Of a stretch of DNA of 64,000 bases, positions 1 to 64,000 are shown piece after piece. Made by a program: the position numbers and the translations under genes. Numbering within the stretch: the stretch's first letter is position 1; the number at the start of each line of letters is the position of its first letter. Source of the DNA: Paludibacteraceae bacterium (GTDB lineage: Bacteria > Bacteroidota > Bacteroidia > Bacteroidales > Paludibacteraceae); contig JAFPYI010000018.1 in assembly GCA_017412245.1 (NCBI GenBank), positions 33,459 to 97,458 of the forward strand, in the 5' to 3' direction. The notes below the pieces were generated by a model. That model saw nothing but the letters and a program-made list of their open reading frames with translations, did no database searches and was not told where the DNA came from.

Positions 1-608
1 CTGCAGAGATTGCTCAAATGATAGAAACCAATACGTTCATCCGCGGAGAACGCTCATTGACCAATAATCTACGAGCTTCGGAAGATCTCAATCTACGTTT
101 CACTCACTCTATCGTAGATATAGGTATTCGTGCCAATTTCACTTACAGTCGCACCAATAATAATCTGACGCATAATAGTACCAGCAATGTTTATAACTGG
201 GGTATAACAGGTGATATAGAGTTTCACCTGCCTAAACAATGGACTATCTCTGCCGATTGCGGTTATACGGCCCGATACGGATACCAACTCAATGACGTTG
301 ACGAAATTATCTTGAATGCTTCCATCGACAAAACATGGGACATTGCTACTCTTTCGCTCAACGTATATGATATTTTACACCAGCGCAAAAATATCGTTCA
401 GGTCATAAATGATAATTCCGTTTCGTGCGCAAAATATAATACCTTACCCACCTATTTTATGCTTACCTGTACGTTTAAGTTAAATAAGATGGGAGACCTG
501 AAAGCCAAAGGTGCTGCAGGACGAATGCAAGAAATGATGGAAAACGGAGGCTCTCCTATGAATCCAAATCGCGGAGGAGTGCCAATGCCGCCACCTAATC
601 AATTATAA
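1..608 (+). CDS. C-terminal part of an outer-membrane beta-barrel protein
   Basis: The reading frame is open from the left edge (first whole codon at base 3), so the gene starts outside the window; the ATG at 18 is internal. The visible ~200 residues alternate polar and aromatic/hydrophobic residues in strand-sized blocks separated by turns, as in the last strands of a TonB-dependent-receptor-type barrel. A Gly/Pro/Met-rich tail follows the last strand (residues ~160-196 counted from the internal ATG). Barrel proteins with such tails are common in Bacteroidales, where many have an N-terminal carboxypeptidase-regulatory-like domain and a plug. The N-terminus is not visible, so the substrate and exact family cannot be given. 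The gap to ribF is 13 nt, so the two may be co-transcribed. Confidence 0.6.
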   Translation, partial: AEIAQMIETNTFIRGERSLTNNLRASEDLNLRFTHSIVDIGIRANFTYSRTNNNLTHNSTSNVYNWGITGDIEFHLPKQWTISADCGYTARYGYQLNDVDEIILNASIDKTWDIATLSLNVYDILHQRKNIVQVINDNSVSCAKYNTLPTYFMLTCTFKLNKMGDLKAKGAAGRMQEMMENGGSPMNPNRGGVPMPPPNQL

Positions 609-621
609 GGATACATTAGAT

Positions 622-1491
622 ATGGCACAAATTGCTACTATAGGATTTTTTGACGGAGTGCATAAAGGTCACCAGTTCTTGTTTGAGCACTTACGTTCAT
701 TGGCGAAAAAAGAAGGACTAAGCAGTCTTTGTATCACTTTCTCACAACACCCTCGTACAGTACTGCAAAGCGATTATTTACCACAACTGCTCAGCGCTAC
801 TGATGATCGCATACATATTCTCCAACAAGAGGCGGATGAAGTTTTAGTATTGGATTTTGAGCAAATAGCTTCACTCACAGCCCATGAATTTATGGTATTC
901 ATCCATGAGCAATACCAAGTAGATGCGCTTTTGATGGGTTATGACCACCATTTTGGTTGCGATAATCTGCGTACACCGCGTGAATATAAAAAAATAGCAG
1001 ACCAAATAGGTATCACACTTTATACGCTTAACGAATACCAGGAAGGAGAGTGGCACGTGTCTTCCACTGAAATTCGGCGCGAATTGGAAAACGGGAATAT
1101 TGTGATGGCAAACGATTTACTCGGTCGACCATACACACTTGCAGGAAAGGTGGTTCATGGCAATGGTATTGGTCATAAAATCGGTTTCCCTACGGCTAAC
1201 ATCGCTCCCGCCGAGGTACACCAAGTGATTCCTGCTAATGGCGTTTACAGCGGAGAAGTGCTACTGGCGGACGGAACGCAACACAAAGCCATCATTAATA
1301 TCGGTACTAATCCGACGGTGGGGAATAGCGAGCGTACCATAGAAGTACATATACCAAAACTGAAAACGGACCTGTATGGTTCGCTACTGACGATTATCTT
1401 TAGCCGCCGTATTCGTGACGAGCATAAATTTGACAGTTTGGAGGAATTACAAGAGCAGATAAAGCTTGATATCCGAACTCTTCTCTCCTGA
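622..1491 (+). CDS. ribF: Bifunctional riboflavin kinase / FAD synthetase
   Basis: Cytoplasmic enzyme that phosphorylates riboflavin to FMN and adenylylates FMN to FAD. The N-terminal nucleotidyltransferase domain has the HxGH-type motif GFFDGVHKGH at residues 8-17 and the SSTEIR motif before the domain junction. The C-terminal riboflavin-kinase domain begins near residue 170 and carries GFPTAN (PTAN at 190-193) and GVYSGE. At 289 residues it is slightly shorter than usual because the FAD-synthetase motif starts almost at the first residue; many homologues have ~15-25 residues before it. No better upstream in-frame start is evident in the 13-nt gap to the preceding gene. It ends 2 nt from the convergent deacetylase gene, with no obvious terminator between. 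Confidence 0.95.
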   Translation: MAQIATIGFFDGVHKGHQFLFEHLRSLAKKEGLSSLCITFSQHPRTVLQSDYLPQLLSATDDRIHILQQEADEVLVLDFEQIASLTAHEFMVFIHEQYQVDALLMGYDHHFGCDNLRTPREYKKIADQIGITLYTLNEYQEGEWHVSSTEIRRELENGNIVMANDLLGRPYTLAGKVVHGNGIGHKIGFPTANIAPAEVHQVIPANGVYSGEVLLADGTQHKAIINIGTNPTVGNSERTIEVHIPKLKTDLYGSLLTIIFSRRIRDEHKFDSLEELQEQIKLDIRTLLS

Positions 1492-1493
1492 TT

Positions 1494-2162
1494 TTACAAA
1501 GCGTTAAACGTATATCCTTGCGCTTGCAACCACTCTATCGCTTTAGGCAGAGTGGCTAACATGCGTTCGTTCGATTTGAGCGAATCATGAAAATTGATGA
1601 TCGACCCATTGCGGGTATATCGATAAATGAGCGACAACATCCGTTCGGGACTATAGTTGGCGTTGTAATCGTGCGTCAGCACATCCCAGAAATACAGGGT
1701 ATATCCCATTTTTGCGAGCGCGCGGCGTTGACAGATGGTGGCTCTGCCGTAAGGCGGACGCATTAAACGCGTTGTTAAGCCACCCTCCACGGATTTACTG
1801 CCATGTCTGGCAAAAGCCTCTTCGCATAATTTTACTTCCTCTAAATAGGCAGCCTTGCTCATGCGAAAACCTTTCACGTGATGGTAAGTATGATTGCCGA
1901 CGGAGTGGCCGTCAGCAATCACTTGGCGGTAGATTTCCGGATACTTATCCACGTTCTCGCCTACCATAAAAAAGGTTGCCTTTACTCCATATTTTTTCAA
2001 TATCTCTAACACCTTTGGTGTTACCTCCGGTATTACACCATCGTCAAAAGTAAGATACACCGTGCGCCGGTTTTTATCCGGACAAGGCACACGGAAAACT
2101 CCGTACGGATATAAACGTTGAAAGAGCATACTGAATTGATATAGAGGGCGTAAACTTACCAT
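1494..2162 (-). CDS. Polysaccharide deacetylase (NodB homology domain)
   Basis: Metal-dependent deacetylase of the carbohydrate esterase 4 type. The NodB motifs are present in order: TFDDG (38-42) with the catalytic base and metal Asp, HTYHH (91-95) with metal His residues, RPPYG (135-139), and FHDS with the late catalytic His (192). At 222 residues it is little more than the catalytic domain. The first ~25 residues are hydrophobic/aromatic but do not form a clear signal peptide, so location is uncertain. The start overlaps the end of the ROK kinase gene by 7 nt, making it the last gene of the minus-strand run that begins at 7693. Likely substrates are N-acetylated glycans such as peptidoglycan, but the sequence does not decide this. 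Confidence 0.88.
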   Translation of the reverse strand: MVSLRPLYQFSMLFQRLYPYGVFRVPCPDKNRRTVYLTFDDGVIPEVTPKVLEILKKYGVKATFFMVGENVDKYPEIYRQVIADGHSVGNHTYHHVKGFRMSKAAYLEEVKLCEEAFARHGSKSVEGGLTTRLMRPPYGRATICQRRALAKMGYTLYFWDVLTHDYNANYSPERMLSLIYRYTRNGSIINFHDSLKSNERMLATLPKAIEWLQAQGYTFNAL

Positions 2163-3112
2163 GCCAACGACGAAGCGCCTAAAATAGCCGCGTCAGAGTC
2201 TTTTAGTACAGAGATTGATACAGGTATTTTGCCTTTCCATATAGGCATTAAGTTCGCATCTAAGGCCTCACGAATCGGGTCCATAATCCAATGGCCGGAC
2301 TTAGTAAGTCCACCGAAGAGGATAATAGCCTCAGGACTGGAGAAATGTACGTAGTCTGCCAATTTCTCGCCTAACAGATGACCTGTATAATCAAAAATTT
2401 GTTTTGCTACCAGGTCGCCCTTTTCTGCTGCGTCGAAGACATCTTTGGACGTAATATTGTCAATGTCTGCTACTTGACGCAAAAGAGTTGGTTGTGTAGT
2501 GGAGGTGACTATCTCTTTTGCTGTGCGTGCTACGCCGGTAGCAGATGCGTATGCTTCGATACACCCTTTCTGTCCGCAACCGCAGAGACGTCCGTTACCG
2601 GAATGATCGATCTTACAATGGCCTAACTCGCCTGCAAAACCATCGTGACCATAAAGTAATTTGCCGTCTATCACAATTCCGGAGCCAACACCTGTTCCTA
2701 AAGTGATGACAATGAAGTTTTTCATTCCTCGTGCGGAGCCGTAAATCATCTCGCCTTGAGCAGCTGCATTCGCATCATTGGTAATGGTACATTTAACGCC
2801 CATACGTTCGCTGATGAGTTTGGCAAACGGCACAACACCTTTCCATGGCAAGTTAGGTGCTTGCTCGATGCATCCCGAATAGAAGTTAGCGTTGGGAGCA
2901 CCGCAACCGATACCTACTATATCGCTCATCTGCAGTCCTTCATCCGCTACCAATTGTTTCATTGCGGCACAAAGAACATTGCAGTATTCGTCAATATCAG
3001 GATATTGCTGAGTAGGAATACTATTGCTGCGCAATACTTGTCCTTCTTCATTCACTAAACCAAACTTGGTGCCTGTTCCGCCCAAGTCAATTCCTAATGC
3101 GTATTTTTTCAT
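2156..3112 (-). CDS. ROK-family sugar kinase (glucokinase-like)
   Basis: Cytoplasmic ATP-dependent hexose kinase. The N-terminal phosphate-binding motif DLGGTGTK is at residues 9-16, NDANAAA with the probable catalytic Asp at ~113, and the ROK signature with a zinc site (CGCGQKGC, ~177-184, plus upstream His) near the middle. The length of 318 residues is normal. It lies 2 nt downstream of a sugar MFS transporter gene and overlaps the deacetylase gene by 7 nt, so uptake and phosphorylation of a hexose or N-acetylhexosamine are probably coupled. ROK members phosphorylate glucose, mannose, fructose, GlcNAc or ManNAc; glucose is the default guess and sequence alone does not fix the substrate. 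Confidence 0.9.
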   Translation of the reverse strand: MKKYALGIDLGGTGTKFGLVNEEGQVLRSNSIPTQQYPDIDEYCNVLCAAMKQLVADEGLQMSDIVGIGCGAPNANFYSGCIEQAPNLPWKGVVPFAKLISERMGVKCTITNDANAAAQGEMIYGSARGMKNFIVITLGTGVGSGIVIDGKLLYGHDGFAGELGHCKIDHSGNGRLCGCGQKGCIEAYASATGVARTAKEIVTSTTQPTLLRQVADIDNITSKDVFDAAEKGDLVAKQIFDYTGHLLGEKLADYVHFSSPEAIILFGGLTKSGHWIMDPIREALDANLMPIWKGKIPVSISVLKDSDAAILGASSLAW

Positions 3113-3114
3113 GG

Positions 3115-4368
3115 TTAATCTATTTTAATGTCTTTATTTACATTTTTGCTTCCCCATATAGCGTAGTAGAGTATGAAGGCTACACTGACTACCGGAACGA
3201 TATAACTTACCAAACAATCATGAGCTGCAATCACACTTTGGATATACGGAACAATTCCGCCACCGACAACCATCATCATGAAGATTCCGGAAGCCTTAGC
3301 TGTATATTTCCCTAATCCTTCTGTAGCCATATTGAAGATAGAGGTCCACATAACAGAAGTACACAAGCCACAAAGCACCAAGAGTGTTGAAGCCAATGGT
3401 ACATCAATCACTTCGCCTTGTACAATCGATTTCACCATGATACTGTCGCCAATTATCATTGCACCTACCATCAACGCGATAGCAACACTGGCTACCACAA
3501 TTACCATGTTACGACTGCTGACTTTTCCGCCAATAGCCGAACCTATGAAACGACCGATAAGCATCAGTATCCAGTAACGACCGGCAATAAATCCGGCTGC
3601 TGCAAATCCTACTTTCGGCGTCAGATAAGAGATTAATGTAGCAGGAATACCGATTTCGACCCCCACATAGAAGAAGATAGCTATCACACCTAATGTCAAA
3701 TGACGGAAAGCCCACGGAGTACGTTCGTATGTGATATTCTGACCTGCTCCTTCCGGTTCAGCGATAGGAGTCAAACGGATGATGAGATAGATGAGTGCAA
3801 ATACCGCCATTGCAATGTAGAGAACGATATTCACGTCATCAATTTCTTTACCTGCGAGACTCTGACCTACTAATGCTCCAACAAGCATAGGCGTTAACGA
3901 AGCAGAGAGAGAGTTCAGTGTTCCACCAACCATGTTCAACTGATTACCTCTGTTTCCACCGCCACCGAGAAGATTCAACATCGGGTTAACAACCGTATTG
4001 AGCATACATACGCAGAAACCGCCTAACAATGCTCCGAAGAGATATACATAGAAACTATCCAACACTCCACTCAACCATTGTACACTAATTCCAATGAAAC
4101 CTAAGAAAATAGCCAAGAGCGCAGTGCGTTTATAGCCGCGCTTGGCCAAGATATTTCCTGCAGGAATACCCATAATCAAGTATGCCAAGAAATTGAATAA
4201 GTTTCCTAACATACCCATCCGCTCTGCTTGTGCCGGATCTTCAAAAGAGGCTCCCCAAATTTTACCTACAGGCGCAGCAAGATTAGTTACAAACGAAATC
4301 ATCGCATAGAGAAACATCATTGCGACGATAGTGATAATTGTTAATGACTTGTTTTGTTTTGTTTCCAT
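3115..4368 (-). CDS. Sugar transporter of the major facilitator superfamily (FHS/fucose-permease type)
   Basis: Integral inner-membrane protein of 417 residues with about 12 hydrophobic segments. It begins with a short charged N-terminus followed at once by the first membrane segment. The loop after segment 2 contains GNILAKRGYKR, the MFS motif-A position. A run of glycines (GGGGNRGNQLN) in the first half and a charged central loop near residue 205 match the fucose/glucose/galactose:H+ symporter (FHS) family. The order transporter-ROK kinase (2-nt gap) supports hexose import followed by phosphorylation. It is the third gene of the minus-strand run; the 17-nt gap to the DPP IV gene holds only A/T-rich sequence and no promoter. 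Confidence 0.85.
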   Translation of the reverse strand: METKQNKSLTIITIVAMMFLYAMISFVTNLAAPVGKIWGASFEDPAQAERMGMLGNLFNFLAYLIMGIPAGNILAKRGYKRTALLAIFLGFIGISVQWLSGVLDSFYVYLFGALLGGFCVCMLNTVVNPMLNLLGGGGNRGNQLNMVGGTLNSLSASLTPMLVGALVGQSLAGKEIDDVNIVLYIAMAVFALIYLIIRLTPIAEPEGAGQNITYERTPWAFRHLTLGVIAIFFYVGVEIGIPATLISYLTPKVGFAAAGFIAGRYWILMLIGRFIGSAIGGKVSSRNMVIVVASVAIALMVGAMIIGDSIMVKSIVQGEVIDVPLASTLLVLCGLCTSVMWTSIFNMATEGLGKYTAKASGIFMMMVVGGGIVPYIQSVIAAHDCLVSYIVPVVSVAFILYYAIWGSKNVNKDIKID

Positions 4369-4385
4369 AATATATTAAATTTAAA

Positions 4386-6434
4386 TTAAAGATTTTTCTC
4401 CAGGAACAGCAGTACTCTGTTGTGCATATGTGTATAGTTATTTCCTTTTTTCAGGAAATGATTATCATCCGGATAGAGTTGCATTTCAAACTGTTTGTCG
4501 GCTTGAACGAGTGCATCTATATATTGGAACGCATTTTGTGCATGCACGTTGTCGTCTCCGGTACCGTGAATAATCAATATCTCGCCACTCAAATCCTCTA
4601 CGTGATTCAATAACGAAGCATTTTTATAACCTCGTTCGTTCACTTGCGGGCGACGCATGTATCGCTCCGTATAAGCACTATCGTACAGTTTCCAATCCGT
4701 TACAGGAGCAATCGCCACGCCTGCTTTGAACGGATGACCTTTGGTGCTCATAGTCATTAAGGTCTCGTAACCACCGTAACTCCATCCCATAATCGCCATT
4801 CTCTGAGCATCAATATCATTCCGTTGACCGATATAATTCGCTGCAGCAATCAAGTCTTCCGCTTCTTTGATACCAAGATTCATATAGGTCTCATTTCTCC
4901 ACGCACGTCCACGGCAATCGCTGCCACGCGTATCTACAATCAGAACGGCATAACCTTTATCCACCAATGCGTATTCAAAACGTTTGCGCCAGCGGTTTAG
5001 CACACGTTGACTTTGCGGGCCGGAATAATGCATTACCACCAAAGCAGCAGGTTTTCCATCTGTGTTTTTAGGCAACATAAGCATTGCCTCCAGTTCTTGA
5101 CCTTGAGCATTCGAAATTCTCATCAGTTTCGGCTCCGGCAGTTGATGGGCTTGCCATAGCTCTTTCACCGCTGTATTGTCTAGGATAACCTCGTTTTTAG
5201 TCGCTTTTTGCTTCGAGACAGTATAGAGTGTATAAGTGTTCGGAGTATCGAAACTCTGGAAACAATCAATCATGCGTTTTCCGTCTTCCGAGAAACGCGC
5301 AGCGTGTATTCCTTCGCCGGAAGTGAGTTGGGATACTTGCCCGTTTTTAAGACTCAACGCAAAGATTTGACGCGTTGCCGGAGTGGGCGCTGCTTGGTAA
5401 TAAAGCATTTGATTTTTCTCATCTACGGTATAAAGTGCTGTCACGTCGATTCCTTCCGGCGTTAGCACTTTCTGTTTAATGCCTTGCGCAGAATAGAGAT
5501 AGGCTCTGCGCCAACCGTCTTGCTCGCTCAGCACAATGATTCGTCCGTCAGACAACCACAACCATTCGTCAAACAGCGTATAATCGACAAAATAATTTTT
5601 GCTTTCTTCTCTGTATAACGGATGCGAAACCGTCGATTTGGCATTGACGCTCAGCACTTCCATTTTCGTCTGGTCGCGATTGACACGAAGCACCAACAGA
5701 CCATCATTTTCCCATCTGAGCCGTGGGAAATAAACATCTGCCTGATCGTTATTCACTTGCATGGTCAAAATTCCTTTTGTAGCCACGTCGTAAACACATA
5801 CAGAAGCTTTGGCATTCTTGCACCCGGCTTTGGGATAACGCAGACTCTCCGAACCAGTATATTGCGGATAACGATTGGTGCTATCGCCTAAAAACACTTG
5901 CCATGCAAACGTCGGCACTTCACGTTCGTCTAATCGCACAAATGCCAATTGTTTCGAATCCGGAGACCAAGCAAACAGCGCCGTAGTACCGAATTCTTCC
6001 TCGTACAACCAGTCAGCCACGCCGCTGATAATATCCAGGTTGTCATTTTTGCTGACCGCAACCTCGGTACCAAAATCCAGTTTATGGATATACAGATTAT
6101 TCTCTTTGGCAAAAGCCACATAACGACCGTTAGGACTTAATACTGCGTCCCGCACTTTCACTCCGTTTCCGCCCAATTGTTTGCGTGTGCCGCGTTCAGT
6201 ATCCACTACATACCAATCGGCCACAAACGAACGCCGGAAGATCTGTTCCTCGTTCTCGTATTCCAATTTATACCGATTGGTTTTATCGCTGTACAGATTG
6301 ATATTTTCTTCCTTGGCTTTTCCGCTATCCGCATTCAGGATGCTATCCTGTTCAGCCACTGACAAAGTCAGTGCATTATAATCTCCGCCGAGAATTCCCG
6401 ACAAAACACCTAATATGATTAGAAATATTTTCAT
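4386..6434 (-). CDS. Dipeptidyl peptidase IV (S9 family), exported
   Basis: Serine exopeptidase that removes X-Pro or X-Ala dipeptides from peptide N-termini. A short signal peptide (~1-17) is followed by the eight-bladed beta-propeller domain, which contains the paired-Glu substrate-recognition segment WLYEEEFG. The alpha/beta hydrolase domain follows from about residue 430. The catalytic triad is visible: Ser 552 in GWSYGG, Asp 627 in HGTGDDNVH, and His 659 in DDNHF. The 682-residue length is slightly shorter than typical DPP IV (~720). It starts 5 nt after the preceding gene ends, so both share the promoter at 7725. Together with the Xaa-Pro aminopeptidase at 22365 it points to use of proline-rich peptides. 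Confidence 0.93.
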   Translation of the reverse strand: MKIFLIILGVLSGILGGDYNALTLSVAEQDSILNADSGKAKEENINLYSDKTNRYKLEYENEEQIFRRSFVADWYVVDTERGTRKQLGGNGVKVRDAVLSPNGRYVAFAKENNLYIHKLDFGTEVAVSKNDNLDIISGVADWLYEEEFGTTALFAWSPDSKQLAFVRLDEREVPTFAWQVFLGDSTNRYPQYTGSESLRYPKAGCKNAKASVCVYDVATKGILTMQVNNDQADVYFPRLRWENDGLLVLRVNRDQTKMEVLSVNAKSTVSHPLYREESKNYFVDYTLFDEWLWLSDGRIIVLSEQDGWRRAYLYSAQGIKQKVLTPEGIDVTALYTVDEKNQMLYYQAAPTPATRQIFALSLKNGQVSQLTSGEGIHAARFSEDGKRMIDCFQSFDTPNTYTLYTVSKQKATKNEVILDNTAVKELWQAHQLPEPKLMRISNAQGQELEAMLMLPKNTDGKPAALVVMHYSGPQSQRVLNRWRKRFEYALVDKGYAVLIVDTRGSDCRGRAWRNETYMNLGIKEAEDLIAAANYIGQRNDIDAQRMAIMGWSYGGYETLMTMSTKGHPFKAGVAIAPVTDWKLYDSAYTERYMRRPQVNERGYKNASLLNHVEDLSGEILIIHGTGDDNVHAQNAFQYIDALVQADKQFEMQLYPDDNHFLKKGNNYTHMHNRVLLFLEKNL

Positions 6435-6439
6435 CTTTC

Positions 6440-7693
6440 TTAATTACGCAAGCGTATTGATTTTTTTCCGTTACAAATATGTATTTCGTATATTCCGAAA
6501 GGAACAATCACTTCCTTGGATATGCTATTCACCATCTCTGTGCCCAAACCGTTTTCCGGATGGCAGGAGAAAAAGATTTTTTCTATTTCCGGCACTTTCA
6601 GCAATCGCATCGGAACAGTCGATAATTGTGACTGTTTGATAGCCAGCAGATCTGTGTAAAACTCATATTCCGCATCCACGCTCATCGGCCATAACAGATA
6701 CATCTGCGCGCCGGAAGACATATAAAATGCCGTTTGCGCGCCCTTATGATAAACTGCCCAGCGAGACGCATTATTGGCCAATTTGGCACCGGAATAGCCC
6801 ACATACGTATCCGTCATTGGATGATAAATCGTAGCACTATCGCCGGCGGACGAGAAACGGATTGTATATATCTGCAGTTCATCGGTCCAATCGCTATGTT
6901 TGCTCGCCAACCCATCTTGCGTTGCAACACCTGCCATCGCCATGTGGGTCTTAGGTTCGAGATACAGATAATCGCCCGATTGAATATCTGTCATCCACAC
7001 CGAATCTATCTCTTCTTTCCATTGCCACAAAGACCACAAACGAATATCTTCCGAAGGATAAAAACGCTCTCCGGGATAATGCGTAACCGGTTGATAATCA
7101 ATCGTATAATAGCCTGCATCCGTCCATCCGACAAATGTCCATTTTTCCAAATCCTCCAAAAACGGCAGCACTACTCCGCTTTTTCCGCTCACTTCTGTCA
7201 AAGTGTCATATGTCACGCTGCCATTTTCCAAGATGACAGAACAAGGTTGCGGCGGTTGATAAGTGATTTCCACTTGCTCCAAATAAAGCGAATTGACCGT
7301 ACCGACTATTTGCAATGCCCATGTATTCGCACGTTTTTTGCCCGCATATGCAGTAAAAGGATGTCCGTTCTCATTATCAAACGTTCCTACCCAATTTTTC
7401 AACGACCCTTCATGCCTAACTAACAATTTCCCGTCAGCCGAAACATCAATTTTTCCGGCACCGGCTTCTTTATTGGAATGCATGGTGAGGACTATCTTTT
7501 GCACCTCAATATCGCTCATGTTTTGCAGCACCAACAATGCTGTATCTCCCTGACGCACAGTGCCTTTCTGGTATGTACAGTTATAATCCGCAGCAACGCC
7601 GACAGGTATATCGCCACTACCGCTAACGGATGATTTCGACTCTACGGTCAAAGTCATAACCAGCGCAAATATACTCATCAAAAATGCGTTCAT
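6440..7693 (-). CDS. Exported protein of unknown function
   Basis: I do not recognise a family. The start is placed at the ATG at 7693: the frame extends to a GTG at 7729, but that codon lies inside the -7 promoter element. From 7693 the protein is 417 residues with a hydrophobic signal-like segment (residues ~1-18). The body is rich in beta-strand-like segments, Trp and Tyr, with phrases such as YLYLEPKTH and FVGWTD, suggesting two or more beta-sandwich or repeat domains. The C-terminus ends in a small strand and turn with a basic tail (NGKKSIRLRN). It is the first gene of a five-gene minus-strand transcript leading into DPP IV. A surface or periplasmic role is inferred from the signal peptide only. 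Confidence 0.6.
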   Translation of the reverse strand: MNAFLMSIFALVMTLTVESKSSVSGSGDIPVGVAADYNCTYQKGTVRQGDTALLVLQNMSDIEVQKIVLTMHSNKEAGAGKIDVSADGKLLVRHEGSLKNWVGTFDNENGHPFTAYAGKKRANTWALQIVGTVNSLYLEQVEITYQPPQPCSVILENGSVTYDTLTEVSGKSGVVLPFLEDLEKWTFVGWTDAGYYTIDYQPVTHYPGERFYPSEDIRLWSLWQWKEEIDSVWMTDIQSGDYLYLEPKTHMAMAGVATQDGLASKHSDWTDELQIYTIRFSSAGDSATIYHPMTDTYVGYSGAKLANNASRWAVYHKGAQTAFYMSSGAQMYLLWPMSVDAEYEFYTDLLAIKQSQLSTVPMRLLKVPEIEKIFFSCHPENGLGTEMVNSISKEVIVPFGIYEIHICNGKKSIRLRN

Positions 7694-7710
7694 AAAGAAA
7701 ACTGCACAAA

Positions 7711-7752
7711 TTCCGTGCAAAAGTAACACTTTTTTCCGAATTACGCAAATGT
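7711..7752 (-). promoter_or_regulatory. Promoter of the minus-strand run 7693-1494
   Basis: Read on the minus strand: TTTGCGTAATTC (about 7750-7739) followed by TACTTTTG (7725-7718), the Bacteroidota -33/-7 pair. Immediately downstream is a small hairpin, TGCAC/GTGCA with a 7-nt loop, then the ATG at 7693 about 18 nt after the expected transcription start. Confidence 0.75.
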
Positions 7753-7782
7753 TTTTCTACTTTTGGCGATTTTTTGCTTTCT

Positions 7783-7851
7783 GTTCACTTATTGTGAACG
7801 GGTCAATATCGAGACAATCTCGAGCCAATTTCGAACCATTTACGAGACATG
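7783..7851. promoter_or_regulatory. Two inverted repeats in the secA upstream region
   Basis: GTTCAC (7783-7788) and GTGAAC (7794-7799) form a perfect dyad with a 5-nt spacer. CGAGA (7810-7814) and TCTCG (7818-7822) form a second. The second begins a degenerate 10-11-nt direct repeat (cGAgaCAATC, tCGAgCCAATT, TCGAACCATT, tacGAGACAT) to ~7851. The position between two divergent promoters would suit an operator, but no regulator is assignable. The rest of the 7753-7907 gap shows nothing clear. Confidence 0.4.
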
Positions 7852-7907
7852 AAGGTAGTTGTGCAAAGATTTGAAATAATCTGCCAACTCGAAAAATCGG
7901 CATAAAA

Positions 7908-7965
7908 TTTGCATATATCAAAAAAATGTTGTAATTTTGCAGCGCAATTTATGCGGCTATGCCGC
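7908..7965 (+). promoter_or_regulatory. Promoter and leader hairpin of secA
   Basis: TTTG at 7908-7911 and TAATTTTG at 7932-7939, spacer 20 nt, with the extended TTTGCATATATC and trailing GC seen at other promoters here. Thirteen nt downstream a perfect hairpin GCGGC-TAT-GCCGC lies at 7953-7965 in the predicted 5' leader. Confidence 0.8.
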
Positions 7966-7995
7966 GATGTTGAAATTTGAAGTATTAAACAAGAT

Positions 7996-10900
7996 ATGAG
8001 TTTTTTAGAGATTATTACTAAAATCTTTGGCAACAAGGCACAGAAAGATATGCGTGCCATTCAGCCGATTGTAGAACAAATCAAGGCTGCTTACGAGACC
8101 ATTGATGCATTGAGTAACGATGATTTACGTGCTCGTTCACAGGCTTTGATGGACAAAGTGCAAGCTGCTGTAGCGGACAAAAAAGCACGCATCGCAGAGT
8201 TGAAGGCTTCGATTGAAGGGATGGAAATTGACCAACGTGAAAAAGTGTACAACGAGGTCGATAAGTTAGAAAACGAAATCAAGGAGAAGTACGAAGTCGT
8301 TCTTACGGAGATTTTGCCGGAAGCTTTTGCTATTGTCAAATCCACGGCAAGACGATTTGCAGAGAAAGAGAGCGTAGAGGTTACGGCCACACAAATGGAT
8401 ATGGATTTGGCGGCTGCGCATGACTACGTAGAGATAAAAGGCAAATATGCTATTTGGCATAACCACTGGATGGCCGGAGGAAATGAAATCACGTGGGATA
8501 TGGTTCATTACGATGTCCAACTGTTCGGTGGTGTGGTTCTGCATCAAGGAAAAATTGCCGAGATGGCAACCGGTGAAGGAAAAACATTGGTGGCTACTCT
8601 ACCCGTTTACCTCAACGCTTTGACACACGAAGGTGTACACGTCGTGACCGTAAACGACTATCTGGCTAAACGTGACTGCGAATGGAACGGACCTATCTAT
8701 CAATTCTTAGGACTGACAGTAGATTGTATCGATAGATACAAACCTAATAGTGACGAGAGACGCAAAGCGTATGCATGCGATATTACTTTCGGAACAAACA
8801 ATGAGTTCGGTTTCGATTATCTGCGTGACAACATGGCTACCAGTCCTTTGGATTTGGTACAACGCGGACATAATTTCGCCATTGTCGATGAGGTGGACTC
8901 AGTCTTGATTGACGACGCTCGTACACCGTTGATTATCAGTGGTCCTGTTCCGCGCGGAGAGGATCAGATGTTCGACGAATACAAAGACCGCGTAGCACAA
9001 CTTGTCCGCACGCAAACAACGCTCACCACAAAACTGTTGGCAGAAGCAAAAGCCAAAATGGGTTCAGCAGACGAGAAAGAACGTGAAGCCGGAGAACTGG
9101 CTCTTTTCCGTTCTTTCAAAGGTATGCCAAAAGCCAAAGCGTTGATTAAATTCTTGAGCGAACCGGGTATCAAAGTGCGAATGCAGAAAACCGAAGAGTT
9201 CTATCTGCAGGAGAATGAGAAAAACATGCATATTGCAACCGATGAGTTGTACTTCGTCATTGACGAGAAGAATAAATCCATCGAGTTAACAGATAAAGGT
9301 ATTGACGCATTGACCGGTACAACGGATGACCCGAATTTCTTCGTATTGCCGGATGTGGGTAGCGAAATTGCGGATTTGGAAAACAACCATTCCTTGTCGG
9401 CAGAAGAGAAACAGCAGAAGAAAGACGAGATTTATACCAATTATAGCGTTAAATCCGAACGTGTACACACTGTGCATCAATTGCTCAAAGCCTATACGTT
9501 ATTCGAGAAAGATATCGACTACATCATCGATAACGGCGAAGTAAAAATCGTTGACGAACAAACCGGTCGTATCATGGAAGGTCGTCGTTGGTCGGACGGA
9601 TTGCACCAAGCCGTAGAAGCAAAAGAGAACGTAAAGGTAGAAGGTGCTACACAGACATTTGCTACCATCACGTTGCAGAACTATTTCCGTATGTACCACA
9701 AGTTGTCAGGTATGACCGGTACAGCAGAAACAGAGGCCGGTGAGTTCTGGAATATCTACAAATTGGATGTTGTGGTTATTCCTACCAACAAACCTATTGC
9801 ACGTAATGACATGAACGACCGTATCTATCGCACCGTTCGTGAGAAATACAATGCTGTCATTGAAGAAATCGTGGACATGGTCAATCAAGGAAGACCGGTT
9901 TTGGTAGGTACTACCAGCGTCGAGATCTCCGAATTGCTCAGTCGTATGTTGACGATTCGCAAGATCAAACATAATGTCCTCAATGCTAAACTGCATCAAC
10001 AAGAAGCACAAGTCGTTGCTGAAGCCGGACGCGCAGGAGTTGTTACCATTGCTACCAACATGGCAGGTCGTGGTACCGATATTAAACTGACACCGGAAGT
10101 AAAAGAAGCCGGAGGTTTGGCAATCATCGGTACTGAACGTCATGAGAGTCGTCGCGTGGACCGTCAGTTACGAGGACGTGCAGGACGTCAAGGTGATCCG
10201 GGAAGTTCCGTCTTCTTTGTTTCCCTGGAAGACAACCTGATGCGTATGTTCGGTTCTGAACGTATTGCAAAAGTGATGGATAGCATGGGATTCCAAGAAG
10301 GAGAAATGATTGAGCACTCGATGATTTCGAATTCTATTGAGCGAGCACAGAAAAAAGTTGAGGAGAACAACTTCGGTATGCGTAAACGTTTGATTGAGTA
10401 CGATGATGTGATGAACCAACAACGTAACCTCATTTACGCAAAACGTCGCCACGCTTTGATGGGAGAACGTATTGGTGTAGATATCACCAACATGATCTAC
10501 GATACAGCGGAAGTCATTTTCAATGATGCACGTCAAGCCAATGATTATGATGAACTGCAATACGAAGTAATGCAGACCTTCGCAATGGATGTACCTTTCG
10601 ATGCAGAGACTTTTGCTAACGGGAAACGTGCCGAATTGAGCCAACGGTTGGCGGAAGAAGCTTTGGATTCTTTCAAACGCCGTATGGACAAACTGATGCA
10701 AGTGGCAGACCCTGTCATTCAACAGGTTTACAAAACCAAAGGCGAGATGTATGAGAATATTCTCATCCCTATTACCGATGGTAAACGTGTCTATCAGATT
10801 GCAGTCAATCTCCGTAAAGCCGCAGAAAGCAACAGTAAAGAGGTAGTTCGCGAATTCGAGAAACGTATGTTACTGTATGTCATCGACGATGAATGGAAAG

Positions 10901-11328
10901 AGCATTTACGTCAATTGGACGATCTCAAGCAAAGCGTACAAAATGCTTCGTATGAGCAGAAAGACCCGTTGTTGATTTATAAGTTGGAGTCCTTCCACAT
11001 CTTCGGAGAAATGCTGGATGCACTCAACCGTCGTGCTATTGCTATCTTGCTTCGTGGACAAATCCATACACAAGAGCCGAATAATGTGCAACAAGCACAA
11101 CAACAACGCCATCAGGATTATTCACGTTACCGCACGCAGAAAGACGCTGTTCAGCAAGCAGCACAAGCTTCCGGAGCAGCCGCAGCCGCAGGAAGAGACA
11201 CACGCGAGAATCAGCGTCCGGAACCAATACATGTTGATAAGAAACCGCGTCCGAACGACCCGTGTCCATGCGGAAGCGGAAAGAAATACAAACAATGCCA
11301 CGGCAAATTAGGTGCCACAGGACTGTAA
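7996..11328 (+). CDS. secA: Preprotein translocase ATPase SecA
   Basis: Cytoplasmic/membrane-peripheral motor that drives unfolded preproteins through SecYEG. The Walker A segment ATGEGKT is at ~190-196 and the DEAD-like box [18 protein letters not shown] at ~296-313, followed by the preprotein cross-linking domain and the second helicase lobe ([14 protein letters not shown], then [14 protein letters not shown]). A Gln/Ala-rich linker leads to the C-terminal zinc-binding SEC-C motif ([15 protein letters not shown]). At 1,110 residues it is longer than proteobacterial SecA (~900), as is normal in Bacteroidota, with extra sequence between the N-terminal helices and in NBD1. It is transcribed from the strong promoter at 7908 and followed 6 nt later by the DUF3078 gene. 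Confidence 0.98.
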
Positions 11329-11334
11329 ACAGTA

Positions 11335-12540
11335 TTGAAAAAGAGCCTGATTATATGGGGCTTACTTCTTTGTGCCGTCACTCGTTTGGCGGCACAAGAT
11401 GTAATATCGGATAGTGTTTCCTCACCGTCCGACAGTATTCATTTGCATCCGGACACCTTCAAACTGCAAGACCAACAACGCGCAGCAGATATTGATTTAT
11501 TGCTGTTGCAATTAGTGCAACACCAAGGTGAATTGCTGCATGCCGAAGACACCATTGGACTGACCTACGCAGAACGACTGAAGATTGACTCCCTGCAACG
11601 AGAGATCAAAGAAATCGATTCACTTAGAACCATTAATGCGCAGACGATAGAACGCGTTGTAGCAGAAGTGCCAACATTTGAAATCGAAAAATCATGGGTT
11701 AAAGACGAGCAGGAAGACCGTAATGATGTGCTTCGAGCGATTCGAGACATGCGAACTCCATGGCGAAGAGAAGCAACTGTCATGCTGCAGGTAACGCAGA
11801 CATACGTCACCGACAACTGGTATCAAGGCGGTTCAAGCAGTTTTGCGGGATTGGGAATCTTCAAAGGTCAAGTAGGATATTATTCCGAACGATTCACATG
11901 GGAGAATACCGGAGAATGGCGAATAGGAGGATCTACTATTTCTGCCGACTCATTGCATAAAGTAAACACAACAGACGACATCTTGCGGTTGTACAGCAAA
12001 GCGAACTTACGGGTTGTTCCCAAATTATTTGCTTCTATTTCCGCAGAGTTTGAGACACGACTGTTACCAACTTATAAATCGAACTCGCATGAATTGAAAT
12101 CCGGTCCGTTCTCTCCTGTGCGTTTTAATGCTGCAATAGGTCTGGATTACAAACCGGTTAAAGGACTCAGTATTTCTGTTTCTCCTGTATCCTACAAAGT
12201 GATACACATCATGGATACAGCGCGAATAACAGAGACGGAATTCGGATTGGAAAACGGACAACAAACACAACATAATATCGGTAGTTCTATGCGCGTTGAG
12301 TACACATGGAAACCGGTGCGTGAAGTCTCTTTGGAGAGTAAGTTTTATATGTACACAAACTACAGACATGTTGAGATAGATTTGGAAGTCAACTGCGATT
12401 TTATCATCAATCGGTTTATGTCTGCCCGTTTGATGTTACATCCTCGATATGACTCATCGGTAATTATGAAAGGCGAAGACCATGCCAAAATTCAATTCCG
12501 CGAATTACTGTCCATCGGTTTCGCACATAAGTTTAGATAA
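11335..12540 (+). CDS. DUF3078 family exported protein (probable outer-membrane protein)
   Basis: The only start that gives a proper signal peptide is TTG at 11335: K-K-S followed by a hydrophobic core and a cleavage-like site LAAQ. A Ser/Gln-rich and helical region (~20-125) precedes the DUF3078 domain (from about residue 130), recognised from TPWRREAT, a segment around NWYQGGSSS, and alternating barrel-like strands to the C-terminus (GFAHKFR). Members are widespread in Bacteroidota next to housekeeping genes and have no settled function; the strand pattern and terminal aromatic/basic residues suggest an outer-membrane barrel. It lies 6 nt after secA, so it is probably co-transcribed. The length of 401 residues includes an N-terminal extension. 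Confidence 0.75.
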   Translation: MKKSLIIWGLLLCAVTRLAAQDVISDSVSSPSDSIHLHPDTFKLQDQQRAADIDLLLLQLVQHQGELLHAEDTIGLTYAERLKIDSLQREIKEIDSLRTINAQTIERVVAEVPTFEIEKSWVKDEQEDRNDVLRAIRDMRTPWRREATVMLQVTQTYVTDNWYQGGSSSFAGLGIFKGQVGYYSERFTWENTGEWRIGGSTISADSLHKVNTTDDILRLYSKANLRVVPKLFASISAEFETRLLPTYKSNSHELKSGPFSPVRFNAAIGLDYKPVKGLSISVSPVSYKVIHIMDTARITETEFGLENGQQTQHNIGSSMRVEYTWKPVREVSLESKFYMYTNYRHVEIDLEVNCDFIINRFMSARLMLHPRYDSSVIMKGEDHAKIQFRELLSIGFAHKFR

Positions 12541-12582
12541 ATCAACAAAAAGAATAATTCACAATCTAAAGAAAGGTAAAAT

Positions 12583-13224
12583 ATGAAAAAGTTTCTTTCT
12601 GTTTGCTTGATAGCCCTTTGCGCTACAGCAAATATCATGGCACAAGAGGTAGATAGCGACTTGTGGGATTGGCGTGACCGTCGACACACATTGGCTATCA
12701 GTGGTGGTGCATGCAGTCTTTTCTTCCCGACGAAACAGATTCTTTTCGGTTGGATTCCTGCTGCTGCAGAACACTCCCGTAATTCACATTATTACGGAGA
12801 ATACGGTCTTCAGTACCATTACCAAGTATTGCAATGGATGCGTGTAGGTTTCAAAACTACATGGGAAGGCGACGGATATGATATGTACACCGGCAAAGAA
12901 GACACGGATGTCAAAAAGGGATATACATTAAATCATACCGTGACAGGAATGGCCAGTCTGCAGTTCACTTATTTTAACCGTGAACACTTCCAAGTATACG
13001 CAGGATTAGATGCAGGAGCAGGAGGATATATCGTAGATACTCGATATGACGCCGGTTACGCAGACAGCGATGGCAATCAACATCCTGTTAGCGGTTCAGC
13101 CATTTTTGCTTTCAACATAACACCGGTTGGCATTGCCGGAGGAAATAAAGTTGTATTCGGATACGCAGAACTCAACATTGGCTTTGACGCTATCTTCAAA
13201 GCCGGAATAGGTTTCCATCTCTAA
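12583..13224 (+). CDS. Small outer-membrane beta-barrel-like protein
   Basis: 213 residues with a clear signal peptide (MKKFLSVCLIALCATANIMA) and a mature part made of short amphipathic strands rich in Gly, Tyr and Trp, ending in a strand with terminal hydrophobic residues (GIGFHL). This is the pattern of eight-stranded porin-like barrels. It shares overall layout with the protein at 62061-62714 (signal peptide, ~200 residues, FTYF strand, a Gly-rich middle with DAG/DVNGG, C-terminal aromatic), so the two may be distant paralogues. An A/G-rich leader (aaagaaaggt) precedes the ATG. It is separated from the DUF3078 gene by 42 nt without a recognisable promoter. No function can be given. Confidence 0.6.
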   Translation: MKKFLSVCLIALCATANIMAQEVDSDLWDWRDRRHTLAISGGACSLFFPTKQILFGWIPAAAEHSRNSHYYGEYGLQYHYQVLQWMRVGFKTTWEGDGYDMYTGKEDTDVKKGYTLNHTVTGMASLQFTYFNREHFQVYAGLDAGAGGYIVDTRYDAGYADSDGNQHPVSGSAIFAFNITPVGIAGGNKVVFGYAELNIGFDAIFKAGIGFHL

Positions 13225-13317
13225 AGCGCACAGAGGATAAAATTACTCTCCGCAGAGAGCGACGAGGTCTTGCCATCTAACAAAGGCATCATAAGTACTT
13301 CTCGCAAGAAGCTCGAT

Positions 13318-13866
13318 TTACTTACACAAAGCTTCTAACGCTTGCCAGCGTACGAAAGCTTCGTGACCGTATTTCCAAATGTTGTATTTGATTTTATCTA
13401 AAGCCACTTCTTCGTTGAGGTGGCTTTTGCTATAGAATTTATCTGCATAGCAGATGATTTTTTCTTCCAATGATTGCGGACAATATTCGCGTTCGGGGAT
13501 AGGCAATTCTTCTCGCTCAATCTGCTCTACCGTAATGCCTGTTCCTGTATGACGCTCCGCCACCAAAGCATGCTTCGGCAGTCCTTCTTTGCGCAATAAT
13601 TCTGCGCCCAAATAACCGTGTTCGATGTATTTATGCGGGCCAAAACAATAGATCTTCGGTGCATCGCAATAGATGATTCCTATGTCATGAAGCATCGCTG
13701 CTTCTTCGAGAAATTGTCTGTCAACGAGTCCTTGTTCTTCCCATTGAGGATGTGCATCCAAAATCTGCAATGCTCTATCGGCCACTTGACGACTATGAGT
13801 CAGCAAGATATTCCGTAGTTCCAGGGCATCGGCATAATATTTATCAATGAGCGCTATGTAGTCCAT
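13318..13866 (-). CDS. HD-domain phosphohydrolase
   Basis: 182-residue cytoplasmic protein with the HD metal-binding pattern: H24 (LLTHSRQVA), HD in AAMLHDIGII (~residues 59-60), further His residues in GPHKYIEHGYLGA, and a late Asp in CYADKFYSK. This matches small bacterial HDIG proteins that hydrolyse nucleotides or other phosphomonoesters; the substrate is unknown. The gene overlaps the 3' end of fmt by 23 nt, so it is the last gene of nadK-lgt-fmt-HD and may be translationally coupled. The 93-nt gap to the convergent barrel gene (13225-13317) contains only weak inverted repeats and no convincing terminator. Confidence 0.85.
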   Translation of the reverse strand: MDYIALIDKYYADALELRNILLTHSRQVADRALQILDAHPQWEEQGLVDRQFLEEAAMLHDIGIIYCDAPKIYCFGPHKYIEHGYLGAELLRKEGLPKHALVAERHTGTGITVEQIEREELPIPEREYCPQSLEEKIICYADKFYSKSHLNEEVALDKIKYNIWKYGHEAFVRWQALEALCK

Positions 13867-14776
13867 TCAGTAATGCTTTTGCGTCCATGCGTTTCTTGCC
13901 GGGTAATTGCAATTCCAATATTCGTACTGCTCCTTCTTTGCATGGCACTACGATTTCTCCTTTCCCTTCCGGTCCGGAATGCACTTCTGTTGCATAGATT
14001 TTGACATTCTCAAATGCTTGTCCGCCGATAGTCAGATTTGCCCACGCTGCAGGATACGGACTGAGTCCTCGAACAAAATCATGCACTTGCGTTGCTGTTT
14101 TTTGAGAGAAATGGATCTCACAATCTTCCTTGAAGATTTTAGGAGCAGGTCTTAATTCTGCTATCTCTTGTTGCGGTGTAGTAGGTAACGGTTTTCCGCT
14201 GTTCTCACAATCAATGATGAGGTCCACCGTTCGTGTGACCAGTCCTGTGCCCATTTCCATCAGCCGGTCGTGCACAGAGCCGACATTCTCGTCCTGAGCG
14301 ATAGGAATACGCTCCTGCAAGATGATATTTCCTGTGTCTATCTCATGCTTTAGCATGAACGTAGTAGCTCCTGTCTCTTTATCGCCATTGATGACTGCCC
14401 AATTGATAGGTGCGGCACCGCGGTATTGAGGTAAAAGTGAAGCATGCAGATTGAATGTTCCCAAACGAGGCATAGACCAAACGACTTCAGGCAACATACG
14501 GAAGGCTACCACGATTTGTAAATCTGCTTTATAAGAACGAAGTTCTTCAAGGAAGGACTCATCTTTCAATCTCTCCGGTTGCAGCAGAGGTAATCCGACC
14601 GAAAGCGCATATTTCTTAACATCGGAGAATTGCACTTGATGTCCTCTTCCTGCCGGTTTATCGGGCATAGTAACCACGGCTACAACATTATAGCCGTTTT
14701 CTACCAGCGCCTGCAGACTCGCTACCGCGAATTCCGGCGTGCCCATGTATATGATTCGCAAATCCTGTTTGGTCAT
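13844..14776 (-). CDS. fmt: Methionyl-tRNA formyltransferase
   Basis: Formylates Met-tRNAi using 10-formyl-THF for translation initiation. The start is set at the ATG at 14776, giving MTKQDLRIIYMGTPEFA and 310 residues; a longer frame to 14896 runs through lgt coding sequence and has no homology-like content. The catalytic core is recognisable: LQPERLKD, then FNLHASLLPQYRGAAPINWA with the Asn/His pair, and later HEIDTGNI with the catalytic Asp. The C-terminal OB-like domain starts around residue 210 (PAPKIFKED). The ATG overlaps the lgt stop in an ATGA arrangement, and the 3' end overlaps the HD gene by 23 nt, indicating tight coupling. Confidence 0.96.
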   Translation of the reverse strand: MTKQDLRIIYMGTPEFAVASLQALVENGYNVVAVVTMPDKPAGRGHQVQFSDVKKYALSVGLPLLQPERLKDESFLEELRSYKADLQIVVAFRMLPEVVWSMPRLGTFNLHASLLPQYRGAAPINWAVINGDKETGATTFMLKHEIDTGNIILQERIPIAQDENVGSVHDRLMEMGTGLVTRTVDLIIDCENSGKPLPTTPQQEIAELRPAPKIFKEDCEIHFSQKTATQVHDFVRGLSPYPAAWANLTIGGQAFENVKIYATEVHSGPEGKGEIVVPCKEGAVRILELQLPGKKRMDAKALLNGLHSAH

Positions 14777-15732
14777 TTCTTCTTCGGTGTATCTTTGATA
14801 CTTGGCGGCACTTCCGTCACAACGGGTGAAAGCGGACGTCTGTATGCACGAATAATGAGGTAGATACCTATTAAAATAAACGGCAAGCTGAGCCATTGTC
14901 CCATATTCAGCACATGCCCTGCTTCAAAAGCCTCTTGGTCATTTTTGATGAATTCCAGCAGGAAACGAGTGACGAAGACAATCTCAAAGAAAATACCCAA
15001 AAGCAGTCCTTCTCTTCTGCGTGCTTCCGTGTGCCAATAGAGCGGCCATGTAACACAAAGCGCTGCAAAGCAATAGAGAATCTCGTAAATCTGCGTCGGA
15101 TGGCAAGGAACCGTTTGTCCGTCGCGAACGAAAATAAATCCCCATGGCAGATCAGTAGGCCCACCGTAAATCTCGCTATTGAAGAGGTTTCCGAGACGAA
15201 TCAGCATTGCCGTGAAGCAAACGCCGACACAAAGACGGTCAAGAATCCAAAGCCACGAAGTGCCGTACTGCGGATAACGACTGAAATGGAATTTATTCAG
15301 GCCGAAAGCTGCAATAATCAATCCTATTGCTCCACCATGACTACTCAATCCGCCTTCCCAAATCTTAAGCAACATTAACGGATGCTCAATATACGGGTTG
15401 CGATAATTGAATGCCCATCCGAAGAGATGCCACGGTTCGGTGGAAATACGCATATACTCGCAGTAGTTTCGCAGTGCAGGATTGGTCACATCGTGCCATT
15501 CATAGAACCAGCAATGGCCTATTCTCGCGCCGATAATCACACCTGCTGCCATCCAGAAAAACATCTGGTCCGGCCATTCTTTCGGACAGTTTTCGTGTTT
15601 GTACATCCGCTCGTTCACCACCCAGCAGATATATAATCCTATCGCCCAAAGCAAACCGTACCAACGGATGCCTCCATCTCCAATGTGGATTAATATCGGG
15701 TCCACATCCCATGTAATAAAATTGAATAACAT
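14773..15732 (-). CDS. lgt: Phosphatidylglycerol--prolipoprotein diacylglyceryl transferase
   Basis: Inner-membrane enzyme that adds diacylglycerol to the lipobox Cys of prolipoproteins. Of the 319 residues, about seven segments are membrane-spanning. Signature segments are visible: an N-terminal RWYGLLWAIG, GARIGHCWFYEW, SSHGGAIG, and the Lgt signature RLGNLFNSEIYGGPTD with essential Arg/Asn residues, then HPTQIYEIL. The length is somewhat above E. coli Lgt (291) because of a longer central loop (the CEYMRISTEPW region) and a basic C-tail. Third of the four genes read from 16662 are fmt and lgt in order nadK-lgt-fmt-HD; 36 nt separate lgt from nadK, including a small GTTTGC/GCAAAC hairpin. 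Many substrate lipoproteins are encoded in this window. Confidence 0.96.
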   Translation of the reverse strand: MLFNFITWDVDPILIHIGDGGIRWYGLLWAIGLYICWVVNERMYKHENCPKEWPDQMFFWMAAGVIIGARIGHCWFYEWHDVTNPALRNYCEYMRISTEPWHLFGWAFNYRNPYIEHPLMLLKIWEGGLSSHGGAIGLIIAAFGLNKFHFSRYPQYGTSWLWILDRLCVGVCFTAMLIRLGNLFNSEIYGGPTDLPWGFIFVRDGQTVPCHPTQIYEILYCFAALCVTWPLYWHTEARRREGLLLGIFFEIVFVTRFLLEFIKNDQEAFEAGHVLNMGQWLSLPFILIGIYLIIRAYRRPLSPVVTEVPPSIKDTPKKK

Positions 15733-15768
15733 TTTAAGATCTAAAATCTAAACGTTTGCTTTGCAAAC

Positions 15769-16662
15769 TTATTTTCCCCAATTCAGTTTTGCCTGTAATG
15801 ATTTCAAGAAACTGTTATTACCTATTTGCACCACTTTGACGGTATAAGGCGCGCGTTCGATATGGAGAGACATCTCCGGTGTGAGCGTCTGACTTCTTCC
15901 GTCCACGGAAACCATATACGCGTCGTAACGACTAGTTATCTCCAGGTCAAATTTCCAATCGTCCGGCACAACCAACGGTTTGACCGTCAAACTATGCGGA
16001 GCAATCGGTGTGATGATGATTCCTCTTGACTGCGGAACCATTAACGGTCCGCCGATAGACAAATTATATGCTGTACTGCCGGTTGGAGTGGCAATAACCA
16101 AACCGTCGGAATGGTAAGTATGCAGGAGTTCTCCATTCACTTTGAGTTCGATGGAAAGCATGCTACTCAAACCCTGTTTGAGAATAGCTATCTCGTTCAA
16201 TGCATTCGGTGCAAGAATCAGTCCGTCGCGTTTCACTCCGTCTTTATCAAGAATAGTCAGTTGCAAGAGACTTCTCTGCTCAATGGTGTATTCGCCGTTG
16301 ACTAATTTATGCAAGATATCATCGACGTCTTGCGATTGCACTTCTGCCAAGAAGCCCAGATGACCATAATTGATACCTAAGATAGGTATATTCTTGTCTC
16401 CGATAGCAGCGGCACTGGTTAAAAATGTACCGTCACCACCTACGGAAAGCGCAAAATCTATAGGTTCGCCATATACGTTTTCGGGTTGCTTGTCTCCATC
16501 CCAGTTTTCAGGGAATCCGGGATACTCACGCAAGTTCATCTCTTGGCGCAATTCCTGCGAAAGCAGCACGTTGATTCCTTTGTCTGTCATGAATTGCAAG
16601 ATATGCTGCACTTCCTGCAAAGTCTCGCTCTTCATGGCGTTTCCAAAAATCGCAATTGTCAT
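15769..16662 (-). CDS. nadK: NAD kinase
   Basis: Makes NADP from NAD and ATP in the cytoplasm. The start is placed at the ATG at 16662 (MTIAIFGNAMK): the longer frame to 16725 runs through the promoter. The resulting protein has 297 residues, normal for the family. The GGDGT motif (VGGDGTFL) with the catalytic Asp lies near residue 80. NALNEIAI and the TPTGSTAYNLSIGGP segment of the C-terminal NAD-binding domain follow. It is first in the minus-strand unit nadK-lgt-fmt-HD. In many Bacteroidales genomes nadK sits divergently next to pdxJ; here a leucine-rich-repeat gene lies between them. Confidence 0.96.
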   Translation of the reverse strand: MTIAIFGNAMKSETLQEVQHILQFMTDKGINVLLSQELRQEMNLREYPGFPENWDGDKQPENVYGEPIDFALSVGGDGTFLTSAAAIGDKNIPILGINYGHLGFLAEVQSQDVDDILHKLVNGEYTIEQRSLLQLTILDKDGVKRDGLILAPNALNEIAILKQGLSSMLSIELKVNGELLHTYHSDGLVIATPTGSTAYNLSIGGPLMVPQSRGIIITPIAPHSLTVKPLVVPDDWKFDLEITSRYDAYMVSVDGRSQTLTPEMSLHIERAPYTVKVVQIGNNSFLKSLQAKLNWGK

Positions 16663-16692
16663 AAGGCCACAATACGGTAATATAAAAAACGC

Positions 16693-16727
16693 TGCAAAAT
16701 TACTGTAAAATTTTGACATGTGCAAAT
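16693..16727 (-). promoter_or_regulatory. Promoter of nadK-lgt-fmt-HD
   Basis: Read on the minus strand: TTTG (16726-16723) within TTTGCACATGTCAAAA, a 20-nt spacer, then TAATTTTG (16702-16695). The predicted leader to the nadK ATG is about 25 nt. Confidence 0.75.
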
Positions 16728-16748
16728 AAAAAATTAAAAATCACGGCA

Positions 16749-16772
16749 TATATACATATAAATATGTATATA
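16749..16772. promoter_or_regulatory. A/T-rich inverted repeat between nadK and the LRR gene
   Basis: TATATACAT (16749-16757) and ATGTATATA (16764-16772) are perfect arms around a 6-nt spacer. The dyad sits between the two divergent promoters and could be an operator, or simply A/T-rich sequence. The rest of 16773-16906 shows no gene. Confidence 0.35.
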
Positions 16773-16906
16773 TAGGTATGGGTGGGATACGTTAAAACCA
16801 CGATGAGACCAGGCAATTAGTATGTGCGGAGTATGGAAATTGGTAGCACAAGAGTGGCAGATATTTTGTTTTTGGTGATTATTTTTAATAAAAAGTTATT
16901 AAAGTC

Positions 16907-16981
16907 TTGCATATATCAAAAAAATGTAGTAATTTTGCAGCGTAAAATTGTGTGCATCCGCGAACCAACGATTGGTGCACA
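16907..16981 (+). promoter_or_regulatory. Promoter and leader hairpin of the LRR-pdxJ transcript
   Basis: CTTGCATATATC (16906-16917) with TAATTTTG at 16930-16937, nearly identical to the secA promoter over ~35 nt. The leader begins with a hairpin: TGTGCA (16951-16956) pairs with TGCACA (16976-16981) and encloses CCAA/TTGG. Confidence 0.78.
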
Positions 16982-17036
16982 TAGTAAGAAATCAAGACAG
17001 ACCATAAAAATAACTGAATAATAAACGACTAAAACA

Positions 17037-19091
17037 ATGAGAGTTATGAAAAAAATCTATTCCTTGCTGTTTGTTGTAGCAGCGTTGTTCGTTTCCTTGA
17101 ATGTTACTGCCGCCGATCCACAAGCCGGCGACCAGTTGTACTATGCTGACGGAGGTTATTTCTTTGAAGTAGTCTCTTTCAATAAAACAGAGAACGGCAA
17201 TATTACAACCATGACCGTTCACACCAAACTGATTAGTCTTGATCAGTTTAACAAAAAGGATACAATCCCTGCTACAGTACAATTGAAATATGCGAGAATG
17301 ACTTCATTCACCGTTCCTCGTAAGATTACGAAAGAACAAAAAATTAGTACAAAAACAATGAGAATGATCCTTTATGTAGATGCCATCAAGGAATCTGCTT
17401 TCGCCGGTCACACCAAACTCAAAAACGTTACCATTGAGGACGATGTCAATAATCCGTTTGTAATAGAGAAAAATGTATTTGATGGTTGCAGTGCTTTAGA
17501 ATCCGTTGCTTTCGGCAAGGCAAGCAAATTAGAACTCCGTGCACAATCTTTCGCTAATTGTCCGCAATTAGCCACAGTTACCTTCCCTTCACCTGCGCCT
17601 GCAAACGGTATAGAGTTGTATGCGGAAGCTTTCAAGGATTGTTCTGCTTTGGATTGGTGCCAAAACAGTTTAGCGGGCGTAACCAAAATTTATTACCACG
17701 CTTTTGCGGGTTGTAATGCAACGGGTAAAGGTGACAGTCAATTCCTGAACATCGACGACGTAAACGAATTAGGTGCAGATATTTTCTTCAACTCCACCGC
17801 TGACGTAAAAGATATTCAAATCAGTTCATCCGGTGCTTTAAAGACTGTGGTTACGCAGGACTTCGATGCTCCTTTCTATTGCATTCGCAAAAAAATAGAA
17901 TATGTAGATTTAACCGGTGGTGGAATTACTGAGTTTGGCGACTATCTTTTCTACGGGTTGGAGAATGCTTATATGGACTATGGCAGTAATATTAAAAAAT
18001 TCGGCAAATATTGTTTGGCAGACTGCAAAGCAATAGATAATCTGTATTTATCCTCTATGCTCTCCGCAGGCGAGTCTGCTTTCGCAGGTATTAATGCCCA
18101 GTTTGTATATCTGCCGGTAGATGTTCCTACTTTAGGCACAAACGCTTTTGGCGCAATGGTTGCAGAAGGTGCTTCTACCCTCTTTATCATCGATAGCAAT
18201 ACTTGCGATGAAGAAATAATAGAATTACATGCAACGGGAAATGACGATATGCTGATGGAGGCCTTTTTTGAAGGTCGTCTCGATATGAAAGGCCCGCGCA
18301 ATGCTCCGTCTGTTAGTAGTATAAGAATAGAGAACGCAGATAAGACTCCGACACAAGCAGGTTACACAAGCGGTTATTCAAACGGTAGTTGTATTCGCAG
18401 ACCGTTATGTAGCATGCAGAATGCTTTATTCCAAATCTTCAACTCATCTTATTACTATATGTGCAATGCGGCTGAGGATACTATCCAAAAATTCCCATTG
18501 GCTTACTTTGAGTATGCAGGTGTTAAATACTATCCGGATGAGAACAAGCAAATACTTATTCCGTTGGCATCTGACCCAACCGAGAAAATTATTGCCGTGT
18601 ACTCTCCTATCATCTTGACAGAAGTAGAACTGAATGTCAAAATGCCGGCAGCAGGTGATCCTTCTGATGGCTCAAAACTGGAAATCACCTTGCCTGATGG
18701 CGCTCTCTATGAAGTGGTAGAACCAACCGGTATTTTTATGGCAAACGGTGCAAACATCGAGGAGGAAACTTTACAAGCAGGAGAAGAATATGCTTTAGGT
18801 ATCTATGTCGCTCCTAAAGACTTAGGCCGCTATGCTTTCCCATGGGGTGAAACAGCGCATATGATTGATGTATCAAGTATAAACGTCAGTTTCAATAGCG
18901 CAGCTCCGGACGCAATATTAACTCCTCTTAACGATGCATTCCTCATCATCAAGAACTTCACCGCCGCCGAAGCACCGGAAGGCGTTGAGAATATTGGTGA
19001 CGGACAAAAAGCCAATAAGATTCTGCGTGACGGACAACTGATCATCATCCGCGACGGCAAAGAATTTAATGCACAAGGAATTCAATTATAA
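17037..19091 (+). CDS. Exported BspA-like leucine-rich-repeat protein
   Basis: 684 residues. A signal peptide covers ~1-26 (ATG at 17037 or the second ATG at 17046). The N-terminal half contains BspA-type (LRR_5) repeats: alternating phrases such as [47 protein letters not shown] and AFKDCSALD, each about 22-25 residues. The second half lacks clear repeats and looks like beta-sandwich sequence. The C-terminus carries a short tail ([17 protein letters not shown]) that reappears in the protein at 28463-29410, presumably a sorting or anchoring feature. BspA-like proteins usually mediate surface binding. The stop and the pdxJ start share one base (TAATG), so pdxJ depends on this transcript. Confidence 0.8.
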
Positions 19092-19804
19092 TGACCAAAC
19101 TAAGTGTTAACATCAACAAAGTAGCGACGTTGCGAAATGCTCGTGGTGGTAATCTGCCGGACGTAGAGCGTTTCGCTGTCGATTGCGAATTATTCGGTGC
19201 GCAAGGCATCACCGTTCATCCTCGTCCTGACGAGCGACACATCCGAAAAGAAGATGTGTACCAACTCAAATCGATGGTGACAACGGAACTGAATGTAGAA
19301 GGCAATCCGACCGAAGAGTTTTTGGCATTGGTGGAGGATATTCGTCCTACGCAATGCACATTAGTGCCGGATGACCCAAAACAATTGACATCCAACCACG
19401 GTTGGGACACCAGAAGACATTTAGATTTTCTGAAAGGTGTGGTAAACCAACTGCACGCTTCACGGATTCGCGTGAGTATCTTTGTGGACCCGGATCCCGT
19501 GATGGTGGAATATGCTTTGCGGACAGGCGCTGACCGCGTTGAGTTATACACAGGTCCTTATGCTGAACTGTTTGACACAGACCCTAAAAAAGCCATTGAT
19601 ATGTACCGTCCTGCTGCCGAAAAAGCACATGAGTTGGGCTTAGGAATGAATGCCGGACATGACCTCAACTTGAGAAACTTGAAACCCTTCATCAAAGCCT
19701 TCCCGTGGACAGCAGAAGTGAGCATCGGACATGCTATCATATGCGATGCGCTATATTTAGGAATACAAGAAACTATTCAGGAATATTTGGACTTACTGAA
19801 GTAA
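19091..19804 (+). CDS. pdxJ: Pyridoxine 5'-phosphate synthase
   Basis: Condenses 3-amino-2-oxopropyl phosphate with deoxyxylulose 5-phosphate to pyridoxine 5'-phosphate (DXP-dependent vitamin B6 route). The 237-residue TIM barrel matches PdxJ throughout: [19 protein letters not shown] at the start, [13 protein letters not shown] with the catalytic His, [26 protein letters not shown] and LNAGHDL-like GMNAGHDLN, ending with EVSIGHAII. The ATG overlaps the stop of the upstream LRR gene by one base, so translation is coupled. Downstream are exbB, exbD and tonB, a neighbourhood common in Bacteroidales. Confidence 0.97.
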
Positions 19805-19805
19805 G

Positions 19806-19851
19806 TCATTTGTGATTTGCGATTTGCGATTTGTAATTTGTAATTTAATTA
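19806..19851 (+). repeat. Degenerate short tandem repeat before exbB
   Basis: Successive units built on gATTTG(C/T)(A/G) and TAATTTG fill the whole pdxJ-exbB gap and end 3 nt before the exbB start codon. This belongs to the family of short-period repeats found at several gene boundaries in this window. Confidence 0.6.
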
Positions 19852-19854
19852 AAT

Positions 19855-20547
19855 ATGTTTTTTCAGATTGACACAATTGCTCTTACAGAAGAGCTGATGA
19901 ACCAAGCAGTAGAGCCTGCACAAGAGTCTATCAACCTTTGGGAAATGGCACAATACGGTGGCTGGATTATGATCATCTTAGCGATCCTTTTGGCCGGTGC
20001 ATGTTATATCTTTATCGAGCGACTCGTGATTATCAAACAAGCCACCAAAGAAGACAAATCATTTATGGACCGTATTCGTGATTATATCCACGACGGCAAG
20101 ATTGACTCAGCTATCAATCTCTGCAAGCAGACGAATACTCCTTCGGCTCACATGATTGAGAAAGGAATCACACGTATAGGTCGTCCAATGCAAGATGTGC
20201 AAGTGGCCGTAGAGAACGTAGGCAACTTAGAGGTTGGCAAACTGGAAAAGGGTTTAGTCATCATGGCTACTATTGCCGGAGGTGCACCAATGCTCGGTTT
20301 CTTGGGAACTGTTTTAGGTATGGTGCAGACTTTCTATAACATGGCACAAACTTCAGGCGGAGTGATTGAGATGAGTGCACTTTCTACAGGTATGTACCAA
20401 GCCATGGTAACGACCATCGGTGGTTTGATAGTAGGTATCCTTGCTATGTTTGCATACAACTATTTGGTAGCTCGCATCGACCGCGTTGTAAGACTTCTGG
20501 AGTCACGCACACTCGAGTTTATGGACCTTTTAAATGAACCTGCATAA
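19855..20547 (+). CDS. exbB: MotA/TolQ/ExbB-type proton channel subunit
   Basis: Inner-membrane subunit of the proton-driven complex that energises TonB. The 230 residues contain three membrane segments: ~34-53 (WIMIILAILLAGACYIF), ~140-165 (IMATIAGGAPMLGFLGTVLGM) and ~185-205 (MVTTIGGLIVGILAMFAYN). The ExbB/TolQ signature GGAPMLGFLGTVLGM lies in the second. The ORF starts in a repeat-derived leader and overlaps exbD by one base (TAATG). With exbD and the TonB-like gene it forms a complete energising module; only one exbD is present. The SusC-type receptor at 34536 and the barrel at the left edge are candidate clients. Confidence 0.95.
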   Translation: MFFQIDTIALTEELMNQAVEPAQESINLWEMAQYGGWIMIILAILLAGACYIFIERLVIIKQATKEDKSFMDRIRDYIHDGKIDSAINLCKQTNTPSAHMIEKGITRIGRPMQDVQVAVENVGNLEVGKLEKGLVIMATIAGGAPMLGFLGTVLGMVQTFYNMAQTSGGVIEMSALSTGMYQAMVTTIGGLIVGILAMFAYNYLVARIDRVVRLLESRTLEFMDLLNEPA

Positions 20548-20954
20548 TGTCTCTCAAAAAGCGCAATAGAGTTGAGGCAACGTTTGCAATGAGTTCCATG
20601 ACGGACTTGGTGTTCCTATTACTCCTTTTCTTCGTTATGGCCAGCACATTGTCTTCACCTAATGATATCAAGATTAACTTGCCACAGGCACGTGCTAATC
20701 AAGTGACGAGGCCGCAAGTGGCAAAAGTATCTATTGACAATCTCGGCAATTATTTTGTGGCTATCGGAAAAGAGAAACCGCAAATGATTGACCCTGAGAA
20801 TTTGGAAGGATATTTATGCCGCATACAGGCAGCAGACACAACTATGTACATTGCTCTGCACGCGGACGAAGATGTGGCTTATAAAGAAGTGGTACGAGTT
20901 TTGGATGTTGCTAACGAGCACCATATGAAACTGGTTGTTGCTACGAAAAAATAA
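20547..20954 (+). CDS. exbD: ExbD/TolR-family biopolymer transport protein
   Basis: 135-residue single-span inner-membrane protein. A short basic N-terminus precedes the membrane helix (~18-38, SMTDLVFLLLLFFVMASTL) containing the conserved proton-carrying Asp in MTDLVFLL. The periplasmic domain ends with VVRVLDVANEHHMKLVVATKK. It overlaps exbB by one base and is followed by a TonB-like gene after 32 nt. It pairs with ExbB to convert the proton gradient into TonB motion. Confidence 0.95.
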   Translation: MSLKKRNRVEATFAMSSMTDLVFLLLLFFVMASTLSSPNDIKINLPQARANQVTRPQVAKVSIDNLGNYFVAIGKEKPQMIDPENLEGYLCRIQAADTTMYIALHADEDVAYKEVVRVLDVANEHHMKLVVATKK

Positions 20955-20986
20955 GCCAGATCGTTTGGGTATTGGGATAGTAAAAG

Positions 20987-21796
20987 ATGACTAATAAACA
21001 AAAATCGAACATAATTGCATCCATCGGCACATTGCTTTTTATGCTGCTGGTTTTCTTGCTGTTGTGGTTTATTTACCTGAACGCAGAAAAACCGGTGGAG
21101 GAAGAAGGCGTCGAAATTGCTTTTGGTGAGGTAGAAGAAGCAGGAGGATATATGCCCGAAGAATCAGAAGCAGTTCCTCTTCCTTCGGAAGCTACTGCAC
21201 CGCAACAACCTTCTGCACCTTCGGACAATAATCTGCTGACGCAGGAAGACGAAGAGTCATTGGCCTTGCGCAAGCAACGCGAGCAAGAAGAGAAAGCCCG
21301 CAGACAAGCCGAAGCAGAGCGATTGCAAAAACAGAAAGAAGAGCAAGCACGTTTGGAGGCAGAGCGGAAAGCCAAAGAGGCAGCAGAAGCAAAGAGAAAG
21401 GCCGAAGAAGAGGCTAAAATTGCTAAAGCAAACCAAATGGGTTCACTCTTTGGAAACAGCGGTGGAACAAACGGATCCGGCGATAGCCAAGGCAGTGGAC
21501 AAAAAGGTAATCCTGTCGGCCACGGTTCTGTTGGAGGAAATGATTGGTCGTTGGCAGGACGAAATCTTAAAGGCACATTGCCACCACCGAACAACACCTT
21601 TAATCAAGAAGGAAAAGTAATTGTAGAAATCCGTGTAAATGCTGCCGGAAAAGTAGTAAGCGCTACTATAAAAGGTGGTACCATCTCGGATAAACAAACA
21701 CAAGCACTTGCCTTGGAGGCGGCAAAAAAAGCCGCATTTACCGAAGGCACTAATGATCAGATAGGAACAATCACATATAATTTCAAGTTTAACTAA
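20987..21796 (+). CDS. TonB/TolA-like energy transducer
   Basis: 269 residues: cytoplasmic basic N-terminus, one membrane helix (~9-33), an acidic/Pro-rich stretch, a long Glu/Lys/Arg/Ala coiled-coil-like region (~90-150) resembling the TolA domain II, a Gly/Ser-rich linker, and a C-terminal TonB-like domain (~195-269) with GKVIVEIRVNAAGKVVSATI. Position behind exbB-exbD fixes its role as the periplasm-spanning element that links the ExbBD motor to outer-membrane receptors. The long helical region is TolA-like, so a Tol-type function in envelope maintenance is the alternative. Confidence 0.88.
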   Translation: MTNKQKSNIIASIGTLLFMLLVFLLLWFIYLNAEKPVEEEGVEIAFGEVEEAGGYMPEESEAVPLPSEATAPQQPSAPSDNNLLTQEDEESLALRKQREQEEKARRQAEAERLQKQKEEQARLEAERKAKEAAEAKRKAEEEAKIAKANQMGSLFGNSGGTNGSGDSQGSGQKGNPVGHGSVGGNDWSLAGRNLKGTLPPPNNTFNQEGKVIVEIRVNAAGKVVSATIKGGTISDKQTQALALEAAKKAAFTEGTNDQIGTITYNFKFN

Positions 21797-21834
21797 ACGA
21801 TTTGTAATTTGTATTTTTTGAAATTTAAGAATTT

Positions 21835-22362
21835 ATGAATTATTTGTTTTTGGACAACGGCTTCGAAGAAATAGAGGCCATTACAACGATTGATTTGTTA
21901 CGTCGTGCAAACATTGCACTTACCACCGTTTCTATTACGGGCAATCCAATGGTTTTGGGCGCTCATAATATTGCAGTGGAAGCAGACGGACTGATTGACA
22001 AGATTGACTTCTCTGATGCAGAGATGCTCATTCTGCCCGGCGGACAAACCAAATTAGGCGATTGTTCTGCATTATGCGAATTGCTGATTGAGCATAACAA
22101 AGCCGACAAACTGATTGCTGCTATCTGTGCAGCTCCTACGGTGCTCGGCAAACTCGGCATTCTCAAAGGCAAACAAGCTACATGCTATCCCGGATTGCAA
22201 GAAGCACTCGGCGAGAGTTATGTAGGCGGATTGGTGGTAGAAAGCAAGAATATCATTACGGCCAAAGGTCCCGGACTGAGTTCTGATTTCGCTTTCTGTA
22301 TTATTGAGCGCTTGGCCGGTTCAGATGTAGCAGACCAAGTGTACGACACAGCACAATATTAA
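21835..22362 (+). CDS. DJ-1/PfpI family protein
   Basis: 175 residues with the DJ-1/YajL layout: N-terminal FLDNGFEEIEAI with the conserved Glu near residue 12, EMLILPGGQ, and the nucleophile-elbow Cys in AAICAAPTVLG (~residue 100). Family members act as deglycases, glyoxalases or redox chaperones; the reaction cannot be decided from sequence. The 38-nt gap after the TonB-like gene is A/T-rich and repeat-like (ATTTGTAATTTGT). It is followed after 2 nt by the aminopeptidase gene, so it is probably part of the same transcript. Confidence 0.9.
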   Translation: MNYLFLDNGFEEIEAITTIDLLRRANIALTTVSITGNPMVLGAHNIAVEADGLIDKIDFSDAEMLILPGGQTKLGDCSALCELLIEHNKADKLIAAICAAPTVLGKLGILKGKQATCYPGLQEALGESYVGGLVVESKNIITAKGPGLSSDFAFCIIERLAGSDVADQVYDTAQY

Positions 22363-22364
22363 AG

Positions 22365-24143
22365 ATGACTATTCGAGAGAGATTAACAGCCTTACGGCAA
22401 GAAATGCGTGCAAACGGTTTGTCGGCATATGTAGTGCCCGGCAACGACCCGCATGCAAGTGAATATATGGCGTCTCACTGGTTTGAGATGCAATGGATTT
22501 CCGGTTTTAACGGTGAGAGCGGAACAATGGTGGTAACACTCGACAAAGCTTTCCTTTGGACCGACAGTCGTTATTATCTGCAAGCCGGTATTGAGTTGAA
22601 AGACAGCACAATAGAGTTGATGCGCGAGAGTGACATCGACTGTCCGTCTGTCATCGATTGGTTGGCCGCAAATATCGATGGCGTAGTAGGCGTTAATCCC
22701 GAGATGTTTAGTGTCAATGAGTTCGCTAATTTCAAATCCGAACTCAAATCGATTGACCTTATCAAACCTATCTGGACGGAAAACCGTCCTGCTATTCCGC
22801 AAGACAAGTTATATCCCTACTCTGCTGATTTTGCAGGAGAGACTGTGAATAGCAAGTTAGCGAGAATCCGGGAACAACTCGATGCACGGGCAAAAGATTC
22901 TTGGGCACTGGTTGTAAGTGCTTTGGACGAGATAGCATGGTTACTCAATATTCGCGGAAACGATGTGGAGTATAATCCGGTGGTTATCAGTTATTTAGTA
23001 TTGGAGGCTGACAAATGCACACTCTTCGTAGATGCGAATAAGATTGACACCGTTGCACAGAATTATTTGGATTTCAATAATATCACCGTCAAACCTTACG
23101 AATCAGTCTTTGCGTATATCGCAAGTCTCAACGGAACTGTTTTCTACGATGGTGCGAAAGTAAATGAGGCATTATTCGAAGCTATCCCTACAGGCTGCAA
23201 GAAAGTGAATATGCAGTCGCCTATTTTAGTAACCAAGGCCTGTAAGAATGCCGTAGAACTGGAAGGCGAACGCATTGCTATGCGGCAAGACTGTGTGGCA
23301 TTGACGCGTTTCTTCAAATGGCTTGAGGAAGAGGCTTTTGCAGGAGGAAAGACACAGACAGAATGGGATCTGATGGAGAAACTGCATGGTTTCCGTGCGA
23401 TGGGCGAGAACTTCGTAGAAGAATCATTCGGGACGATAGCAGGATACAAAGGCAACGGAGCTATTGTGCATTATGCAGCCACTAAAGATAACTGCGCAAC
23501 CGTCAAACCGGAAGGAATGTTGCTACTCGACAGTGGCGGACAATACTTAGACGGTACAACCGATATTACACGCACCGTTTGGTTAGGTGGTCCTATTCCT
23601 GAACAAGCAAAATTGGATTATACTTATGTCCTAAAAGGACATATAGCTTTGGCTGCAGTTCGTTTCCCACGTGGCACAAGAGGCAATCAGTTAGACGCTT
23701 TAGCCAAACAATTTATGTGGGAAGCAGGTATCACTTTTGGTCACGGCACAGGACATGGAGTGGGCCATTTCTTAGGTTGTCATGAAGGTCCGCAGAATGT
23801 ACGTACAGATAACAACCCTACTCCATTAGCACTCGGACATATTGTATCCGATGAGCCGGGTATTTACCGCACAGACAAATGGGGAATTCGTACAGAGAAC
23901 CTCATTACGGTTATTTCTGCTCCTCAGACGGCTGCTACTACGACCGAAGACGAGTGGTACGCATTCGAGACACTGACACTTTGTTTCTACGACACTTCGC
24001 TGATAGAGATGAGTTTGATGAGTGACGCAGAGATAGCATGGTTGAATGCTTATCACGCACGCGTTTACAAAGAAACAGCCCCGTTGCTGAATGCAGACGA
24101 GGCTAAGTTCCTTGCACGCAAATGTGCTCCTATCAAACGATAA
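22365..24143 (+). CDS. Xaa-Pro aminopeptidase (M24B)
   Basis: Releases N-terminal residues that precede proline. 592 residues in the long, eukaryote-like three-domain form: two creatinase-like N-terminal domains (~1-310) and the pita-bread catalytic domain (~315-540). Metal ligands are visible: DSGGQYLDGTTDITRT (two Asp), HGTGHGVGHFLGCHEGP (His), SDEPGIY (Glu) and GIRTENL (Glu). No signal peptide, so cytoplasmic. It starts 2 nt after the DJ-1-like gene and ends before a strong bidirectional terminator. Its activity complements the exported DPP IV at 4386 in breaking down proline-containing peptides. Confidence 0.95.
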   Translation: MTIRERLTALRQEMRANGLSAYVVPGNDPHASEYMASHWFEMQWISGFNGESGTMVVTLDKAFLWTDSRYYLQAGIELKDSTIELMRESDIDCPSVIDWLAANIDGVVGVNPEMFSVNEFANFKSELKSIDLIKPIWTENRPAIPQDKLYPYSADFAGETVNSKLARIREQLDARAKDSWALVVSALDEIAWLLNIRGNDVEYNPVVISYLVLEADKCTLFVDANKIDTVAQNYLDFNNITVKPYESVFAYIASLNGTVFYDGAKVNEALFEAIPTGCKKVNMQSPILVTKACKNAVELEGERIAMRQDCVALTRFFKWLEEEAFAGGKTQTEWDLMEKLHGFRAMGENFVEESFGTIAGYKGNGAIVHYAATKDNCATVKPEGMLLLDSGGQYLDGTTDITRTVWLGGPIPEQAKLDYTYVLKGHIALAAVRFPRGTRGNQLDALAKQFMWEAGITFGHGTGHGVGHFLGCHEGPQNVRTDNNPTPLALGHIVSDEPGIYRTDKWGIRTENLITVISAPQTAATTTEDEWYAFETLTLCFYDTSLIEMSLMSDAEIAWLNAYHARVYKETAPLLNADEAKFLARKCAPIKR

Positions 24144-24165
24144 AAACGATAATAATTTTATACAT

Positions 24166-24197
24166 AAAAAACGCCCGCATTGCTGCGAGCGTTTTTC
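24166..24197. terminator. Bidirectional terminator between the aminopeptidase gene and htpG
   Basis: AAAACGC-c-CGCA and TGCG-a-GCGTTTT form an 11-bp stem with one mismatch and a short TTGC loop, flanked by A-run and T-run on the two sides. It can end both the plus-strand unit and htpG. Confidence 0.85.
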
Positions 24198-24199
24198 TT

Positions 24200-26158
24200 T
24201 TATAGCAGTTCTACTGAACGGTTGACGAACTTGGCGAGTGCTTCGCCTTTCAACTGTCCACTAGCGAGAAGGGCTATATCGATGAGTTGTTTCAAACGTT
24301 CATCTTCGCCGTTCAACTTATAAACAGTCTTGATAACTGTCTCTTTCTTAGGTTCTTCGCCCTCTTTCTCTGCTTTCTTTTCTACTTCTTCCTGTACTTC
24401 CTCGGAAGTCATTTTGCCGACTAAGTCCTGGATGATTGGATGGGAAGTATTGAGCACGAGATTATACGAGTCCGGCATTTGTCCGTAGAAGGACATTCCT
24501 TGCTGATGGGCAGACATCTCTTTCATTCGGCGCATGAACTCATTCTGTGTCAAGAAGACCGGAAGTGCATCAGCTGCCGCAGCCTCGCAAGAGACATAAT
24601 AATTCAGTTTCTCTGCTTGCGGAATGAATGCCTCGAATGCTTTGCGCAGACCTTCTTTCTGCTCGTCAGAATACGTATCTTTTGCTGCGTCTTCCTTGCG
24701 GATGATATTCTCTATTGTATCGCTATCTACACGCACGAAACGTAGTTTGTTGCCATCTGCTTTTTGCTCAAACTGACTCATCGAGTGCACGTCTAACTCG
24801 CCGTCCATGAGCAGGATATCATAACCTTTTGCTTTCGCACGCTCGATATAGGTGTAGTTAGCCTCTTTGTCCTGCGTGTAGAGAAGAATAAGATTGCCGT
24901 TCTTGTCGGTTTGTGAGTCTTTTACTTTGTCTTTGTATTCGTCCAAAGTGAAGTATTCGCCTTCGATATTCTTCATCAGCGCAAAGGTGACCGCTTTCTC
25001 GTAGAACTTCTCATCGGTGAGCATACCAAACTGAATGAACATCTTGATGTCATCCCATTTCTTGGTGAAGTTCTCACGGTCGGCTTTGAACATCTCGGCT
25101 AATTTGTCTGCCACTTTTTTGGTGATATAACCACTGATTTTCTTCACGTTATTATCACTTTGCAGATAGCTACGGCTGACGTTCAACGGGATATCCGGAC
25201 TGTCAATCACACCGTGCAAGAGTGTCAAGTATTCCGGAACGATATTCTCTACCTCATCCGTTACATAGACTTGGTTGCAATAGAGTTGAATCTTATTGCG
25301 GTGAACATCCAGATTGCTCTTAATCTTCGGGAAATAGAGAATACCTGTGAGGTTGAACGGATAATCGACATTCAGGTGGATATGGAACAACGGTTCTTCC
25401 ATCTGCGTAGGATAGAGTTCGTGGTAGAACTTATCGTAGTCTTCATCTTTGAGGTCTGCCGGTTTGCGTGTCCACGCAGGGTTGATATCATTGATGATAT
25501 TCTCTTCGTCGAGTTCTACTTCCTTGCCGTCTTTCCACTCTTTCTTCTTGCCAAAGGCAATCTCTACCGGCAAGAACTTGCAGTATTTCTTCAGGAGGCC
25601 TTCGATGGTGGCGTCCTCGAGGTATTGTTTGAACTCGTCGTCGATATGGAGCACTATATCTGTTCCTCGTTCGGCTTTGATAGTGTCCTCCATCGTATAT
25701 TCCGGCGAACCTTCACAAGACCAGTGAACGGCTTTCGCGTCCTCTTGATACGAGAGCGAGAAGATCTCCACTTTCTTGCTGACCATAAAGGCAGAATAGA
25801 AACCAAGGCCGAAATGACCGATGATAGCTTCCGTCTTGTCCTTGTACTTATTGACGAACTCCTCAGCGCCGGAGAAGGCAATCTGGTTGATGAAACGATC
25901 TACTTCTTCAGCAGTCATTCCTATACCGTGGTCGGAGACGGTCAAAGTCTTTTTCTTTTTATCAATAGTGACGCGCACACGCAAGTCGCCCAAATCACCT
26001 TTCACCTCGCCCACGGACGAGAGAGTCTTGAGTTTTTGCGTGGCATCAACAGCATTAGAGATCAATTCGCGAAGGAAGATCTCATGATCTGAATACAAAA
26101 ATTTCTTAATGACGGGGAAAATGTTATCACTCGTTACCCCAATGTTTCCTTTACTCAT
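24200..26158 (-). CDS. htpG: Molecular chaperone HtpG (Hsp90)
   Basis: Cytoplasmic ATP-dependent chaperone, 652 residues. The N-terminal GHKL ATPase domain holds the Hsp90 signature (YSDHEIFLRELISNAVDA, from residue ~20), SDHGIGMT and GHFGLGFYSAF. The middle domain includes NVSRSYLQSD with the conserved Arg, and the C-terminal dimerisation domain runs to NRSVELL. A charged segment (VEKKAEKEGEEPKKE) near residue 590 is an insertion relative to E. coli HtpG. Transcription most likely starts at the minus-strand promoter at 26383-26352, leaving a leader of ~190 nt that contains a 5' hairpin and the 7-nt repeat array. No CIRCE element is visible. Confidence 0.98.
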   Translation of the reverse strand: MSKGNIGVTSDNIFPVIKKFLYSDHEIFLRELISNAVDATQKLKTLSSVGEVKGDLGDLRVRVTIDKKKKTLTVSDHGIGMTAEEVDRFINQIAFSGAEEFVNKYKDKTEAIIGHFGLGFYSAFMVSKKVEIFSLSYQEDAKAVHWSCEGSPEYTMEDTIKAERGTDIVLHIDDEFKQYLEDATIEGLLKKYCKFLPVEIAFGKKKEWKDGKEVELDEENIINDINPAWTRKPADLKDEDYDKFYHELYPTQMEEPLFHIHLNVDYPFNLTGILYFPKIKSNLDVHRNKIQLYCNQVYVTDEVENIVPEYLTLLHGVIDSPDIPLNVSRSYLQSDNNVKKISGYITKKVADKLAEMFKADRENFTKKWDDIKMFIQFGMLTDEKFYEKAVTFALMKNIEGEYFTLDEYKDKVKDSQTDKNGNLILLYTQDKEANYTYIERAKAKGYDILLMDGELDVHSMSQFEQKADGNKLRFVRVDSDTIENIIRKEDAAKDTYSDEQKEGLRKAFEAFIPQAEKLNYYVSCEAAAADALPVFLTQNEFMRRMKEMSAHQQGMSFYGQMPDSYNLVLNTSHPIIQDLVGKMTSEEVQEEVEKKAEKEGEEPKKETVIKTVYKLNGEDERLKQLIDIALLASGQLKGEALAKFVNRSVELL

Positions 26159-26183
26159 AGTATATGTTGTTTTTAATAGTTTT

Positions 26184-26303
26184 CAGTGGTCAGTGATCAG
26201 TGGTCAGTGGTCAGTAATCAGTGATCAGTGGTCAGTGGTCAGTAGTCAGTAGTCAGTGGTCAGCGATCAGTGGTCAGTGATCAGTGGTCAGTTTTTAGTG
26301 GTC
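26184..26303. repeat. 120-nt array of 7-nt repeats in the htpG leader
   Basis: About 17 consecutive copies of a 7-nt unit, cAGTGGT alternating with cAGTGAT and cAGTAGT/cAGTAAT variants, with no unique spacers. It ends 26 nt before the htpG start codon. No coding frame or dyad structure explains it. It is the longest of the short-period repeats in this window. Confidence 0.9.
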
Positions 26304-26328
26304 AATTCTCGTGCCAAGGTATGCATAA

Positions 26329-26383
26329 CTGCCAAAATGGCAGAAAGCAGACAAAAATAATCAAAATATTTGCATATATCAAA
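26329..26383 (-). promoter_or_regulatory. Putative htpG promoter with 5' hairpin
   Basis: On the minus strand TTTG (26383-26380) is followed after 20 nt by TATTTTTG (26359-26352). Eight nt further a perfect hairpin CTGCC-ATTTT-GGCAG (26343-26329) would lie at the very start of the htpG mRNA. The element overlaps the plus-strand promoter at 26369-26400 almost completely. Confidence 0.6.
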
Positions 26384-26400
26384 AAAATGTCGTACCTTTG
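26369..26400 (+). promoter_or_regulatory. Promoter of the structured RNA / exported-protein genes
   Basis: TTTGCATATATC begins at 26369 and TACCTTTG lies at 26393-26400, spacer 20 nt. Over its length it is nearly identical to the secA and LRR promoters. Confidence 0.82.
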
Positions 26401-26406
26401 CGGTCG

Positions 26407-26645
26407 CAAAGGTTTTGAAAACCTTTCGTCGCTTACCGACGTTAAACAGTAAGGACATATTAACAAAGAAGCATTATGCTTTTTCTTGTAGTTGGAAATG
26501 TGAGAAACTTTCAATGTTAGCAAGAATTGGTATGATGGTTCGCGCGTATAGCGTGGACTATTCTGCTGTATCTTCTAACAAAGGTATCTCACAACCTCCA
26601 ACTAGAGAAATAGCACATAGTCTACGCTTTTTGTGTATATTAACT
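26407..26645 (+). ncRNA. Structured RNA, candidate 6S RNA (or long structured leader)
   Basis: From the promoter's expected start, two hairpins (AAAGGTTTT/AAAACCTTT at 26408-26426; CGTCG/CGACG at 26427-26441) precede a long rod. Rod pairings: ATAT..ACAAA..AGC (26457-26472) with GCTTTTTGTGTATAT (26626-26640); TAGTTGGA (26489-26496) with TCCAACTA (26597-26604); TGTGAGA (26499-26505) with TCTCACA (26587-26593); TGTTAG (26515-26520) with CTAACA (26575-26580); AGAAT (26523-26527) with ATTCT (26560-26564); apical GTTCGCGC/GCGTGGAC (26538-26558). A single ~185-nt rod with internal bulges fits 6S RNA in size and shape. There is no T-tract terminator, and the next gene starts 28 nt later, so a regulatory leader is the alternative. 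A 92-codon frame here is not protein-like. Confidence 0.6.
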
Positions 26646-26673
26646 TAATTATTAACCAAATAAAACAACATCT

Positions 26674-27123
26674 ATGAGAAAAATTCTTTCTTTGCTTGTG
26701 GTCGTAGGAATGGCCATTGGCGTGAATGCTCAAACGAAAGCAGCTGATCCAAACGTAAGTGTCGGACAAGCGATTAAAAACACAGGTCTTATCTCCATGT
26801 CGATTGGTGCTCCGTGCGTCGCAGCGGGATTAGCCAGTCTTTTGTATGCAAATCTGTTACCTAATCCGACAACCGGTTATACCACCAGTCAGGCATTGGC
26901 AGAACAGAATTCTGAATTGCAATATATTTCTGTAGGCGAGTATGTAAACCGTTTGGAGACTTATAACGGCAAAGTGAGAGCAGCCAACAATGCAGGTTAT
27001 TTGCTGACCGGAGCAGGTGCTGCATTAACGATAATCGGTATTCCGCTTTATTGTTACGGCAAGAAAATGACGCTTAATGTCAATTATACCGGAAACGGAG
27101 CCGGATTAGCACTTAATTTCTAA
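26674..27123 (+). CDS. Small exported or membrane protein of unknown function
   Basis: 149 residues: signal peptide (~1-19, ending GVNAQ), then two hydrophobic segments (~37-60, LISMSIGAPCVAAGLASLLYA; ~108-130, LLTGAGAALTIIGIPLYCYG) separated by a hydrophilic Gln/Tyr-rich stretch, and a short strand-like C-terminus (LNVNYTGNGAGLALNF). Similar small proteins with two Gly/Ala-rich hydrophobic helices occur in Bacteroidales, but I cannot name a family. It lies 28 nt after the structured RNA with no promoter between, so that RNA may be its leader. It precedes the two lectin-fold proteins by 13 nt. Confidence 0.65.
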   Translation: MRKILSLLVVVGMAIGVNAQTKAADPNVSVGQAIKNTGLISMSIGAPCVAAGLASLLYANLLPNPTTGYTTSQALAEQNSELQYISVGEYVNRLETYNGKVRAANNAGYLLTGAGAALTIIGIPLYCYGKKMTLNVNYTGNGAGLALNF

Positions 27124-27136
27124 CCCTTAAACAACG

Positions 27137-28453
27137 ATGATTATGAAAAAGTATTTCTTTATATTAGTTGCACTTTGTGCATTTATTGGTTGTAAAGATA
27201 ACAGCGGTTTGTATGGATTACTGACCGATTATGATGCGCGAATTGCCAAGTTGGAAAGCCTTTGTTCACAAATGAACACTAATATCACATCTTTAACAAC
27301 AATTGTAGAAGCACAACAGAGTGGCGAGGCAATTACATCTATTACTCCAATAATGGAAGACGGAGATGTGATTGGTTACACTATTACTTTTGCTAATTAT
27401 GACCCGATAACCATTTATACTGGCAGAGGTGATTCTGGTCCGGTTCCCGCTATTGGCGTTAAACAAGACACCGATGGCGTGTATTATTGGACGCTTGACG
27501 GCGAGTGGATGTTGGATGGCAATGGAAAGCGCGTAACAGCAACTCCACAATTGAAAATCGAAGCCGATTATTGGTGGATTTCGTATGATAATGGCGCTAC
27601 TTGGACAAAACTTAGTTCAGCTAAGGGAGATAGTATATTTCAATCGGTTACACAAGATGAGAATTATGTGTACTTTACACTTGAAGATGGCACCGTAATA
27701 ACTGTTAGCAAAGGTGGTGGTGGAGATTCCCATATTATAGACGGTGCAATCCAAGCTATTTTTTCTGTGAGTGCAAGCACCAAGGTGCATTTTTCGCAAG
27801 GTAATTTGCAGTATAGGGCTAGTACCCAGACTTGGCGCTTCGCAGAGAAACAATATGACATGATTGGCGACGACAATGCAAATATATCAGTATCTTATTC
27901 TGGTTGGATAGATCTCTTCGGGTGGGGGAGTGGTAATAACCCCACACTCTTCAGCACGGATTATAGCGATTATCAAATTTTTATTGATTGGGGTGTGAAT
28001 GCTATCTCCAATGGCGGCAACAAAACCAACCAATGGCGTACACTTACTAAGGACGAGTGGGATTATCTAGTCCAAACTCGTTATAATGCAGAAAAACTAT
28101 GCGGACAAGCGACCGTAGTTGGTGTGCATGGTTTAGTATTCCTGCCAGATAATTGGACTACTCCAAATTCTCTTACATGGCAAGGTATGCAGAATAATTG
28201 GATTACGAATCAATATAGCGCAACCGATTGGTCGAAGATGGAAGCGGCGGGAGCAGTCTTTCTGCCTGCTGCGGGCTATCGAGTCGGAACGAAGGCACAC
28301 GCTTCGTTCGATTATTATTATTGGTCGTCCTCTCCAATCAATGATTACGAGGTCGGTGCGTACGATTTCGCCTTCTCCGAATACAGCGCGGGCAGTAGCA
28401 GCAATGACCGTTTTTTTGGTCTTTCTGTTCGTTTGGTCAAAGATGTTAAATAA
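27137..28453 (+). CDS. Lipoprotein with DUF4988 and C-type-lectin-fold (FGE/FISUMP-like) domain
   Basis: 438 residues. Signal peptide with lipobox (FIGC, Cys ~19-21), a short coiled coil (DARIAKLESLCSQMNTNI), then the DUF4988 pattern: ITPIMEDGDVIGYTITFAN, PAIGVKQDTDGVYYWTLDG, PQLKIEADYWWISYDNGATW and VTQDENYVYFTLEDGTVI. From ~205 the domain shared with the next gene begins (VHFSQGNLQY...WRFAEKQYDMIG), ending in YYWSSSP...FFGLSVRLVK, the C-terminal strand pattern of formylglycine-generating-enzyme/C-type-lectin folds. Residues just before GLSVRL (~415-430) are mostly NNC/NNT codons and differ from the paralogue. Binding to carbohydrate or protein ligands at the cell surface is likely; the ligand is unknown. 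Confidence 0.75.
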   Translation: MIMKKYFFILVALCAFIGCKDNSGLYGLLTDYDARIAKLESLCSQMNTNITSLTTIVEAQQSGEAITSITPIMEDGDVIGYTITFANYDPITIYTGRGDSGPVPAIGVKQDTDGVYYWTLDGEWMLDGNGKRVTATPQLKIEADYWWISYDNGATWTKLSSAKGDSIFQSVTQDENYVYFTLEDGTVITVSKGGGGDSHIIDGAIQAIFSVSASTKVHFSQGNLQYRASTQTWRFAEKQYDMIGDDNANISVSYSGWIDLFGWGSGNNPTLFSTDYSDYQIFIDWGVNAISNGGNKTNQWRTLTKDEWDYLVQTRYNAEKLCGQATVVGVHGLVFLPDNWTTPNSLTWQGMQNNWITNQYSATDWSKMEAAGAVFLPAAGYRVGTKAHASFDYYYWSSSPINDYEVGAYDFAFSEYSAGSSSNDRFFGLSVRLVKDVK

Positions 28454-28462
28454 CAAAATTTT

Positions 28463-29410
28463 ATGAAAAAACTTTTCCTTTTTATCACAGCTGTCTTCTC
28501 TGCAGTAAGTATTATTGCCGCCGAAGGTGCACTAAATGGATTTTTTTCAATCAATGCCCAAGGCGACAAAATCCAATTCTCTCAAGGTAATTTGCAGTAT
28601 CAAGCCAGCACGCAAACTTGGCGTTTTGCAGAGAAACAATATGACATGATTGGTGATGCCAATGCAAATATTTCAGCATCCTATTCTGGTTGGATAGATC
28701 TGTTGGGCTGGGGTACGGGCAATAATCCTACGTGCTCAACCAAACAGAATGCTCATTATCAGATCTTTACAGATTGGGGAACCAATGCTATAATCAATGG
28801 TGGTAACAAAGCTAATCAATGGCGGACTTTGACAAAAGACGAATGGTACTACCTATTTTATGGTCGCGCCAATGCTGAAAGTCTCTTTGCGTTTGCAACA
28901 GTTGAGGGTGTGCATGGAGTAATCATTTTACCAGATATTTGGACAACTCCGGTTAACCTTACTTTCAACGCAAGTACAGCCAAGGGGATGAATTGGTTTG
29001 ATGATGGATATTATGATGATAATGCAGGAAAGCATTTTTCTGATAACGTTTATATATCCAGCGAGTGGTCGAAGATGGAAGCAGCAGGAGCTGTCTTTCT
29101 ACCTACTGCGGGCTACCGAGACGGAATGGATGTGGATTATGTAGGTTCGTTCGGCAACTATTGGTCTTCTACTTCATGCGGAGAAAACTACGCATATGGT
29201 ATCGGTTTTAGTTATTACTACCTCTTTCTGCAGGTAGACTACTATCGTTACGATGGTCAGTCTGTTCGCCTCGTACAATTTTACGAAAACCATGAAGCAC
29301 TTGATAATAATTTTATTGAGTTCAAAACCATCAAAAGCATTAAGGAGGGACATTTGTTCATTGAGCGTAACGGAAAGATATACAACTCCCAAGGCCAAGA
29401 GGTCAAATAA
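28463..29410 (+). CDS. Exported C-type-lectin-fold (FGE/FISUMP-like) protein, paralogue of the preceding gene
   Basis: 315 residues: signal peptide (~1-20), then directly the lectin-fold domain without DUF4988. The first ~65 residues of the domain (IQFSQGNLQYQASTQTW onward) are nearly identical to those of the upstream protein, showing a recent tandem duplication. The C-terminal face (NYWSSTSCGEN...YYLFLQVDYYRYDGQSVRLV) is quite different. After the domain comes a ~45-residue extension ending in GHLFIERNGKIYNSQGQEVK, the same type of tail as the LRR protein at 17037. It starts 9 nt after the upstream stop and is followed by a terminator, so it is the last gene of the transcript from 26400. 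Confidence 0.75.
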   Translation: MKKLFLFITAVFSAVSIIAAEGALNGFFSINAQGDKIQFSQGNLQYQASTQTWRFAEKQYDMIGDANANISASYSGWIDLLGWGTGNNPTCSTKQNAHYQIFTDWGTNAIINGGNKANQWRTLTKDEWYYLFYGRANAESLFAFATVEGVHGVIILPDIWTTPVNLTFNASTAKGMNWFDDGYYDDNAGKHFSDNVYISSEWSKMEAAGAVFLPTAGYRDGMDVDYVGSFGNYWSSTSCGENYAYGIGFSYYYLFLQVDYYRYDGQSVRLVQFYENHEALDNNFIEFKTIKSIKEGHLFIERNGKIYNSQGQEVK

Positions 29411-29436
29411 AGTTAAAAGTTAAAAGTCAATAGTAG

Positions 29437-29474
29437 AAAGGGAACAAGCCACGCAAAGCCTGTTTCCTTTTTTC
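29437..29474 (+). terminator. Rho-independent terminator after the lectin-fold gene pair
   Basis: AAAGGGAACA (29437-29446) pairs with TGTTTCCTTT (29461-29470) with one G-T wobble, loop of 14 nt, followed by a T-run to 29474. Confidence 0.8.
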
Positions 29475-29516
29475 GTATGGCGTAATTATAAAGAAATGTA
29501 CACGAAAATAAAAATA

Positions 29517-29568
29517 ACCTACTTATCACCTACTAATAACCTACTTATCACCTACTTATCACCTACTC
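29517..29568. repeat. Tandem repeat, copy A of a dispersed element
   Basis: About five units of ACCTACTTATC / ACCTACTAATA (10-11 nt). Its last 28 nt differ by one base from the reverse complement of 55039-55086. It lies in a 690-nt gap (29411-30098) without a convincing gene. Confidence 0.85.
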
Positions 29569-29742
29569 AAATAATCTTGTGCATTTCAAAAGATTAAAGA
29601 ATGCTAAGGCGCCTTGCCGATTGCCAAGTGATTCGAATTGATAAAAAAATATTCAAAAATAAAAAAATGTCCTGTCCAATTCTTGTCCATTTTGGACCTA
29701 TAGACTTGGACTATTTTTATATATTATATTATTATTTGTGTG

Positions 29743-29818
29743 CGGATTTCGGACAAATTTATCCGGATTTCGTTCATTTTTATCCGATTTCCGTTTTTTT
29801 CTGTACGGATTTCGGACA
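29743..29818. repeat. Dispersed CGGATTTCGGACA repeats
   Basis: CGGATTTCGGACA occurs exactly at 29743-29755 and 29806-29818, with variants at 29764-29776 and 29784-29796. A 78-codon frame crosses them but looks like translated repeat. The rest of 29819-30010 shows only degenerate short repeats. Confidence 0.65.
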
Positions 29819-30014
29819 GTATTTTGAAGGAAATTGAAGGGTTTGGTTAAGGGAATGACAGGACAAAGACTAAAGTACGTTAAGACTATGTGAAAACCAG
29901 GTTAAAACCCCGTTCAAACCTCGATTAGGTCGGACGGAAAAGAAACGACTCGCGTTATAATGCCCAAATAAATGCGATAAATCGCTCTTTTCTTTATAAA
30001 AAGTTGTTCGAAAC

Positions 30015-30045
30015 TTGCGTATGTGCAATTTTTGTTGTACCTTTG
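30015..30045 (+). promoter_or_regulatory. Promoter of the broken small gene and the sufT-like gene
   Basis: TTGCGTATGTGC at 30015 and TACCTTTG at 30038-30045, matching the extended promoter form seen elsewhere here. Confidence 0.75.
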
Positions 30046-30098
30046 TGGCCGATTTTAATATTAATATTAAACCAAAAAAGAAAAATAAGAGAATTGAC

Positions 30099-30300
30099 AT
30101 AAAAAAGATTACACTCGTTTTAGCATTAGTTTTTATTTCATTTGCTGCCAATGCAGCAGTTTACAATTATAAGATTAAGATATTACTCCGCAAAATTGAA
30201 GAATATCTTTGTTACCGAACAACAGTTTACCTTCCCAAAAGACGCACAACTCGGTAACGTGGACGAACCTATCACTCCCGTTTTTATTGTGGAAAAATAA
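30099..30300 (+). pseudogene. Broken small exported-protein gene
   Basis: A good signal peptide (KKITLVLALVFISFAANA) is encoded from 30099, but the codon where ATG is expected is ATA. After the signal peptide the frame must shift (between ~30155 and ~30185) to continue as YYSAKLKNIFVTEQQFT through ITPVFIVEK to a TAA at 30298-30300, one base before the next gene's ATG. The second half alone could start at an ATG at 30151 (49 codons, no signal peptide). A promoter lies correctly upstream. I infer an exported peptide of ~65 residues inactivated by a start-codon change and a frameshift, or two sequence errors. Function unknown. Confidence 0.5.
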
Positions 30301-30301
30301 T

Positions 30302-30616
30302 ATGAATGAATTCTTAGAAAAAGAGGAACAGATTCTAAGGATGATCAAAACCGTCTTTGATCCCGAGATTCCTGTCAATATATACGACCTCGGACTCATC
30401 TACGGCATTGAAATCAAAGAAGACGGCATTTGCGACATAACCATGACTCTTACTGCGCCATCATGCCCCGCAGGAGACTTTCTCGTGGAGGACCTCAAGC
30501 AGAAAGTAGGATCTGTCGAGGGCATCAAAAATGTCAATGTCAATATCGTTTTTGAACCCCAATGGAACAAAGATATGATGTCCGAAGAAGCCAAACTCGA
30601 ACTCGGTTTTATGTGA
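30302..30616 (+). CDS. SufT/MIP18-family (DUF59) iron-sulfur assembly protein
   Basis: 104 residues when started at the ATG at 30302; the frame runs open upstream but only through the broken gene. The DUF59/MIP18 pattern is complete: VFDPEIPVNIYDLGLIYGI, MTLTAPSCPAGDFLVEDL with the conserved reactive Cys, and VNVNIVFEPQWNKDMMSEEAK. Members help assemble or transfer Fe-S clusters. It is transcribed from the promoter at 30045 through the broken exported gene, whose stop lies 1 nt upstream. The next gene, lpxH, follows after 48 nt of repeat-like sequence. Confidence 0.92.
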   Translation: MNEFLEKEEQILRMIKTVFDPEIPVNIYDLGLIYGIEIKEDGICDITMTLTAPSCPAGDFLVEDLKQKVGSVEGIKNVNVNIVFEPQWNKDMMSEEAKLELGFM

Positions 30617-30623
30617 TTATAAA

Positions 30624-30664
30624 TAACCAAATGGTAAATCGTAAATGGTCAAATCGTAAATAGA
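30624..30664 (+). repeat. Degenerate repeat before lpxH
   Basis: Units of CAAATGGTAAATC / GTAAATGGT / CAAATCGTAAAT reach to the lpxH start codon. ACCAAATGGTAAAT recurs exactly inside mazG (32070-32083), and similar units lie inside trpB (55632-55672). Confidence 0.75.
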
Positions 30665-31477
30665 ATGATTTACTTCTTATCCGATGCACACTTAGGCAGT
30701 CTCGCTATTGAGAGAGAATGGGCACACCAGAAAAAACTCATCGACCTTTTCGAACACATCAGCAAAGATGCGGTCTCTATATACCTACTCGGAGACATGT
30801 TCGACTTCTGGATGGAATATTTCCACCACGATAAACGGAAAAGACAATTCTCCCCTTTCTGCAAAGAGATACGAAAACTAACCAAAAGCGGTATTCATGT
30901 ACATTTCTTTGTCGGCAACCACGATCTGTGGACTTTCGGAGGATTGGCGCAAATGACAGGCATGCAGATTCATTATGAACCATGCACTATCATCCGCTAC
31001 GGCAAAGCACTCTTTCTCTCACACGGAGACGGACTGCTACCTTCCGATTGGGAAACACTATATCCCAAACCTGTCAAACGGAAGATTAAACGATTCATAC
31101 GCTTACGACAAATCTTCCGTTCACCTTTCCTGCAGTTCTGCTTCAGATGCCTGCCACCGGCATGGGGAAACCATTTTGGATATAACTGGGCGAAAAGAAG
31201 CAGACTCAAAGAACTCAATAATCCCTGCCCGTACAAAGGAGAAGACAAAGAAGAACTCGTTCTCTTTGCCAAAGACCAAGAGACACAGCACAACCACCGG
31301 GATTACTACATCTTCGGACATCGGCATATCGAACTGGACTTGCAGATAACTCAAGACAGCAGAGTCATCATCCTCGGCGATTGCTTCAAACAATGGACTT
31401 ATGCCAAATTAGATGACCACGGCAGATTAACCATGCATAATTACGAAGAAGAATGCACACAAGAGAAGAACAATTAG
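30665..31477 (+). CDS. lpxH: UDP-2,3-diacylglucosamine diphosphatase-like metallophosphoesterase
   Basis: Predicted to hydrolyse UDP-2,3-diacylglucosamine to lipid X in lipid A synthesis at the inner-membrane face. The 270-residue protein has the calcineurin-like metal motifs in order: SDAHLG (6-11), LLGDMFDFW (~43-51), VGNHDLW (~85-91), SHGDG (~118-122) and FGHRHIE (~218-224), with a Cys/Lys/Arg-rich cap region between. It is longer than E. coli LpxH (240), as is usual for the Bacteroidota form. It starts right behind a repeat block and overlaps mazG by 25 nt, so both are co-translated. Confidence 0.85.
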   Translation: MIYFLSDAHLGSLAIEREWAHQKKLIDLFEHISKDAVSIYLLGDMFDFWMEYFHHDKRKRQFSPFCKEIRKLTKSGIHVHFFVGNHDLWTFGGLAQMTGMQIHYEPCTIIRYGKALFLSHGDGLLPSDWETLYPKPVKRKIKRFIRLRQIFRSPFLQFCFRCLPPAWGNHFGYNWAKRSRLKELNNPCPYKGEDKEELVLFAKDQETQHNHRDYYIFGHRHIELDLQITQDSRVIILGDCFKQWTYAKLDDHGRLTMHNYEEECTQEKNN

Positions 31478-32292
31478 CCGCTTTTGAACGACTACTCGAC
31501 ATCATGGACACCCTCCGGGAAAAATGTCCGTGGGATAGAAAACAAACTTTTGACAGCCTTAGGCAAAACACGATAGAAGAGACTTTCGAACTTGCTACGG
31601 CCATCAGTCGACATGACATGACCGAAATCTCCAAAGAACTCGGAGACGTGCTCTTGCACGTTATTTTCTATGCCAAAATGGGCTCAGAGAACAAGAATAA
31701 CTTCTCCGACTCCTCTGCTGCACCCAATTCCTCCGAACAATTCGACATCGCGGATGTATGCAACCGCATAAGCGATAAACTCATCTTCCGTCATCCACAT
31801 GTCTATGGAGAAGCAGCGGCACAGAACGCAGAAGAAGTAAGTCATCTCTGGGAACAAGTCAAATTGAAAGAGAAAGGCGGAAACAAAACCGTTCTAAGCG
31901 GTATTCCGGACTCACTACCCAGTTTAGTCAAAGCCTATCGCATTCAGGACAAAGTCGCTAACGTCGGTTTTGATTGGGAGAAGAAAGAAGACGTCTGGGC
32001 TAAAGTTAAAGAGGAAATCGCTGAGTTTGAAGCGGAAATGACCAAATCATCAAATGACTCAACAAATGACCAAATGGTAAATGAATTTGGTGATTTGCTC
32101 TTCGCTATGATTAATGCTGCCAGACTGTACAAGATACGTCCGGATAACGCATTGGAACAGACGAACTTGAAATTCATCCGTCGATTCAATTATGTGGAGT
32201 CTCGCGCAAAAGAATTAGGCAAATCTCTCAACGAGATGACACTCGACGAGATGGAATCTCTTTGGCAAGAATCAAAAAAAACTGACCGCTGA
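31453..32292 (+). CDS. mazG: Nucleoside triphosphate pyrophosphohydrolase MazG
   Basis: Hydrolyses (d)NTPs, and in some species ppGpp, to the monophosphate. Both MazG domains are recognisable: LREKCPWDRKQTFDSLR and EETFELATAI..ELGDVLLHV in the first, and EIAEFEAEM..NEFGDLLFAMINAAR in the second (EExxE and ExxD metal sites). At 279 residues it is longer than typical Bacteroidota MazG (~260) because of two low-complexity loops: SENKNNFSDSSAAPNSSEQ (~77-95) and TKSSNDSTNDQ (~197-207). The second is encoded by the AAATCATCAAATG / CAAATGGTAAAT repeat. The gene overlaps lpxH by 25 nt and ends 14 nt from a convergent lipoprotein gene. Confidence 0.93.
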   Translation: MHTREEQLAAFERLLDIMDTLREKCPWDRKQTFDSLRQNTIEETFELATAISRHDMTEISKELGDVLLHVIFYAKMGSENKNNFSDSSAAPNSSEQFDIADVCNRISDKLIFRHPHVYGEAAAQNAEEVSHLWEQVKLKEKGGNKTVLSGIPDSLPSLVKAYRIQDKVANVGFDWEKKEDVWAKVKEEIAEFEAEMTKSSNDSTNDQMVNEFGDLLFAMINAARLYKIRPDNALEQTNLKFIRRFNYVESRAKELGKSLNEMTLDEMESLWQESKKTDR

Positions 32293-32306
32293 CAACTGAT
32301 TGCTGC

Positions 32307-32798
32307 CTACGGATTCACCACCACTTGCGTGAAATAACCGGACACAGGAGAGAACTTCTCGCCGGCAGATGAGGCTAAGACAAAAGAAAACTGATATTTA
32401 CCGGCTTGAATAGGAATATAATACAGCGTAGTAAAGAACAAATAGCAATCATTAACGAAACGCAAACTACCCTCCTCCGGTTTGGAATCAGACGCTAAGA
32501 GAGGAAGAGAGGCTGAGTCGCAAAGCAGTTTATATTCAAAAGCCGTCTTGTCGCCGGTCACCTGAAAAGAAACAAGAGAATTATACACTCCATCCAAAGC
32601 TATCGGAGCAAACATGGTATCTCCCACTTGAATGGTGTCTCCGTAATAAAGAGTGTCATGCACACCCGTGATGGAATGACGATACAGATTAGAAGCAATC
32701 ATACGCGGTGTAGATTGATATTCGCCATCCAGGCAGGAGTTAAGAAAAATGGTGGCAAACACCACCAATAGAATTTTAGAAATCGCTTTCATATGCAA
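32307..32798 (-). CDS. Lipoprotein of unknown function
   Basis: About 161-163 residues (ATG at 32798 or 32792). Signal peptide with lipobox FLNSC, then a hydrophilic mature part with beta-strand-like segments (DTLYYGDTIQVGDTMFAPIALDG; YLFFTTLYYIPIQAGKYQFSFVLASSAGE). The length and strand pattern suggest one Ig-like beta-sandwich. I cannot assign a family. It lies just downstream of tRNA-Leu on the same strand and could be read from that transcript; I see no separate promoter. Confidence 0.65.
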   Translation of the reverse strand: MHMKAISKILLVVFATIFLNSCLDGEYQSTPRMIASNLYRHSITGVHDTLYYGDTIQVGDTMFAPIALDGVYNSLVSFQVTGDKTAFEYKLLCDSASLPLLASDSKPEEGSLRFVNDCYLFFTTLYYIPIQAGKYQFSFVLASSAGEKFSPVSGYFTQVVVNP

Positions 32799-32818
32799 TC
32801 AGAAGTCGTTTTCGATTG

Positions 32819-32900
32819 TGCGGCATAAAAGACTCGAACTTTCACTCCTCTCGGAACCAGATCCTAAGTCTGGCGCGTCTACCAATTCCGCCAATGCCGC
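32819..32900 (-). tRNA. tRNA-Leu(UAG)
   Basis: Read on the minus strand: acceptor stem GCGGCAT/ATGCCGC (7 perfect pairs), D-arm GGAATTGGTAGAC, anticodon stem CCAGA/TCTGG with loop CTTAGGA (anticodon TAG), a long variable arm as expected for class II tRNA, T-arm with TTCGAGT and discriminator A. The 82-nt length is normal. No CCA is encoded after the discriminator, so it is added by the CCA-adding enzyme. Confidence 0.96.
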
Positions 32901-32942
32901 GGCGAACGTAGCGAGCCGCAAACGCGGAAATCGCTAATCGCA

Positions 32943-33033
32943 GGGTTGTTTACAACCCGAGATTTAGAATTCCTCCCGCTGCTGCGGAGCGGAATTCGGG
33001 TGCAAAAGTACTACTTTTTTTTGAATTATGCAA
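32943..33033 (-). promoter_or_regulatory. Promoter and structured leader of tRNA-Leu
   Basis: On the minus strand TTGCATAATTCAA (33033-33021) and TACTTTTG (33010-33003). The ~100-nt leader before the tRNA contains a strong hairpin with GAATTCC arms (32997-32984 with 32979-32967) and a perfect GGGTTGT/ACAACCC hairpin (32958-32943). The -33 region covers the ATG of the divergent M16 peptidase gene (33028). Confidence 0.7.
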
Positions 33034-34299
33034 GAAAAAACACAAACTTTTTATCATATTCTGCCAAATGGCGTTAAAATAGTCCATCGCCGGAATCTTT
33101 CGCCTGTAGCCTATATTGGTGTGATGGTTGGAGCAGGAACACGAGATGAAGCTCCGGAAGAAAATGGGATGGCACACTATATTGAACACTGTGTTTTCAA
33201 AGGAACAGAACACCACTCTGCCCGGCAGATTATTCATTCTATCGAAGGAATAGGCGGCGAAATAAACGCTTATACCACCAAAGAAGAAACGACTTTTTAT
33301 GCCGCTACACTCTGCGAACATGTGCAACTAACGCTGCATTTAATCGCCGAGATGGTCTTGGAACCTGCTTTCAGAAAAGAAGAAACGGACAAAGAGCGGA
33401 TGGTGATTATAGACGAGATTGAAAGTTATAATGATACTCCGAGCGAACTGATTTATGATGATTTCGAAAGTCTTGTCTTTGCCGGAAGTTCCTTGGCATT
33501 GCCGATTTTAGGCACTCGCAAGACCCTACGGCATATTGCTGCTAAACCTGAGTATGCCAAGCGATGGATGGCCGAACATTACACTCCGGAAAGAATGGTC
33601 GTTTTCTGTACCGGAGACATCAAGCCGGAGAAAATTTTCCGCTTGGCAGAAAAAGAATTTGGCGCTCTGCAGAAACGTTTATCTCTCGAAGTCGATTCGA
33701 GATTGACTCGTAAACGGCTCGAGATTGACCCGTTCACTCCTACAGAACAGGAACATTCCGTGAGTTACAAACGCCACACGCATCAGATTCATGCTATGCT
33801 CGGCGGAAAAGCTTATCAATTGGGACATGAGAAACAATTACCGATGTTTCTTCTCAATAATATTTTAGGCGGAGGAAGTCTCAACAGTCGCTTGAATTTA
33901 AGTTTACGGGAATCCAAAGGACTTGTTTATACGGTTGAATCCACATATACTCCGTTGAGTGATACCGGTTATTGGTGTATTTACTGGGCTTGCGAGCAAG
34001 AGCACTTCGAACAAAGTTTAGAATTGGTACGTGAAGAGATTGATAAGCTTCGCACGCAACCATTATCAGAATCAGCGCTTCGGAAAGCATTGGTGCAATT
34101 GCGCGGGCAGATGGCTATTTCTGCCCAAAATCAGGAGAATAATGCCTTGGCAATGGCCAAGTCCATGTTATATTTCAATCACGCTCCTTATTGGACCGAA
34201 AGTTTCGAAAAGATTTCAAATACTGACAATCGTCAATTGCTGGCAATAGCAGATGAAGTGTTCGTAGAGGCTAATCGTTACATTTTGACATACGAATAG
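33028..34299 (+). CDS. M16-family zinc peptidase (processing-protease-like)
   Basis: 423 residues. The inverted zinc motif HYIEH lies at ~47-51 (MAHYIEHCVFKGTEH), with the distal metal-binding Glu in IIDEIESYNDTPSE (~125-138). The C-terminal half (LGGGSLNSRLNLSLRESKGLVYTV) is the usual partner domain of the mitochondrial-processing-peptidase-like subfamily. No signal peptide, so cytoplasmic; substrates are unknown. The start (MQEKTQTFYHILPNGVKIVHR) agrees with the family start near the LPNG motif. The ATG lies inside the minus-strand tRNA-Leu promoter, and I see no clear plus-strand promoter for this gene. Confidence 0.92.
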   Translation: MQEKTQTFYHILPNGVKIVHRRNLSPVAYIGVMVGAGTRDEAPEENGMAHYIEHCVFKGTEHHSARQIIHSIEGIGGEINAYTTKEETTFYAATLCEHVQLTLHLIAEMVLEPAFRKEETDKERMVIIDEIESYNDTPSELIYDDFESLVFAGSSLALPILGTRKTLRHIAAKPEYAKRWMAEHYTPERMVVFCTGDIKPEKIFRLAEKEFGALQKRLSLEVDSRLTRKRLEIDPFTPTEQEHSVSYKRHTHQIHAMLGGKAYQLGHEKQLPMFLLNNILGGGSLNSRLNLSLRESKGLVYTVESTYTPLSDTGYWCIYWACEQEHFEQSLELVREEIDKLRTQPLSESALRKALVQLRGQMAISAQNQENNALAMAKSMLYFNHAPYWTESFEKISNTDNRQLLAIADEVFVEANRYILTYE

Positions 34300-34399
34300 G
34301 CACTTTTGTGTGTTTTTGGTATGTTAATTATCATTTTTGCTAAACAAATGTAACAATTTAGACTTTTCTACACCAAAATAGCATTTTTTCCGGAAAATA

Positions 34400-34453
34400 T
34401 TTGGTCATATCATAAAAAAGTAGTAACTTTGCGCACTTTTTCGTATCGTGCGC
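34400..34453 (+). promoter_or_regulatory. Promoter and 5' hairpin of the SusC/SusD unit
   Basis: TTTG at 34400-34403 and TAACTTTG at 34424-34431, spacer 20 nt. GCGCAC (34431-34436) and GTGCGC (34448-34453) form a hairpin at the expected transcript start. The ATG of susC is ~100 nt downstream. Confidence 0.75.
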
Positions 34454-34535
34454 GTTGTGTACGTGTGTGAACCTTATTATATTGCACGTTACGAATGGTT
34501 ACGAAAATCAATTATTAATCAAAGTATAACAAACA

Positions 34536-37500
34536 ATGAAGAAGATTCTTACACTCTTGTTTCTTGCGCTGAGCGTTAGTATTTTTGCTGAGCAGCAAGT
34601 AAGCGGTGTAGTAGTCGACGCCAATGGTGAACCGATTATCGGTGCCAGCATTCAAGCGAAAGGCTCTACACAAGGTACAATCTCAGATTACGATGGTAAG
34701 TTTGAGATGAGCGTACCGGAGTCTGTGAAGACCCTGGTCGTTAGTTTTGTGGGTATGGCTACACAGGAGGTAGCCGTAGGTAAAAACTTGCGCATCACGA
34801 TGCAAGAAAACTCTGAAGTAATCCAAGAGATTGTGGTTACGGGTTATGGTGATGTAGCAAAAGGTGCCTATGCCGGTTCGGCTCAAGCCGTAAAAGCAGA
34901 AGACATCGAGAAGAAAAACCCATCGGATATTACCAAGGCTTTGGCCGGAGAGGTAGCCGGTGTACAAGTGATTAACAGTAGTGGTCAACCGGGTTCGGTT
35001 GCTTCTATTCAAATCCGTGGTATCGGTTCTATTTCTGCATCCAGCAGTCCTCTTTACGTAGTAGATGGTATTCCATTGGACGCAGGTTCTATCAGTTCTA
35101 TCGACCCGGGAGATATTGCTTCTACCACTATTTTGAAAGACGCAACTGCTACTTCTTTGTATGGTAGCCGCGGTGCAAACGGTGTTGTGTTGATTACCAC
35201 CAAGAAAGGTAGTTCCAATGGCGATGACGGTAAGATTGAGATTGACGTTAAAGCCGGTGCAAACATGCGTTTACTGCCGATGTACGATGTAATCGACAGT
35301 CCGGAAGAATATATCGTTTACGCATGGCAAAGTTTGTATAACGAGCAACGCTATAACAAAAAGAAAAAAGAGACAGATGCAGTAAAAAATGCAAGTGCAA
35401 ACTTGTATGGTTCCAATGGTCTGCCAACTATTTATAATCTTTGGGATCAACCGGGTAACTTATTGATTGACCCGTATGATAATGCCGGAAACATTGCTCC
35501 GAAATTTGATTATGCTACTGCAAAACGTTTGGCTTCTTTCCAAAATATGGAGAGCTGGTATAACACTTTGTTCCACAATGGTCTCAAATTAGAGGCTACG
35601 GCTAAAATTTCCGGTGGTTCAGATAAATTGAATTACTATACCAGTTTCGGTTATTTGAAAGACGAAGGTTATTATACCGCTTCTGATTTCCAACGTTTCA
35701 ATACACGTGCGAACATCAATTACCAAGCCAAGAAATGGTTGAAAGGTGGATTGAATATTCAATATTCGTACGCATCCATCAACAATCCTGTCCAAGATGA
35801 CGTTGCAGCAAACAATGGGTTCCTTTTTGTAAATCAAATTCCACCTATTTATCCTGTATATGTACGTGATGCAAGCGGAAATATTGCAGTAGATCCGAAA
35901 ACAGGAGGTAAGATGTATGACTATGGTGATAACGGAACCGGCGTAGACGAGGACGGCGGGCGTCCTTACTCTTTCGGCATCAACCCTGCCGGTGCTTTGG
36001 AATGGGATAAACAACGTACGGTTCGTCATCAGACAGTGGCCAACGCATTCTTGGAGTTCAAACTCTACGAAGGTTTGAAATTCACAGTGAATGTAGGTGC
36101 TCAATATTTGAACAACCGCATTAACTCATTGACTAACAAATACTACGGCGACGCAGCCGGTGTAGGTCGTGTAGCTAATGCTCAATACAACTATTTGGCT
36201 GTTACCAGCAACCAGTTGTTAGAGTACAACAAGACTTTCAACGAGCACACAATCCGTGTAATGGCAGGTCACGAGACCACTTATTTCACATATAATTATC
36301 AATATGGTTATAAGAAAAACATCGTTGAGGACCACGTTGTAGAATTGAGTAATGGTGTAAGCATGGACGCAGTTGAAGGTTATGCTCGTACAAGCACTCT
36401 GGAGTCTGCTTTGGCAACCGCAACATACGACTACGACAACCGTTATTTGATTACCGGTAACTATCGCGCTGATGGTTCCAGTAAGTTTGCTAAAGGTCAT
36501 CGTTGGGGACACTTCGGTTCTGTAGGTGCAGCTTGGAACTTTACCAATGAGCACTTCATGGAAGGAACAACCGCTGCTGATTGGCTCAAGAACGGTAAGT
36601 TGCGTTTGAGTTGGGGTGTGCTCGGTAACCAAGATATCGGTGATATGCTCTTTACCGACCAATACAGCATTGAGAACGTAGATGGTAGCAAGGCTTATGT
36701 ATGGAGTTACAAAGGTAATCCTGAGTTAACATGGGAGCGTACTTCTACCATTGACCTCGGTTTGGAATTCTCCATCGCAAAATATTTGGATGTTGAGTTG
36801 GATTACTTCTACAAGAAGACCGACAACATGCTCTTCCCGCGTTATGTAGCTCCTTCGCTTGGTTACGGCGGTTACTATGTTAACGACGCAGCTATGGAGA
36901 ACCAAGGATTAGAGTTCGAATTGAAAGCTCACGCATTGGATATGCGTAACATCAAATTGGATATCCGTTGGAACGGTGGTTACTACCGTAACAAGATGTT
37001 ACAAATGCCTATCGATGGTTATGATGAGAATGGTGATCCTGTTCGTATGGTTATGTCCGGTGGTATGGCCGTTGGTCACTCCACAGCAGATTACTACATG
37101 ACTCATTATGAGGGTGTTAACGAAAATGGTGAAGCTACTTATACTGCATACTACGACGCAGACAAAGGTGCCTTTAGTGGAAATAAAGAAGCTTCTTTGA
37201 TTGAGGATGGTGCTACAGGAGACAACTACATTGCTTCTGTATACGAATACAAACTCAAGCACCCGAATGCAAACATTCAAACTACCAGTGTTAGCGGTGA
37301 GGATTATATCTATGCCGGCTCTAACTACGTTGGCAAGAGCTTTATGCCTGACTTGGATGGTGGTTTCGGACTGGACTTCGAGGCTTACGGTGTAACTCTG
37401 AGCATCAGCTGTTCCTACCGTATCGGCGGTTACGGTTATGATAACATGTATGCACTCTTGATGCATAGCGATAAGATCGGTTCTCGTAACTGGCACAAAG

Positions 37501-37835
37501 ATATCAAAAATGCTTGGACTGAGACGAACACGAACACCAACGTTCCTCGTTTGTCTAACGGCGCTGACCAATATGCAAACGCAGCTTCGGATCGTTTCTT
37601 GACCAGCAACTCCTACTTGAGTCTGAACAACATCAATCTCGGATACAAATTCCCGAAGAAGTTGATTGAGAAGATTAAATTAACGAACCTCCAATTATGG
37701 GTGGCTGCTGACAACTTGGCTATCGCTTCTGCACGTAAGGGTTACAACCCGATGATGTCTATGAGCGGTACCAACGCTTATAACGATTATAGCCCGTTGT
37801 CAACAATCATGGGAGGTATAAAAGTTCAATTCTAA
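34536..37835 (+). CDS. SusC/RagA-type TonB-linked outer-membrane transporter
   Basis: 1,099 residues. Signal peptide (~1-18), carboxypeptidase-D-regulatory-like domain (VSGVVVDANGEPIIGASIQAKGS onward, ~23-95), TonB-box-like EIVVTGYG (~100-107), plug domain (~115-230, with IQIRGIGS and SLYGSRGANGVVLITTKKG), and a 22-strand barrel to the C-terminal Phe (GGIKVQF). Such proteins import oligosaccharides or oligopeptides with a SusD-type lid, powered by TonB-ExbBD. The next gene (17 nt later) encodes that lid. No glycoside hydrolase or sus regulator is adjacent; an M6 metalloprotease is, so a peptide-transporting RagAB-like role is plausible but inferred. Confidence 0.95.
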   Translation: MKKILTLLFLALSVSIFAEQQVSGVVVDANGEPIIGASIQAKGSTQGTISDYDGKFEMSVPESVKTLVVSFVGMATQEVAVGKNLRITMQENSEVIQEIVVTGYGDVAKGAYAGSAQAVKAEDIEKKNPSDITKALAGEVAGVQVINSSGQPGSVASIQIRGIGSISASSSPLYVVDGIPLDAGSISSIDPGDIASTTILKDATATSLYGSRGANGVVLITTKKGSSNGDDGKIEIDVKAGANMRLLPMYDVIDSPEEYIVYAWQSLYNEQRYNKKKKETDAVKNASANLYGSNGLPTIYNLWDQPGNLLIDPYDNAGNIAPKFDYATAKRLASFQNMESWYNTLFHNGLKLEATAKISGGSDKLNYYTSFGYLKDEGYYTASDFQRFNTRANINYQAKKWLKGGLNIQYSYASINNPVQDDVAANNGFLFVNQIPPIYPVYVRDASGNIAVDPKTGGKMYDYGDNGTGVDEDGGRPYSFGINPAGALEWDKQRTVRHQTVANAFLEFKLYEGLKFTVNVGAQYLNNRINSLTNKYYGDAAGVGRVANAQYNYLAVTSNQLLEYNKTFNEHTIRVMAGHETTYFTYNYQYGYKKNIVEDHVVELSNGVSMDAVEGYARTSTLESALATATYDYDNRYLITGNYRADGSSKFAKGHRWGHFGSVGAAWNFTNEHFMEGTTAADWLKNGKLRLSWGVLGNQDIGDMLFTDQYSIENVDGSKAYVWSYKGNPELTWERTSTIDLGLEFSIAKYLDVELDYFYKKTDNMLFPRYVAPSLGYGGYYVNDAAMENQGLEFELKAHALDMRNIKLDIRWNGGYYRNKMLQMPIDGYDENGDPVRMVMSGGMAVGHSTADYYMTHYEGVNENGEATYTAYYDADKGAFSGNKEASLIEDGATGDNYIASVYEYKLKHPNANIQTTSVSGEDYIYAGSNYVGKSFMPDLDGGFGLDFEAYGVTLSISCSYRIGGYGYDNMYALLMHSDKIGSRNWHKDIKNAWTETNTNTNVPRLSNGADQYANAASDRFLTSNSYLSLNNINLGYKFPKKLIEKIKLTNLQLWVAADNLAIASARKGYNPMMSMSGTNAYNDYSPLSTIMGGIKVQF

Positions 37836-37852
37836 TATAGGAGATTACGACT

Positions 37853-39511
37853 ATGAGAAAGATTAAATATTTATTTACTACAATCGTGTTAGGATTGGCT
37901 TTAACCTCTTGTGGTGATAGTTTCCTGACACAATACCCGGAAGGTGGAGTCTTGCTGCAAGACCAGTTTGACAAACTGCCTGATAACCTGAAGGGTTCAA
38001 TCATGGGTATCTACTCCAAGTTGTATGAATACGGCGACCACGATACTTTCGGTCAACGCTCTATCGATATGTACGGAGATATTCAATCCGGTGATATGGC
38101 GATGAAGAAAAGTAGTTACGGATGGTTCGAGACTTACGAGCGTGGTTTATTCCGTGCTTACGCAAGCGGATATCTGTGGTCATACTACTACGAGATCATT
38201 AATTTGACCAACATCAATGCAATGGCCGTAGAAGATAACGTAAAGGAGATGACTGATGCTATTACATCAGGAGAGACTCCGAGTGAAGCAATTGTTTCAC
38301 AGGGTTACTACTACGGTCAAGTATTGGCATTGCGCGCTTGGGCCTATTCTAAGTTATTGGATTTCTATTGCGATCCTATGGATGCATTAACCAGTTCAAT
38401 GGATGAAGAATTAGCTATTCCACTCTACACCGAAACTGAGGTTAAAAATGGTGCATTAGGCGCTCCGTTAGCAACTGTAAGTCAAGTGTACGACCGCATT
38501 TATGAAGACTTCTCGTTGGCTATTGACCTGTTGAATTTCTACGGAAAACTCAATCAACGTGGTTCAAAACTGGAGATTGATGCAGATGTAACTCGTTTGA
38601 TGTTAGCTTATGCTATGCTGAACCACGGCAATGCAGAAGGCACTATTATTGCAGACGGCAAGAATGCATACGAAATTGCACTGGAGCAAGTAGAAGCAGT
38701 TTTGGCTAACAACAAGTACGCTCCATTGGAGGCAAGCGAATTGACAACTACCGGTTTTATGGATGTTAACGCCTCTAACTGGATGTGGGCTGAGGACGTG
38801 ACCGTTGAGAACACTACAGCATTAGGTTCTTTCTTCGGCCAAGTGGATATTCACACCTACAGCTATGCTGCAGCTGGTGATGTCAAAGGCATCGACGCAA
38901 AATTATATGCAGAGATCGCTGCTACCGGTTGGGACGCACGCGTTAAATGGTTCCGTGATGCCAATGGCGAAAGTGCAATTGGAAATGGTGAGACAAGTGC
39001 AGGTAGAGCATATTGTCCGGACGGCAAATTCTATTGTCCGAAGACAAAGACCGAAACCAAATTGGACAAAGTAGACCGTGATTGGCTCTGCGACAACGTA
39101 TTTATGCGTATTGAATTGGCTTATTTGATTGGTGCAGAAGCTGCATGGGCAAACAATGATTTGACCGGTGCCGTTAACTATCTTGACCAATTATGCCAAA
39201 GACGTATATTGGACGGAAAAGACGCAGAATATAACACATGGAAAGGCAGTCTTACCGGTGTCGATGAAGTTAAAACGGCTATTATTTACAACTGGCGTGT
39301 AGAGATGTGGGGCGAAGGTTATGGATTGCAGACCTTGCGTCGTTTGAGCAAATCCAACAGTTTAGGTTCCAACCACTTAAGTCGAGCTGATTCGGAAGTA
39401 GGTCCGGGCGCATCTTCTGATAATTACATGCGTTACCAATGCCAAATCCCAACATCAGAAACGCGTTATAACCCATATTTAGCAACCACAGAATTGGCAA
39501 ACAAACCATAA
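37853..39511 (+). CDS. SusD/RagB-type substrate-binding lipoprotein
   Basis: 552 residues. Lipobox LTSC near residue 20 (MRKIKYLFTTIVLGLALTSCGDSFL). The mature sequence begins with the SusD N-terminal phrase (DSFLTQYPEGGVLLQDQF) and continues with helical TPR-like segments (GYYYGQVLALRAWAYSKLLDFYCD) and the C-terminal SusD region (NWRVEMWGEGYGLQTLRRL). It forms the surface lid over the SusC barrel encoded 17 nt upstream. The ligand is not predictable from sequence. It is followed after 71 nt of A/T-rich sequence by a lipoprotein gene probably in the same unit. Confidence 0.94.
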   Translation: MRKIKYLFTTIVLGLALTSCGDSFLTQYPEGGVLLQDQFDKLPDNLKGSIMGIYSKLYEYGDHDTFGQRSIDMYGDIQSGDMAMKKSSYGWFETYERGLFRAYASGYLWSYYYEIINLTNINAMAVEDNVKEMTDAITSGETPSEAIVSQGYYYGQVLALRAWAYSKLLDFYCDPMDALTSSMDEELAIPLYTETEVKNGALGAPLATVSQVYDRIYEDFSLAIDLLNFYGKLNQRGSKLEIDADVTRLMLAYAMLNHGNAEGTIIADGKNAYEIALEQVEAVLANNKYAPLEASELTTTGFMDVNASNWMWAEDVTVENTTALGSFFGQVDIHTYSYAAAGDVKGIDAKLYAEIAATGWDARVKWFRDANGESAIGNGETSAGRAYCPDGKFYCPKTKTETKLDKVDRDWLCDNVFMRIELAYLIGAEAAWANNDLTGAVNYLDQLCQRRILDGKDAEYNTWKGSLTGVDEVKTAIIYNWRVEMWGEGYGLQTLRRLSKSNSLGSNHLSRADSEVGPGASSDNYMRYQCQIPTSETRYNPYLATTELANKP

Positions 39512-39582
39512 TAAGCAAAAATAACTTATTATAAATTATAATTACAATTCACATTATTAATTAACTTTAACACACAATCATT

Positions 39583-40752
39583 ATGAAGAAGTATCTGATT
39601 GTATTAGCAGTTGCCTTAGTAGCTTTGGCAGGCTGCAAGAAAGACAAAGAAGTTGTGATTTCAAATCTTTCGTTTAAACAAACCGAATTAACCGCAGTAG
39701 TAGGCGACACTATTCGTCTGGCTTTGGTCGTAACACCGGCAGAAGCAGCGCTTCCTACAGACATCGTTTGGTCATCCTCTGACGAAGATGTTCTCAGTCT
39801 CGTGGACAAAAACGGAAATGTTGCGATTGTAGGAGTTGGCGATGCAAATATAACGGCGAAGAGTGGTGAGTTCACAGCCGTATGTAAAATTTCAGCAGAT
39901 TACTCTGAAGCATTCTGGGAGCCCGACTGGGTGTACTACGACCCGGCTACACAGGAATATACTGATATTGAGGATACTCTTGACATTAATGGGACCAAAT
40001 GTTTACTTAAGTCTGTTGGTATAGTAATTCCTAACTACACTGATTTCGGGGAAGACTTCCCTTATGCAGATGGTGGAACCTTCCTAGAGATGACAGCTAT
40101 TATGCCATTTAAGGTAGATGACAAAGGAGACTCTATAGTTCTAATCGACAGCGATGAGAATGGTAAATTTACTCGCCGTATTCGCTTTGTGGAAGACGAA
40201 ACAGAACTTGACGCATGGACGGCATTGAGAGGGGACATGGATCCTGAAATAGCCGGTCCTGTCTTCCAAGCAATTCTTGATGAGTCTGCTACAGAAGTAG
40301 ATTGGGATACATATTTAAGTGCAATTTCCGGTGCTGAGCTTAAAGAAATTGTTCTGGAAGATGGAAAAGCCTACGAGCTCTACATACGTGATGGCTTCGC
40401 AAGGGAAGGATATCTCCAGATTTTGGTTGATGACGAAGGCTACGGAACTGTTGACTATGATTTCACAATCGCATGGTGCGGAGGTTACTACGGATTTGCC
40501 GTAGACTGGGATGCTTATGCAGCCGGAGATTATGCTAATCTACTGATACAACCATTCGAAACATCGTTCTATGGTTATAAATACAAGACAGGCCAAAGGG
40601 GTGTAGAAGTTAATCTTGATGGTAATTCGGATCAAGGAAAACCTGCTAAAAAGATTGCAAAGAAGTCTGCAAGACAGGCAACAACAAGCAAACTACAGGG
40701 GGCACGTATCATGGACAAGAAGCCTGTACGCCTGAAATTTGAGAAAATATAA
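39583..40752 (+). CDS. Lipoprotein with bacterial Ig-like (Big_2) domain
   Basis: 389 residues. Lipobox LAGC (Cys ~18), then one Big_2-like domain (~22-105: VISNLSFKQTELTAVVGDTIRLAL, IVWSSSDEDVLSLVDKNG, ITAKSGEFTAVCKIS). The central part (~110-345) is acidic and aromatic with beta-strand character and no recognised family. The last ~45 residues are strikingly basic and Gln/Ser-rich (KKIAKKSARQATTSK). The position right behind SusC/SusD suggests a surface-exposed accessory binding protein, analogous to SusE/SusF. The terminator at 40783 closes the unit. Confidence 0.75.
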   Translation: MKKYLIVLAVALVALAGCKKDKEVVISNLSFKQTELTAVVGDTIRLALVVTPAEAALPTDIVWSSSDEDVLSLVDKNGNVAIVGVGDANITAKSGEFTAVCKISADYSEAFWEPDWVYYDPATQEYTDIEDTLDINGTKCLLKSVGIVIPNYTDFGEDFPYADGGTFLEMTAIMPFKVDDKGDSIVLIDSDENGKFTRRIRFVEDETELDAWTALRGDMDPEIAGPVFQAILDESATEVDWDTYLSAISGAELKEIVLEDGKAYELYIRDGFAREGYLQILVDDEGYGTVDYDFTIAWCGGYYGFAVDWDAYAAGDYANLLIQPFETSFYGYKYKTGQRGVEVNLDGNSDQGKPAKKIAKKSARQATTSKLQGARIMDKKPVRLKFEKI

Positions 40753-40782
40753 TATCAAATATCACGCATGATAATTATGTAT

Positions 40783-40815
40783 AAAACAAGTGGGTACTTC
40801 ACCCACTTGTTTTGC
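40783..40815. terminator. Terminator of the SusC/SusD unit
   Basis: AAAACAAGTGGGT (40783-40795) and ACCCACTTGTTTT (40801-40813) form a perfect 13-bp stem with loop ACTTC, flanked by A- and T-runs, so it can act in both directions. Confidence 0.9.
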
Positions 40816-40876
40816 ATTTATATATCACAGATACTCGTTTAAAGATTTAAAGATAGAGATAATTCTCATGATTTTC

Positions 40877-40907
40877 TTGCGTAATTCAAAAAAAAGTTGT
40901 ACCTTTG
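40877..40907 (+). promoter_or_regulatory. Promoter of the M6 protease gene
   Basis: TTGCGTAATTC at 40877-40887 and TACCTTTG at 40900-40907. The leader to the ATG at 40935 is about 20 nt. Confidence 0.78.
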
Positions 40908-40934
40908 CGGCGTAAATTGGATAATTATAGTTTT

Positions 40935-43757
40935 ATGAAAAAGATATTGTCAATTATATCCGGCATTTTGCTGAGTATGAGTGCTTTTGCCGTTGTGGCA
41001 TCGCCGGAACCGATTGAGATAACGCAACCGGACGGAAAAGTGATTACCGTGCGTTTGGTTGGCGATGAGCATTATAGTTATTACACGACCTTAGACGGAG
41101 CTCCTCTTCGCAAGAACACAAAGGGTTTCTGGGTGCAAGATGAGTCTGTAGCACAAATGCCTTCTGCTGCACGCAAAGCACGTAAAGCCAAAGAGCAAAT
41201 AAAAGCAAATTTCCCGTTGGAAGGTTCTCCGAAAAGTATTGTCATCCTGGTTAATTTCAAGGATACAAAGTTTACCTATAAACTGGCAGACTTTGAGAAA
41301 ATGTTGAACGAGTCCGGATATAGCGCCAATAATGGTGTAGGTTCTGCGCGTGACTATTTTATCGCCAGCTCGGATAGTGTCTTTTCACCTGTCTTCGATT
41401 GTTACGGACCGGTTACTTTAAGTCGCGAGTGCGCTTATTACGGCGCCAACAGCGGTAGCAATAATAGTGTTCACGCCGCTCAGATGGTGGTGGAAGCTTG
41501 TAATTTGGTGCATGACGAATTAGGCATTGATTTCACACAATATGACACCAATAATGATGGCCGAATAGACAATGTGTTCATTTATTTTGCCGGTCATAAC
41601 GAAGCAGAGCATGGTGGAGCAAATACCATCTGGCCGCACCGTAGTATTGTTGGCGGAAACGAACGTGTAGACGGCAAGTTGATATATGATTATGCGTGTA
41701 CATCGGAGTTGCGTGGCGCAAGTGGAAATTCCATGTGTGGGATTGGCACTTTCTGTCACGAGTTCGGACACGTATTAGGTTTGCCGGATTATTATGACAC
41801 AGGTTACAACTATTATTCTGTAGGAACATGGGATATCATGTGTTCCGGTAGTTATAACGGCAATGGTAAGACTCCTCCGAGTTATACTGCCGGCGAGCGT
41901 TTCCAATTAGGATGGCTCACACCGGTTCAACTCAAGGATGCAGGACCATATATTTTAGAGCCGCTCGAGACAAGCAACAAGGCATATCTGATTGCCAAAA
42001 CAGACCATAACTTAAGTTGGGAAAATGCTTCTCCAAACGAGTATTGGTTATTGGAAAACCGTCAAGCCGTAGGTTGGGACGCGCCTTCTTCATGCTTGCC
42101 GGGAACGGGAATGTTGATTTTCCACATCAACTATAATGCTTCTGCATGGGGACGTAATGAACCGAACAATAGTATTCCTTTGAGATACGATATTGAAGAA
42201 GCTTATGGTTCTAAAGGTTATTCGACTCCGAGCGATCCATTCCCGGGAACAGCTAAAATAACGAATTTCACGCCAATTCTGCATAGTGGAGAATTGGTAG
42301 AGCAACCTTTATTGGACATCGCCCAAGACGGACGTAATATTGCCTTCACGTTCAAATCCAGCGGTACCGATAAGTTCATGTTCCTTCCAACTACATTACC
42401 TATCATTGAAAGTACGTACAATGCCGATACCAAGAAGGCTTATACTCCTGCTGAAGCAGTAAAGATTGTCGGAAATCATTTGGATCCTAACCAAAACGTG
42501 ACCATCAGTGTCTCCGGAGCCGGTTTTGCACTTTCTACCGATAGTGTCAATTGGAGTTCTTCGCTTACGGCTACAGCAGCAGCCGATTCTACATTGGAAA
42601 TAGCTCTGTATGTGCGTTACGCTCCTCGTAAGCAAGTATGTGATTTTCAACGCGGTACGATTACTATCCGTCAAGACAAATCCGTTGGCACTTATACTGT
42701 GCGCGGTACCAGTCCACGACCGATATTGATTAATGCTCCGCAAATAACAAACGTCAGAAATATCACGCCTACTACGTTTACTGCATCCTGGGCACCGGAA
42801 ACAGACGCAGAATATTACTACGTCACACTTTATCATATGGAACCGGGAACAGAGTCCACGGTGGAAAGTTTCGAAGGTTTTGATGACGAAGCAACCGTCT
42901 ATGAAGCAAGTTGGTATTCCAGTTTCTTCCGCACAACAGCTAAAGCCAAGAGCGACGGAACAGTTTCCATGTGGTTCAAACAAGACGGAGAAAACATGCT
43001 TTCCCCACTCTACCACCTGCCGGTAACCAATGTCTCATTCTGGTTAAGCGCACCTGCTACCAGCGACACAGAAGTAGGATGGATTATTCTGACTGCCTAC
43101 AGCGATGCAGGAGAGTTTGCATTGGATACCATACAAATCAAACGTACTACGAAACAATACACCTACAATCGCGAATTAGGCGAAGATTTAGGTGTTCGTC
43201 GTTTCGCTATCAAGTATGCATCTTTTGGCGGAGAAGGCGTTTGTTTAGATGCTTTCACTACCACATTCAACCAAAAGACGATTTATACATACAAAGGGCG
43301 TGAGCGTACTATCATGGCGCAAGAAGATGATTTGGCGGAAGAATATGCAGTCTTCTATGCTTATGATTTGAAGCCGAATACAGACTATTACCTCCAACTC
43401 CAATGCTCGGAAGAGAAAGGATGTGAGGAGCACTTGAGTCCGCTCAGTTATCCATACGCAATTCTTACCAAGAAAGGCGAGACATCGGATTCACGGAATT
43501 TGACTTTGGACTATGACTCTCTCTCTTACGACCCTGCAACTCATGTGGTTTACTTACCTCAATCGCTTTCTGCAGGTCATGTAGGCATTTACACTACAGA
43601 CGGAAGATTGGTAAAATTGATTCCTACTTATCCGGCATATAATATTGCTCCACTGCCGGATGCAGAGTTACACAGAGGAACTATCTATATGATAAAATAT
43701 ATGCCTTCCGACAAGATGGGCAGAAAAGCTCCGTGGATAAAGATTCTTTTCGAATAA
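40935..43757 (+). CDS. Secreted M6-family metalloprotease (immune inhibitor A-like)
   Basis: Started at the ATG at 40935 (940 residues); the longer frame to 40905 begins inside the -7 element. A signal peptide covers ~1-20. The catalytic domain (~90-400) has the extended zinc motif CHEFGHVLGLPDYYD (HExxHxxGxxD, first His ~275), preceded by DTNNDGRIDNVFIYFAGH and followed by VGTWDIMCSG with the Met-turn region, all typical of M6/InhA-like peptidases. The C-terminal half has beta-sandwich modules: a choice-of-anchor-like region and a fibronectin-III-like stretch (~600-640, ITPTTFTASWAPETDAEYYYVTLY is typical). The last ~75 residues resemble a small C-terminal sorting domain. It is probably outer-surface or secreted and degrades host or dietary protein. 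Confidence 0.85.
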   Translation: MKKILSIISGILLSMSAFAVVASPEPIEITQPDGKVITVRLVGDEHYSYYTTLDGAPLRKNTKGFWVQDESVAQMPSAARKARKAKEQIKANFPLEGSPKSIVILVNFKDTKFTYKLADFEKMLNESGYSANNGVGSARDYFIASSDSVFSPVFDCYGPVTLSRECAYYGANSGSNNSVHAAQMVVEACNLVHDELGIDFTQYDTNNDGRIDNVFIYFAGHNEAEHGGANTIWPHRSIVGGNERVDGKLIYDYACTSELRGASGNSMCGIGTFCHEFGHVLGLPDYYDTGYNYYSVGTWDIMCSGSYNGNGKTPPSYTAGERFQLGWLTPVQLKDAGPYILEPLETSNKAYLIAKTDHNLSWENASPNEYWLLENRQAVGWDAPSSCLPGTGMLIFHINYNASAWGRNEPNNSIPLRYDIEEAYGSKGYSTPSDPFPGTAKITNFTPILHSGELVEQPLLDIAQDGRNIAFTFKSSGTDKFMFLPTTLPIIESTYNADTKKAYTPAEAVKIVGNHLDPNQNVTISVSGAGFALSTDSVNWSSSLTATAAADSTLEIALYVRYAPRKQVCDFQRGTITIRQDKSVGTYTVRGTSPRPILINAPQITNVRNITPTTFTASWAPETDAEYYYVTLYHMEPGTESTVESFEGFDDEATVYEASWYSSFFRTTAKAKSDGTVSMWFKQDGENMLSPLYHLPVTNVSFWLSAPATSDTEVGWIILTAYSDAGEFALDTIQIKRTTKQYTYNRELGEDLGVRRFAIKYASFGGEGVCLDAFTTTFNQKTIYTYKGRERTIMAQEDDLAEEYAVFYAYDLKPNTDYYLQLQCSEEKGCEEHLSPLSYPYAILTKKGETSDSRNLTLDYDSLSYDPATHVVYLPQSLSAGHVGIYTTDGRLVKLIPTYPAYNIAPLPDAELHRGTIYMIKYMPSDKMGRKAPWIKILFE

Positions 43758-43761
43758 GCAA

Positions 43762-44499
43762 ATGAAGAGAACAATTTTTATATTAAGCTTTATTGCGCTT
43801 TGTGCGTGCGGATTAACGTCGTGTAACAGCAATTCTCCCGAATGGAAAGAGGAATACAAAGAGGCAAGTTATTTGATTGTTAAGTTCAATCCTGCCGCTT
43901 TGGAATACCGCCAAAATGTGATGTTGGTTCCTGACAGCAAAGGTCAATATCGCATGTGGAGTTTGATTAATGGCGGTACTTGCCGTGAATTCATCATCGG
44001 GCATAATCCTTTTACACTCGTTGATACGGTTCAGCATTGGTATTTAGCAGATTGGAAATGGAGCGTTCTTTTGAGTCGCAGTCACGTAGTGATTCCCATG
44101 CGCTGGATAGATGTTACCAAGCCGGACGAGACATACGTTCGTGCAGATTTTCAGATTGCGGCAACAGGTATTATTGAGAAATACGGTATTGTCAAACGCA
44201 GCGAGATAGACCGATATATGCATTTGGAACCTGCTCCGGCAAGCGAGAATTCCGGTTCATGGGGAAGAACGAGTGGCGGTATTTCCACAGACCATTTGGC
44301 GCCTGTTTATCTCAGTCGCTATTACTCGACACAAGATATTCCGGATGTGATAGACAAAAAAGGAGATTGGCAATACACGAAAGCAGATTTTCTGAAAGAA
44401 AGACTTCGTCAGGACAGTTTACAAGAAGTTTACCGCAAACGATTAGCAACACTGATCTATGTCGGAATGAGCAACAGCGTCATTCATGTTGTAGAATAA
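43762..44499 (+). CDS. Lipoprotein of unknown function
   Basis: 245 residues. Signal peptide with lipobox LTSC (Cys ~21), then a mature domain with mixed strands and several Trp residues (HWYLADWKWSVLLSRSHVVIPMRWIDVTKPDE). A Gly/Ser-rich loop (ENSGSWGRTSGGIS) and a charged C-terminal helix (ADFLKERLRQDSLQEVYRKRLATLI) follow. I do not recognise the family. It starts 4 nt after the M6 protease gene, so the two are co-transcribed; a role near the protease, such as anchoring or inhibition, is only a guess from position. Confidence 0.7.
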   Translation: MKRTIFILSFIALCACGLTSCNSNSPEWKEEYKEASYLIVKFNPAALEYRQNVMLVPDSKGQYRMWSLINGGTCREFIIGHNPFTLVDTVQHWYLADWKWSVLLSRSHVVIPMRWIDVTKPDETYVRADFQIAATGIIEKYGIVKRSEIDRYMHLEPAPASENSGSWGRTSGGISTDHLAPVYLSRYYSTQDIPDVIDKKGDWQYTKADFLKERLRQDSLQEVYRKRLATLIYVGMSNSVIHVVE

Positions 44500-44521
44500 G
44501 ACATCCAATATTCAATATTTC

Positions 44522-44553
44522 ATAGCACTCTGATTACAGGGTGCTATTTTTTT
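44522..44553 (+). terminator. Rho-independent terminator before the dcw cluster
   Basis: ATAGCACTCTG (44522-44532) and CAGGGTGCTAT (44537-44547) form an 11-bp stem (one G-T) with loop ATTA, followed by seven or more T. Confidence 0.92.
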
Positions 44554-44605
44554 GTGTGAATAAATATGCCCAATGAGCAGTTTTTGACCATTCGCAAAAC
44601 AATTA

Positions 44606-44620
44606 CCCCATTTTACCCCA
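44606..44620 (-). promoter_or_regulatory. Possible MraZ-binding repeat (distal)
   Basis: CCCCA at 44606-44610 and 44616-44620, i.e. on the minus strand TGGGG repeated with a 10-nt period. This is the arrangement known for MraZ boxes (TGGGN with 5-nt spacers). Confidence 0.45.
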
Positions 44621-44729
44621 CTTTTTATAAAAATGTTAACAACCATTATAATTTGCTGATTTTATGTGTGTTATATAGTAGTAATATCTGTTCAAAACAT
44701 GTTAATAAAACAATTGATAATTTTTTTTG

Positions 44730-44770
44730 TGGGGAAATGTGGTGTAATTCAAATATTTTTTGTATCTTTG
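44730..44770 (+). promoter_or_regulatory. mraZ promoter with possible proximal MraZ boxes
   Basis: TATCTTTG at 44763-44770 is the -7 element, with TGTAATTC (44743-44750) in the -33 region. TGGGG (44730-44734) and TGGTG (44740-44744), 10 nt apart, resemble MraZ boxes and touch the -33 region. The leader to the ATG at 44800 is ~23 nt. Confidence 0.6.
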
Positions 44771-44799
44771 CACCCGAAATTGAAAAAGTGTATAATTGT

Positions 44800-45276
44800 A
44801 TGAGTACATTTGTCGGAAATATAGAAGGTCGTTTGGATGAAAAGGGACGTATATTCATTCCTGCTGTTTATCGTAAGATTTTGGCGGAGAGTTATAGCAA
44901 GCGAATTGTGATGCGTCGCGACACAGATAATGAATGCCTGATGTTTTATCCTGAGCCTGTATGGAACGAGAAAGTAGAGCAATTGCGAGCTGCTTTGGAC
45001 GAATGGGATCCGGAAGACCAGTTAATCTTGATGCAATTCATGGCCGATGCAGAATATATGGAGATGGATGGTCAAGGCCGTATATTGCTTCAAAAGAAGA
45101 ATTTAGAGACTATCGGCGCTCAACAAGACGTGTTATTTGTGGGCATGCTCAATCGTTTTGCTCTTTGGGCACCTGAGACGTTTGCTGCTAAACGCCTGAG
45201 TCAGAGCGAGTTAGCGGCACGACTGAGAGCCAAGATGTCCGAATCACGCAATAATCACACAATAATCACGCAATAA
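44800..45276 (+). CDS. mraZ: Transcriptional regulator MraZ
   Basis: Regulator of its own division/cell-wall cluster, binding DNA as a ring of MraZ subunits. Start at 44800 (MSTFVGNIEGRLDEKGRIFIPA), giving 158 residues; the frame is open further upstream but that part lies across the promoter. Two AbrB-like SpoVT/MraZ repeats are present: DEKGRIFIPAVYRKIL (~13-28) and DGQGRILLQKKNLETIG (~89-105), each with the DxxGR pattern. The last ~12 codons (ESRNNHTIITQ) are encoded by an 11-nt tandem repeat, so the C-terminus is probably repeat-derived. First gene of mraZ-rsmH-ftsL-ftsI-murE-mraY-murD-ftsW-murG. Confidence 0.95.
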   Translation: MSTFVGNIEGRLDEKGRIFIPAVYRKILAESYSKRIVMRRDTDNECLMFYPEPVWNEKVEQLRAALDEWDPEDQLILMQFMADAEYMEMDGQGRILLQKKNLETIGAQQDVLFVGMLNRFALWAPETFAAKRLSQSELAARLRAKMSESRNNHTIITQ

Positions 45277-45291
45277 TCACCCAATACTACC
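45248..45291 (+). repeat. 11-nt tandem repeat across the mraZ stop
   Basis: GCAATAATCAC, ACAATAATCAC, GCAATAATCAC and a degenerate CCAATACTAC follow one another, covering the final codons and stop of mraZ. Confidence 0.85.
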
Positions 45292-45336
45292 CCGTTGCAA
45301 GTACGTATTTTCAAGGGTTCCGAGAGGTTTCCTGGT

Positions 45337-45390
45337 TGAAAGTGAAAAGTGAAAGGAACAAGGAGCAAGGAACAAGGAACAAGAGCAAGA
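45337..45390 (+). repeat. Degenerate purine repeat before rsmH
   Basis: GAAAGTGAAAAGTGAAA then GGAACAAGGAGCAAGGAACAA-type units reach the rsmH ATG. AAGAGCAAGA occurs both here and inside rsmH at ~45542. Confidence 0.75.
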
Positions 45391-45391
45391 A

Positions 45392-46414
45392 ATGAATGAA
45401 GTTTATCACATACCGGCCATGTTGAAAGAAACGATAGAGGGTTTGAATATCAAGCCTGAAGGTGTGTATGTGGATGTAACTTTCGGCGGAGGAGGACATA
45501 GTCGTGCGATTTTTAGACAAATGCACGAACAGGAAGATTTGAAGAGCAAGAGTTCGAACTCCAAAAGCGGACATTTATATTCGTTCGACCAAGATATAGA
45601 TGCTTACGCAAACGAACGGACCAAAGCAGAAGAGAAAGCAGTAAAGGAGGACGAGAAGGAAACCGTACTTTACGGCAATGAACAATGGACGTTTGTACAC
45701 AGCAATTTCCGCTATTTGAAGAATTGGATGGACTATTACGGAGTGCAAGAGATAGACGGTTTATTGGCTGATTTAGGCGTCAGCTTCCATCATTTCGACT
45801 GTCCGGAGCGTGGATTCAGTTTCCGTTATTCCGCGCCATTAGACATGCGGATGAACCAAACTGCCAAACGTACAGCTGCAGATATTGTAAACAGTTACAG
45901 CGAAGAAGAATTGGCGAACGTATTTTGGTTGTACGGCGAGATGAAGAACAGTCGGTCTGTAGCACGGAATATCTGCAAGGCACGTTCTCAGAAACCAATT
46001 TTAAGGACTGAGGATTTGATTGAAGTAGCTTACCCACACCCTTTCCTTGAAAAAAAAGGAAATGAGATTGAAGTGTCGACGCAGTATAAGAAAGATTTAG
46101 CACGGATGTTTCAAGCTCTGCGGATAGAAGTGAATGACGAGATGGGAGCACTTCGCGAGATGTTAGTAGCAGCAAGAGATTTGCTTAAGTCCGGTGGCAG
46201 AATAGCTATTTTGACTTACCACTCGTTAGAAGACCGATTAGTAAAGAATTTTCTTAGGAGCGGCAATTTAGAAGGCAAGATAGAAAAAGATTTTTACGGC
46301 AATGCGCTTACCCCGTTTGATGTTCTCGAGAAAGGTCTGACGGCCGGAGTCGAGGAAGTAGAACGGAATCCGCGCAGTCGTAGTGCGAAATTACGAGTAG
46401 CAGAAAAACGCTAA
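45392..46414 (+). CDS. rsmH: 16S rRNA (cytosine-1402-N4) methyltransferase
   Basis: Methylates N4 of C1402 in 16S rRNA using SAM. 340 residues, with YHIPAMLKETIEGL at the start, the SAM motif DVTFGGGGHSRAIF (~29-42), DLGVSFHHFDCPERGFSFR (~128-146), the MraW phrase PLDMRMNQT, and the C-terminal TYHSLEDRLVKNF..NPRSRSAKLRVAEK. Two insertions relative to usual RsmH (~310) are low-complexity: KSKSSNSKSG (~51-60) and RTKAEEKAVKEDEKET (~74-89). The first is encoded by sequence resembling the repeat block upstream of the gene. The stop overlaps the ftsL start (TAATG). Confidence 0.96.
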   Translation: MNEVYHIPAMLKETIEGLNIKPEGVYVDVTFGGGGHSRAIFRQMHEQEDLKSKSSNSKSGHLYSFDQDIDAYANERTKAEEKAVKEDEKETVLYGNEQWTFVHSNFRYLKNWMDYYGVQEIDGLLADLGVSFHHFDCPERGFSFRYSAPLDMRMNQTAKRTAADIVNSYSEEELANVFWLYGEMKNSRSVARNICKARSQKPILRTEDLIEVAYPHPFLEKKGNEIEVSTQYKKDLARMFQALRIEVNDEMGALREMLVAARDLLKSGGRIAILTYHSLEDRLVKNFLRSGNLEGKIEKDFYGNALTPFDVLEKGLTAGVEEVERNPRSRSAKLRVAEKR

Positions 46415-46731
46415 TGGCAGATATTCACAACATACGTTCTTGGCTCAACGGCGATCAGTTACGGAGCGGTCGTTTCCGAGAGTATTATCCGCTTGTCGGA
46501 TTGATTGTGGCGCTCATCTTCATTTATATTCTGACCGGCTACCAATCAATACGGCAACAACACCGCCTGACGGACACGAAGAAAGAGATGCTCGATGCCA
46601 AGTTCCGCTACATGACTATCAATGCCCAATTGACCAACTCGACCCGCCAATCGCAAGTGAGTCAAGCCTTAAGAGAGAGCGGCAGTGCTCTTCAAGAAAA
46701 TACTAAACCACCAACTAAAATCCTAAACTAA
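46414..46731 (+). CDS. ftsL: FtsL-like division protein
   Basis: 105-residue single-pass membrane protein: cytoplasmic N-terminus (~1-24), membrane helix (~26-46, YYPLVGLIVALIFIYILTGY) and a short periplasmic coiled coil (HRLTDTKKEMLDAKFRYMTINAQL). The position between rsmH and ftsI, size and topology identify it as the Bacteroidota FtsL-like protein, part of the FtsQLB divisome subcomplex. Sequence similarity in this family is weak, so the call rests mainly on context. It overlaps rsmH by one base and ends 2 nt before ftsI. Confidence 0.85.
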   Translation: MADIHNIRSWLNGDQLRSGRFREYYPLVGLIVALIFIYILTGYQSIRQQHRLTDTKKEMLDAKFRYMTINAQLTNSTRQSQVSQALRESGSALQENTKPPTKILN

Positions 46732-46733
46732 CT

Positions 46734-48545
46734 ATGTCAGACGAACAAAGAAACACAGTATGGCGCTTCGCCATCATTTTCATCATCATCTTATTAGGCT
46801 TCATAGCCGTAATTGGTAAAATCATCTACATTCAGACCGTAGAACGCAACGAATGGATGAAAGTAGCCGAAAAACAAGTTCCCACTTATCGTTCTATTAC
46901 CGCTAATCGCGGAAACATCTTAGACTGCAACGGCCAGTTATTGGCCAGCAGTATGCCGCAGTATAATGTATATATGGATACACGCGTGCCTGCGTTGCAT
47001 GACAACAACGGGAAACTTTTCAAGGAACAAATAGACACTTTGTGTTTGGATTTAGCTCGCATTATCGGCGACCACTCGGCAGCAGAATACAAAGCTCGCA
47101 TCACGCGTGCTTATCAACAGGGAGAGAGTCGTTTGAAAGTATGCGACAATCGCATTAACTATCTGCAACGCAGTGAGTTAGAGAAGAATAACTTGCTCAA
47201 AATGGGGAAATACAAGAGCGGTTTTCTCTTCGAAGATCAGCATCGTCGTATTAAACCTTACGGTATTTTAGCCAGTCGAACCATTGGTAGTATTTATGGC
47301 GAAGGCGGAGGAGGTAATTCCGGATTGGAGAAACGTTTTGACAAAGAGTTGCGAGGCGAAGACGGTGTGGGTTGTAATCAACGCATCGGCGGTCGTCGTG
47401 AGTTCGTGACTATTCAAGAAGCCAAAGACGGTTTGGATGTGGTAACCAGTATTGATGCAAATCTGCAAGACATCGTAGAAAATGCTTTGCTAACGAGGGT
47501 GAAAGAGAAAAATGCCAAATGGGGTTGCTGCATACTGATGGAAACACAGACGGGTCATATTCGCGCAATTGCTAATTTGGACCGTGCAGATGACGGAGAG
47601 TATTACGAGATGCAGAATCACGCCGTTCAACGTGTGGAACCGGGTTCAACCTTTAAGACTATTGCTTTGGTAGCTGCTTTGGACGACGGAAAGATTGATA
47701 TTGACGACACTGTAAGCATCACGAGCGAGCCGTGGATATATATGCGTAAGTCCAAACACACGGATGCGCATAAGATGGATACCGTGCTGAATGTGCGTAA
47801 CGCATTGGCCGTGTCAAGTAATATCGCGTTGGCCAAACTGATTACACGCAGTTACGAAGGTTCCGCTCATAAGTTTGTACGGAAAATACAAAAAATGGGA
47901 ATAACCGATAGTATCTATTGCGAGATTCCGGGTGCCGAGAAAGCACGAATCGATATTCCGAAAGATACCGTGACGTTAAGTAAAATGTCTTACGGTTACT
48001 CTGTCGAATTGAGTCCGATGCAAATCATGATGTTCTATAATGCAATAGCTAATAACGGCAAGATGGTTCGTCCGATGTTAGTAACCGGTATTGAACGCGA
48101 TGGAGACGCTGTGAAGAGTTTCAAGACCGAAACAGTTAAATCTTCCATCTGCAGCAACGGGACACTGCGTGACATACAAGGCGCATTGCATGATGTGGTG
48201 TGGGATAATCATTTAGGCACAGCATCAGTTCTTAAATGGGAAGGTCGGATTATTCGCAAGAAAGCACAAAGTGACTTAGTGCACATAGCAGGAAAAACCG
48301 GCACGGCGCAGTTATTTATTCCCGGTCAAGGTTATTCGGGCAAGCGCCACCGTATCACATTTGTGGGCTATTTCCCTGAAGAAAATCCTCGCTATACATG
48401 TATCTGCATGATAGAAGACCCGCAATATCCGTACGACGCAGGTACGGATTGCGGTTCAACTGTTCGTAATATAGCCGAAAAGACTATGGCGTATAGCGGT
48501 TATTATATTTATAAGGACGGAGAGAAAATTCTGGAAAAACGATAA
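46734..48545 (+). CDS. ftsI: Penicillin-binding protein FtsI (PBP3-type transpeptidase)
   Basis: Septal peptidoglycan transpeptidase, 603 residues. Membrane anchor (~10-32), N-terminal dimerisation region (RGNILDCNGQLLASSMPQYNVYMD, ~59-83), and transpeptidase domain with SxxK in EPGSTFKT (~302-309), SSN (~362-364) and KTGTAQ (~521-526). Bacteroidota homologues often extend to ~650-710 residues with C-terminal PASTA domains; this protein ends shortly after the catalytic domain (GEKILEKR) and has none. It acts with FtsW, encoded in the same cluster. It begins 2 nt after ftsL and ends 4 nt before murE. Confidence 0.95.
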   Translation: MSDEQRNTVWRFAIIFIIILLGFIAVIGKIIYIQTVERNEWMKVAEKQVPTYRSITANRGNILDCNGQLLASSMPQYNVYMDTRVPALHDNNGKLFKEQIDTLCLDLARIIGDHSAAEYKARITRAYQQGESRLKVCDNRINYLQRSELEKNNLLKMGKYKSGFLFEDQHRRIKPYGILASRTIGSIYGEGGGGNSGLEKRFDKELRGEDGVGCNQRIGGRREFVTIQEAKDGLDVVTSIDANLQDIVENALLTRVKEKNAKWGCCILMETQTGHIRAIANLDRADDGEYYEMQNHAVQRVEPGSTFKTIALVAALDDGKIDIDDTVSITSEPWIYMRKSKHTDAHKMDTVLNVRNALAVSSNIALAKLITRSYEGSAHKFVRKIQKMGITDSIYCEIPGAEKARIDIPKDTVTLSKMSYGYSVELSPMQIMMFYNAIANNGKMVRPMLVTGIERDGDAVKSFKTETVKSSICSNGTLRDIQGALHDVVWDNHLGTASVLKWEGRIIRKKAQSDLVHIAGKTGTAQLFIPGQGYSGKRHRITFVGYFPEENPRYTCICMIEDPQYPYDAGTDCGSTVRNIAEKTMAYSGYYIYKDGEKILEKR

Positions 48546-48549
48546 AACT

Positions 48550-50004
48550 ATGATACTGAGCGAATTACTACAAGCTATTAAGCCGTTGCGTATTATCGGT
48601 AGTACCGACAAAACGATTCATGCTATTCAGTTTGACAGTCGCCGTGTGGAGACTGGAGATTTGTTTGTAGCACAAGCCGGCACAGCCGTTGACGGGCATA
48701 CATTCATTGGCGGTTGCGTAGAGAAAGGAGCCGCAGCTGTTGTGCTTTCAGATGAAAAATATCTGCCTGCTGCAAGTGATGAAACTACTTATATCCTTGT
48801 AAGCAACACCGACGAGGCATTGGGATTGCTTGCGTCCAAATGGTTTGGCGAACCCGGCAAACATCTGACCTTAGTAGGCGTGACCGGAACCAATGGCAAA
48901 ACAACGATTGCAACTTTACTTTATAAGTTAGTTCGTGCGCTCGGACATAAAGCAGGATTGCTATCGACCGTGGTAAATTATATCGAAGACGAAGCCGTTG
49001 CAGCCACTCACACCACACCGGATGCATTGGAGTTAAACGGCTTGTTGAGTCGCATGGTGGAGGCTGGATGTGAGTATGCGTTTATGGAGGTCAGCAGTCA
49101 TGCAATAGCACAACAACGCATTGCCGGACTGGATTTTGATGGTGCTTTATTTACCAATTTGACACGCGACCATATTGATTATCACAAGACTTTTGACAAT
49201 TATCGAGACACAAAGAAACGATTGTTTGACGGGCTGAAGAAGAATGCTTTTGCCGTTACCAATAAAGACGACAAGAACGGATTGGTGATGACACAAAACT
49301 GTCAGGCAAAAGTTCACACCTACTCCACCCGTTCGTTGGCGGATTACAAAGCACAGATTTTGGAAGAAGGTTTCGATGGAATGGAGTTGCAGATTAACGG
49401 ACACGAAGTGTTTGTTCCATTGGTAGGACGATTCAACGTCAGCAACCTGCTTTGTATCTACGGAGCCGCTTTATGCTTAGGTTTTGACGAGACAGATGTA
49501 CTTCGCGTCTTGAGCACATTAAAACCTGTTAACGGACGTTTTGAGACTATTCACAGCGCTAAGGGATGGACGGCAATCGTTGATTACGCCCACACACCGG
49601 ATGCAGTAGATAACGTGATTCAGACTATTCGCGAGATAAAGAAAGAGGGTTCTAAACTGATTACGGTCGTAGGTTGCGGCGGAAACCGTGACAAAGGTAA
49701 ACGTCCGATGATGGCACAAATTGCCAAACGCGGTAGTGAACAGTTGATTTTGACGAGTGACAACCCGCGCGATGAGGAACCGCAAGACATCTTGAAGGAT
49801 ATGACCGACGGATTGACTGCCGAAGAATTGCAGAGCACATTGGTTATTGAAGACCGTGCTACAGCTATTCAAACAGCATGCACGTTGGCACAAAAAGATG
49901 ACGTTATTTTAGTCGCAGGAAAGGGACACGAAGACTACCAAATCATCAAAGGTGTAAAACATCATTTTGATGACCACGAAATCGTTCGCAAATATGCAAA
50001 CTAA
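48550..50004 (+). CDS. murE: UDP-MurNAc-L-Ala-D-Glu:diaminopimelate ligase
   Basis: Adds meso-diaminopimelate to UDP-MurNAc-dipeptide. 484 residues in three Mur-ligase domains: N-terminal UDP-substrate domain (SRRVETGDLFVAQAGTAVDG), central ATPase with GVTGTNGKTT (~114-123) and EVSSHA, and a C-terminal domain with CGGNRDKGKR and the DNPRDEEP motif (~399-406) that specifies meso-DAP over lysine. The cell wall is therefore predicted to be of the DAP type. Spacing of 4 nt after ftsI and 18 nt before mraY is consistent with one operon. Confidence 0.97.
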   Translation: MILSELLQAIKPLRIIGSTDKTIHAIQFDSRRVETGDLFVAQAGTAVDGHTFIGGCVEKGAAAVVLSDEKYLPAASDETTYILVSNTDEALGLLASKWFGEPGKHLTLVGVTGTNGKTTIATLLYKLVRALGHKAGLLSTVVNYIEDEAVAATHTTPDALELNGLLSRMVEAGCEYAFMEVSSHAIAQQRIAGLDFDGALFTNLTRDHIDYHKTFDNYRDTKKRLFDGLKKNAFAVTNKDDKNGLVMTQNCQAKVHTYSTRSLADYKAQILEEGFDGMELQINGHEVFVPLVGRFNVSNLLCIYGAALCLGFDETDVLRVLSTLKPVNGRFETIHSAKGWTAIVDYAHTPDAVDNVIQTIREIKKEGSKLITVVGCGGNRDKGKRPMMAQIAKRGSEQLILTSDNPRDEEPQDILKDMTDGLTAEELQSTLVIEDRATAIQTACTLAQKDDVILVAGKGHEDYQIIKGVKHHFDDHEIVRKYAN

Positions 50005-50022
50005 CGAATAATATTTGAGCGT

Positions 50023-51306
50023 ATGTTATATTCTTTATTTGACTATCTAACAACGGCTTACGGCCATTTAGCAGGTGCGCGATTATTCACCTACATCTCC
50101 TTTAGAGCCATCACGGCCGGTGTCTTGGCTTTAGGTATCAGCATTTGGGTTGGTAATTGGTTTATCAATTACATGAAACGTCATAACATAGCAGAGACAC
50201 AACGTGACGAAAAGATTGACCCGTTTAATGTAGCGAAGAAAGGTGTACCGACCATGGGTGGTCTGGTTGTCATTGCTGCAATCATCTTACCTTGTCTGCT
50301 CTTGGGTAAGTTAACCAATGTATATATGATTTTGCTGTTGGCGACAACTGTCATTTTGGGCATTTTAGGTTTTGCGGATGATTATATCAAGACTTTCAGA
50401 AAGAACAAGGACGGTTTGAACGGATGGGTAAAGATTGCCGGACAAGTGGCGTTAGGTCTGATTGTCGGTTTGACACTCCGTTTCTGTCCTGCTGCAACGA
50501 TGAACGAGGTGGTAACCAGTCATATTGAGAATAATGTGGTGGTAGTAGAAAAAAGTCCGGAAATCAAATCCACACAGACCACTATTCCTTTTGTAAAACA
50601 CCATAACTTCAATTATGCCGACCTCTTCTCATGGACAGGCGAAAACAACAAATACCGTTTCGGTTGGATTTTCTTTGTGCTACTGACGATTTTTGTGGTA
50701 GCAGCCGTTAGTAACGGAGCTAATCTTAATGATGGCATGGATGGAATGTGCGCTGGCAATTCAGCGATTATTGCCGTAGCCTTGCTTATCTTAGCTTATA
50801 CCAGCGGTAGTGTTGTTTGGGCAGAGTATTTCGATGTGATGTATATTCCCGGCAGTGAAGAATTGGTTGTTTTCCTTGCTTCGTTCATCGGAGCCTTGGT
50901 CGGTTATCTATGGTTTAACGGATTCCCTGCTCAGGTTTTCCTGGGTGATACAGGCAGTTTGACTATAGGTGGAATCATCGGTGTCTGCGCAATGGTTATT
51001 CATAAAGAGTTGTTGATTCCTGTATTATGCGGAATATTCCTGATGGAAAGTCTGTCTGTGATTATTCAGACGCAAGTGTATAAGTTCTACAAGAAACGCG
51101 GTCAGCACGTGCGTGTATGGAAACGTACTCCGTTCCATGACCATTTTAGAACTTCTGTAGATCAAGTTTTGAAGATTGATCCGACATGTTCGATATTCTT
51201 TAAAGGCAGTCGTAATTTGCATCATGAGACAAAGATTGTATTGCGTTTCTGCATCGTGACACTCATCTTAGCTGCCATTACCATTCTAACACTTAAGATA
51301 AGATAA
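50023..51306 (+). CDS. mraY: Phospho-MurNAc-pentapeptide transferase MraY
   Basis: Inner-membrane enzyme that transfers phospho-MurNAc-pentapeptide to undecaprenyl phosphate, giving lipid I. 427 residues with about ten membrane segments. Conserved cytoplasmic motifs: KKGVPTMGGLV (~75-85), FADDYIKTFRKNKDGLNG with the Asp pair (~116), NLNDGMDGMCAGN (~235-247), FLGDTGSLTIGG, and the late His-rich loop (RTPFHDHFRTS). It is longer than E. coli MraY (360) because of a periplasmic insertion (~155-205), which is usual for Bacteroidota. Between murE and murD. Confidence 0.97.
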   Translation: MLYSLFDYLTTAYGHLAGARLFTYISFRAITAGVLALGISIWVGNWFINYMKRHNIAETQRDEKIDPFNVAKKGVPTMGGLVVIAAIILPCLLLGKLTNVYMILLLATTVILGILGFADDYIKTFRKNKDGLNGWVKIAGQVALGLIVGLTLRFCPAATMNEVVTSHIENNVVVVEKSPEIKSTQTTIPFVKHHNFNYADLFSWTGENNKYRFGWIFFVLLTIFVVAAVSNGANLNDGMDGMCAGNSAIIAVALLILAYTSGSVVWAEYFDVMYIPGSEELVVFLASFIGALVGYLWFNGFPAQVFLGDTGSLTIGGIIGVCAMVIHKELLIPVLCGIFLMESLSVIIQTQVYKFYKKRGQHVRVWKRTPFHDHFRTSVDQVLKIDPTCSIFFKGSRNLHHETKIVLRFCIVTLILAAITILTLKIR

Positions 51307-51312
51307 GATAAA

Positions 51313-52593
51313 ATGAAACGAATAGTTATACTTGGTGCGGGCGAAAGCGGAACAGGTGCCGCTATTTTGGCCAAAGAGAAAGGCTATGATGTGTTTGTAA
51401 GCGATTACGGCACTATTCAGGAACCATACCGTGCGTTATTGGACCAACACGGCATAAAATGGGAAGACGGCAAGCACTCCGAAGAGTTGATATTAAATGC
51501 TGACGAGGTTGTCAAATCTCCCGGTATTCCTTTAACCGCACCACTTATCAAAAAACTACAAGCACAAGGTACACCTATCATCTCCGAAATTGAGTTTGCT
51601 GCGCGTTATACGAATGCAAAGATGATTTGCATCACGGGTTCAAACGGTAAGACGACTACCACTTCGTTGATTTTCTACATTCTCAAGCAAGCGGGACTGA
51701 ATGTCGGTTTGGCAGGAAATATCGGTAATTCGTTAGCACTGCAAGTAGCGCACGAACAACACGATTATTACGTGATTGAATTGAGTTCCTTCCAATTGGA
51801 TAATATGTACGATTTCAAGGCAGATATTGCCATTTTGCTGAATATCACGCCGGACCATTTGGATAGATACGACTTCAAATTTCAAAACTACATAGATGCC
51901 AAGTTCCGCATCACGCGCAACCAGACGAAAGAGGATAGTTTCATCTATTGGGCAGAAGATCCGATTATCGACCGAGAGATGAAAAAACTGCAGTTAGGTG
52001 CCACACTCTATCCTTACGGATTTACACAACTGAATCCGCTTCCTGTCGGCGAAGACGAATTAGCGCTAAAGGGTAAGCATAATGTCTTGAACTCGATGGC
52101 TGCGACGATTGCTGCAAATGTAGTGGGTATCAAAAAAGATATCATCCGCGAGAGTCTGAAGACATTCCAAGGCGTCGAGCACCGCTTGCAATACGTAGCA
52201 ACGGTCCGTGGCGTGCGGTATATTAATGACAGCAAGGCAACCAATGTTAACTCGTGTTGGTATGCATTGGAGAGTATGACAACACCAACGGTGCTCATTC
52301 TCGGCGGAAAAGATAAAGGAAACGACTACAGCGAGATTGACGAATTGGTGAAAGCCAAATGCCACACACTTATTTTCATGGGCTTGCACAACGAAAAACT
52401 GCAGGAGCATTTCGGTTCCTTTGGATTGACGATTATCGACACGGATAATCTTCACGACGCTGTACAAGCTGCATACAATGCAGCGCATGAAGGCGACACA
52501 GTTCTGTTGAGTCCGTGCTGCGCCAGTTTCGATTTATTCAAGAGTTACGAAGACCGCGGTGAGCAGTTTATGGCTGCCGTGCGAAAACTATAA
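51313..52593 (+). CDS. murD: UDP-MurNAc-L-alanine:D-glutamate ligase
   Basis: Adds D-Glu to UDP-MurNAc-L-Ala. 426 residues: N-terminal Rossmann-like domain (VILGAGESGTGAAILAK), central ATPase with GSNGKTTTTSLI (~109-120), ELSSFQLD and NITPDHLDRYD, and C-terminal domain with YINDSKATN and LSPCCASFDLFKSYEDRGEQF. All Mur ligase motifs are intact and the length is normal. Located between mraY (6 nt) and ftsW (27 nt). Confidence 0.97.
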   Translation: MKRIVILGAGESGTGAAILAKEKGYDVFVSDYGTIQEPYRALLDQHGIKWEDGKHSEELILNADEVVKSPGIPLTAPLIKKLQAQGTPIISEIEFAARYTNAKMICITGSNGKTTTTSLIFYILKQAGLNVGLAGNIGNSLALQVAHEQHDYYVIELSSFQLDNMYDFKADIAILLNITPDHLDRYDFKFQNYIDAKFRITRNQTKEDSFIYWAEDPIIDREMKKLQLGATLYPYGFTQLNPLPVGEDELALKGKHNVLNSMAATIAANVVGIKKDIIRESLKTFQGVEHRLQYVATVRGVRYINDSKATNVNSCWYALESMTTPTVLILGGKDKGNDYSEIDELVKAKCHTLIFMGLHNEKLQEHFGSFGLTIIDTDNLHDAVQAAYNAAHEGDTVLLSPCCASFDLFKSYEDRGEQFMAAVRKL

Positions 52594-52620
52594 TTATTAA
52601 ACACCAAACCTTTAACCATT

Positions 52621-53901
52621 ATGAAACCATTCAATTTAAAAAACATTGACAGGAGTTTTTGGGTTCTATTCGGACTCCTGATTATAGTTGCGATTATCGC
52701 ACTATTCTCTGCTTCATCGACCTTGATTTACAAGGACGATTCACTTTTAGGTCCTGTTGGTCAGCAGATTGTTTTCATCTTATTAGGCGTCGCCGCTGCT
52801 TTTGTGATTCAGTTCATTCCTACGCAGTGGGTGCGTTTGGGCGGTTACGCACTATTGATTATAAGCATCCTGCTTATTTTCTCGACTCTGATTCCGCATA
52901 ACCCGTTTGTGGTATCACGAAATGGTGCTGCAAGATGGATTAACCTGTTCGGCATCACTTTCCAACCTTCGGAATTAGCTAAATTATCTTTGATAATTGT
53001 CGTGGCGGACCAGTTGGCGCGTATCAAGACAGAAGAAGACAAGTGGAAATATTTCCTGCGCACGTTGATTCTGACGGCCGTTGTAGTATTCCCTATTTTG
53101 GTAGCGAATCTATCGACGGCAATTCTTATTTGCGGCATTGTGGGATGTCTATGGATTTTAGCCCGTGTGCCGTGGAAATACATCCTGTCTGTAGTCGGAA
53201 TCGCTTTAGTCGTCTTGGCCTTGGGATATTCTGTTGTGGAGTTTGCATACGTCAAACCCGGCAGAACGATGTCCGAAAAGAACCCTTTCAAGCGAGCGAC
53301 TGTTTGGGTGGCGCGTATAGACAATATGTTCAACAAGGACGATACATCCAAATATGTTCTGACGGACGATAATATACAGGAAGTCTATTCCTCCGTTGCT
53401 ATTGCTCGCGGAGGAAAATCGCCTTTCGGTGTATTGCCAGGAAACAGCAAAGAGCGCGATTATCTGCCGTTGGCGTATATGGATTATATCTTTGCGATTA
53501 TCGTAGAAGAATCGGGCGTTTTAGGTGCTATCTTGGTAATTTTCATCTACTTAGCTATTCTTTTCCGAGCGTGCAATGTCTCCAGTCGTTATTCAGATAT
53601 GCCGGCAATGCTGATGGTCATGGGCTTAGCGCTGATGATTACGTGCCAAGCATTGATTTCTATGATAGTAGCCGTAGGACTCGGTCCTGTTACTGGACAG
53701 CCGTTGCCGATGATATCGAAAGGCGGAACCTCTGCGGTCATCACGTCTATCTATTTCGGCATTATGATGGGCGTTAGTCGCGAGCAGTTGGAGTTGAGCG
53801 AACGTGTTAACGAGACAAGAGACAAGAGCGAAGAGGAAGTGCCGGAAATCACGTTTGACGACGAGGCACCGCTGATACGCGATATTACCATCGAAAGTTA
53901 A
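52621..53901 (+). CDS. ftsW: Peptidoglycan glycosyltransferase FtsW (SEDS family)
   Basis: Septal SEDS-family polymerase of lipid II, working with FtsI. 426 residues with about nine to ten membrane segments. Family segments: SSTLIYKDDSLLGPVGQQ, SRNGAARWINLFGITFQPSELAKLSLI (the conserved NGA.RWI..G..QPSE region, ~99-125), the large periplasmic loop with the catalytic-type Asp region (VYSSVAIARGGKSPFGVLPGNS..DYLPLAYMDYIFAIIVEE), and PMISKGGTSAVI near the C-terminus. The C-tail (~395-426) is cytoplasmic and acidic. The gap to murG consists of a short repeat. Confidence 0.96.
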   Translation: MKPFNLKNIDRSFWVLFGLLIIVAIIALFSASSTLIYKDDSLLGPVGQQIVFILLGVAAAFVIQFIPTQWVRLGGYALLIISILLIFSTLIPHNPFVVSRNGAARWINLFGITFQPSELAKLSLIIVVADQLARIKTEEDKWKYFLRTLILTAVVVFPILVANLSTAILICGIVGCLWILARVPWKYILSVVGIALVVLALGYSVVEFAYVKPGRTMSEKNPFKRATVWVARIDNMFNKDDTSKYVLTDDNIQEVYSSVAIARGGKSPFGVLPGNSKERDYLPLAYMDYIFAIIVEESGVLGAILVIFIYLAILFRACNVSSRYSDMPAMLMVMGLALMITCQALISMIVAVGLGPVTGQPLPMISKGGTSAVITSIYFGIMMGVSREQLELSERVNETRDKSEEEVPEITFDDEAPLIRDITIES

Positions 53902-53933
53902 CCACTAACCACTAAACACTAAACACTAAACAT
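53901..53933 (+). repeat. Degenerate tandem repeat before murG
   Basis: ACCACTA, ACCACTAA, ACACTAA, ACACTAA, ACAT: about four units of 7-8 nt starting at the ftsW stop and reaching the murG ATG. Confidence 0.8.
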
Positions 53934-55022
53934 ATGCGTTATTTAATTTCCGGAGGCGGGACCGGAGGACATATTTTTCCTGCTGTCAGTATTGCCAATG
54001 CGCTTCAAGAATTAGATCCGGAAGCCGAGATTCTCTTTATCGGTGCCTTAGGTCGAATGGAAATGGAGAGAGTGCCACAGGCGGGATATAAGATTATCGG
54101 TTTGCCTGTAAGGGGTTTCAACCGTGCGCAACCGTGGAAGAATGTCTCCGTACTGATTGATTTAGCTAAATCTATCCGCCAAGTCAAGAAGATTATCCGT
54201 GATTTCAAACCGAATGTAGGTGTGGGTGTAGGCGGATATGCTTCCGGTGCGGCTATGTGGGCTGCGGCAAACATGGGCATTCCTATCCTCTTGCAAGAAC
54301 AAAACGGTTTCGCAGGAGTTACCAATAAACTGTTGAAAGATAAAGCTTCGAAGATTTGTGTTGCCTATCCTGGAATGGAGCGATTCTTCCCTGCAGATAA
54401 GATTATTCTAACCGGTAATCCTGTTCGCCAGAATCTGACAGAGGGCAAGAAGAACAAAGACGACAAGCGCAAGAACCTACTCATTATCGGCGGCAGTTTA
54501 GGTGCACGCACTATCAACGAAGCAGTTATGGCTGCTTTGCCTGATTTGGCGAAAGCAGGTATTCGCGTCGTTTGGCAAACCGGAAAGATTTATTATGAGA
54601 AATGCCTTGAGCGAGTAAATGCGCTCAAAAATGAAGGCATTAACATGGATAGTATAGAATGTCTCGATTTTCTCTCTGATATGCCGGATAGATATGCACA
54701 AGCCGATTTGGTTATCTCCAGAGCCGGTGCATCTTCTATCAGCGAGATTTGTCTTTTAGGCAAACCTGCCATCTTGGTTCCTTCGCCAAATGTAGCCGAA
54801 GACCATCAGACGCATAATGCAATGGCGTTGGTAAATCGCGAAGCAGCTGTGCTGGTTAAAGATTGCGAAGCGGCGGAGCAATTGATTCCTGCAGCTCTTA
54901 AACTTATCAACGACACAGAGCGTTTGAAAACACTTCATACTAACGTTCTCAAGCTCGCAGAGAAAGACTCTGCCAAACGCATTGCCGAAGAAGTAATCGC
55001 TCTTGCCCGAAAGGAAAGATAA
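53934..55022 (+). CDS. murG: UDP-GlcNAc:lipid I N-acetylglucosaminyltransferase MurG
   Basis: Peripheral membrane glycosyltransferase making lipid II. 362 residues: GGGTGGHIFPAVSIA (~7-21), the GVGVGGYASGAAMWAA G-loop (~97-112), LLQEQNGFAGVTNKLL, the UDP-binding GGSLGARTINEAV (~187-199), and SRAGASSISEICLLGKPAILVPSP with AEDHQTHNA (~263-295). All motifs intact. This is the last gene of the cluster in this window: the usual murC-ftsQ-ftsA-ftsZ do not follow; instead there is a repeat block, a terminator and the convergent trpB gene. Confidence 0.97.
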   Translation: MRYLISGGGTGGHIFPAVSIANALQELDPEAEILFIGALGRMEMERVPQAGYKIIGLPVRGFNRAQPWKNVSVLIDLAKSIRQVKKIIRDFKPNVGVGVGGYASGAAMWAAANMGIPILLQEQNGFAGVTNKLLKDKASKICVAYPGMERFFPADKIILTGNPVRQNLTEGKKNKDDKRKNLLIIGGSLGARTINEAVMAALPDLAKAGIRVVWQTGKIYYEKCLERVNALKNEGINMDSIECLDFLSDMPDRYAQADLVISRAGASSISEICLLGKPAILVPSPNVAEDHQTHNAMALVNREAAVLVKDCEAAEQLIPAALKLINDTERLKTLHTNVLKLAEKDSAKRIAEEVIALARKER

Positions 55023-55038
55023 GAAGCTCTCGTATTTT

Positions 55039-55086
55039 GAGTAGGTGATTAGTAGGTGATAAGTAGGTGATAAGTAGGTGATAAGT
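55039..55086. repeat. Tandem repeat, copy B of a dispersed element
   Basis: GAGTAGGTGATTA then GTAGGTGATAA units, about four to five of 11 nt. The reverse complement matches 29517-29568 with one difference in 28 nt. Confidence 0.85.
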
Positions 55087-55117
55087 ATTTTTTTTTGCAC
55101 CTATTTTTGAATATCAA

Positions 55118-55150
55118 AAAAGCGTTCACTCTGCGTGGACGCTTTTCTTT
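55118..55150. terminator. Terminator between murG and trpB
   Basis: AAAAGCGTTCAC (55118-55129) and GTGGACGCTTTT (55135-55146) form a 12-bp stem with one G-T wobble and loop TCTGC, with A- and T-runs outside, serving both convergent genes. Confidence 0.88.
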
Positions 55151-55173
55151 AGGGAAGGAATTGACAGAAAGGT

Positions 55174-56517
55174 TTACCCTTTATACTCAAAATCCTGCAG
55201 GTCGCCGTTGAGGAAACTGTCGTAGGCAGTCATATCTATCAAACCATGACCGCTGAGGTTGAAAAGAATCACTTTCTGTTCGCCTGTTTCCTTGCATTTG
55301 AGCGCCTCACGAATAGTAGCTGCAATAGCATGACAACTCTCCGGAGCAGGAATAATACTCTCCGTACGCGCGAAAAGCAAACCTGCTTGGAAGGACTCTG
55401 TCTGCGGGATATCCATTCCTCGCATATAACCGTCTTTGAGTAACTGACTGACAATCACACCTGCTCCGTGATAACGCAAACCGCCTGCATGGATGTTTGC
55501 CGGCTTGAAATCATGCCCAAGCGTGTACATCGGCAGCAATGGTGTATAACCGGCACTATCGCCGAAATCATATTCAAACTTACCCTTTGTCAATTTAGGA
55601 CAAGAAGAAGGCTCAGCAGCAATAAAATCAATCCATTTACCATTTGATGATTTACCATTTTCCATTTGGAGCTGGTGTCTCATAAACGGGAAAGCCAATC
55701 CGCCAAAATTACTACCACCGCCGAAACAAGCGATAATCGTGTCCGGATACTCACCTGCCATCGCCATCTGTTTCTCTGCTTCCAGACCAATGATAGTCTG
55801 ATGAAGTGCTACGTGGTTCAGCACCGAACCTAATGTATATTTGCAGTTGGGCGTAGTCGTGGCTAATTCAATGGCTTCCGAGATGGCTGTTCCCAATGAA
55901 CCGGGATGATTAGGATCGGCTGTAATGATATCTTTTCCTGCACGAGTGGACATAGATGGAGAACCTTCTACTGTAGCACCAAAGGTACGCATTATACTGC
56001 TGCGATAAGGTTTCTGGAGCATGGATATCTTCACTTGATAAACGGCACACTCCAAACCGAAGGCTTTTGCTGCATAACTGAGCGCAGCGCCCCATTGTCC
56101 CGCACCGGTTTCTGTCGTCACATTCGTCACGCCCTCCTGCTTGCAGTAATAGCATTGCGGCAGCGCAGAGTTTATCTTATGCGAACCCAACGGAGACACG
56201 CTCTCGTTCTTGAAATAGATATGCGCAGGAGTGCCTAAGGCCTCTTCCAATGCATACGCACGCACCAAAGGTGTAGAACGATAATACTTATAGCGTTCGA
56301 GCACTTCTGTAGGAATATCTATCCATGCGTGTGTTTGGTCCAATTCTTGTTTAGCACATTCGTGTGCGAAAACATGACTCAAATCATCCACCGACACCGG
56401 TTCTTTCGTTGCCGGATTGAGAGGCGGAAGAGGCTTATTTTTCATATCCGCCTGAATATTATACCACTGTGTAGGAAGTTCTGCTTCCGATAACAAGAAA
56501 CGTTTCTGCTTTGACAT
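55174..56517 (-). CDS. trpB: Tryptophan synthase beta-like PLP enzyme (TrpB2 type)
   Basis: PLP enzyme condensing indole with serine, in the TrpB2 subfamily that usually stands apart from trpA. 447 residues: N-terminal extension LSEAELPTQWYNIQADM, TPLVRAYALEEAL, the PLP lysine in GSHKINSALPQ (~112), TETGAGQWGAALSYAA, CFGGGSNFGGLAFPF (phosphate-binding Gly loop), and SGHGLIDM at the end. Directly after the Gly loop the segment LQMENGKSSNGKW (~283-295) is encoded by the AAATGGTAAATCATCAAATG repeat and looks like an in-frame insertion of about six residues. No other trp genes are nearby. Confidence 0.93.
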   Translation of the reverse strand: MSKQKRFLLSEAELPTQWYNIQADMKNKPLPPLNPATKEPVSVDDLSHVFAHECAKQELDQTHAWIDIPTEVLERYKYYRSTPLVRAYALEEALGTPAHIYFKNESVSPLGSHKINSALPQCYYCKQEGVTNVTTETGAGQWGAALSYAAKAFGLECAVYQVKISMLQKPYRSSIMRTFGATVEGSPSMSTRAGKDIITADPNHPGSLGTAISEAIELATTTPNCKYTLGSVLNHVALHQTIIGLEAEKQMAMAGEYPDTIIACFGGGSNFGGLAFPFMRHQLQMENGKSSNGKWIDFIAAEPSSCPKLTKGKFEYDFGDSAGYTPLLPMYTLGHDFKPANIHAGGLRYHGAGVIVSQLLKDGYMRGMDIPQTESFQAGLLFARTESIIPAPESCHAIAATIREALKCKETGEQKVILFNLSGHGLIDMTAYDSFLNGDLQDFEYKG

Positions 56518-56545
56518 ATTATTCGTTATTTTTCAAAATTGCGTG

Positions 56546-56577
56546 CAAAAGTAGTAAAAAATAATGACAACACCAAA
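56546..56577 (-). promoter_or_regulatory. Promoter of trpB
   Basis: On the minus strand TTTG (56577-56574), a 20-nt spacer and TACTTTTG (56553-56546). The leader to the ATG at 56517 is about 22 nt. Confidence 0.72.
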
Positions 56578-56604
56578 TAAAACAACAAAAAGTTGTTTAA
56601 AAAC

Positions 56605-56635
56605 TTGCATATGTGCAGAATTTGTTGTATCTTTG
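56605..56635 (+). promoter_or_regulatory. Promoter of the EF-hand protein gene
   Basis: TTGCATATGTGC at 56605-56616 and TATCTTTG at 56628-56635, followed by CACCCG as at the mraZ promoter. Confidence 0.78.
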
Positions 56636-56676
56636 CACCCGAAAAAATGCGCATACAAACAAACACTAATTATATC

Positions 56677-58341
56677 ATGAGCAAGTACAATTGGACGTAC
56701 GCTACTATTGGTAACGTTACTCGTGTCCGTATTCAGTCGGGCGAAGACATCCGCCATTTAGGCGAGTTAGACAAAAAGAAATGGACCGTTCTCTCTTGTC
56801 CTACTACCGGTTTGGAGATTAGCGAAGACTCTCTCAAACTGATGGATATTGACGGAGACGGCAAGTTGCGTATCAAAGAAGTAGTCGCTACTTCCAAATG
56901 GCTTTGCGACACCTTGGCAAAGCCGGACAGTCTGCTCAAGCAAACGGACGAAATTGAACTCTCAAACATCGCAGATAAAGATATTGCGGCTGTGGCAGAG
57001 AAGATTTTGAAAGCTCAAAAGAGCGATAAAAACTCTAAAGAGAAAAAAATTGCTTTAGCAGATGTAGAAGCCGCTATTGCTGCAGTTGCTATCGAGGAGC
57101 AACCTGTTCCTGCTGCGCCGTTAGAGGCTGATGTCATTGCTGCATACAAAGAGAAAACGGCAGAATATACCGCTTATTATGAGTTGGAGAAACTGCAGAA
57201 ACTCGGTTTGGCTGTTATTCCGGAAGAGACCGTTAAACCCGGTATGACAGAGAAGAAGTTCCTTGAGATGGGCAAGCAGATTGCAGAATGGGAAGCAGCC
57301 AAAGCTGCTGCAGAAGGAGCAAACGCAGAGGCCTTAGCTGCTGCACAGGCAGAGTACATGCCACTCCGTAAATTATTGCTTCTCCACCGCGATTTCTACC
57401 GCCTGCTGCGTAACTTCGTAGCATTCGAAGATTTCTATGACGGCAATGATAAGACTATCGCTTCGTTCCAGGCAGGACGACTGGTTATCGACCAACGTAT
57501 TTGCCATTTGTGTATCCGCGTGGCAGACCTGCCGAAGCATGACACACAAGCTCCGTTATCCGGCATTTACCTGCTCTATTGCGACTGCGAGTCTAAGAAA
57601 TTAGGCAAGAAAATGCAGATTGTAGCAGCCATGACCCAAGGTGAGATTAAGAACCTGATGATTGGCAAAAATGCCGTCTTCTATGACAATGAAGGCAACG
57701 ACTACGATGCTGTAGTAACCAAAATCATAGACAACCCGATTTCTATCCGTCAGGCGTTCTGGAACCCGTACCGCAAATTCGCTAAATGGATAGAGGACAA
57801 GATTAACAAGTCCGCTGCCGAGAAAGACGCCAAGGCATTTGATGATATGACGGCTAAAGCAGACGCGGCTACTACCGCAGAAGGCGCAGAAGCAAAGAAA
57901 GCTCCATTCGATATTGCTAAGTTCGCAGGTATCTTTGCTGCCATCGGTATGGCGTTAGGCATGATTGGCGCCGCTTTGGTTTCTGTAGCACAAGGTTTGA
58001 AAGGTTTCCATTGGTGGCAATATCTGTTGATTATCGTTTGTATCCTGTTAGTTATCAGTGGTCCGAGTATGGTTATGGCTTGGTTGAAATTACGTCGTCG
58101 TAACTTAGCTCCGGTGCTCAATGCTAACGGATGGGCAATCAACGCGGACGCTATTCTGTCTGTTCCGTTTGGTCGCACACTCACAGAGCAAGTAGCATTC
58201 CCGCTCATTAAAGCCAAGAAAGGTTTGAAAGGATGGCAGATTTGCTTGATTATTCTTGCTTGTCTCATCGTTCTTTGTGCCGCTGCTTGGCTCTGCCATT
58301 GGCTTTTGACAGGTTGCACATGGCCGTTCTGCTTATTATAA
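56677..58341 (+). CDS. Membrane protein with EF-hand-like loop and three C-terminal helices
   Basis: Started at the ATG at 56677 (554 residues); the longer frame runs through the promoter. The N-terminal ~80 residues (YNWTYATIGNVTRVRIQSGED..LDKKKWTVLSCPTTGLEI) end in a canonical 12-residue EF-hand loop, DIDGDGKLRIKE (57-68), with acidic ligands at 1, 3, 5 and 12. A long Ala/Glu/Lys-rich helical region (~100-230) and a mixed domain (~235-390) follow. Three membrane helices lie near 416-441, 447-469 and 519-541. There is no signal peptide, so most of the protein is probably cytoplasmic and tail-anchored. I recognise a conserved Bacteroidales hypothetical family but no known function. An M23 peptidase gene follows after 19 nt. 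Confidence 0.7.
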   Translation: MSKYNWTYATIGNVTRVRIQSGEDIRHLGELDKKKWTVLSCPTTGLEISEDSLKLMDIDGDGKLRIKEVVATSKWLCDTLAKPDSLLKQTDEIELSNIADKDIAAVAEKILKAQKSDKNSKEKKIALADVEAAIAAVAIEEQPVPAAPLEADVIAAYKEKTAEYTAYYELEKLQKLGLAVIPEETVKPGMTEKKFLEMGKQIAEWEAAKAAAEGANAEALAAAQAEYMPLRKLLLLHRDFYRLLRNFVAFEDFYDGNDKTIASFQAGRLVIDQRICHLCIRVADLPKHDTQAPLSGIYLLYCDCESKKLGKKMQIVAAMTQGEIKNLMIGKNAVFYDNEGNDYDAVVTKIIDNPISIRQAFWNPYRKFAKWIEDKINKSAAEKDAKAFDDMTAKADAATTAEGAEAKKAPFDIAKFAGIFAAIGMALGMIGAALVSVAQGLKGFHWWQYLLIIVCILLVISGPSMVMAWLKLRRRNLAPVLNANGWAINADAILSVPFGRTLTEQVAFPLIKAKKGLKGWQICLIILACLIVLCAAAWLCHWLLTGCTWPFCLL

Positions 58342-58360
58342 ATCGTAAAGGAGAATTGCT

Positions 58361-59365
58361 GTGAAGAAAAAGATAGTCTTATTTATCCTTTTATTATTCC
58401 TACTCCCTTCTTCCGCTGCTTGGGCTCAAGTGGTGGAAGATAGTGTATCTGTGATCGGCGAAGGCGATGAGTTGGAACCGATAGATGATATCGATGTGAA
58501 AGCCATTGGTATTCCGGAATGGTTAACCAGCCATTTTGTGAATGACACGTTGTACATCAACTGCGACTCAGAGGCATTACCACGTAAATTAGTGGTCAAG
58601 ACCAATGACACCGATGTTGTTTACCGACTCGTTCCACCGTTTATGATGGGTGACACCACATTACTTCGCCACCACCCGGCTGACAGTATCTATAACAATA
58701 TCTGGACAGACAATCATATTAATCCTTACGGAACACTCTTCGACAGTCTTAAAGACGATGTACATATCTCGATGGAAGGATTTAGACTTCCTGCTCCCGG
58801 ATATATCACCAGTCATTATGGTTGGCGTCGTTACCGAATGCATAAAGGAACGGATATTAAAGTGCAAATCGGCGATTCTATTCGTTCAGCATGGGACGGT
58901 CAAGTTCGTATTGTAGGATGGGATCCTCGCGGATACGGGTATTTTGTTGTAGTTCGCCATAACAACGGATTAGAGACTATCTACGGCCATTTGAGTCGTC
59001 CGTTGGTAGATGAATACGACCAAGTGTTTGCAGGTGACGTGATTGGTTTAGGAGGAAATACCGGACGTTCAACCGGTAGTCACTTACATTGGGAGGTGCG
59101 TTATTTAGGTAATGCATTGAATCCGGAAGAAGTGATTGATTTTAATATCGGCAAACCGAAGAACTCAGAATACGTCATCGGTATTAAGGCCATCAAGCAA
59201 CAACGCGCAGAGCAAGCCGCAATGCGTTACCACACCGTAAAACAAGGTGACACGCTCTCCGGCATTGCCAGACGTTACCACACAACGGTAAAACGCTTGT
59301 GCCAACTGAATAAAATCAAGGAAACGAGTATTCTTCGTTTAGGTCAGAAGATTCGAGTACAATAA
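58361..59365 (+). CDS. M23 peptidase with C-terminal LysM domain
   Basis: 334 residues, GTG start at 58361 preceded by AAAGGAG, one of the few true Shine-Dalgarno-like sites here. Signal peptide (~1-23, ending AWAQ). The M23/lysostaphin-type domain (~140-270) has HYGWRRYRMHKGTDI with the first metal His and Asp, and GSHLHWEV with the last HxH. A LysM domain (~289-333, YHTVKQGDTLSGIARRY..LCQLNKI) binds glycan. Envelope enzyme cutting peptidoglycan cross-links, or an EnvC/NlpD-type amidase activator if inactive; the zinc ligands appear intact. It is 3 nt from the convergent rlmH gene. Confidence 0.93.
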   Translation: MKKKIVLFILLLFLLPSSAAWAQVVEDSVSVIGEGDELEPIDDIDVKAIGIPEWLTSHFVNDTLYINCDSEALPRKLVVKTNDTDVVYRLVPPFMMGDTTLLRHHPADSIYNNIWTDNHINPYGTLFDSLKDDVHISMEGFRLPAPGYITSHYGWRRYRMHKGTDIKVQIGDSIRSAWDGQVRIVGWDPRGYGYFVVVRHNNGLETIYGHLSRPLVDEYDQVFAGDVIGLGGNTGRSTGSHLHWEVRYLGNALNPEEVIDFNIGKPKNSEYVIGIKAIKQQRAEQAAMRYHTVKQGDTLSGIARRYHTTVKRLCQLNKIKETSILRLGQKIRVQ

Positions 59366-59368
59366 CTC

Positions 59369-59839
59369 TTACTCGTGGTGGTAAGGTTCGCCACGCAGTA
59401 TAGTCATAGCACGGTACGCCTGTTCTACAAAGAGCAGGCGTATCATTTGATGACTGAATGTCATTTGACTGAGAGATAATTTGCCGTTTGCGCGCTCATA
59501 AACAGCCGGACTGAAACCATAGGCTCCACCGATAATGAAAAGCAGATCTCTTCCGGCACTCATCTTCTTTTGCAACCAATCAGCAAACTCTATCGAGCGT
59601 CTTTCTACTCCATGCTCATCGAGCAAGAGAACATCCATAGAAGGCGTAATCTTACGAAGAATCTCTATGCCCTCTTGCTCTTTAATCTGGTTCTCGGAAA
59701 GGGATTTGGCATTACGAAGTTCCGGAATGACCTGTATCTCAAACGGCACATAATGTGTCAACCGTTGTGCATAATCGTCTATGAGTGACTGCAGGCGAGA
59801 GTCCGTTGTTTTGCCTACAACAAGAAGTGTGATTTTCAT
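59369..59839 (-). CDS. rlmH: 23S rRNA (pseudouridine-1915-N3) methyltransferase
   Basis: SPOUT-family methyltransferase acting on helix 69 of 23S rRNA in the assembled ribosome. 156 residues, full length: MKITLLVVGKTTDSRLQ at the start, LLLDEHGVERRSIEFADWL, the SAM-binding trefoil knot FIIGGAYGFSPAVYERA (~100-116), LSLSQMTFSHQMIRLLFVEQAYRA and the terminal RGEPYHHE. It is the last gene of the minus-strand run starting at 62714, 2 nt after the preceding lipoprotein gene. Confidence 0.97.
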   Translation of the reverse strand: MKITLLVVGKTTDSRLQSLIDDYAQRLTHYVPFEIQVIPELRNAKSLSENQIKEQEGIEILRKITPSMDVLLLDEHGVERRSIEFADWLQKKMSAGRDLLFIIGGAYGFSPAVYERANGKLSLSQMTFSHQMIRLLFVEQAYRAMTILRGEPYHHE

Positions 59840-59841
59840 AA

Positions 59842-60738
59842 CTACGGAAGAATCCTTGGAGGGTTCATTCGAGCCAAGTTGGTAGAATCAGTATCCGTGA
59901 AGTAATATTCGCAACCCGCAGTCCAAAAGAATTTATAGACCGTCAATTGCTTGAAACTACCGTCAAATCCACAGAAAGCCGTATAATAGGTATGTCCTTC
60001 TTCGAAAACAGTATACGAACCTTCTCCATCGTTTTCAATAGCTTTCACTCCATAGTAGGCTTCTGTTTGCGAAGGATCCAAGAACTGCGCTAATGCCCAA
60101 AGAACAAAATAATCCACCGGTTCTATCTCCATAGAATCTAATTCTAAACTATCACGGGTGGTAGCAATATACGGGAAACGACTATAGATATTTCCGTTGG
60201 TATCTAAAGGATAGATATAATCCCACTCTCCTTTGACGCGATAGTCAAAATGGACATCAATAATACTCTCGTCTGTAGTAGTGATAGAAGTCAGCAACAA
60301 AGTTCCTTCCGGTTTCATCTTGACAGGGTCTACCACAAAAGCATAGACCCAATACTCCTCACCGGGCAATAAACCGGTGAAGAAATGATTAACCGAGCCA
60401 TACTGTAGAGCGTGACTGGAGAACGGAGCCACATTGAACTCTCCTTCTTTGAGTAATTTTTCACGCCAAGCCAGATAACGTACATTAGCACTATCGAGCG
60501 CAAGAGTCATGAATTGCTTTTGGTGCTCCATCGGATTCACACCCTCTTGTGCAGGTTCAATGGCGATGAGATAGTAAGCATCTTTATTGGTTGAGAAACT
60601 ACACTCAATAAAGCCGGCAGAAACAGTCTCGATAGACATTTGTATCGTGACATTTTTCGTTTCCCATTTGGCTTCAGGATTGCAACCCAATAAAGCCATC
60701 AAAGCAAAGAATACTATGTATAACCGACTTTTATTCAT
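59842..60738 (-). CDS. Lipoprotein of unknown function
   Basis: 298 residues. Signal peptide with lipobox LLGC (Cys ~19), then a fibronectin-III-like beta region (VTIQMSIETVSAGFIECSFSTNKDAYYLIAIEPAQ; FFTGLLPGEEYWVYAFVVDP, ~30-140) and a second domain rich in Tyr, Trp and Asp (~150-298). Proteins of this shape are frequent surface lipoproteins in Bacteroidales; I cannot give a ligand. It overlaps the upstream lipase-like gene by 8 nt and sits 2 nt before rlmH, so all are one transcript. Confidence 0.7.
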   Translation of the reverse strand: MNKSRLYIVFFALMALLGCNPEAKWETKNVTIQMSIETVSAGFIECSFSTNKDAYYLIAIEPAQEGVNPMEHQKQFMTLALDSANVRYLAWREKLLKEGEFNVAPFSSHALQYGSVNHFFTGLLPGEEYWVYAFVVDPVKMKPEGTLLLTSITTTDESIIDVHFDYRVKGEWDYIYPLDTNGNIYSRFPYIATTRDSLELDSMEIEPVDYFVLWALAQFLDPSQTEAYYGVKAIENDGEGSYTVFEEGHTYYTAFCGFDGSFKQLTVYKFFWTAGCEYYFTDTDSTNLARMNPPRILP

Positions 60739-62053
60739 TATAGATAGATTGCTCTTTTTCTTCGTCTTTTAGTAATGTCTGCACGGAATAGATGAACCGC
60801 AGAGCGGTTTTTACATGACTTCCGTAATGTCCGAAATTATAAGTGATATTAGCATTTCGCCATTTTGATTTGGCATTGGCTGCATTGGCATAAGGCACAG
60901 TCTCATCATCCATAGAGTGCATGATATAGACACTATTCTGAGGCACCCAGTTGTAGGAGATGATAGAATTGACAGTCATGGCTTTATACAATTCAGCCAC
61001 ATTATCGGACGTTTGGTCCATGGCTTCTTGCGTGAGCAGTTCATGCGTCACTTTGGTACCAATCAGTTTGTTGATTTGCGCAGAGGAATAGATTTTGCTA
61101 TTAATCCAATCGTCCATTTTTTCGTACAACCATGGTTGCATCAAATCCGTCATTTTAACTTTCAGATTATTACCCAAAATCATTCCTTGCAGCACTAAAG
61201 GAACTGCTACAGGATAACCTGCCGTATCTGTATTGACAAATCGTTCATACGTAGCTTTTACGTCGTAGGGGCCTCCTCCTGCAAAGACACGATGAACCTT
61301 CACAATTTCCGGGTCTCCTTCCCACGAATACTCATTCTCGATGAGATATTCAACCGCCATAGTTGTTGCTCCACCCTGACTATATCCCATCAAATAAATA
61401 TCATCATGTTCAGGTTCCATATCTACCGCTTGGAGCCACTGCCGAACAGCAAGATACATGTCTAACACATTACGTGCTGTCAGGTCCATCACTAAATACG
61501 GATGCACCTTATCGGCCGTAACACCATAACCCATATAATCCGGAATAACCAATCCGTAACCGAGTTTTACCAGCACACCTTCCAACGAGAAACAATTACT
61601 TGGTGCTTCTGCATTGGAGCAAACAGTATAGTGACTGACAAGAATCATTCGTTTGGGTTTACGCCCTTTAGGCAACATTACTTTTCCTGAAAGAGTGACA
61701 GCATCCCAATTGCCATCAATACTCGGGTACGTACCTACAATTTCGATGACCTTATTTTGGTTACCGTATTTGAGCATTTGCTGCACAATAGCTGTTCCTG
61801 TGACACTACTGGTTTTACGTATTCCGTTAGGAGTCGATTCATCTTCCTCCGAATACTCCGACAGAGGTGTACCATCCGGCAGATAGCAGTTATACGGAAT
61901 TCCCTTGCTCAAGTCAGTCTCGTGTTGCCCGATAACTTTGAAAGCCAAGCCTTTTGCTGCGTCTAAATCCGCATAATCTACATAGTAGTCATCTCTGAAC
62001 TGACAAGCAGTAGCACAGAGAAGAACCAGTAATATGTATCCGTATTTTTTCAC
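60731..62053 (-). CDS. Lipoprotein alpha/beta hydrolase (lipase/esterase-like)
   Basis: 440 residues. Signal peptide with lipobox ATAC (Cys ~17). The alpha/beta hydrolase fold is recognisable: RMILVSHYTVCSN, GYGLVIPDYMGYG, the nucleophile elbow GYSQGGATTMA with the catalytic Ser (~226), and MHSMDDETVPY with the catalytic Asp (~389). The acid/His pair is probably completed by NFGHYGSH near 416. The layout resembles secretory lipases and large-lid esterases. The substrate is unknown. It is the second gene of the minus run, 7 nt after the barrel gene and overlapping the next lipoprotein gene by 8 nt. Confidence 0.85.
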   Translation of the reverse strand: MKKYGYILLVLLCATACQFRDDYYVDYADLDAAKGLAFKVIGQHETDLSKGIPYNCYLPDGTPLSEYSEEDESTPNGIRKTSSVTGTAIVQQMLKYGNQNKVIEIVGTYPSIDGNWDAVTLSGKVMLPKGRKPKRMILVSHYTVCSNAEAPSNCFSLEGVLVKLGYGLVIPDYMGYGVTADKVHPYLVMDLTARNVLDMYLAVRQWLQAVDMEPEHDDIYLMGYSQGGATTMAVEYLIENEYSWEGDPEIVKVHRVFAGGGPYDVKATYERFVNTDTAGYPVAVPLVLQGMILGNNLKVKMTDLMQPWLYEKMDDWINSKIYSSAQINKLIGTKVTHELLTQEAMDQTSDNVAELYKAMTVNSIISYNWVPQNSVYIMHSMDDETVPYANAANAKSKWRNANITYNFGHYGSHVKTALRFIYSVQTLLKDEEKEQSIYNE

Positions 62054-62060
62054 TTCTTAG

Positions 62061-62714
62061 TTAAAATCTTGCTCCGAGTCCTACGTTAATCATTCGCGAA
62101 CCTGCCATAAAAATGACATTTGCATTCTTAAGCGCGTACAAACCTCCGAAATCAACGGTCCAGAACCAACGATGATAATTAGCGCTAACGCCTATCACCG
62201 TGATATCAAAAGCTGCACCTATATCTGTCTTTTTTCCTTGTGCATTAGTTTCTGTTCCTCCGTTGACATCTAATCCGAATCCAAAACCGGAGTAGATATT
62301 CACATACTCGTGGTGGAAATATGTAAATCGCACAGTAGGCATAAGAACAAGATTGTAGAAATTTTGGTTAGGTACACGAGAAATCTCCACTCCCTGCCCA
62401 TCTCTAACAACATCATCCCATTGTACTCCACTGCCATCTAACATCACACCCAAACCGAACCAATGCGCGAAACGATATTGGTATTCAATCCAATAGTGCT
62501 GATAATGATGGAAATTCTCCTTGTACTGCTCACTATAGGTCGCAGGCATCGTAGAAGTGATGTGCGTCGGATTATGCCACATAAGCGATTCGAATAGTTG
62601 ATCACCCCACCCGACACGTATCTCATGACGCATCGTGATATGATCCCAACGCGTCTCACTCACGGCACTAAGCGTGAGGACTGAAAGAAATAGTATGAGA
62701 TAGATTTTTCTCAT
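62061..62714 (-). CDS. Small outer-membrane beta-barrel-like protein
   Basis: Started at the ATG at 62714 (217 residues); the longer frame to 62855 crosses two promoters. Signal peptide (~1-18, MRKIYLILFLSVLTLSAVS), then ~200 residues of amphipathic strands rich in aromatic residues (YWIEYQYRFAHWFGLGVML, TVRFTYFHHEYVNIYSGFGFG) and a C-terminal strand ending in GLGARF, typical of small barrels. It resembles the protein at 12583 in size and layout. The predicted leader is only a few bases, so the mRNA may be nearly leaderless. First gene of the run into the lipase, lipoprotein and rlmH genes. Confidence 0.65.
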   Translation of the reverse strand: MRKIYLILFLSVLTLSAVSETRWDHITMRHEIRVGWGDQLFESLMWHNPTHITSTMPATYSEQYKENFHHYQHYWIEYQYRFAHWFGLGVMLDGSGVQWDDVVRDGQGVEISRVPNQNFYNLVLMPTVRFTYFHHEYVNIYSGFGFGLDVNGGTETNAQGKKTDIGAAFDITVIGVSANYHRWFWTVDFGGLYALKNANVIFMAGSRMINVGLGARF

Positions 62715-62722
62715 TTCGGGCA

Positions 62723-62753
62723 CAAAAGTACTGCTTTTTTTTGACATATGCAA
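62723..62753 (-). promoter_or_regulatory. Promoter of the barrel-lipase-lipoprotein-rlmH run
   Basis: On the minus strand TTGCATATGTC (62753-62743) and TACTTTTG (62730-62723). The ATG at 62714 lies 8 nt past the -7 element, leaving almost no 5' leader. Confidence 0.75.
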
Positions 62754-62780
62754 GAAGAAGTGCATAAAAACACAACAAAA

Positions 62781-62812
62781 TTTGCATATATGCAAAAAAT
62801 TTACTACCTTTG
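62781..62812 (+). promoter_or_regulatory. Promoter of nadC
   Basis: TTTGCATATATGCAAA (62781-62796), itself a perfect 16-nt palindrome, and TACCTTTG at 62805-62812, spacer 20 nt. The leader to the ATG at 62833 is about 13-15 nt. Confidence 0.8.
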
Positions 62813-62832
62813 CGCCAAAAATAACACAAACT

Positions 62833-63702
62833 ATGGATAAACAAGAATTACGCAAGCTGATTGCTATTTGGTTTGAAGAAGATATTCGCGATGGCGATCA
62901 TACTTCACTCAGTTGTATTCCTCCTACACAGATGGGTTGCCAGCAACTGATTATCAAAGACACAGGAGTGTTAGCAGGTGTAGAAGTAGCGAAAGAGATT
63001 ATCAATTATTTTGACTCCGAATGCCGTTTTGAGCAGATACTCCAAGATGGTGCAATGGTCAAACCGGGCGATATTGCTTTCCGTGTGTATGGCAAAGAAT
63101 TGAGTCTGCTGCAGATTGAACGCACGATGCTCAATATCATGCAACGCATGTCGGGTGTTGCTACTACAGCACACAGATATCAGAGTCTGATAGAAGACAC
63201 GGGTTGCCATGTATTAGACACTCGTAAGACCACTCCGGGTTTGCGTTATTTAGAGAAAGAAGCAGTGGCTATCGGTGGCGGAATGAACCATCGTATTGGT
63301 TTGTTTGACATGATTTTGCTGAAAGACAATCATGTTGATTTTGCAGGTGGTATTCGCGCTGCTTTGGAACGCGCAAGAGATTACTGCAAAGCGAAAGGCA
63401 AAGATTTACGAATTGAAATTGAGGTACGCAATTTTGACGAGATAAACGAAGCATTGGAAACGAATATTCCTGATCGTATTATGCTCGACAATTTCACTCC
63501 TGCCAAAACAAAAGAAGCGGTTGATATCATTCGTGCATGGGAAAAGAAAGCCGGTCGTCATATGGAAATTGAGTCTTCCGGCGGTATTACGATTGACACC
63601 ATTCGTGATTATGCTGTTTGCGGAGTTGATTTTGTTTCTGTGGGTGCTTTGACACACAGTTATAAATCGCTGGATATGAGTTTTAAGGCGGTGAAAGGAT
63701 AA
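62833..63702 (+). CDS. nadC: Nicotinate-nucleotide pyrophosphorylase (quinolinate phosphoribosyltransferase)
   Basis: Converts quinolinate and PRPP to nicotinate mononucleotide in de novo NAD synthesis. Started at the ATG at 62833 (289 residues); the frame upstream passes through the promoter. Motifs: EEDIRDGDHTS at the N-terminus, ERTMLNIMQRMSGVATTAH, DTRKTTPGLRYLEKEAVAIGGGMNHRIGLFD (~137-167), LLKDNHVDF, EIEVRNFDEI, MLDNFTP and ESSGGIT...VSVGALTHS at the end. All PRPP and quinolinate-binding residues appear present. nadA and nadB are not in the window. It ends ~100 nt before a strong terminator. Confidence 0.96.
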   Translation: MDKQELRKLIAIWFEEDIRDGDHTSLSCIPPTQMGCQQLIIKDTGVLAGVEVAKEIINYFDSECRFEQILQDGAMVKPGDIAFRVYGKELSLLQIERTMLNIMQRMSGVATTAHRYQSLIEDTGCHVLDTRKTTPGLRYLEKEAVAIGGGMNHRIGLFDMILLKDNHVDFAGGIRAALERARDYCKAKGKDLRIEIEVRNFDEINEALETNIPDRIMLDNFTPAKTKEAVDIIRAWEKKAGRHMEIESSGGITIDTIRDYAVCGVDFVSVGALTHSYKSLDMSFKAVKG

Positions 63703-63750
63703 ACCTTAAACTCTCTCCCCTACGAAAATCATCGGTATAATCGCCAAAAC

Positions 63751-63787
63751 GAAAAGTACATTTTTATAAAATGAAAAGTACATTTTT
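63751..63787 (+). repeat. Two direct 15-nt repeats after nadC
   Basis: GAAAAGTACATTTTT occurs at 63751-63765 and again at 63773-63787. No gene is visible in 63703-63805. Confidence 0.8.
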
Positions 63788-63805
63788 TTCGCGATTTTTT
63801 GCACA

Positions 63806-63843
63806 AAAATGAGCAACTGAATTTGTCAGTTGCTCATTTTCTA
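63806..63843. terminator. Terminator after nadC
   Basis: AAAATGAGCAACTGA (63806-63820) and TCAGTTGCTCATTTT (63826-63840) form a perfect 15-bp stem with loop ATTTG. It is symmetrical and can stop transcription from either side. Confidence 0.93.
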
Positions 63844-63913
63844 TAATCGCGCCTTTTCCGCCTGTTTCAAAGGCTTTTCAACGCTATTTCAAAAGGCTTT
63901 CAATGTCGCTTCA

Positions 63914-64000
63914 TCAAATCCAATGCAAAAGCGTTGAACCACAAAAACCTTTCTCAAATACAAACCAAGCATAATTGACTGCTGATGATTTGCATTGGTC
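63914..64000 (-). CDS. C-terminal tail of a probable DNA adenine methyltransferase (partial)
   Basis: Reading in from the right edge on the minus strand gives 28 codons and a TGA at 63916-63914. The peptide contains SSAVNYAWFVFEKG and ends LLHWI. The pattern YAWFV(W/F)EKG followed by a short stretch and a final W-I resembles the C-termini of phage- and element-borne N6-adenine DNA methyltransferases. The fragment is too short for certainty. Between it and the nadC terminator (63844-63913) there are short direct repeats (TTGAAA / AAAGCCTTTTGAAA) and an inverted pair TTCAACGC (63877-63884) / GCGTTGAA (63931-63938), the second arm inside this frame. Confidence 0.4.
   Translation of the reverse strand, partial: DQCKSSAVNYAWFVFEKGFCGSTLLHWI

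What the first reader, a model, noticed from the sequence alone, without database searches (positions are those of the whole stretch)
26407..26645. Rod-shaped RNA of ~190 nt resembling 6S RNA, behind a strong promoter
Six complementary segments, nested in order, fold 26457-26640 into one long bulged rod with an apical GTTCGCGC/GCGTGGAC hairpin; most arms are perfect 5-8-bp matches. Size, single-rod shape and strong promoter fit 6S RNA, which inhibits or tunes RNA polymerase. Two extra hairpins (26408-26441) precede it, and the next ORF starts only 28 nt after it, so a structured leader for the exported-protein genes is the main alternative.
Basis: partly seen in the sequence, partly recalled or inferred. 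Interest (0 to 1): 0.72.

Follow-up and report, generated by a model that had tools for sequence, protein, structure and literature searches.

The report
Uncatalogued switch-like leader RNA family
The rod-shaped RNA is not 6S RNA but one copy of a large, apparently uncatalogued family of folded RNA leaders that sit in front of surface-protein and DNA-modification genes in Bacteroidota and look built to switch transcription of those genes.

Summary
The rod at 26457-26640 is real (z = -8.2), but it is not 6S RNA. It belongs to a dispersed RNA family without an Rfam match. A covariance model built here matches 87 of 247 genomes of the order (69 of 173 genera) and 16 of 247 drawn from the phylum, own genome included; up to 18 copies per genome. 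Core: helix P2, a 7-8-bp helix K whose 3' strand is the loop of a small hairpin, P3, and an apical arm A:B. A tail strand T before a T-run can pair with B instead of A. Helices covary strongly; T fits its own B best; the fold favours the strand of the following gene (128 of 130). That gene lies on the same strand in 130 of 133 cases; 88 of 130 have signal-peptide-like starts against 66 of 306 controls. Best reading: a 5' leader acting as a transcription attenuator; termination, direction and trigger are inferred or unknown. A few close pairs show leaders and genes recombining as separate modules.

The parts
26369..26400 (+). promoter-like elements TTTG (26369-26372) and TACCTTTG (26393-26400)
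   Evidence: letters; TAnnTTTG occurs within about 105 nt upstream in 68 of 141 elements against 3.7% of mononucleotide shuffles; consensus recalled
26408..26426 (+). 5' hairpin AAAGGTTTTGAAAACCTTT, next to the promoter
   Evidence: fold; promoter-side stretch repeated elsewhere in the genus
26427..26453 (+). 5' module: hairpin CGTCG-CTTAC-CGACG whose loop can pair with GTAAG 26449-26453 (pseudoknot)
   Evidence: 58 of 60 copies complementary at the variable base; exact module in 103 stretches of named genomes
26453..26481 (+). GGACATA and small hairpin HP0 (AAGCATTATGCTT, 26469-26481)
   Evidence: HP0 pairs in only 71% of cells, the weakest helix of the model
26489..26604 (+). helix P2: TAGTTGG 26489-26495 with CCAACTA 26598-26604
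   Evidence: 99.1% of cells paired, changes on both sides at every pair
26499..26593 (+). helix K: TGTGAGA 26499-26505 with TCTCACA 26587-26593; the latter is the loop of hairpin HPb AGGT 26582-26585 / ACCT 26594-26597
   Evidence: 99.0% of cells paired; HPb third pair covaries, p = 4e-10
26515..26580 (+). helix P3: TGTTAG 26515-26520 with CTAACA 26575-26580
   Evidence: 93.4% of cells paired
26530..26567 (+). apical arm: strand A 26530-26545 and strand B 26551-26567
   Evidence: A:B -23.3 kcal/mol in this copy
26612..26632 (+). tail strand T (26612-26627) and T-run TTTTT 26628-26632
   Evidence: B:T -24.8 kcal/mol in this copy; own T beats T of other elements, p = 1.5e-22; TTTTT 8-48 nt after P2 in 94 of 129 elements against 10.6% of shuffles
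26674..27123 (+). gene led by the element: 149-aa protein with a signal-peptide-like start
   Evidence: a leader directly precedes homologues in 5 of 11 other genomes with a match

Best explanation
The element is a cis-acting 5' leader RNA of a family that Rfam does not hold, and it most likely controls the gene behind it by transcription attenuation. Strand B of the apical arm can pair with upstream strand A or with tail strand T. A:B is nested inside the folded core (P2, the K/HPb loop pairing, P3), so a stable core should keep B in A:B and let polymerase run on into the gene. If the core is open, T takes B; that helix runs straight into a U-tract and should end transcription before the start codon. 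Shown: conserved fold, its strand, its position before the gene, and the fit of T to its own B. Inferred: termination, the direction of the switch, and that a ligand, protein or other signal acts on the core.
For: Covariation: 94.2% of cells paired against 52.6% in shuffles, score 0.926 against 0.188; helix set in 130 of 142 elements against 2 of 284 shuffles; HPb. Strand: 460 G-U pairs in the apical arm on the + strand against 100 on the other, + more stable in 128 of 130. Position: next gene same strand 130 of 133. Alternative pairing: B with own T -18.8, with others -13.8, with shuffled T -9.2 kcal/mol on average; TTTTT in 94 of 129 against 10.6% by shuffle. Long forms have a local GC hairpin before the T-run (by eye).
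Against: No transcript data. B:T is at least as stable as A:B in only 39 of 120 elements. The B:T loop would be about 45-80 nt, unusual for an intrinsic terminator (recalled). A local hairpin pairs T better in 14 of 120. 35 of 129 lack TTTTT in the tested interval, and a lenient T-run is common by chance (48%). 73 of 141 lack TAnnTTTG upstream. Two of the five shuffle measures do not exceed chance. HPa shows no covariation. No common metabolic theme among the genes.
Confidence: 0.6

Rival explanations
1. A structured 5' leader that acts after transcription (translation, stability or localisation of the mRNA), with the T-run not a terminator.
For: Same position and strand data; 88 of 130 downstream genes look exported.
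Against: The element-specific tail strand before a T-run has no obvious role then.
Confidence: 0.22
2. A discrete small RNA that ends at the T-run and acts in trans; the downstream gene is incidental or has its own promoter.
For: Promoter in front and T-run at the end of many copies.
Against: Same-strand gene in 130 of 133, median 69.5 nt behind the model end; in the window only 41 nt lie between T-run and ATG.
Confidence: 0.09
3. Primarily a DNA recombination or cassette site, in the manner of an integron attC site.
For: Breakpoints at the leader ends in four close pairs; upstream genes also lean to the same strand (96 of 128).
Against: Strand asymmetry of the fold; integron integrase over the cut-off in 1 of 61 genomes, not in this genus; GTTRRRY in 42 of 94 copies of the 5' module only.
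Confidence: 0.07
4. 6S RNA.
For: Length, rod shape and promoter.
Against: No 6S model match, several copies per genome, leader position.
Confidence: 0.01

Closest known systems
Riboswitches and other transcription-attenuating leaders (mechanism recalled)
   Same: 5' position, conserved core, three mutually exclusive strands A, B, T with a U-tract, many loci per genome.
   Different: No catalogued class matches; genes are surface proteins and R-M enzymes rather than one pathway; whole core helices are rewritten between close copies.
6S RNA (RF00013, RF01685)
   Same: About 190 nt, rod-like, promoter in front.
   Different: No model match; multicopy; before genes; no large central bubble in the fold.
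Flavo-1, Bacteroidales-1 and other Bacteroidota motifs of Weinberg 2010 (PMC2864571, passages)
   Same: Structured elements of Bacteroidota found by comparison.
   Different: None reaches its threshold in the window or in 36 related loci. Flavo-1 is reported in either orientation to transcripts (PMC9723704 section 19), this family is same-strand.

Membership tests
6S RNA | match to the 6S or 6S-Flavo covariance model | tested here: not met
   window none; relatives
6S RNA | single housekeeping gene rather than many gene-linked copies | tested here: not met
   own genome 6 matches, up to 18 elsewhere; gene-linked
6S RNA | binds RNA polymerase and templates pRNA | not testable with these tools
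   needs biochemistry
Transcription attenuator leader | lies 5' of and on the strand of the regulated gene | tested here: met
   130 of 133
Transcription attenuator leader | mutually exclusive helices, one followed by a U-tract | tested here: met
   by sequence and energy only
Transcription attenuator leader | premature termination that responds to a signal | not testable with these tools
   no transcript data
Riboswitch | direct ligand binding | not testable with these tools
   no ligand known; no Rfam riboswitch match
Integron attC | integron integrase in the genome | tested here: not met
   1 of 61 over cut-off, in G067 of another family
Integron attC | core site GTTRRRY (consensus recalled) | tested here: not met
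   42 of 94 copies of the 5' module; inverse core site not tested

The most novel reading that the evidence does not exclude
A phylum-wide RNA switch class, unrelated to any catalogued riboswitch, governs moving accessory genes (surface proteins, restriction-modification) in Bacteroidota. The switch is a module: genes are swapped under leaders and leaders over genes, while each copy rewrites its core helices by paired changes, perhaps so that the many copies in one cell do not pair with each other. A signal read by the common core (GACAUA, HP0, GGY/RCC) would set whole batteries of such genes.
Probability: 0.35. Interest if true: 0.9.

Novelty: new variant of a known kind. Interest (0 to 1): 0.76.

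Why it matters
If true, a common and apparently unlisted regulator gates adhesin-like repeat proteins, lipoproteins and restriction-modification enzymes in one of the dominant phyla of gut, rumen and water. It would make the question of how these bacteria switch accessory and surface genes directly testable, and the search for its trigger could reveal a new cellular signal. The strongly covarying core is also a good target for RNA structure work.

Tried and rejected
6S RNA: rejected on model searches, copy number and position. Integron-like site: rejected as the main reading. Rfam: apart from a tRNA far away in the window, the only gathering-level hit in 36 related loci is DUF805b in L015 at 2766-2800, outside its element. 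Viral contigs: exact form of the genus 5' module not found, which says nothing on other forms. Phages: no match to one flavobacterial copy. Plasmids: none for the window copy; one weak partial match for a flavobacterial copy, confirmed by R1 at E = 2.4e-7 (L299). A pattern search with one mismatch was too loose: reversed-pattern controls hit almost as often in many genomes. MAFFT alone misaligned the core, so the model alignment was cut into segments by script and padded with N.

Biases, controls against me and dropped rows. Helices were sought within each sequence, so leans towards the structure; A4 is fitted to the model too. In one search the counts of pairs with a change on both sides (22 against 21.3) and of further pair types (76 against 78.2) do not exceed shuffles. 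R1 was trained on 16 rows, 15 of them from the genus. One search's 42 of 101 genomes include many matches to the promoter or 5' module alone. One search left out two matches cut by contig ends (L177, L224); 9 elements had short flanks and 4 no gene within 600 nt. Searches used 142 elements, leaving out L015, L066, L076, L095 and loci that repeat another; 130 could be annotated and 120 had the lenient T-run. That lenient T-run appears in 48% of shuffles, so the strict one is quoted. Signal peptides were called by a home-made hydrophobicity rule and ORFs mechanically. One search covered 99 of the 103 loci plus L299. The match lists were cut by the tool.

Literature: search listings 32, 56, 63, 78, 83, 94, 95; passages of PMC7366714, PMC9723704 (plus section 19), PMC2864571, PMC8040213. 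None of that text describes this element; supplementary tables could not be read, so it may be among unnamed candidates there.

Full report
What was checked. The rod is real: 26407-26645 folds at -83.9 kcal/mol against -48.2 for shuffles (z -8.21); without the two 5' hairpins z is -8.22. Rfam finds nothing there, neither at gathering thresholds over the window nor at E up to 10 around the element, where four matches far below their thresholds appear.

It is a family. A DNA search found partial matches in 42 of 101 genomes, many of them to the promoter or 5' module alone. Reading the copies showed a repeated layout: a small hairpin with a pseudoknot, GGACATA, a small hairpin (HP0), then a rod in which a 7-8-nt strand on the 5' side is complementary to a strand inside a GGY...RCC hairpin on the 3' side, and finally CACGC-like letters followed by T's. 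A script found this set in most copies examined, with different letters in the subfamilies. Model R1 was built from 16 copies, 15 of the genus. It finds one place in the window, 26451-26617, E = 1.5e-14; 85 of 120 relatives, up to 18 copies per genome, 6 in the own genome; 87 of 247 genomes and 69 of 173 genera of the order; and 16 of 247 genomes and 8 of 122 genera drawn from the phylum: the own genome, 14 class-mates and one genome of another class. The best match lies in another family of the order, not used for training (L295, 111 bits, E = 8.3e-22). Named records with the genus 5' module are MAGs titled Bacteroidales, Paludibacteraceae or Bacteroidia, many from ruminant guts (103 stretches).

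The fold is under selection. On 74 distinct sequences aligned by the model, 94.2% of cells pair against 52.6% for shuffles and the covariation score is 0.926 against 0.188; with partners slid by 1-3 columns it is at most 0.110. Two of the five measures, pairs with a change on both sides and further pair types, do not exceed shuffles. The helix set at score 24 or more appears in 130 of 142 elements and 2 of 284 dinucleotide shuffles. The third pair of hairpin HPb, not paired in the model, is C-G 13, U-A 34, C-A 0, U-G 2 (p = 4e-10; 51 of 70 cells paired against 40.3 in shuffles), while the first pair of the proposed hairpin HPa shows no covariation (p = 0.40). So one K strand is the loop of a real hairpin; whether its partner is also a hairpin loop, a true kissing loop, stays open. 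The genus pseudoknot is complementary at its variable base in 58 of 60 copies with the same spacing.

It is RNA from the coding strand. In the apical arm the + strand fold uses 460 G-U pairs over 130 elements and the reverse complement 100; the + strand is more stable in 128 of 130, and for the whole element in 122 of 130. A site that works as double-stranded DNA gives no reason for this.

It belongs to the gene that follows. Of 146 distinct elements, 9 had short flanks and 4 no gene within 600 nt; of the other 133 the next gene is on the same strand in 130. The upstream gene is on the same strand in 96 of 128. The median distance from model end to ORF start is 69.5 nt. Signal-peptide-like starts, by a simple hydrophobicity rule, occur in 88 of 130 downstream proteins, 66 of 306 other genes of the same loci (Fisher p = 1e-19) and 18 of 128 upstream proteins. 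Among the 130 downstream proteins 15 match BspA-type LRR_5, 4 the MmeI methyltransferase domain, 3 a T9SS sorting domain and 2 the EcoRI methylase family, 2 FISUMP, and up to 3 a type IIG restriction-methyltransferase model; only the 25 commonest families of each library were shown. Homologues of the window's own gene were found in 11 other genomes of the 76 searched; in 5 of these 11 (L301, L303, L304, L305, L306) a leader lies directly in front, and in L311 one lies before another gene.

A built-in alternative. TTTTT lies 8-48 nt after P2 in 94 of 129 elements, against 10.6% of shuffles and 19.8% of stretches further downstream. The letters before the T-run (T) pair with the 3' strand (B) of the apical arm, which otherwise pairs with the 5' strand (A). 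Over 120 elements, B with its own T averages -18.8 kcal/mol, with T of other elements -13.8, with shuffled T -9.2 (p = 1.5e-22 and 4e-28); medians for A:B and B:T are -22.2 and -20.4, B:T is at least as stable in 39 of 120, and in the window copy the values are -23.3 and -24.8. In 14 of 120 a local hairpin pairs T better. The two helices are near in energy and exclude each other, and the second ends in a U-tract: the layout of an attenuator. As A:B is nested in the core and B:T is not, a stable core should favour read-through. Termination itself and its direction are inferred.

Modules that recombine. Of 240 element-to-element DNA alignments considered, 199 stop near both ends of the leader; alone this could reflect conservation of a working RNA. 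Four close pairs go further. L225/L233 share upstream DNA and leader at 96% and then differ. L193/L252 share upstream DNA and most of the leader and then differ. L082/L214 share 474 nt of upstream DNA at 98% and then differ from the 5' module on. L303/L305 share the gene side (92% over 1,359 nt; nearly identical by eye within the gene) and differ in the leader. In L193/L252 the apical part is almost identical while P2 and P3 differ on both strands with pairing kept (by eye). No integron integrase over the cut-off is seen in the genus (1 of 61 genomes in all), so ordinary recombination through the conserved ends is the simpler cause; this was not tested.

Verdict. Structured RNA family in a leader position: about 0.95. 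Transcription attenuator: 0.6. A riboswitch that binds a small ligand directly: perhaps 0.25. It should not be filed as 6S RNA, whose tested features it fails. It works like an attenuator leader but matches no Rfam family. The text seen in four papers and the listings of seven searches do not describe it; unnamed candidates in supplementary tables could not be checked.

Noticed in passing
window 26183-26304: Tandem array of a 7-base unit TCAGTGG, 17.4 copies at 82% match, between htpG and the leader promoter; function unknown.
   Followed up: partly
window 27137-29410: Two exported proteins with related halves follow the led gene; they look like FISUMP proteins (by eye and recalled, not scanned in the window).
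   Followed up: no
window 26392-26424 and relatives: The promoter plus the start of the hairpin (query 3-35) recurs many times in the genus without the leader.
   Followed up: no
L026, L029, L037, L069, L073, L080, L086, L103: Genes just upstream of genus leaders look like PIN, RelE/ParE, ORF6N, KilA-N or BRO proteins (by eye and recalled); their stop codons often abut the 5' module.
   Followed up: no
L279, L280, L284: A transposase-like gene, IS1595-like by eye and recall, points away from the leader just upstream in three class-mates.
   Followed up: no
G012:C87:23796-23949, G011:C9:47600-47718, G005:C18:3678-3821: Weak 6S-Flavo matches below cut-off, possibly the true 6S RNA genes of this genus.
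   Followed up: no
G067:C50:52308-53159: Integron integrase over the curated cut-off in a genome of another family of the order; that genome has no R1 match.
   Followed up: no
L299:4956-5103 (NZ_CP033916.1): A Chryseobacterium shandongense plasmid carries an unannotated copy between a LexA-family regulator gene and a T9SS protein gene; a 120-aa unlisted ORF at 5156-5518 lies in between.
   Followed up: partly
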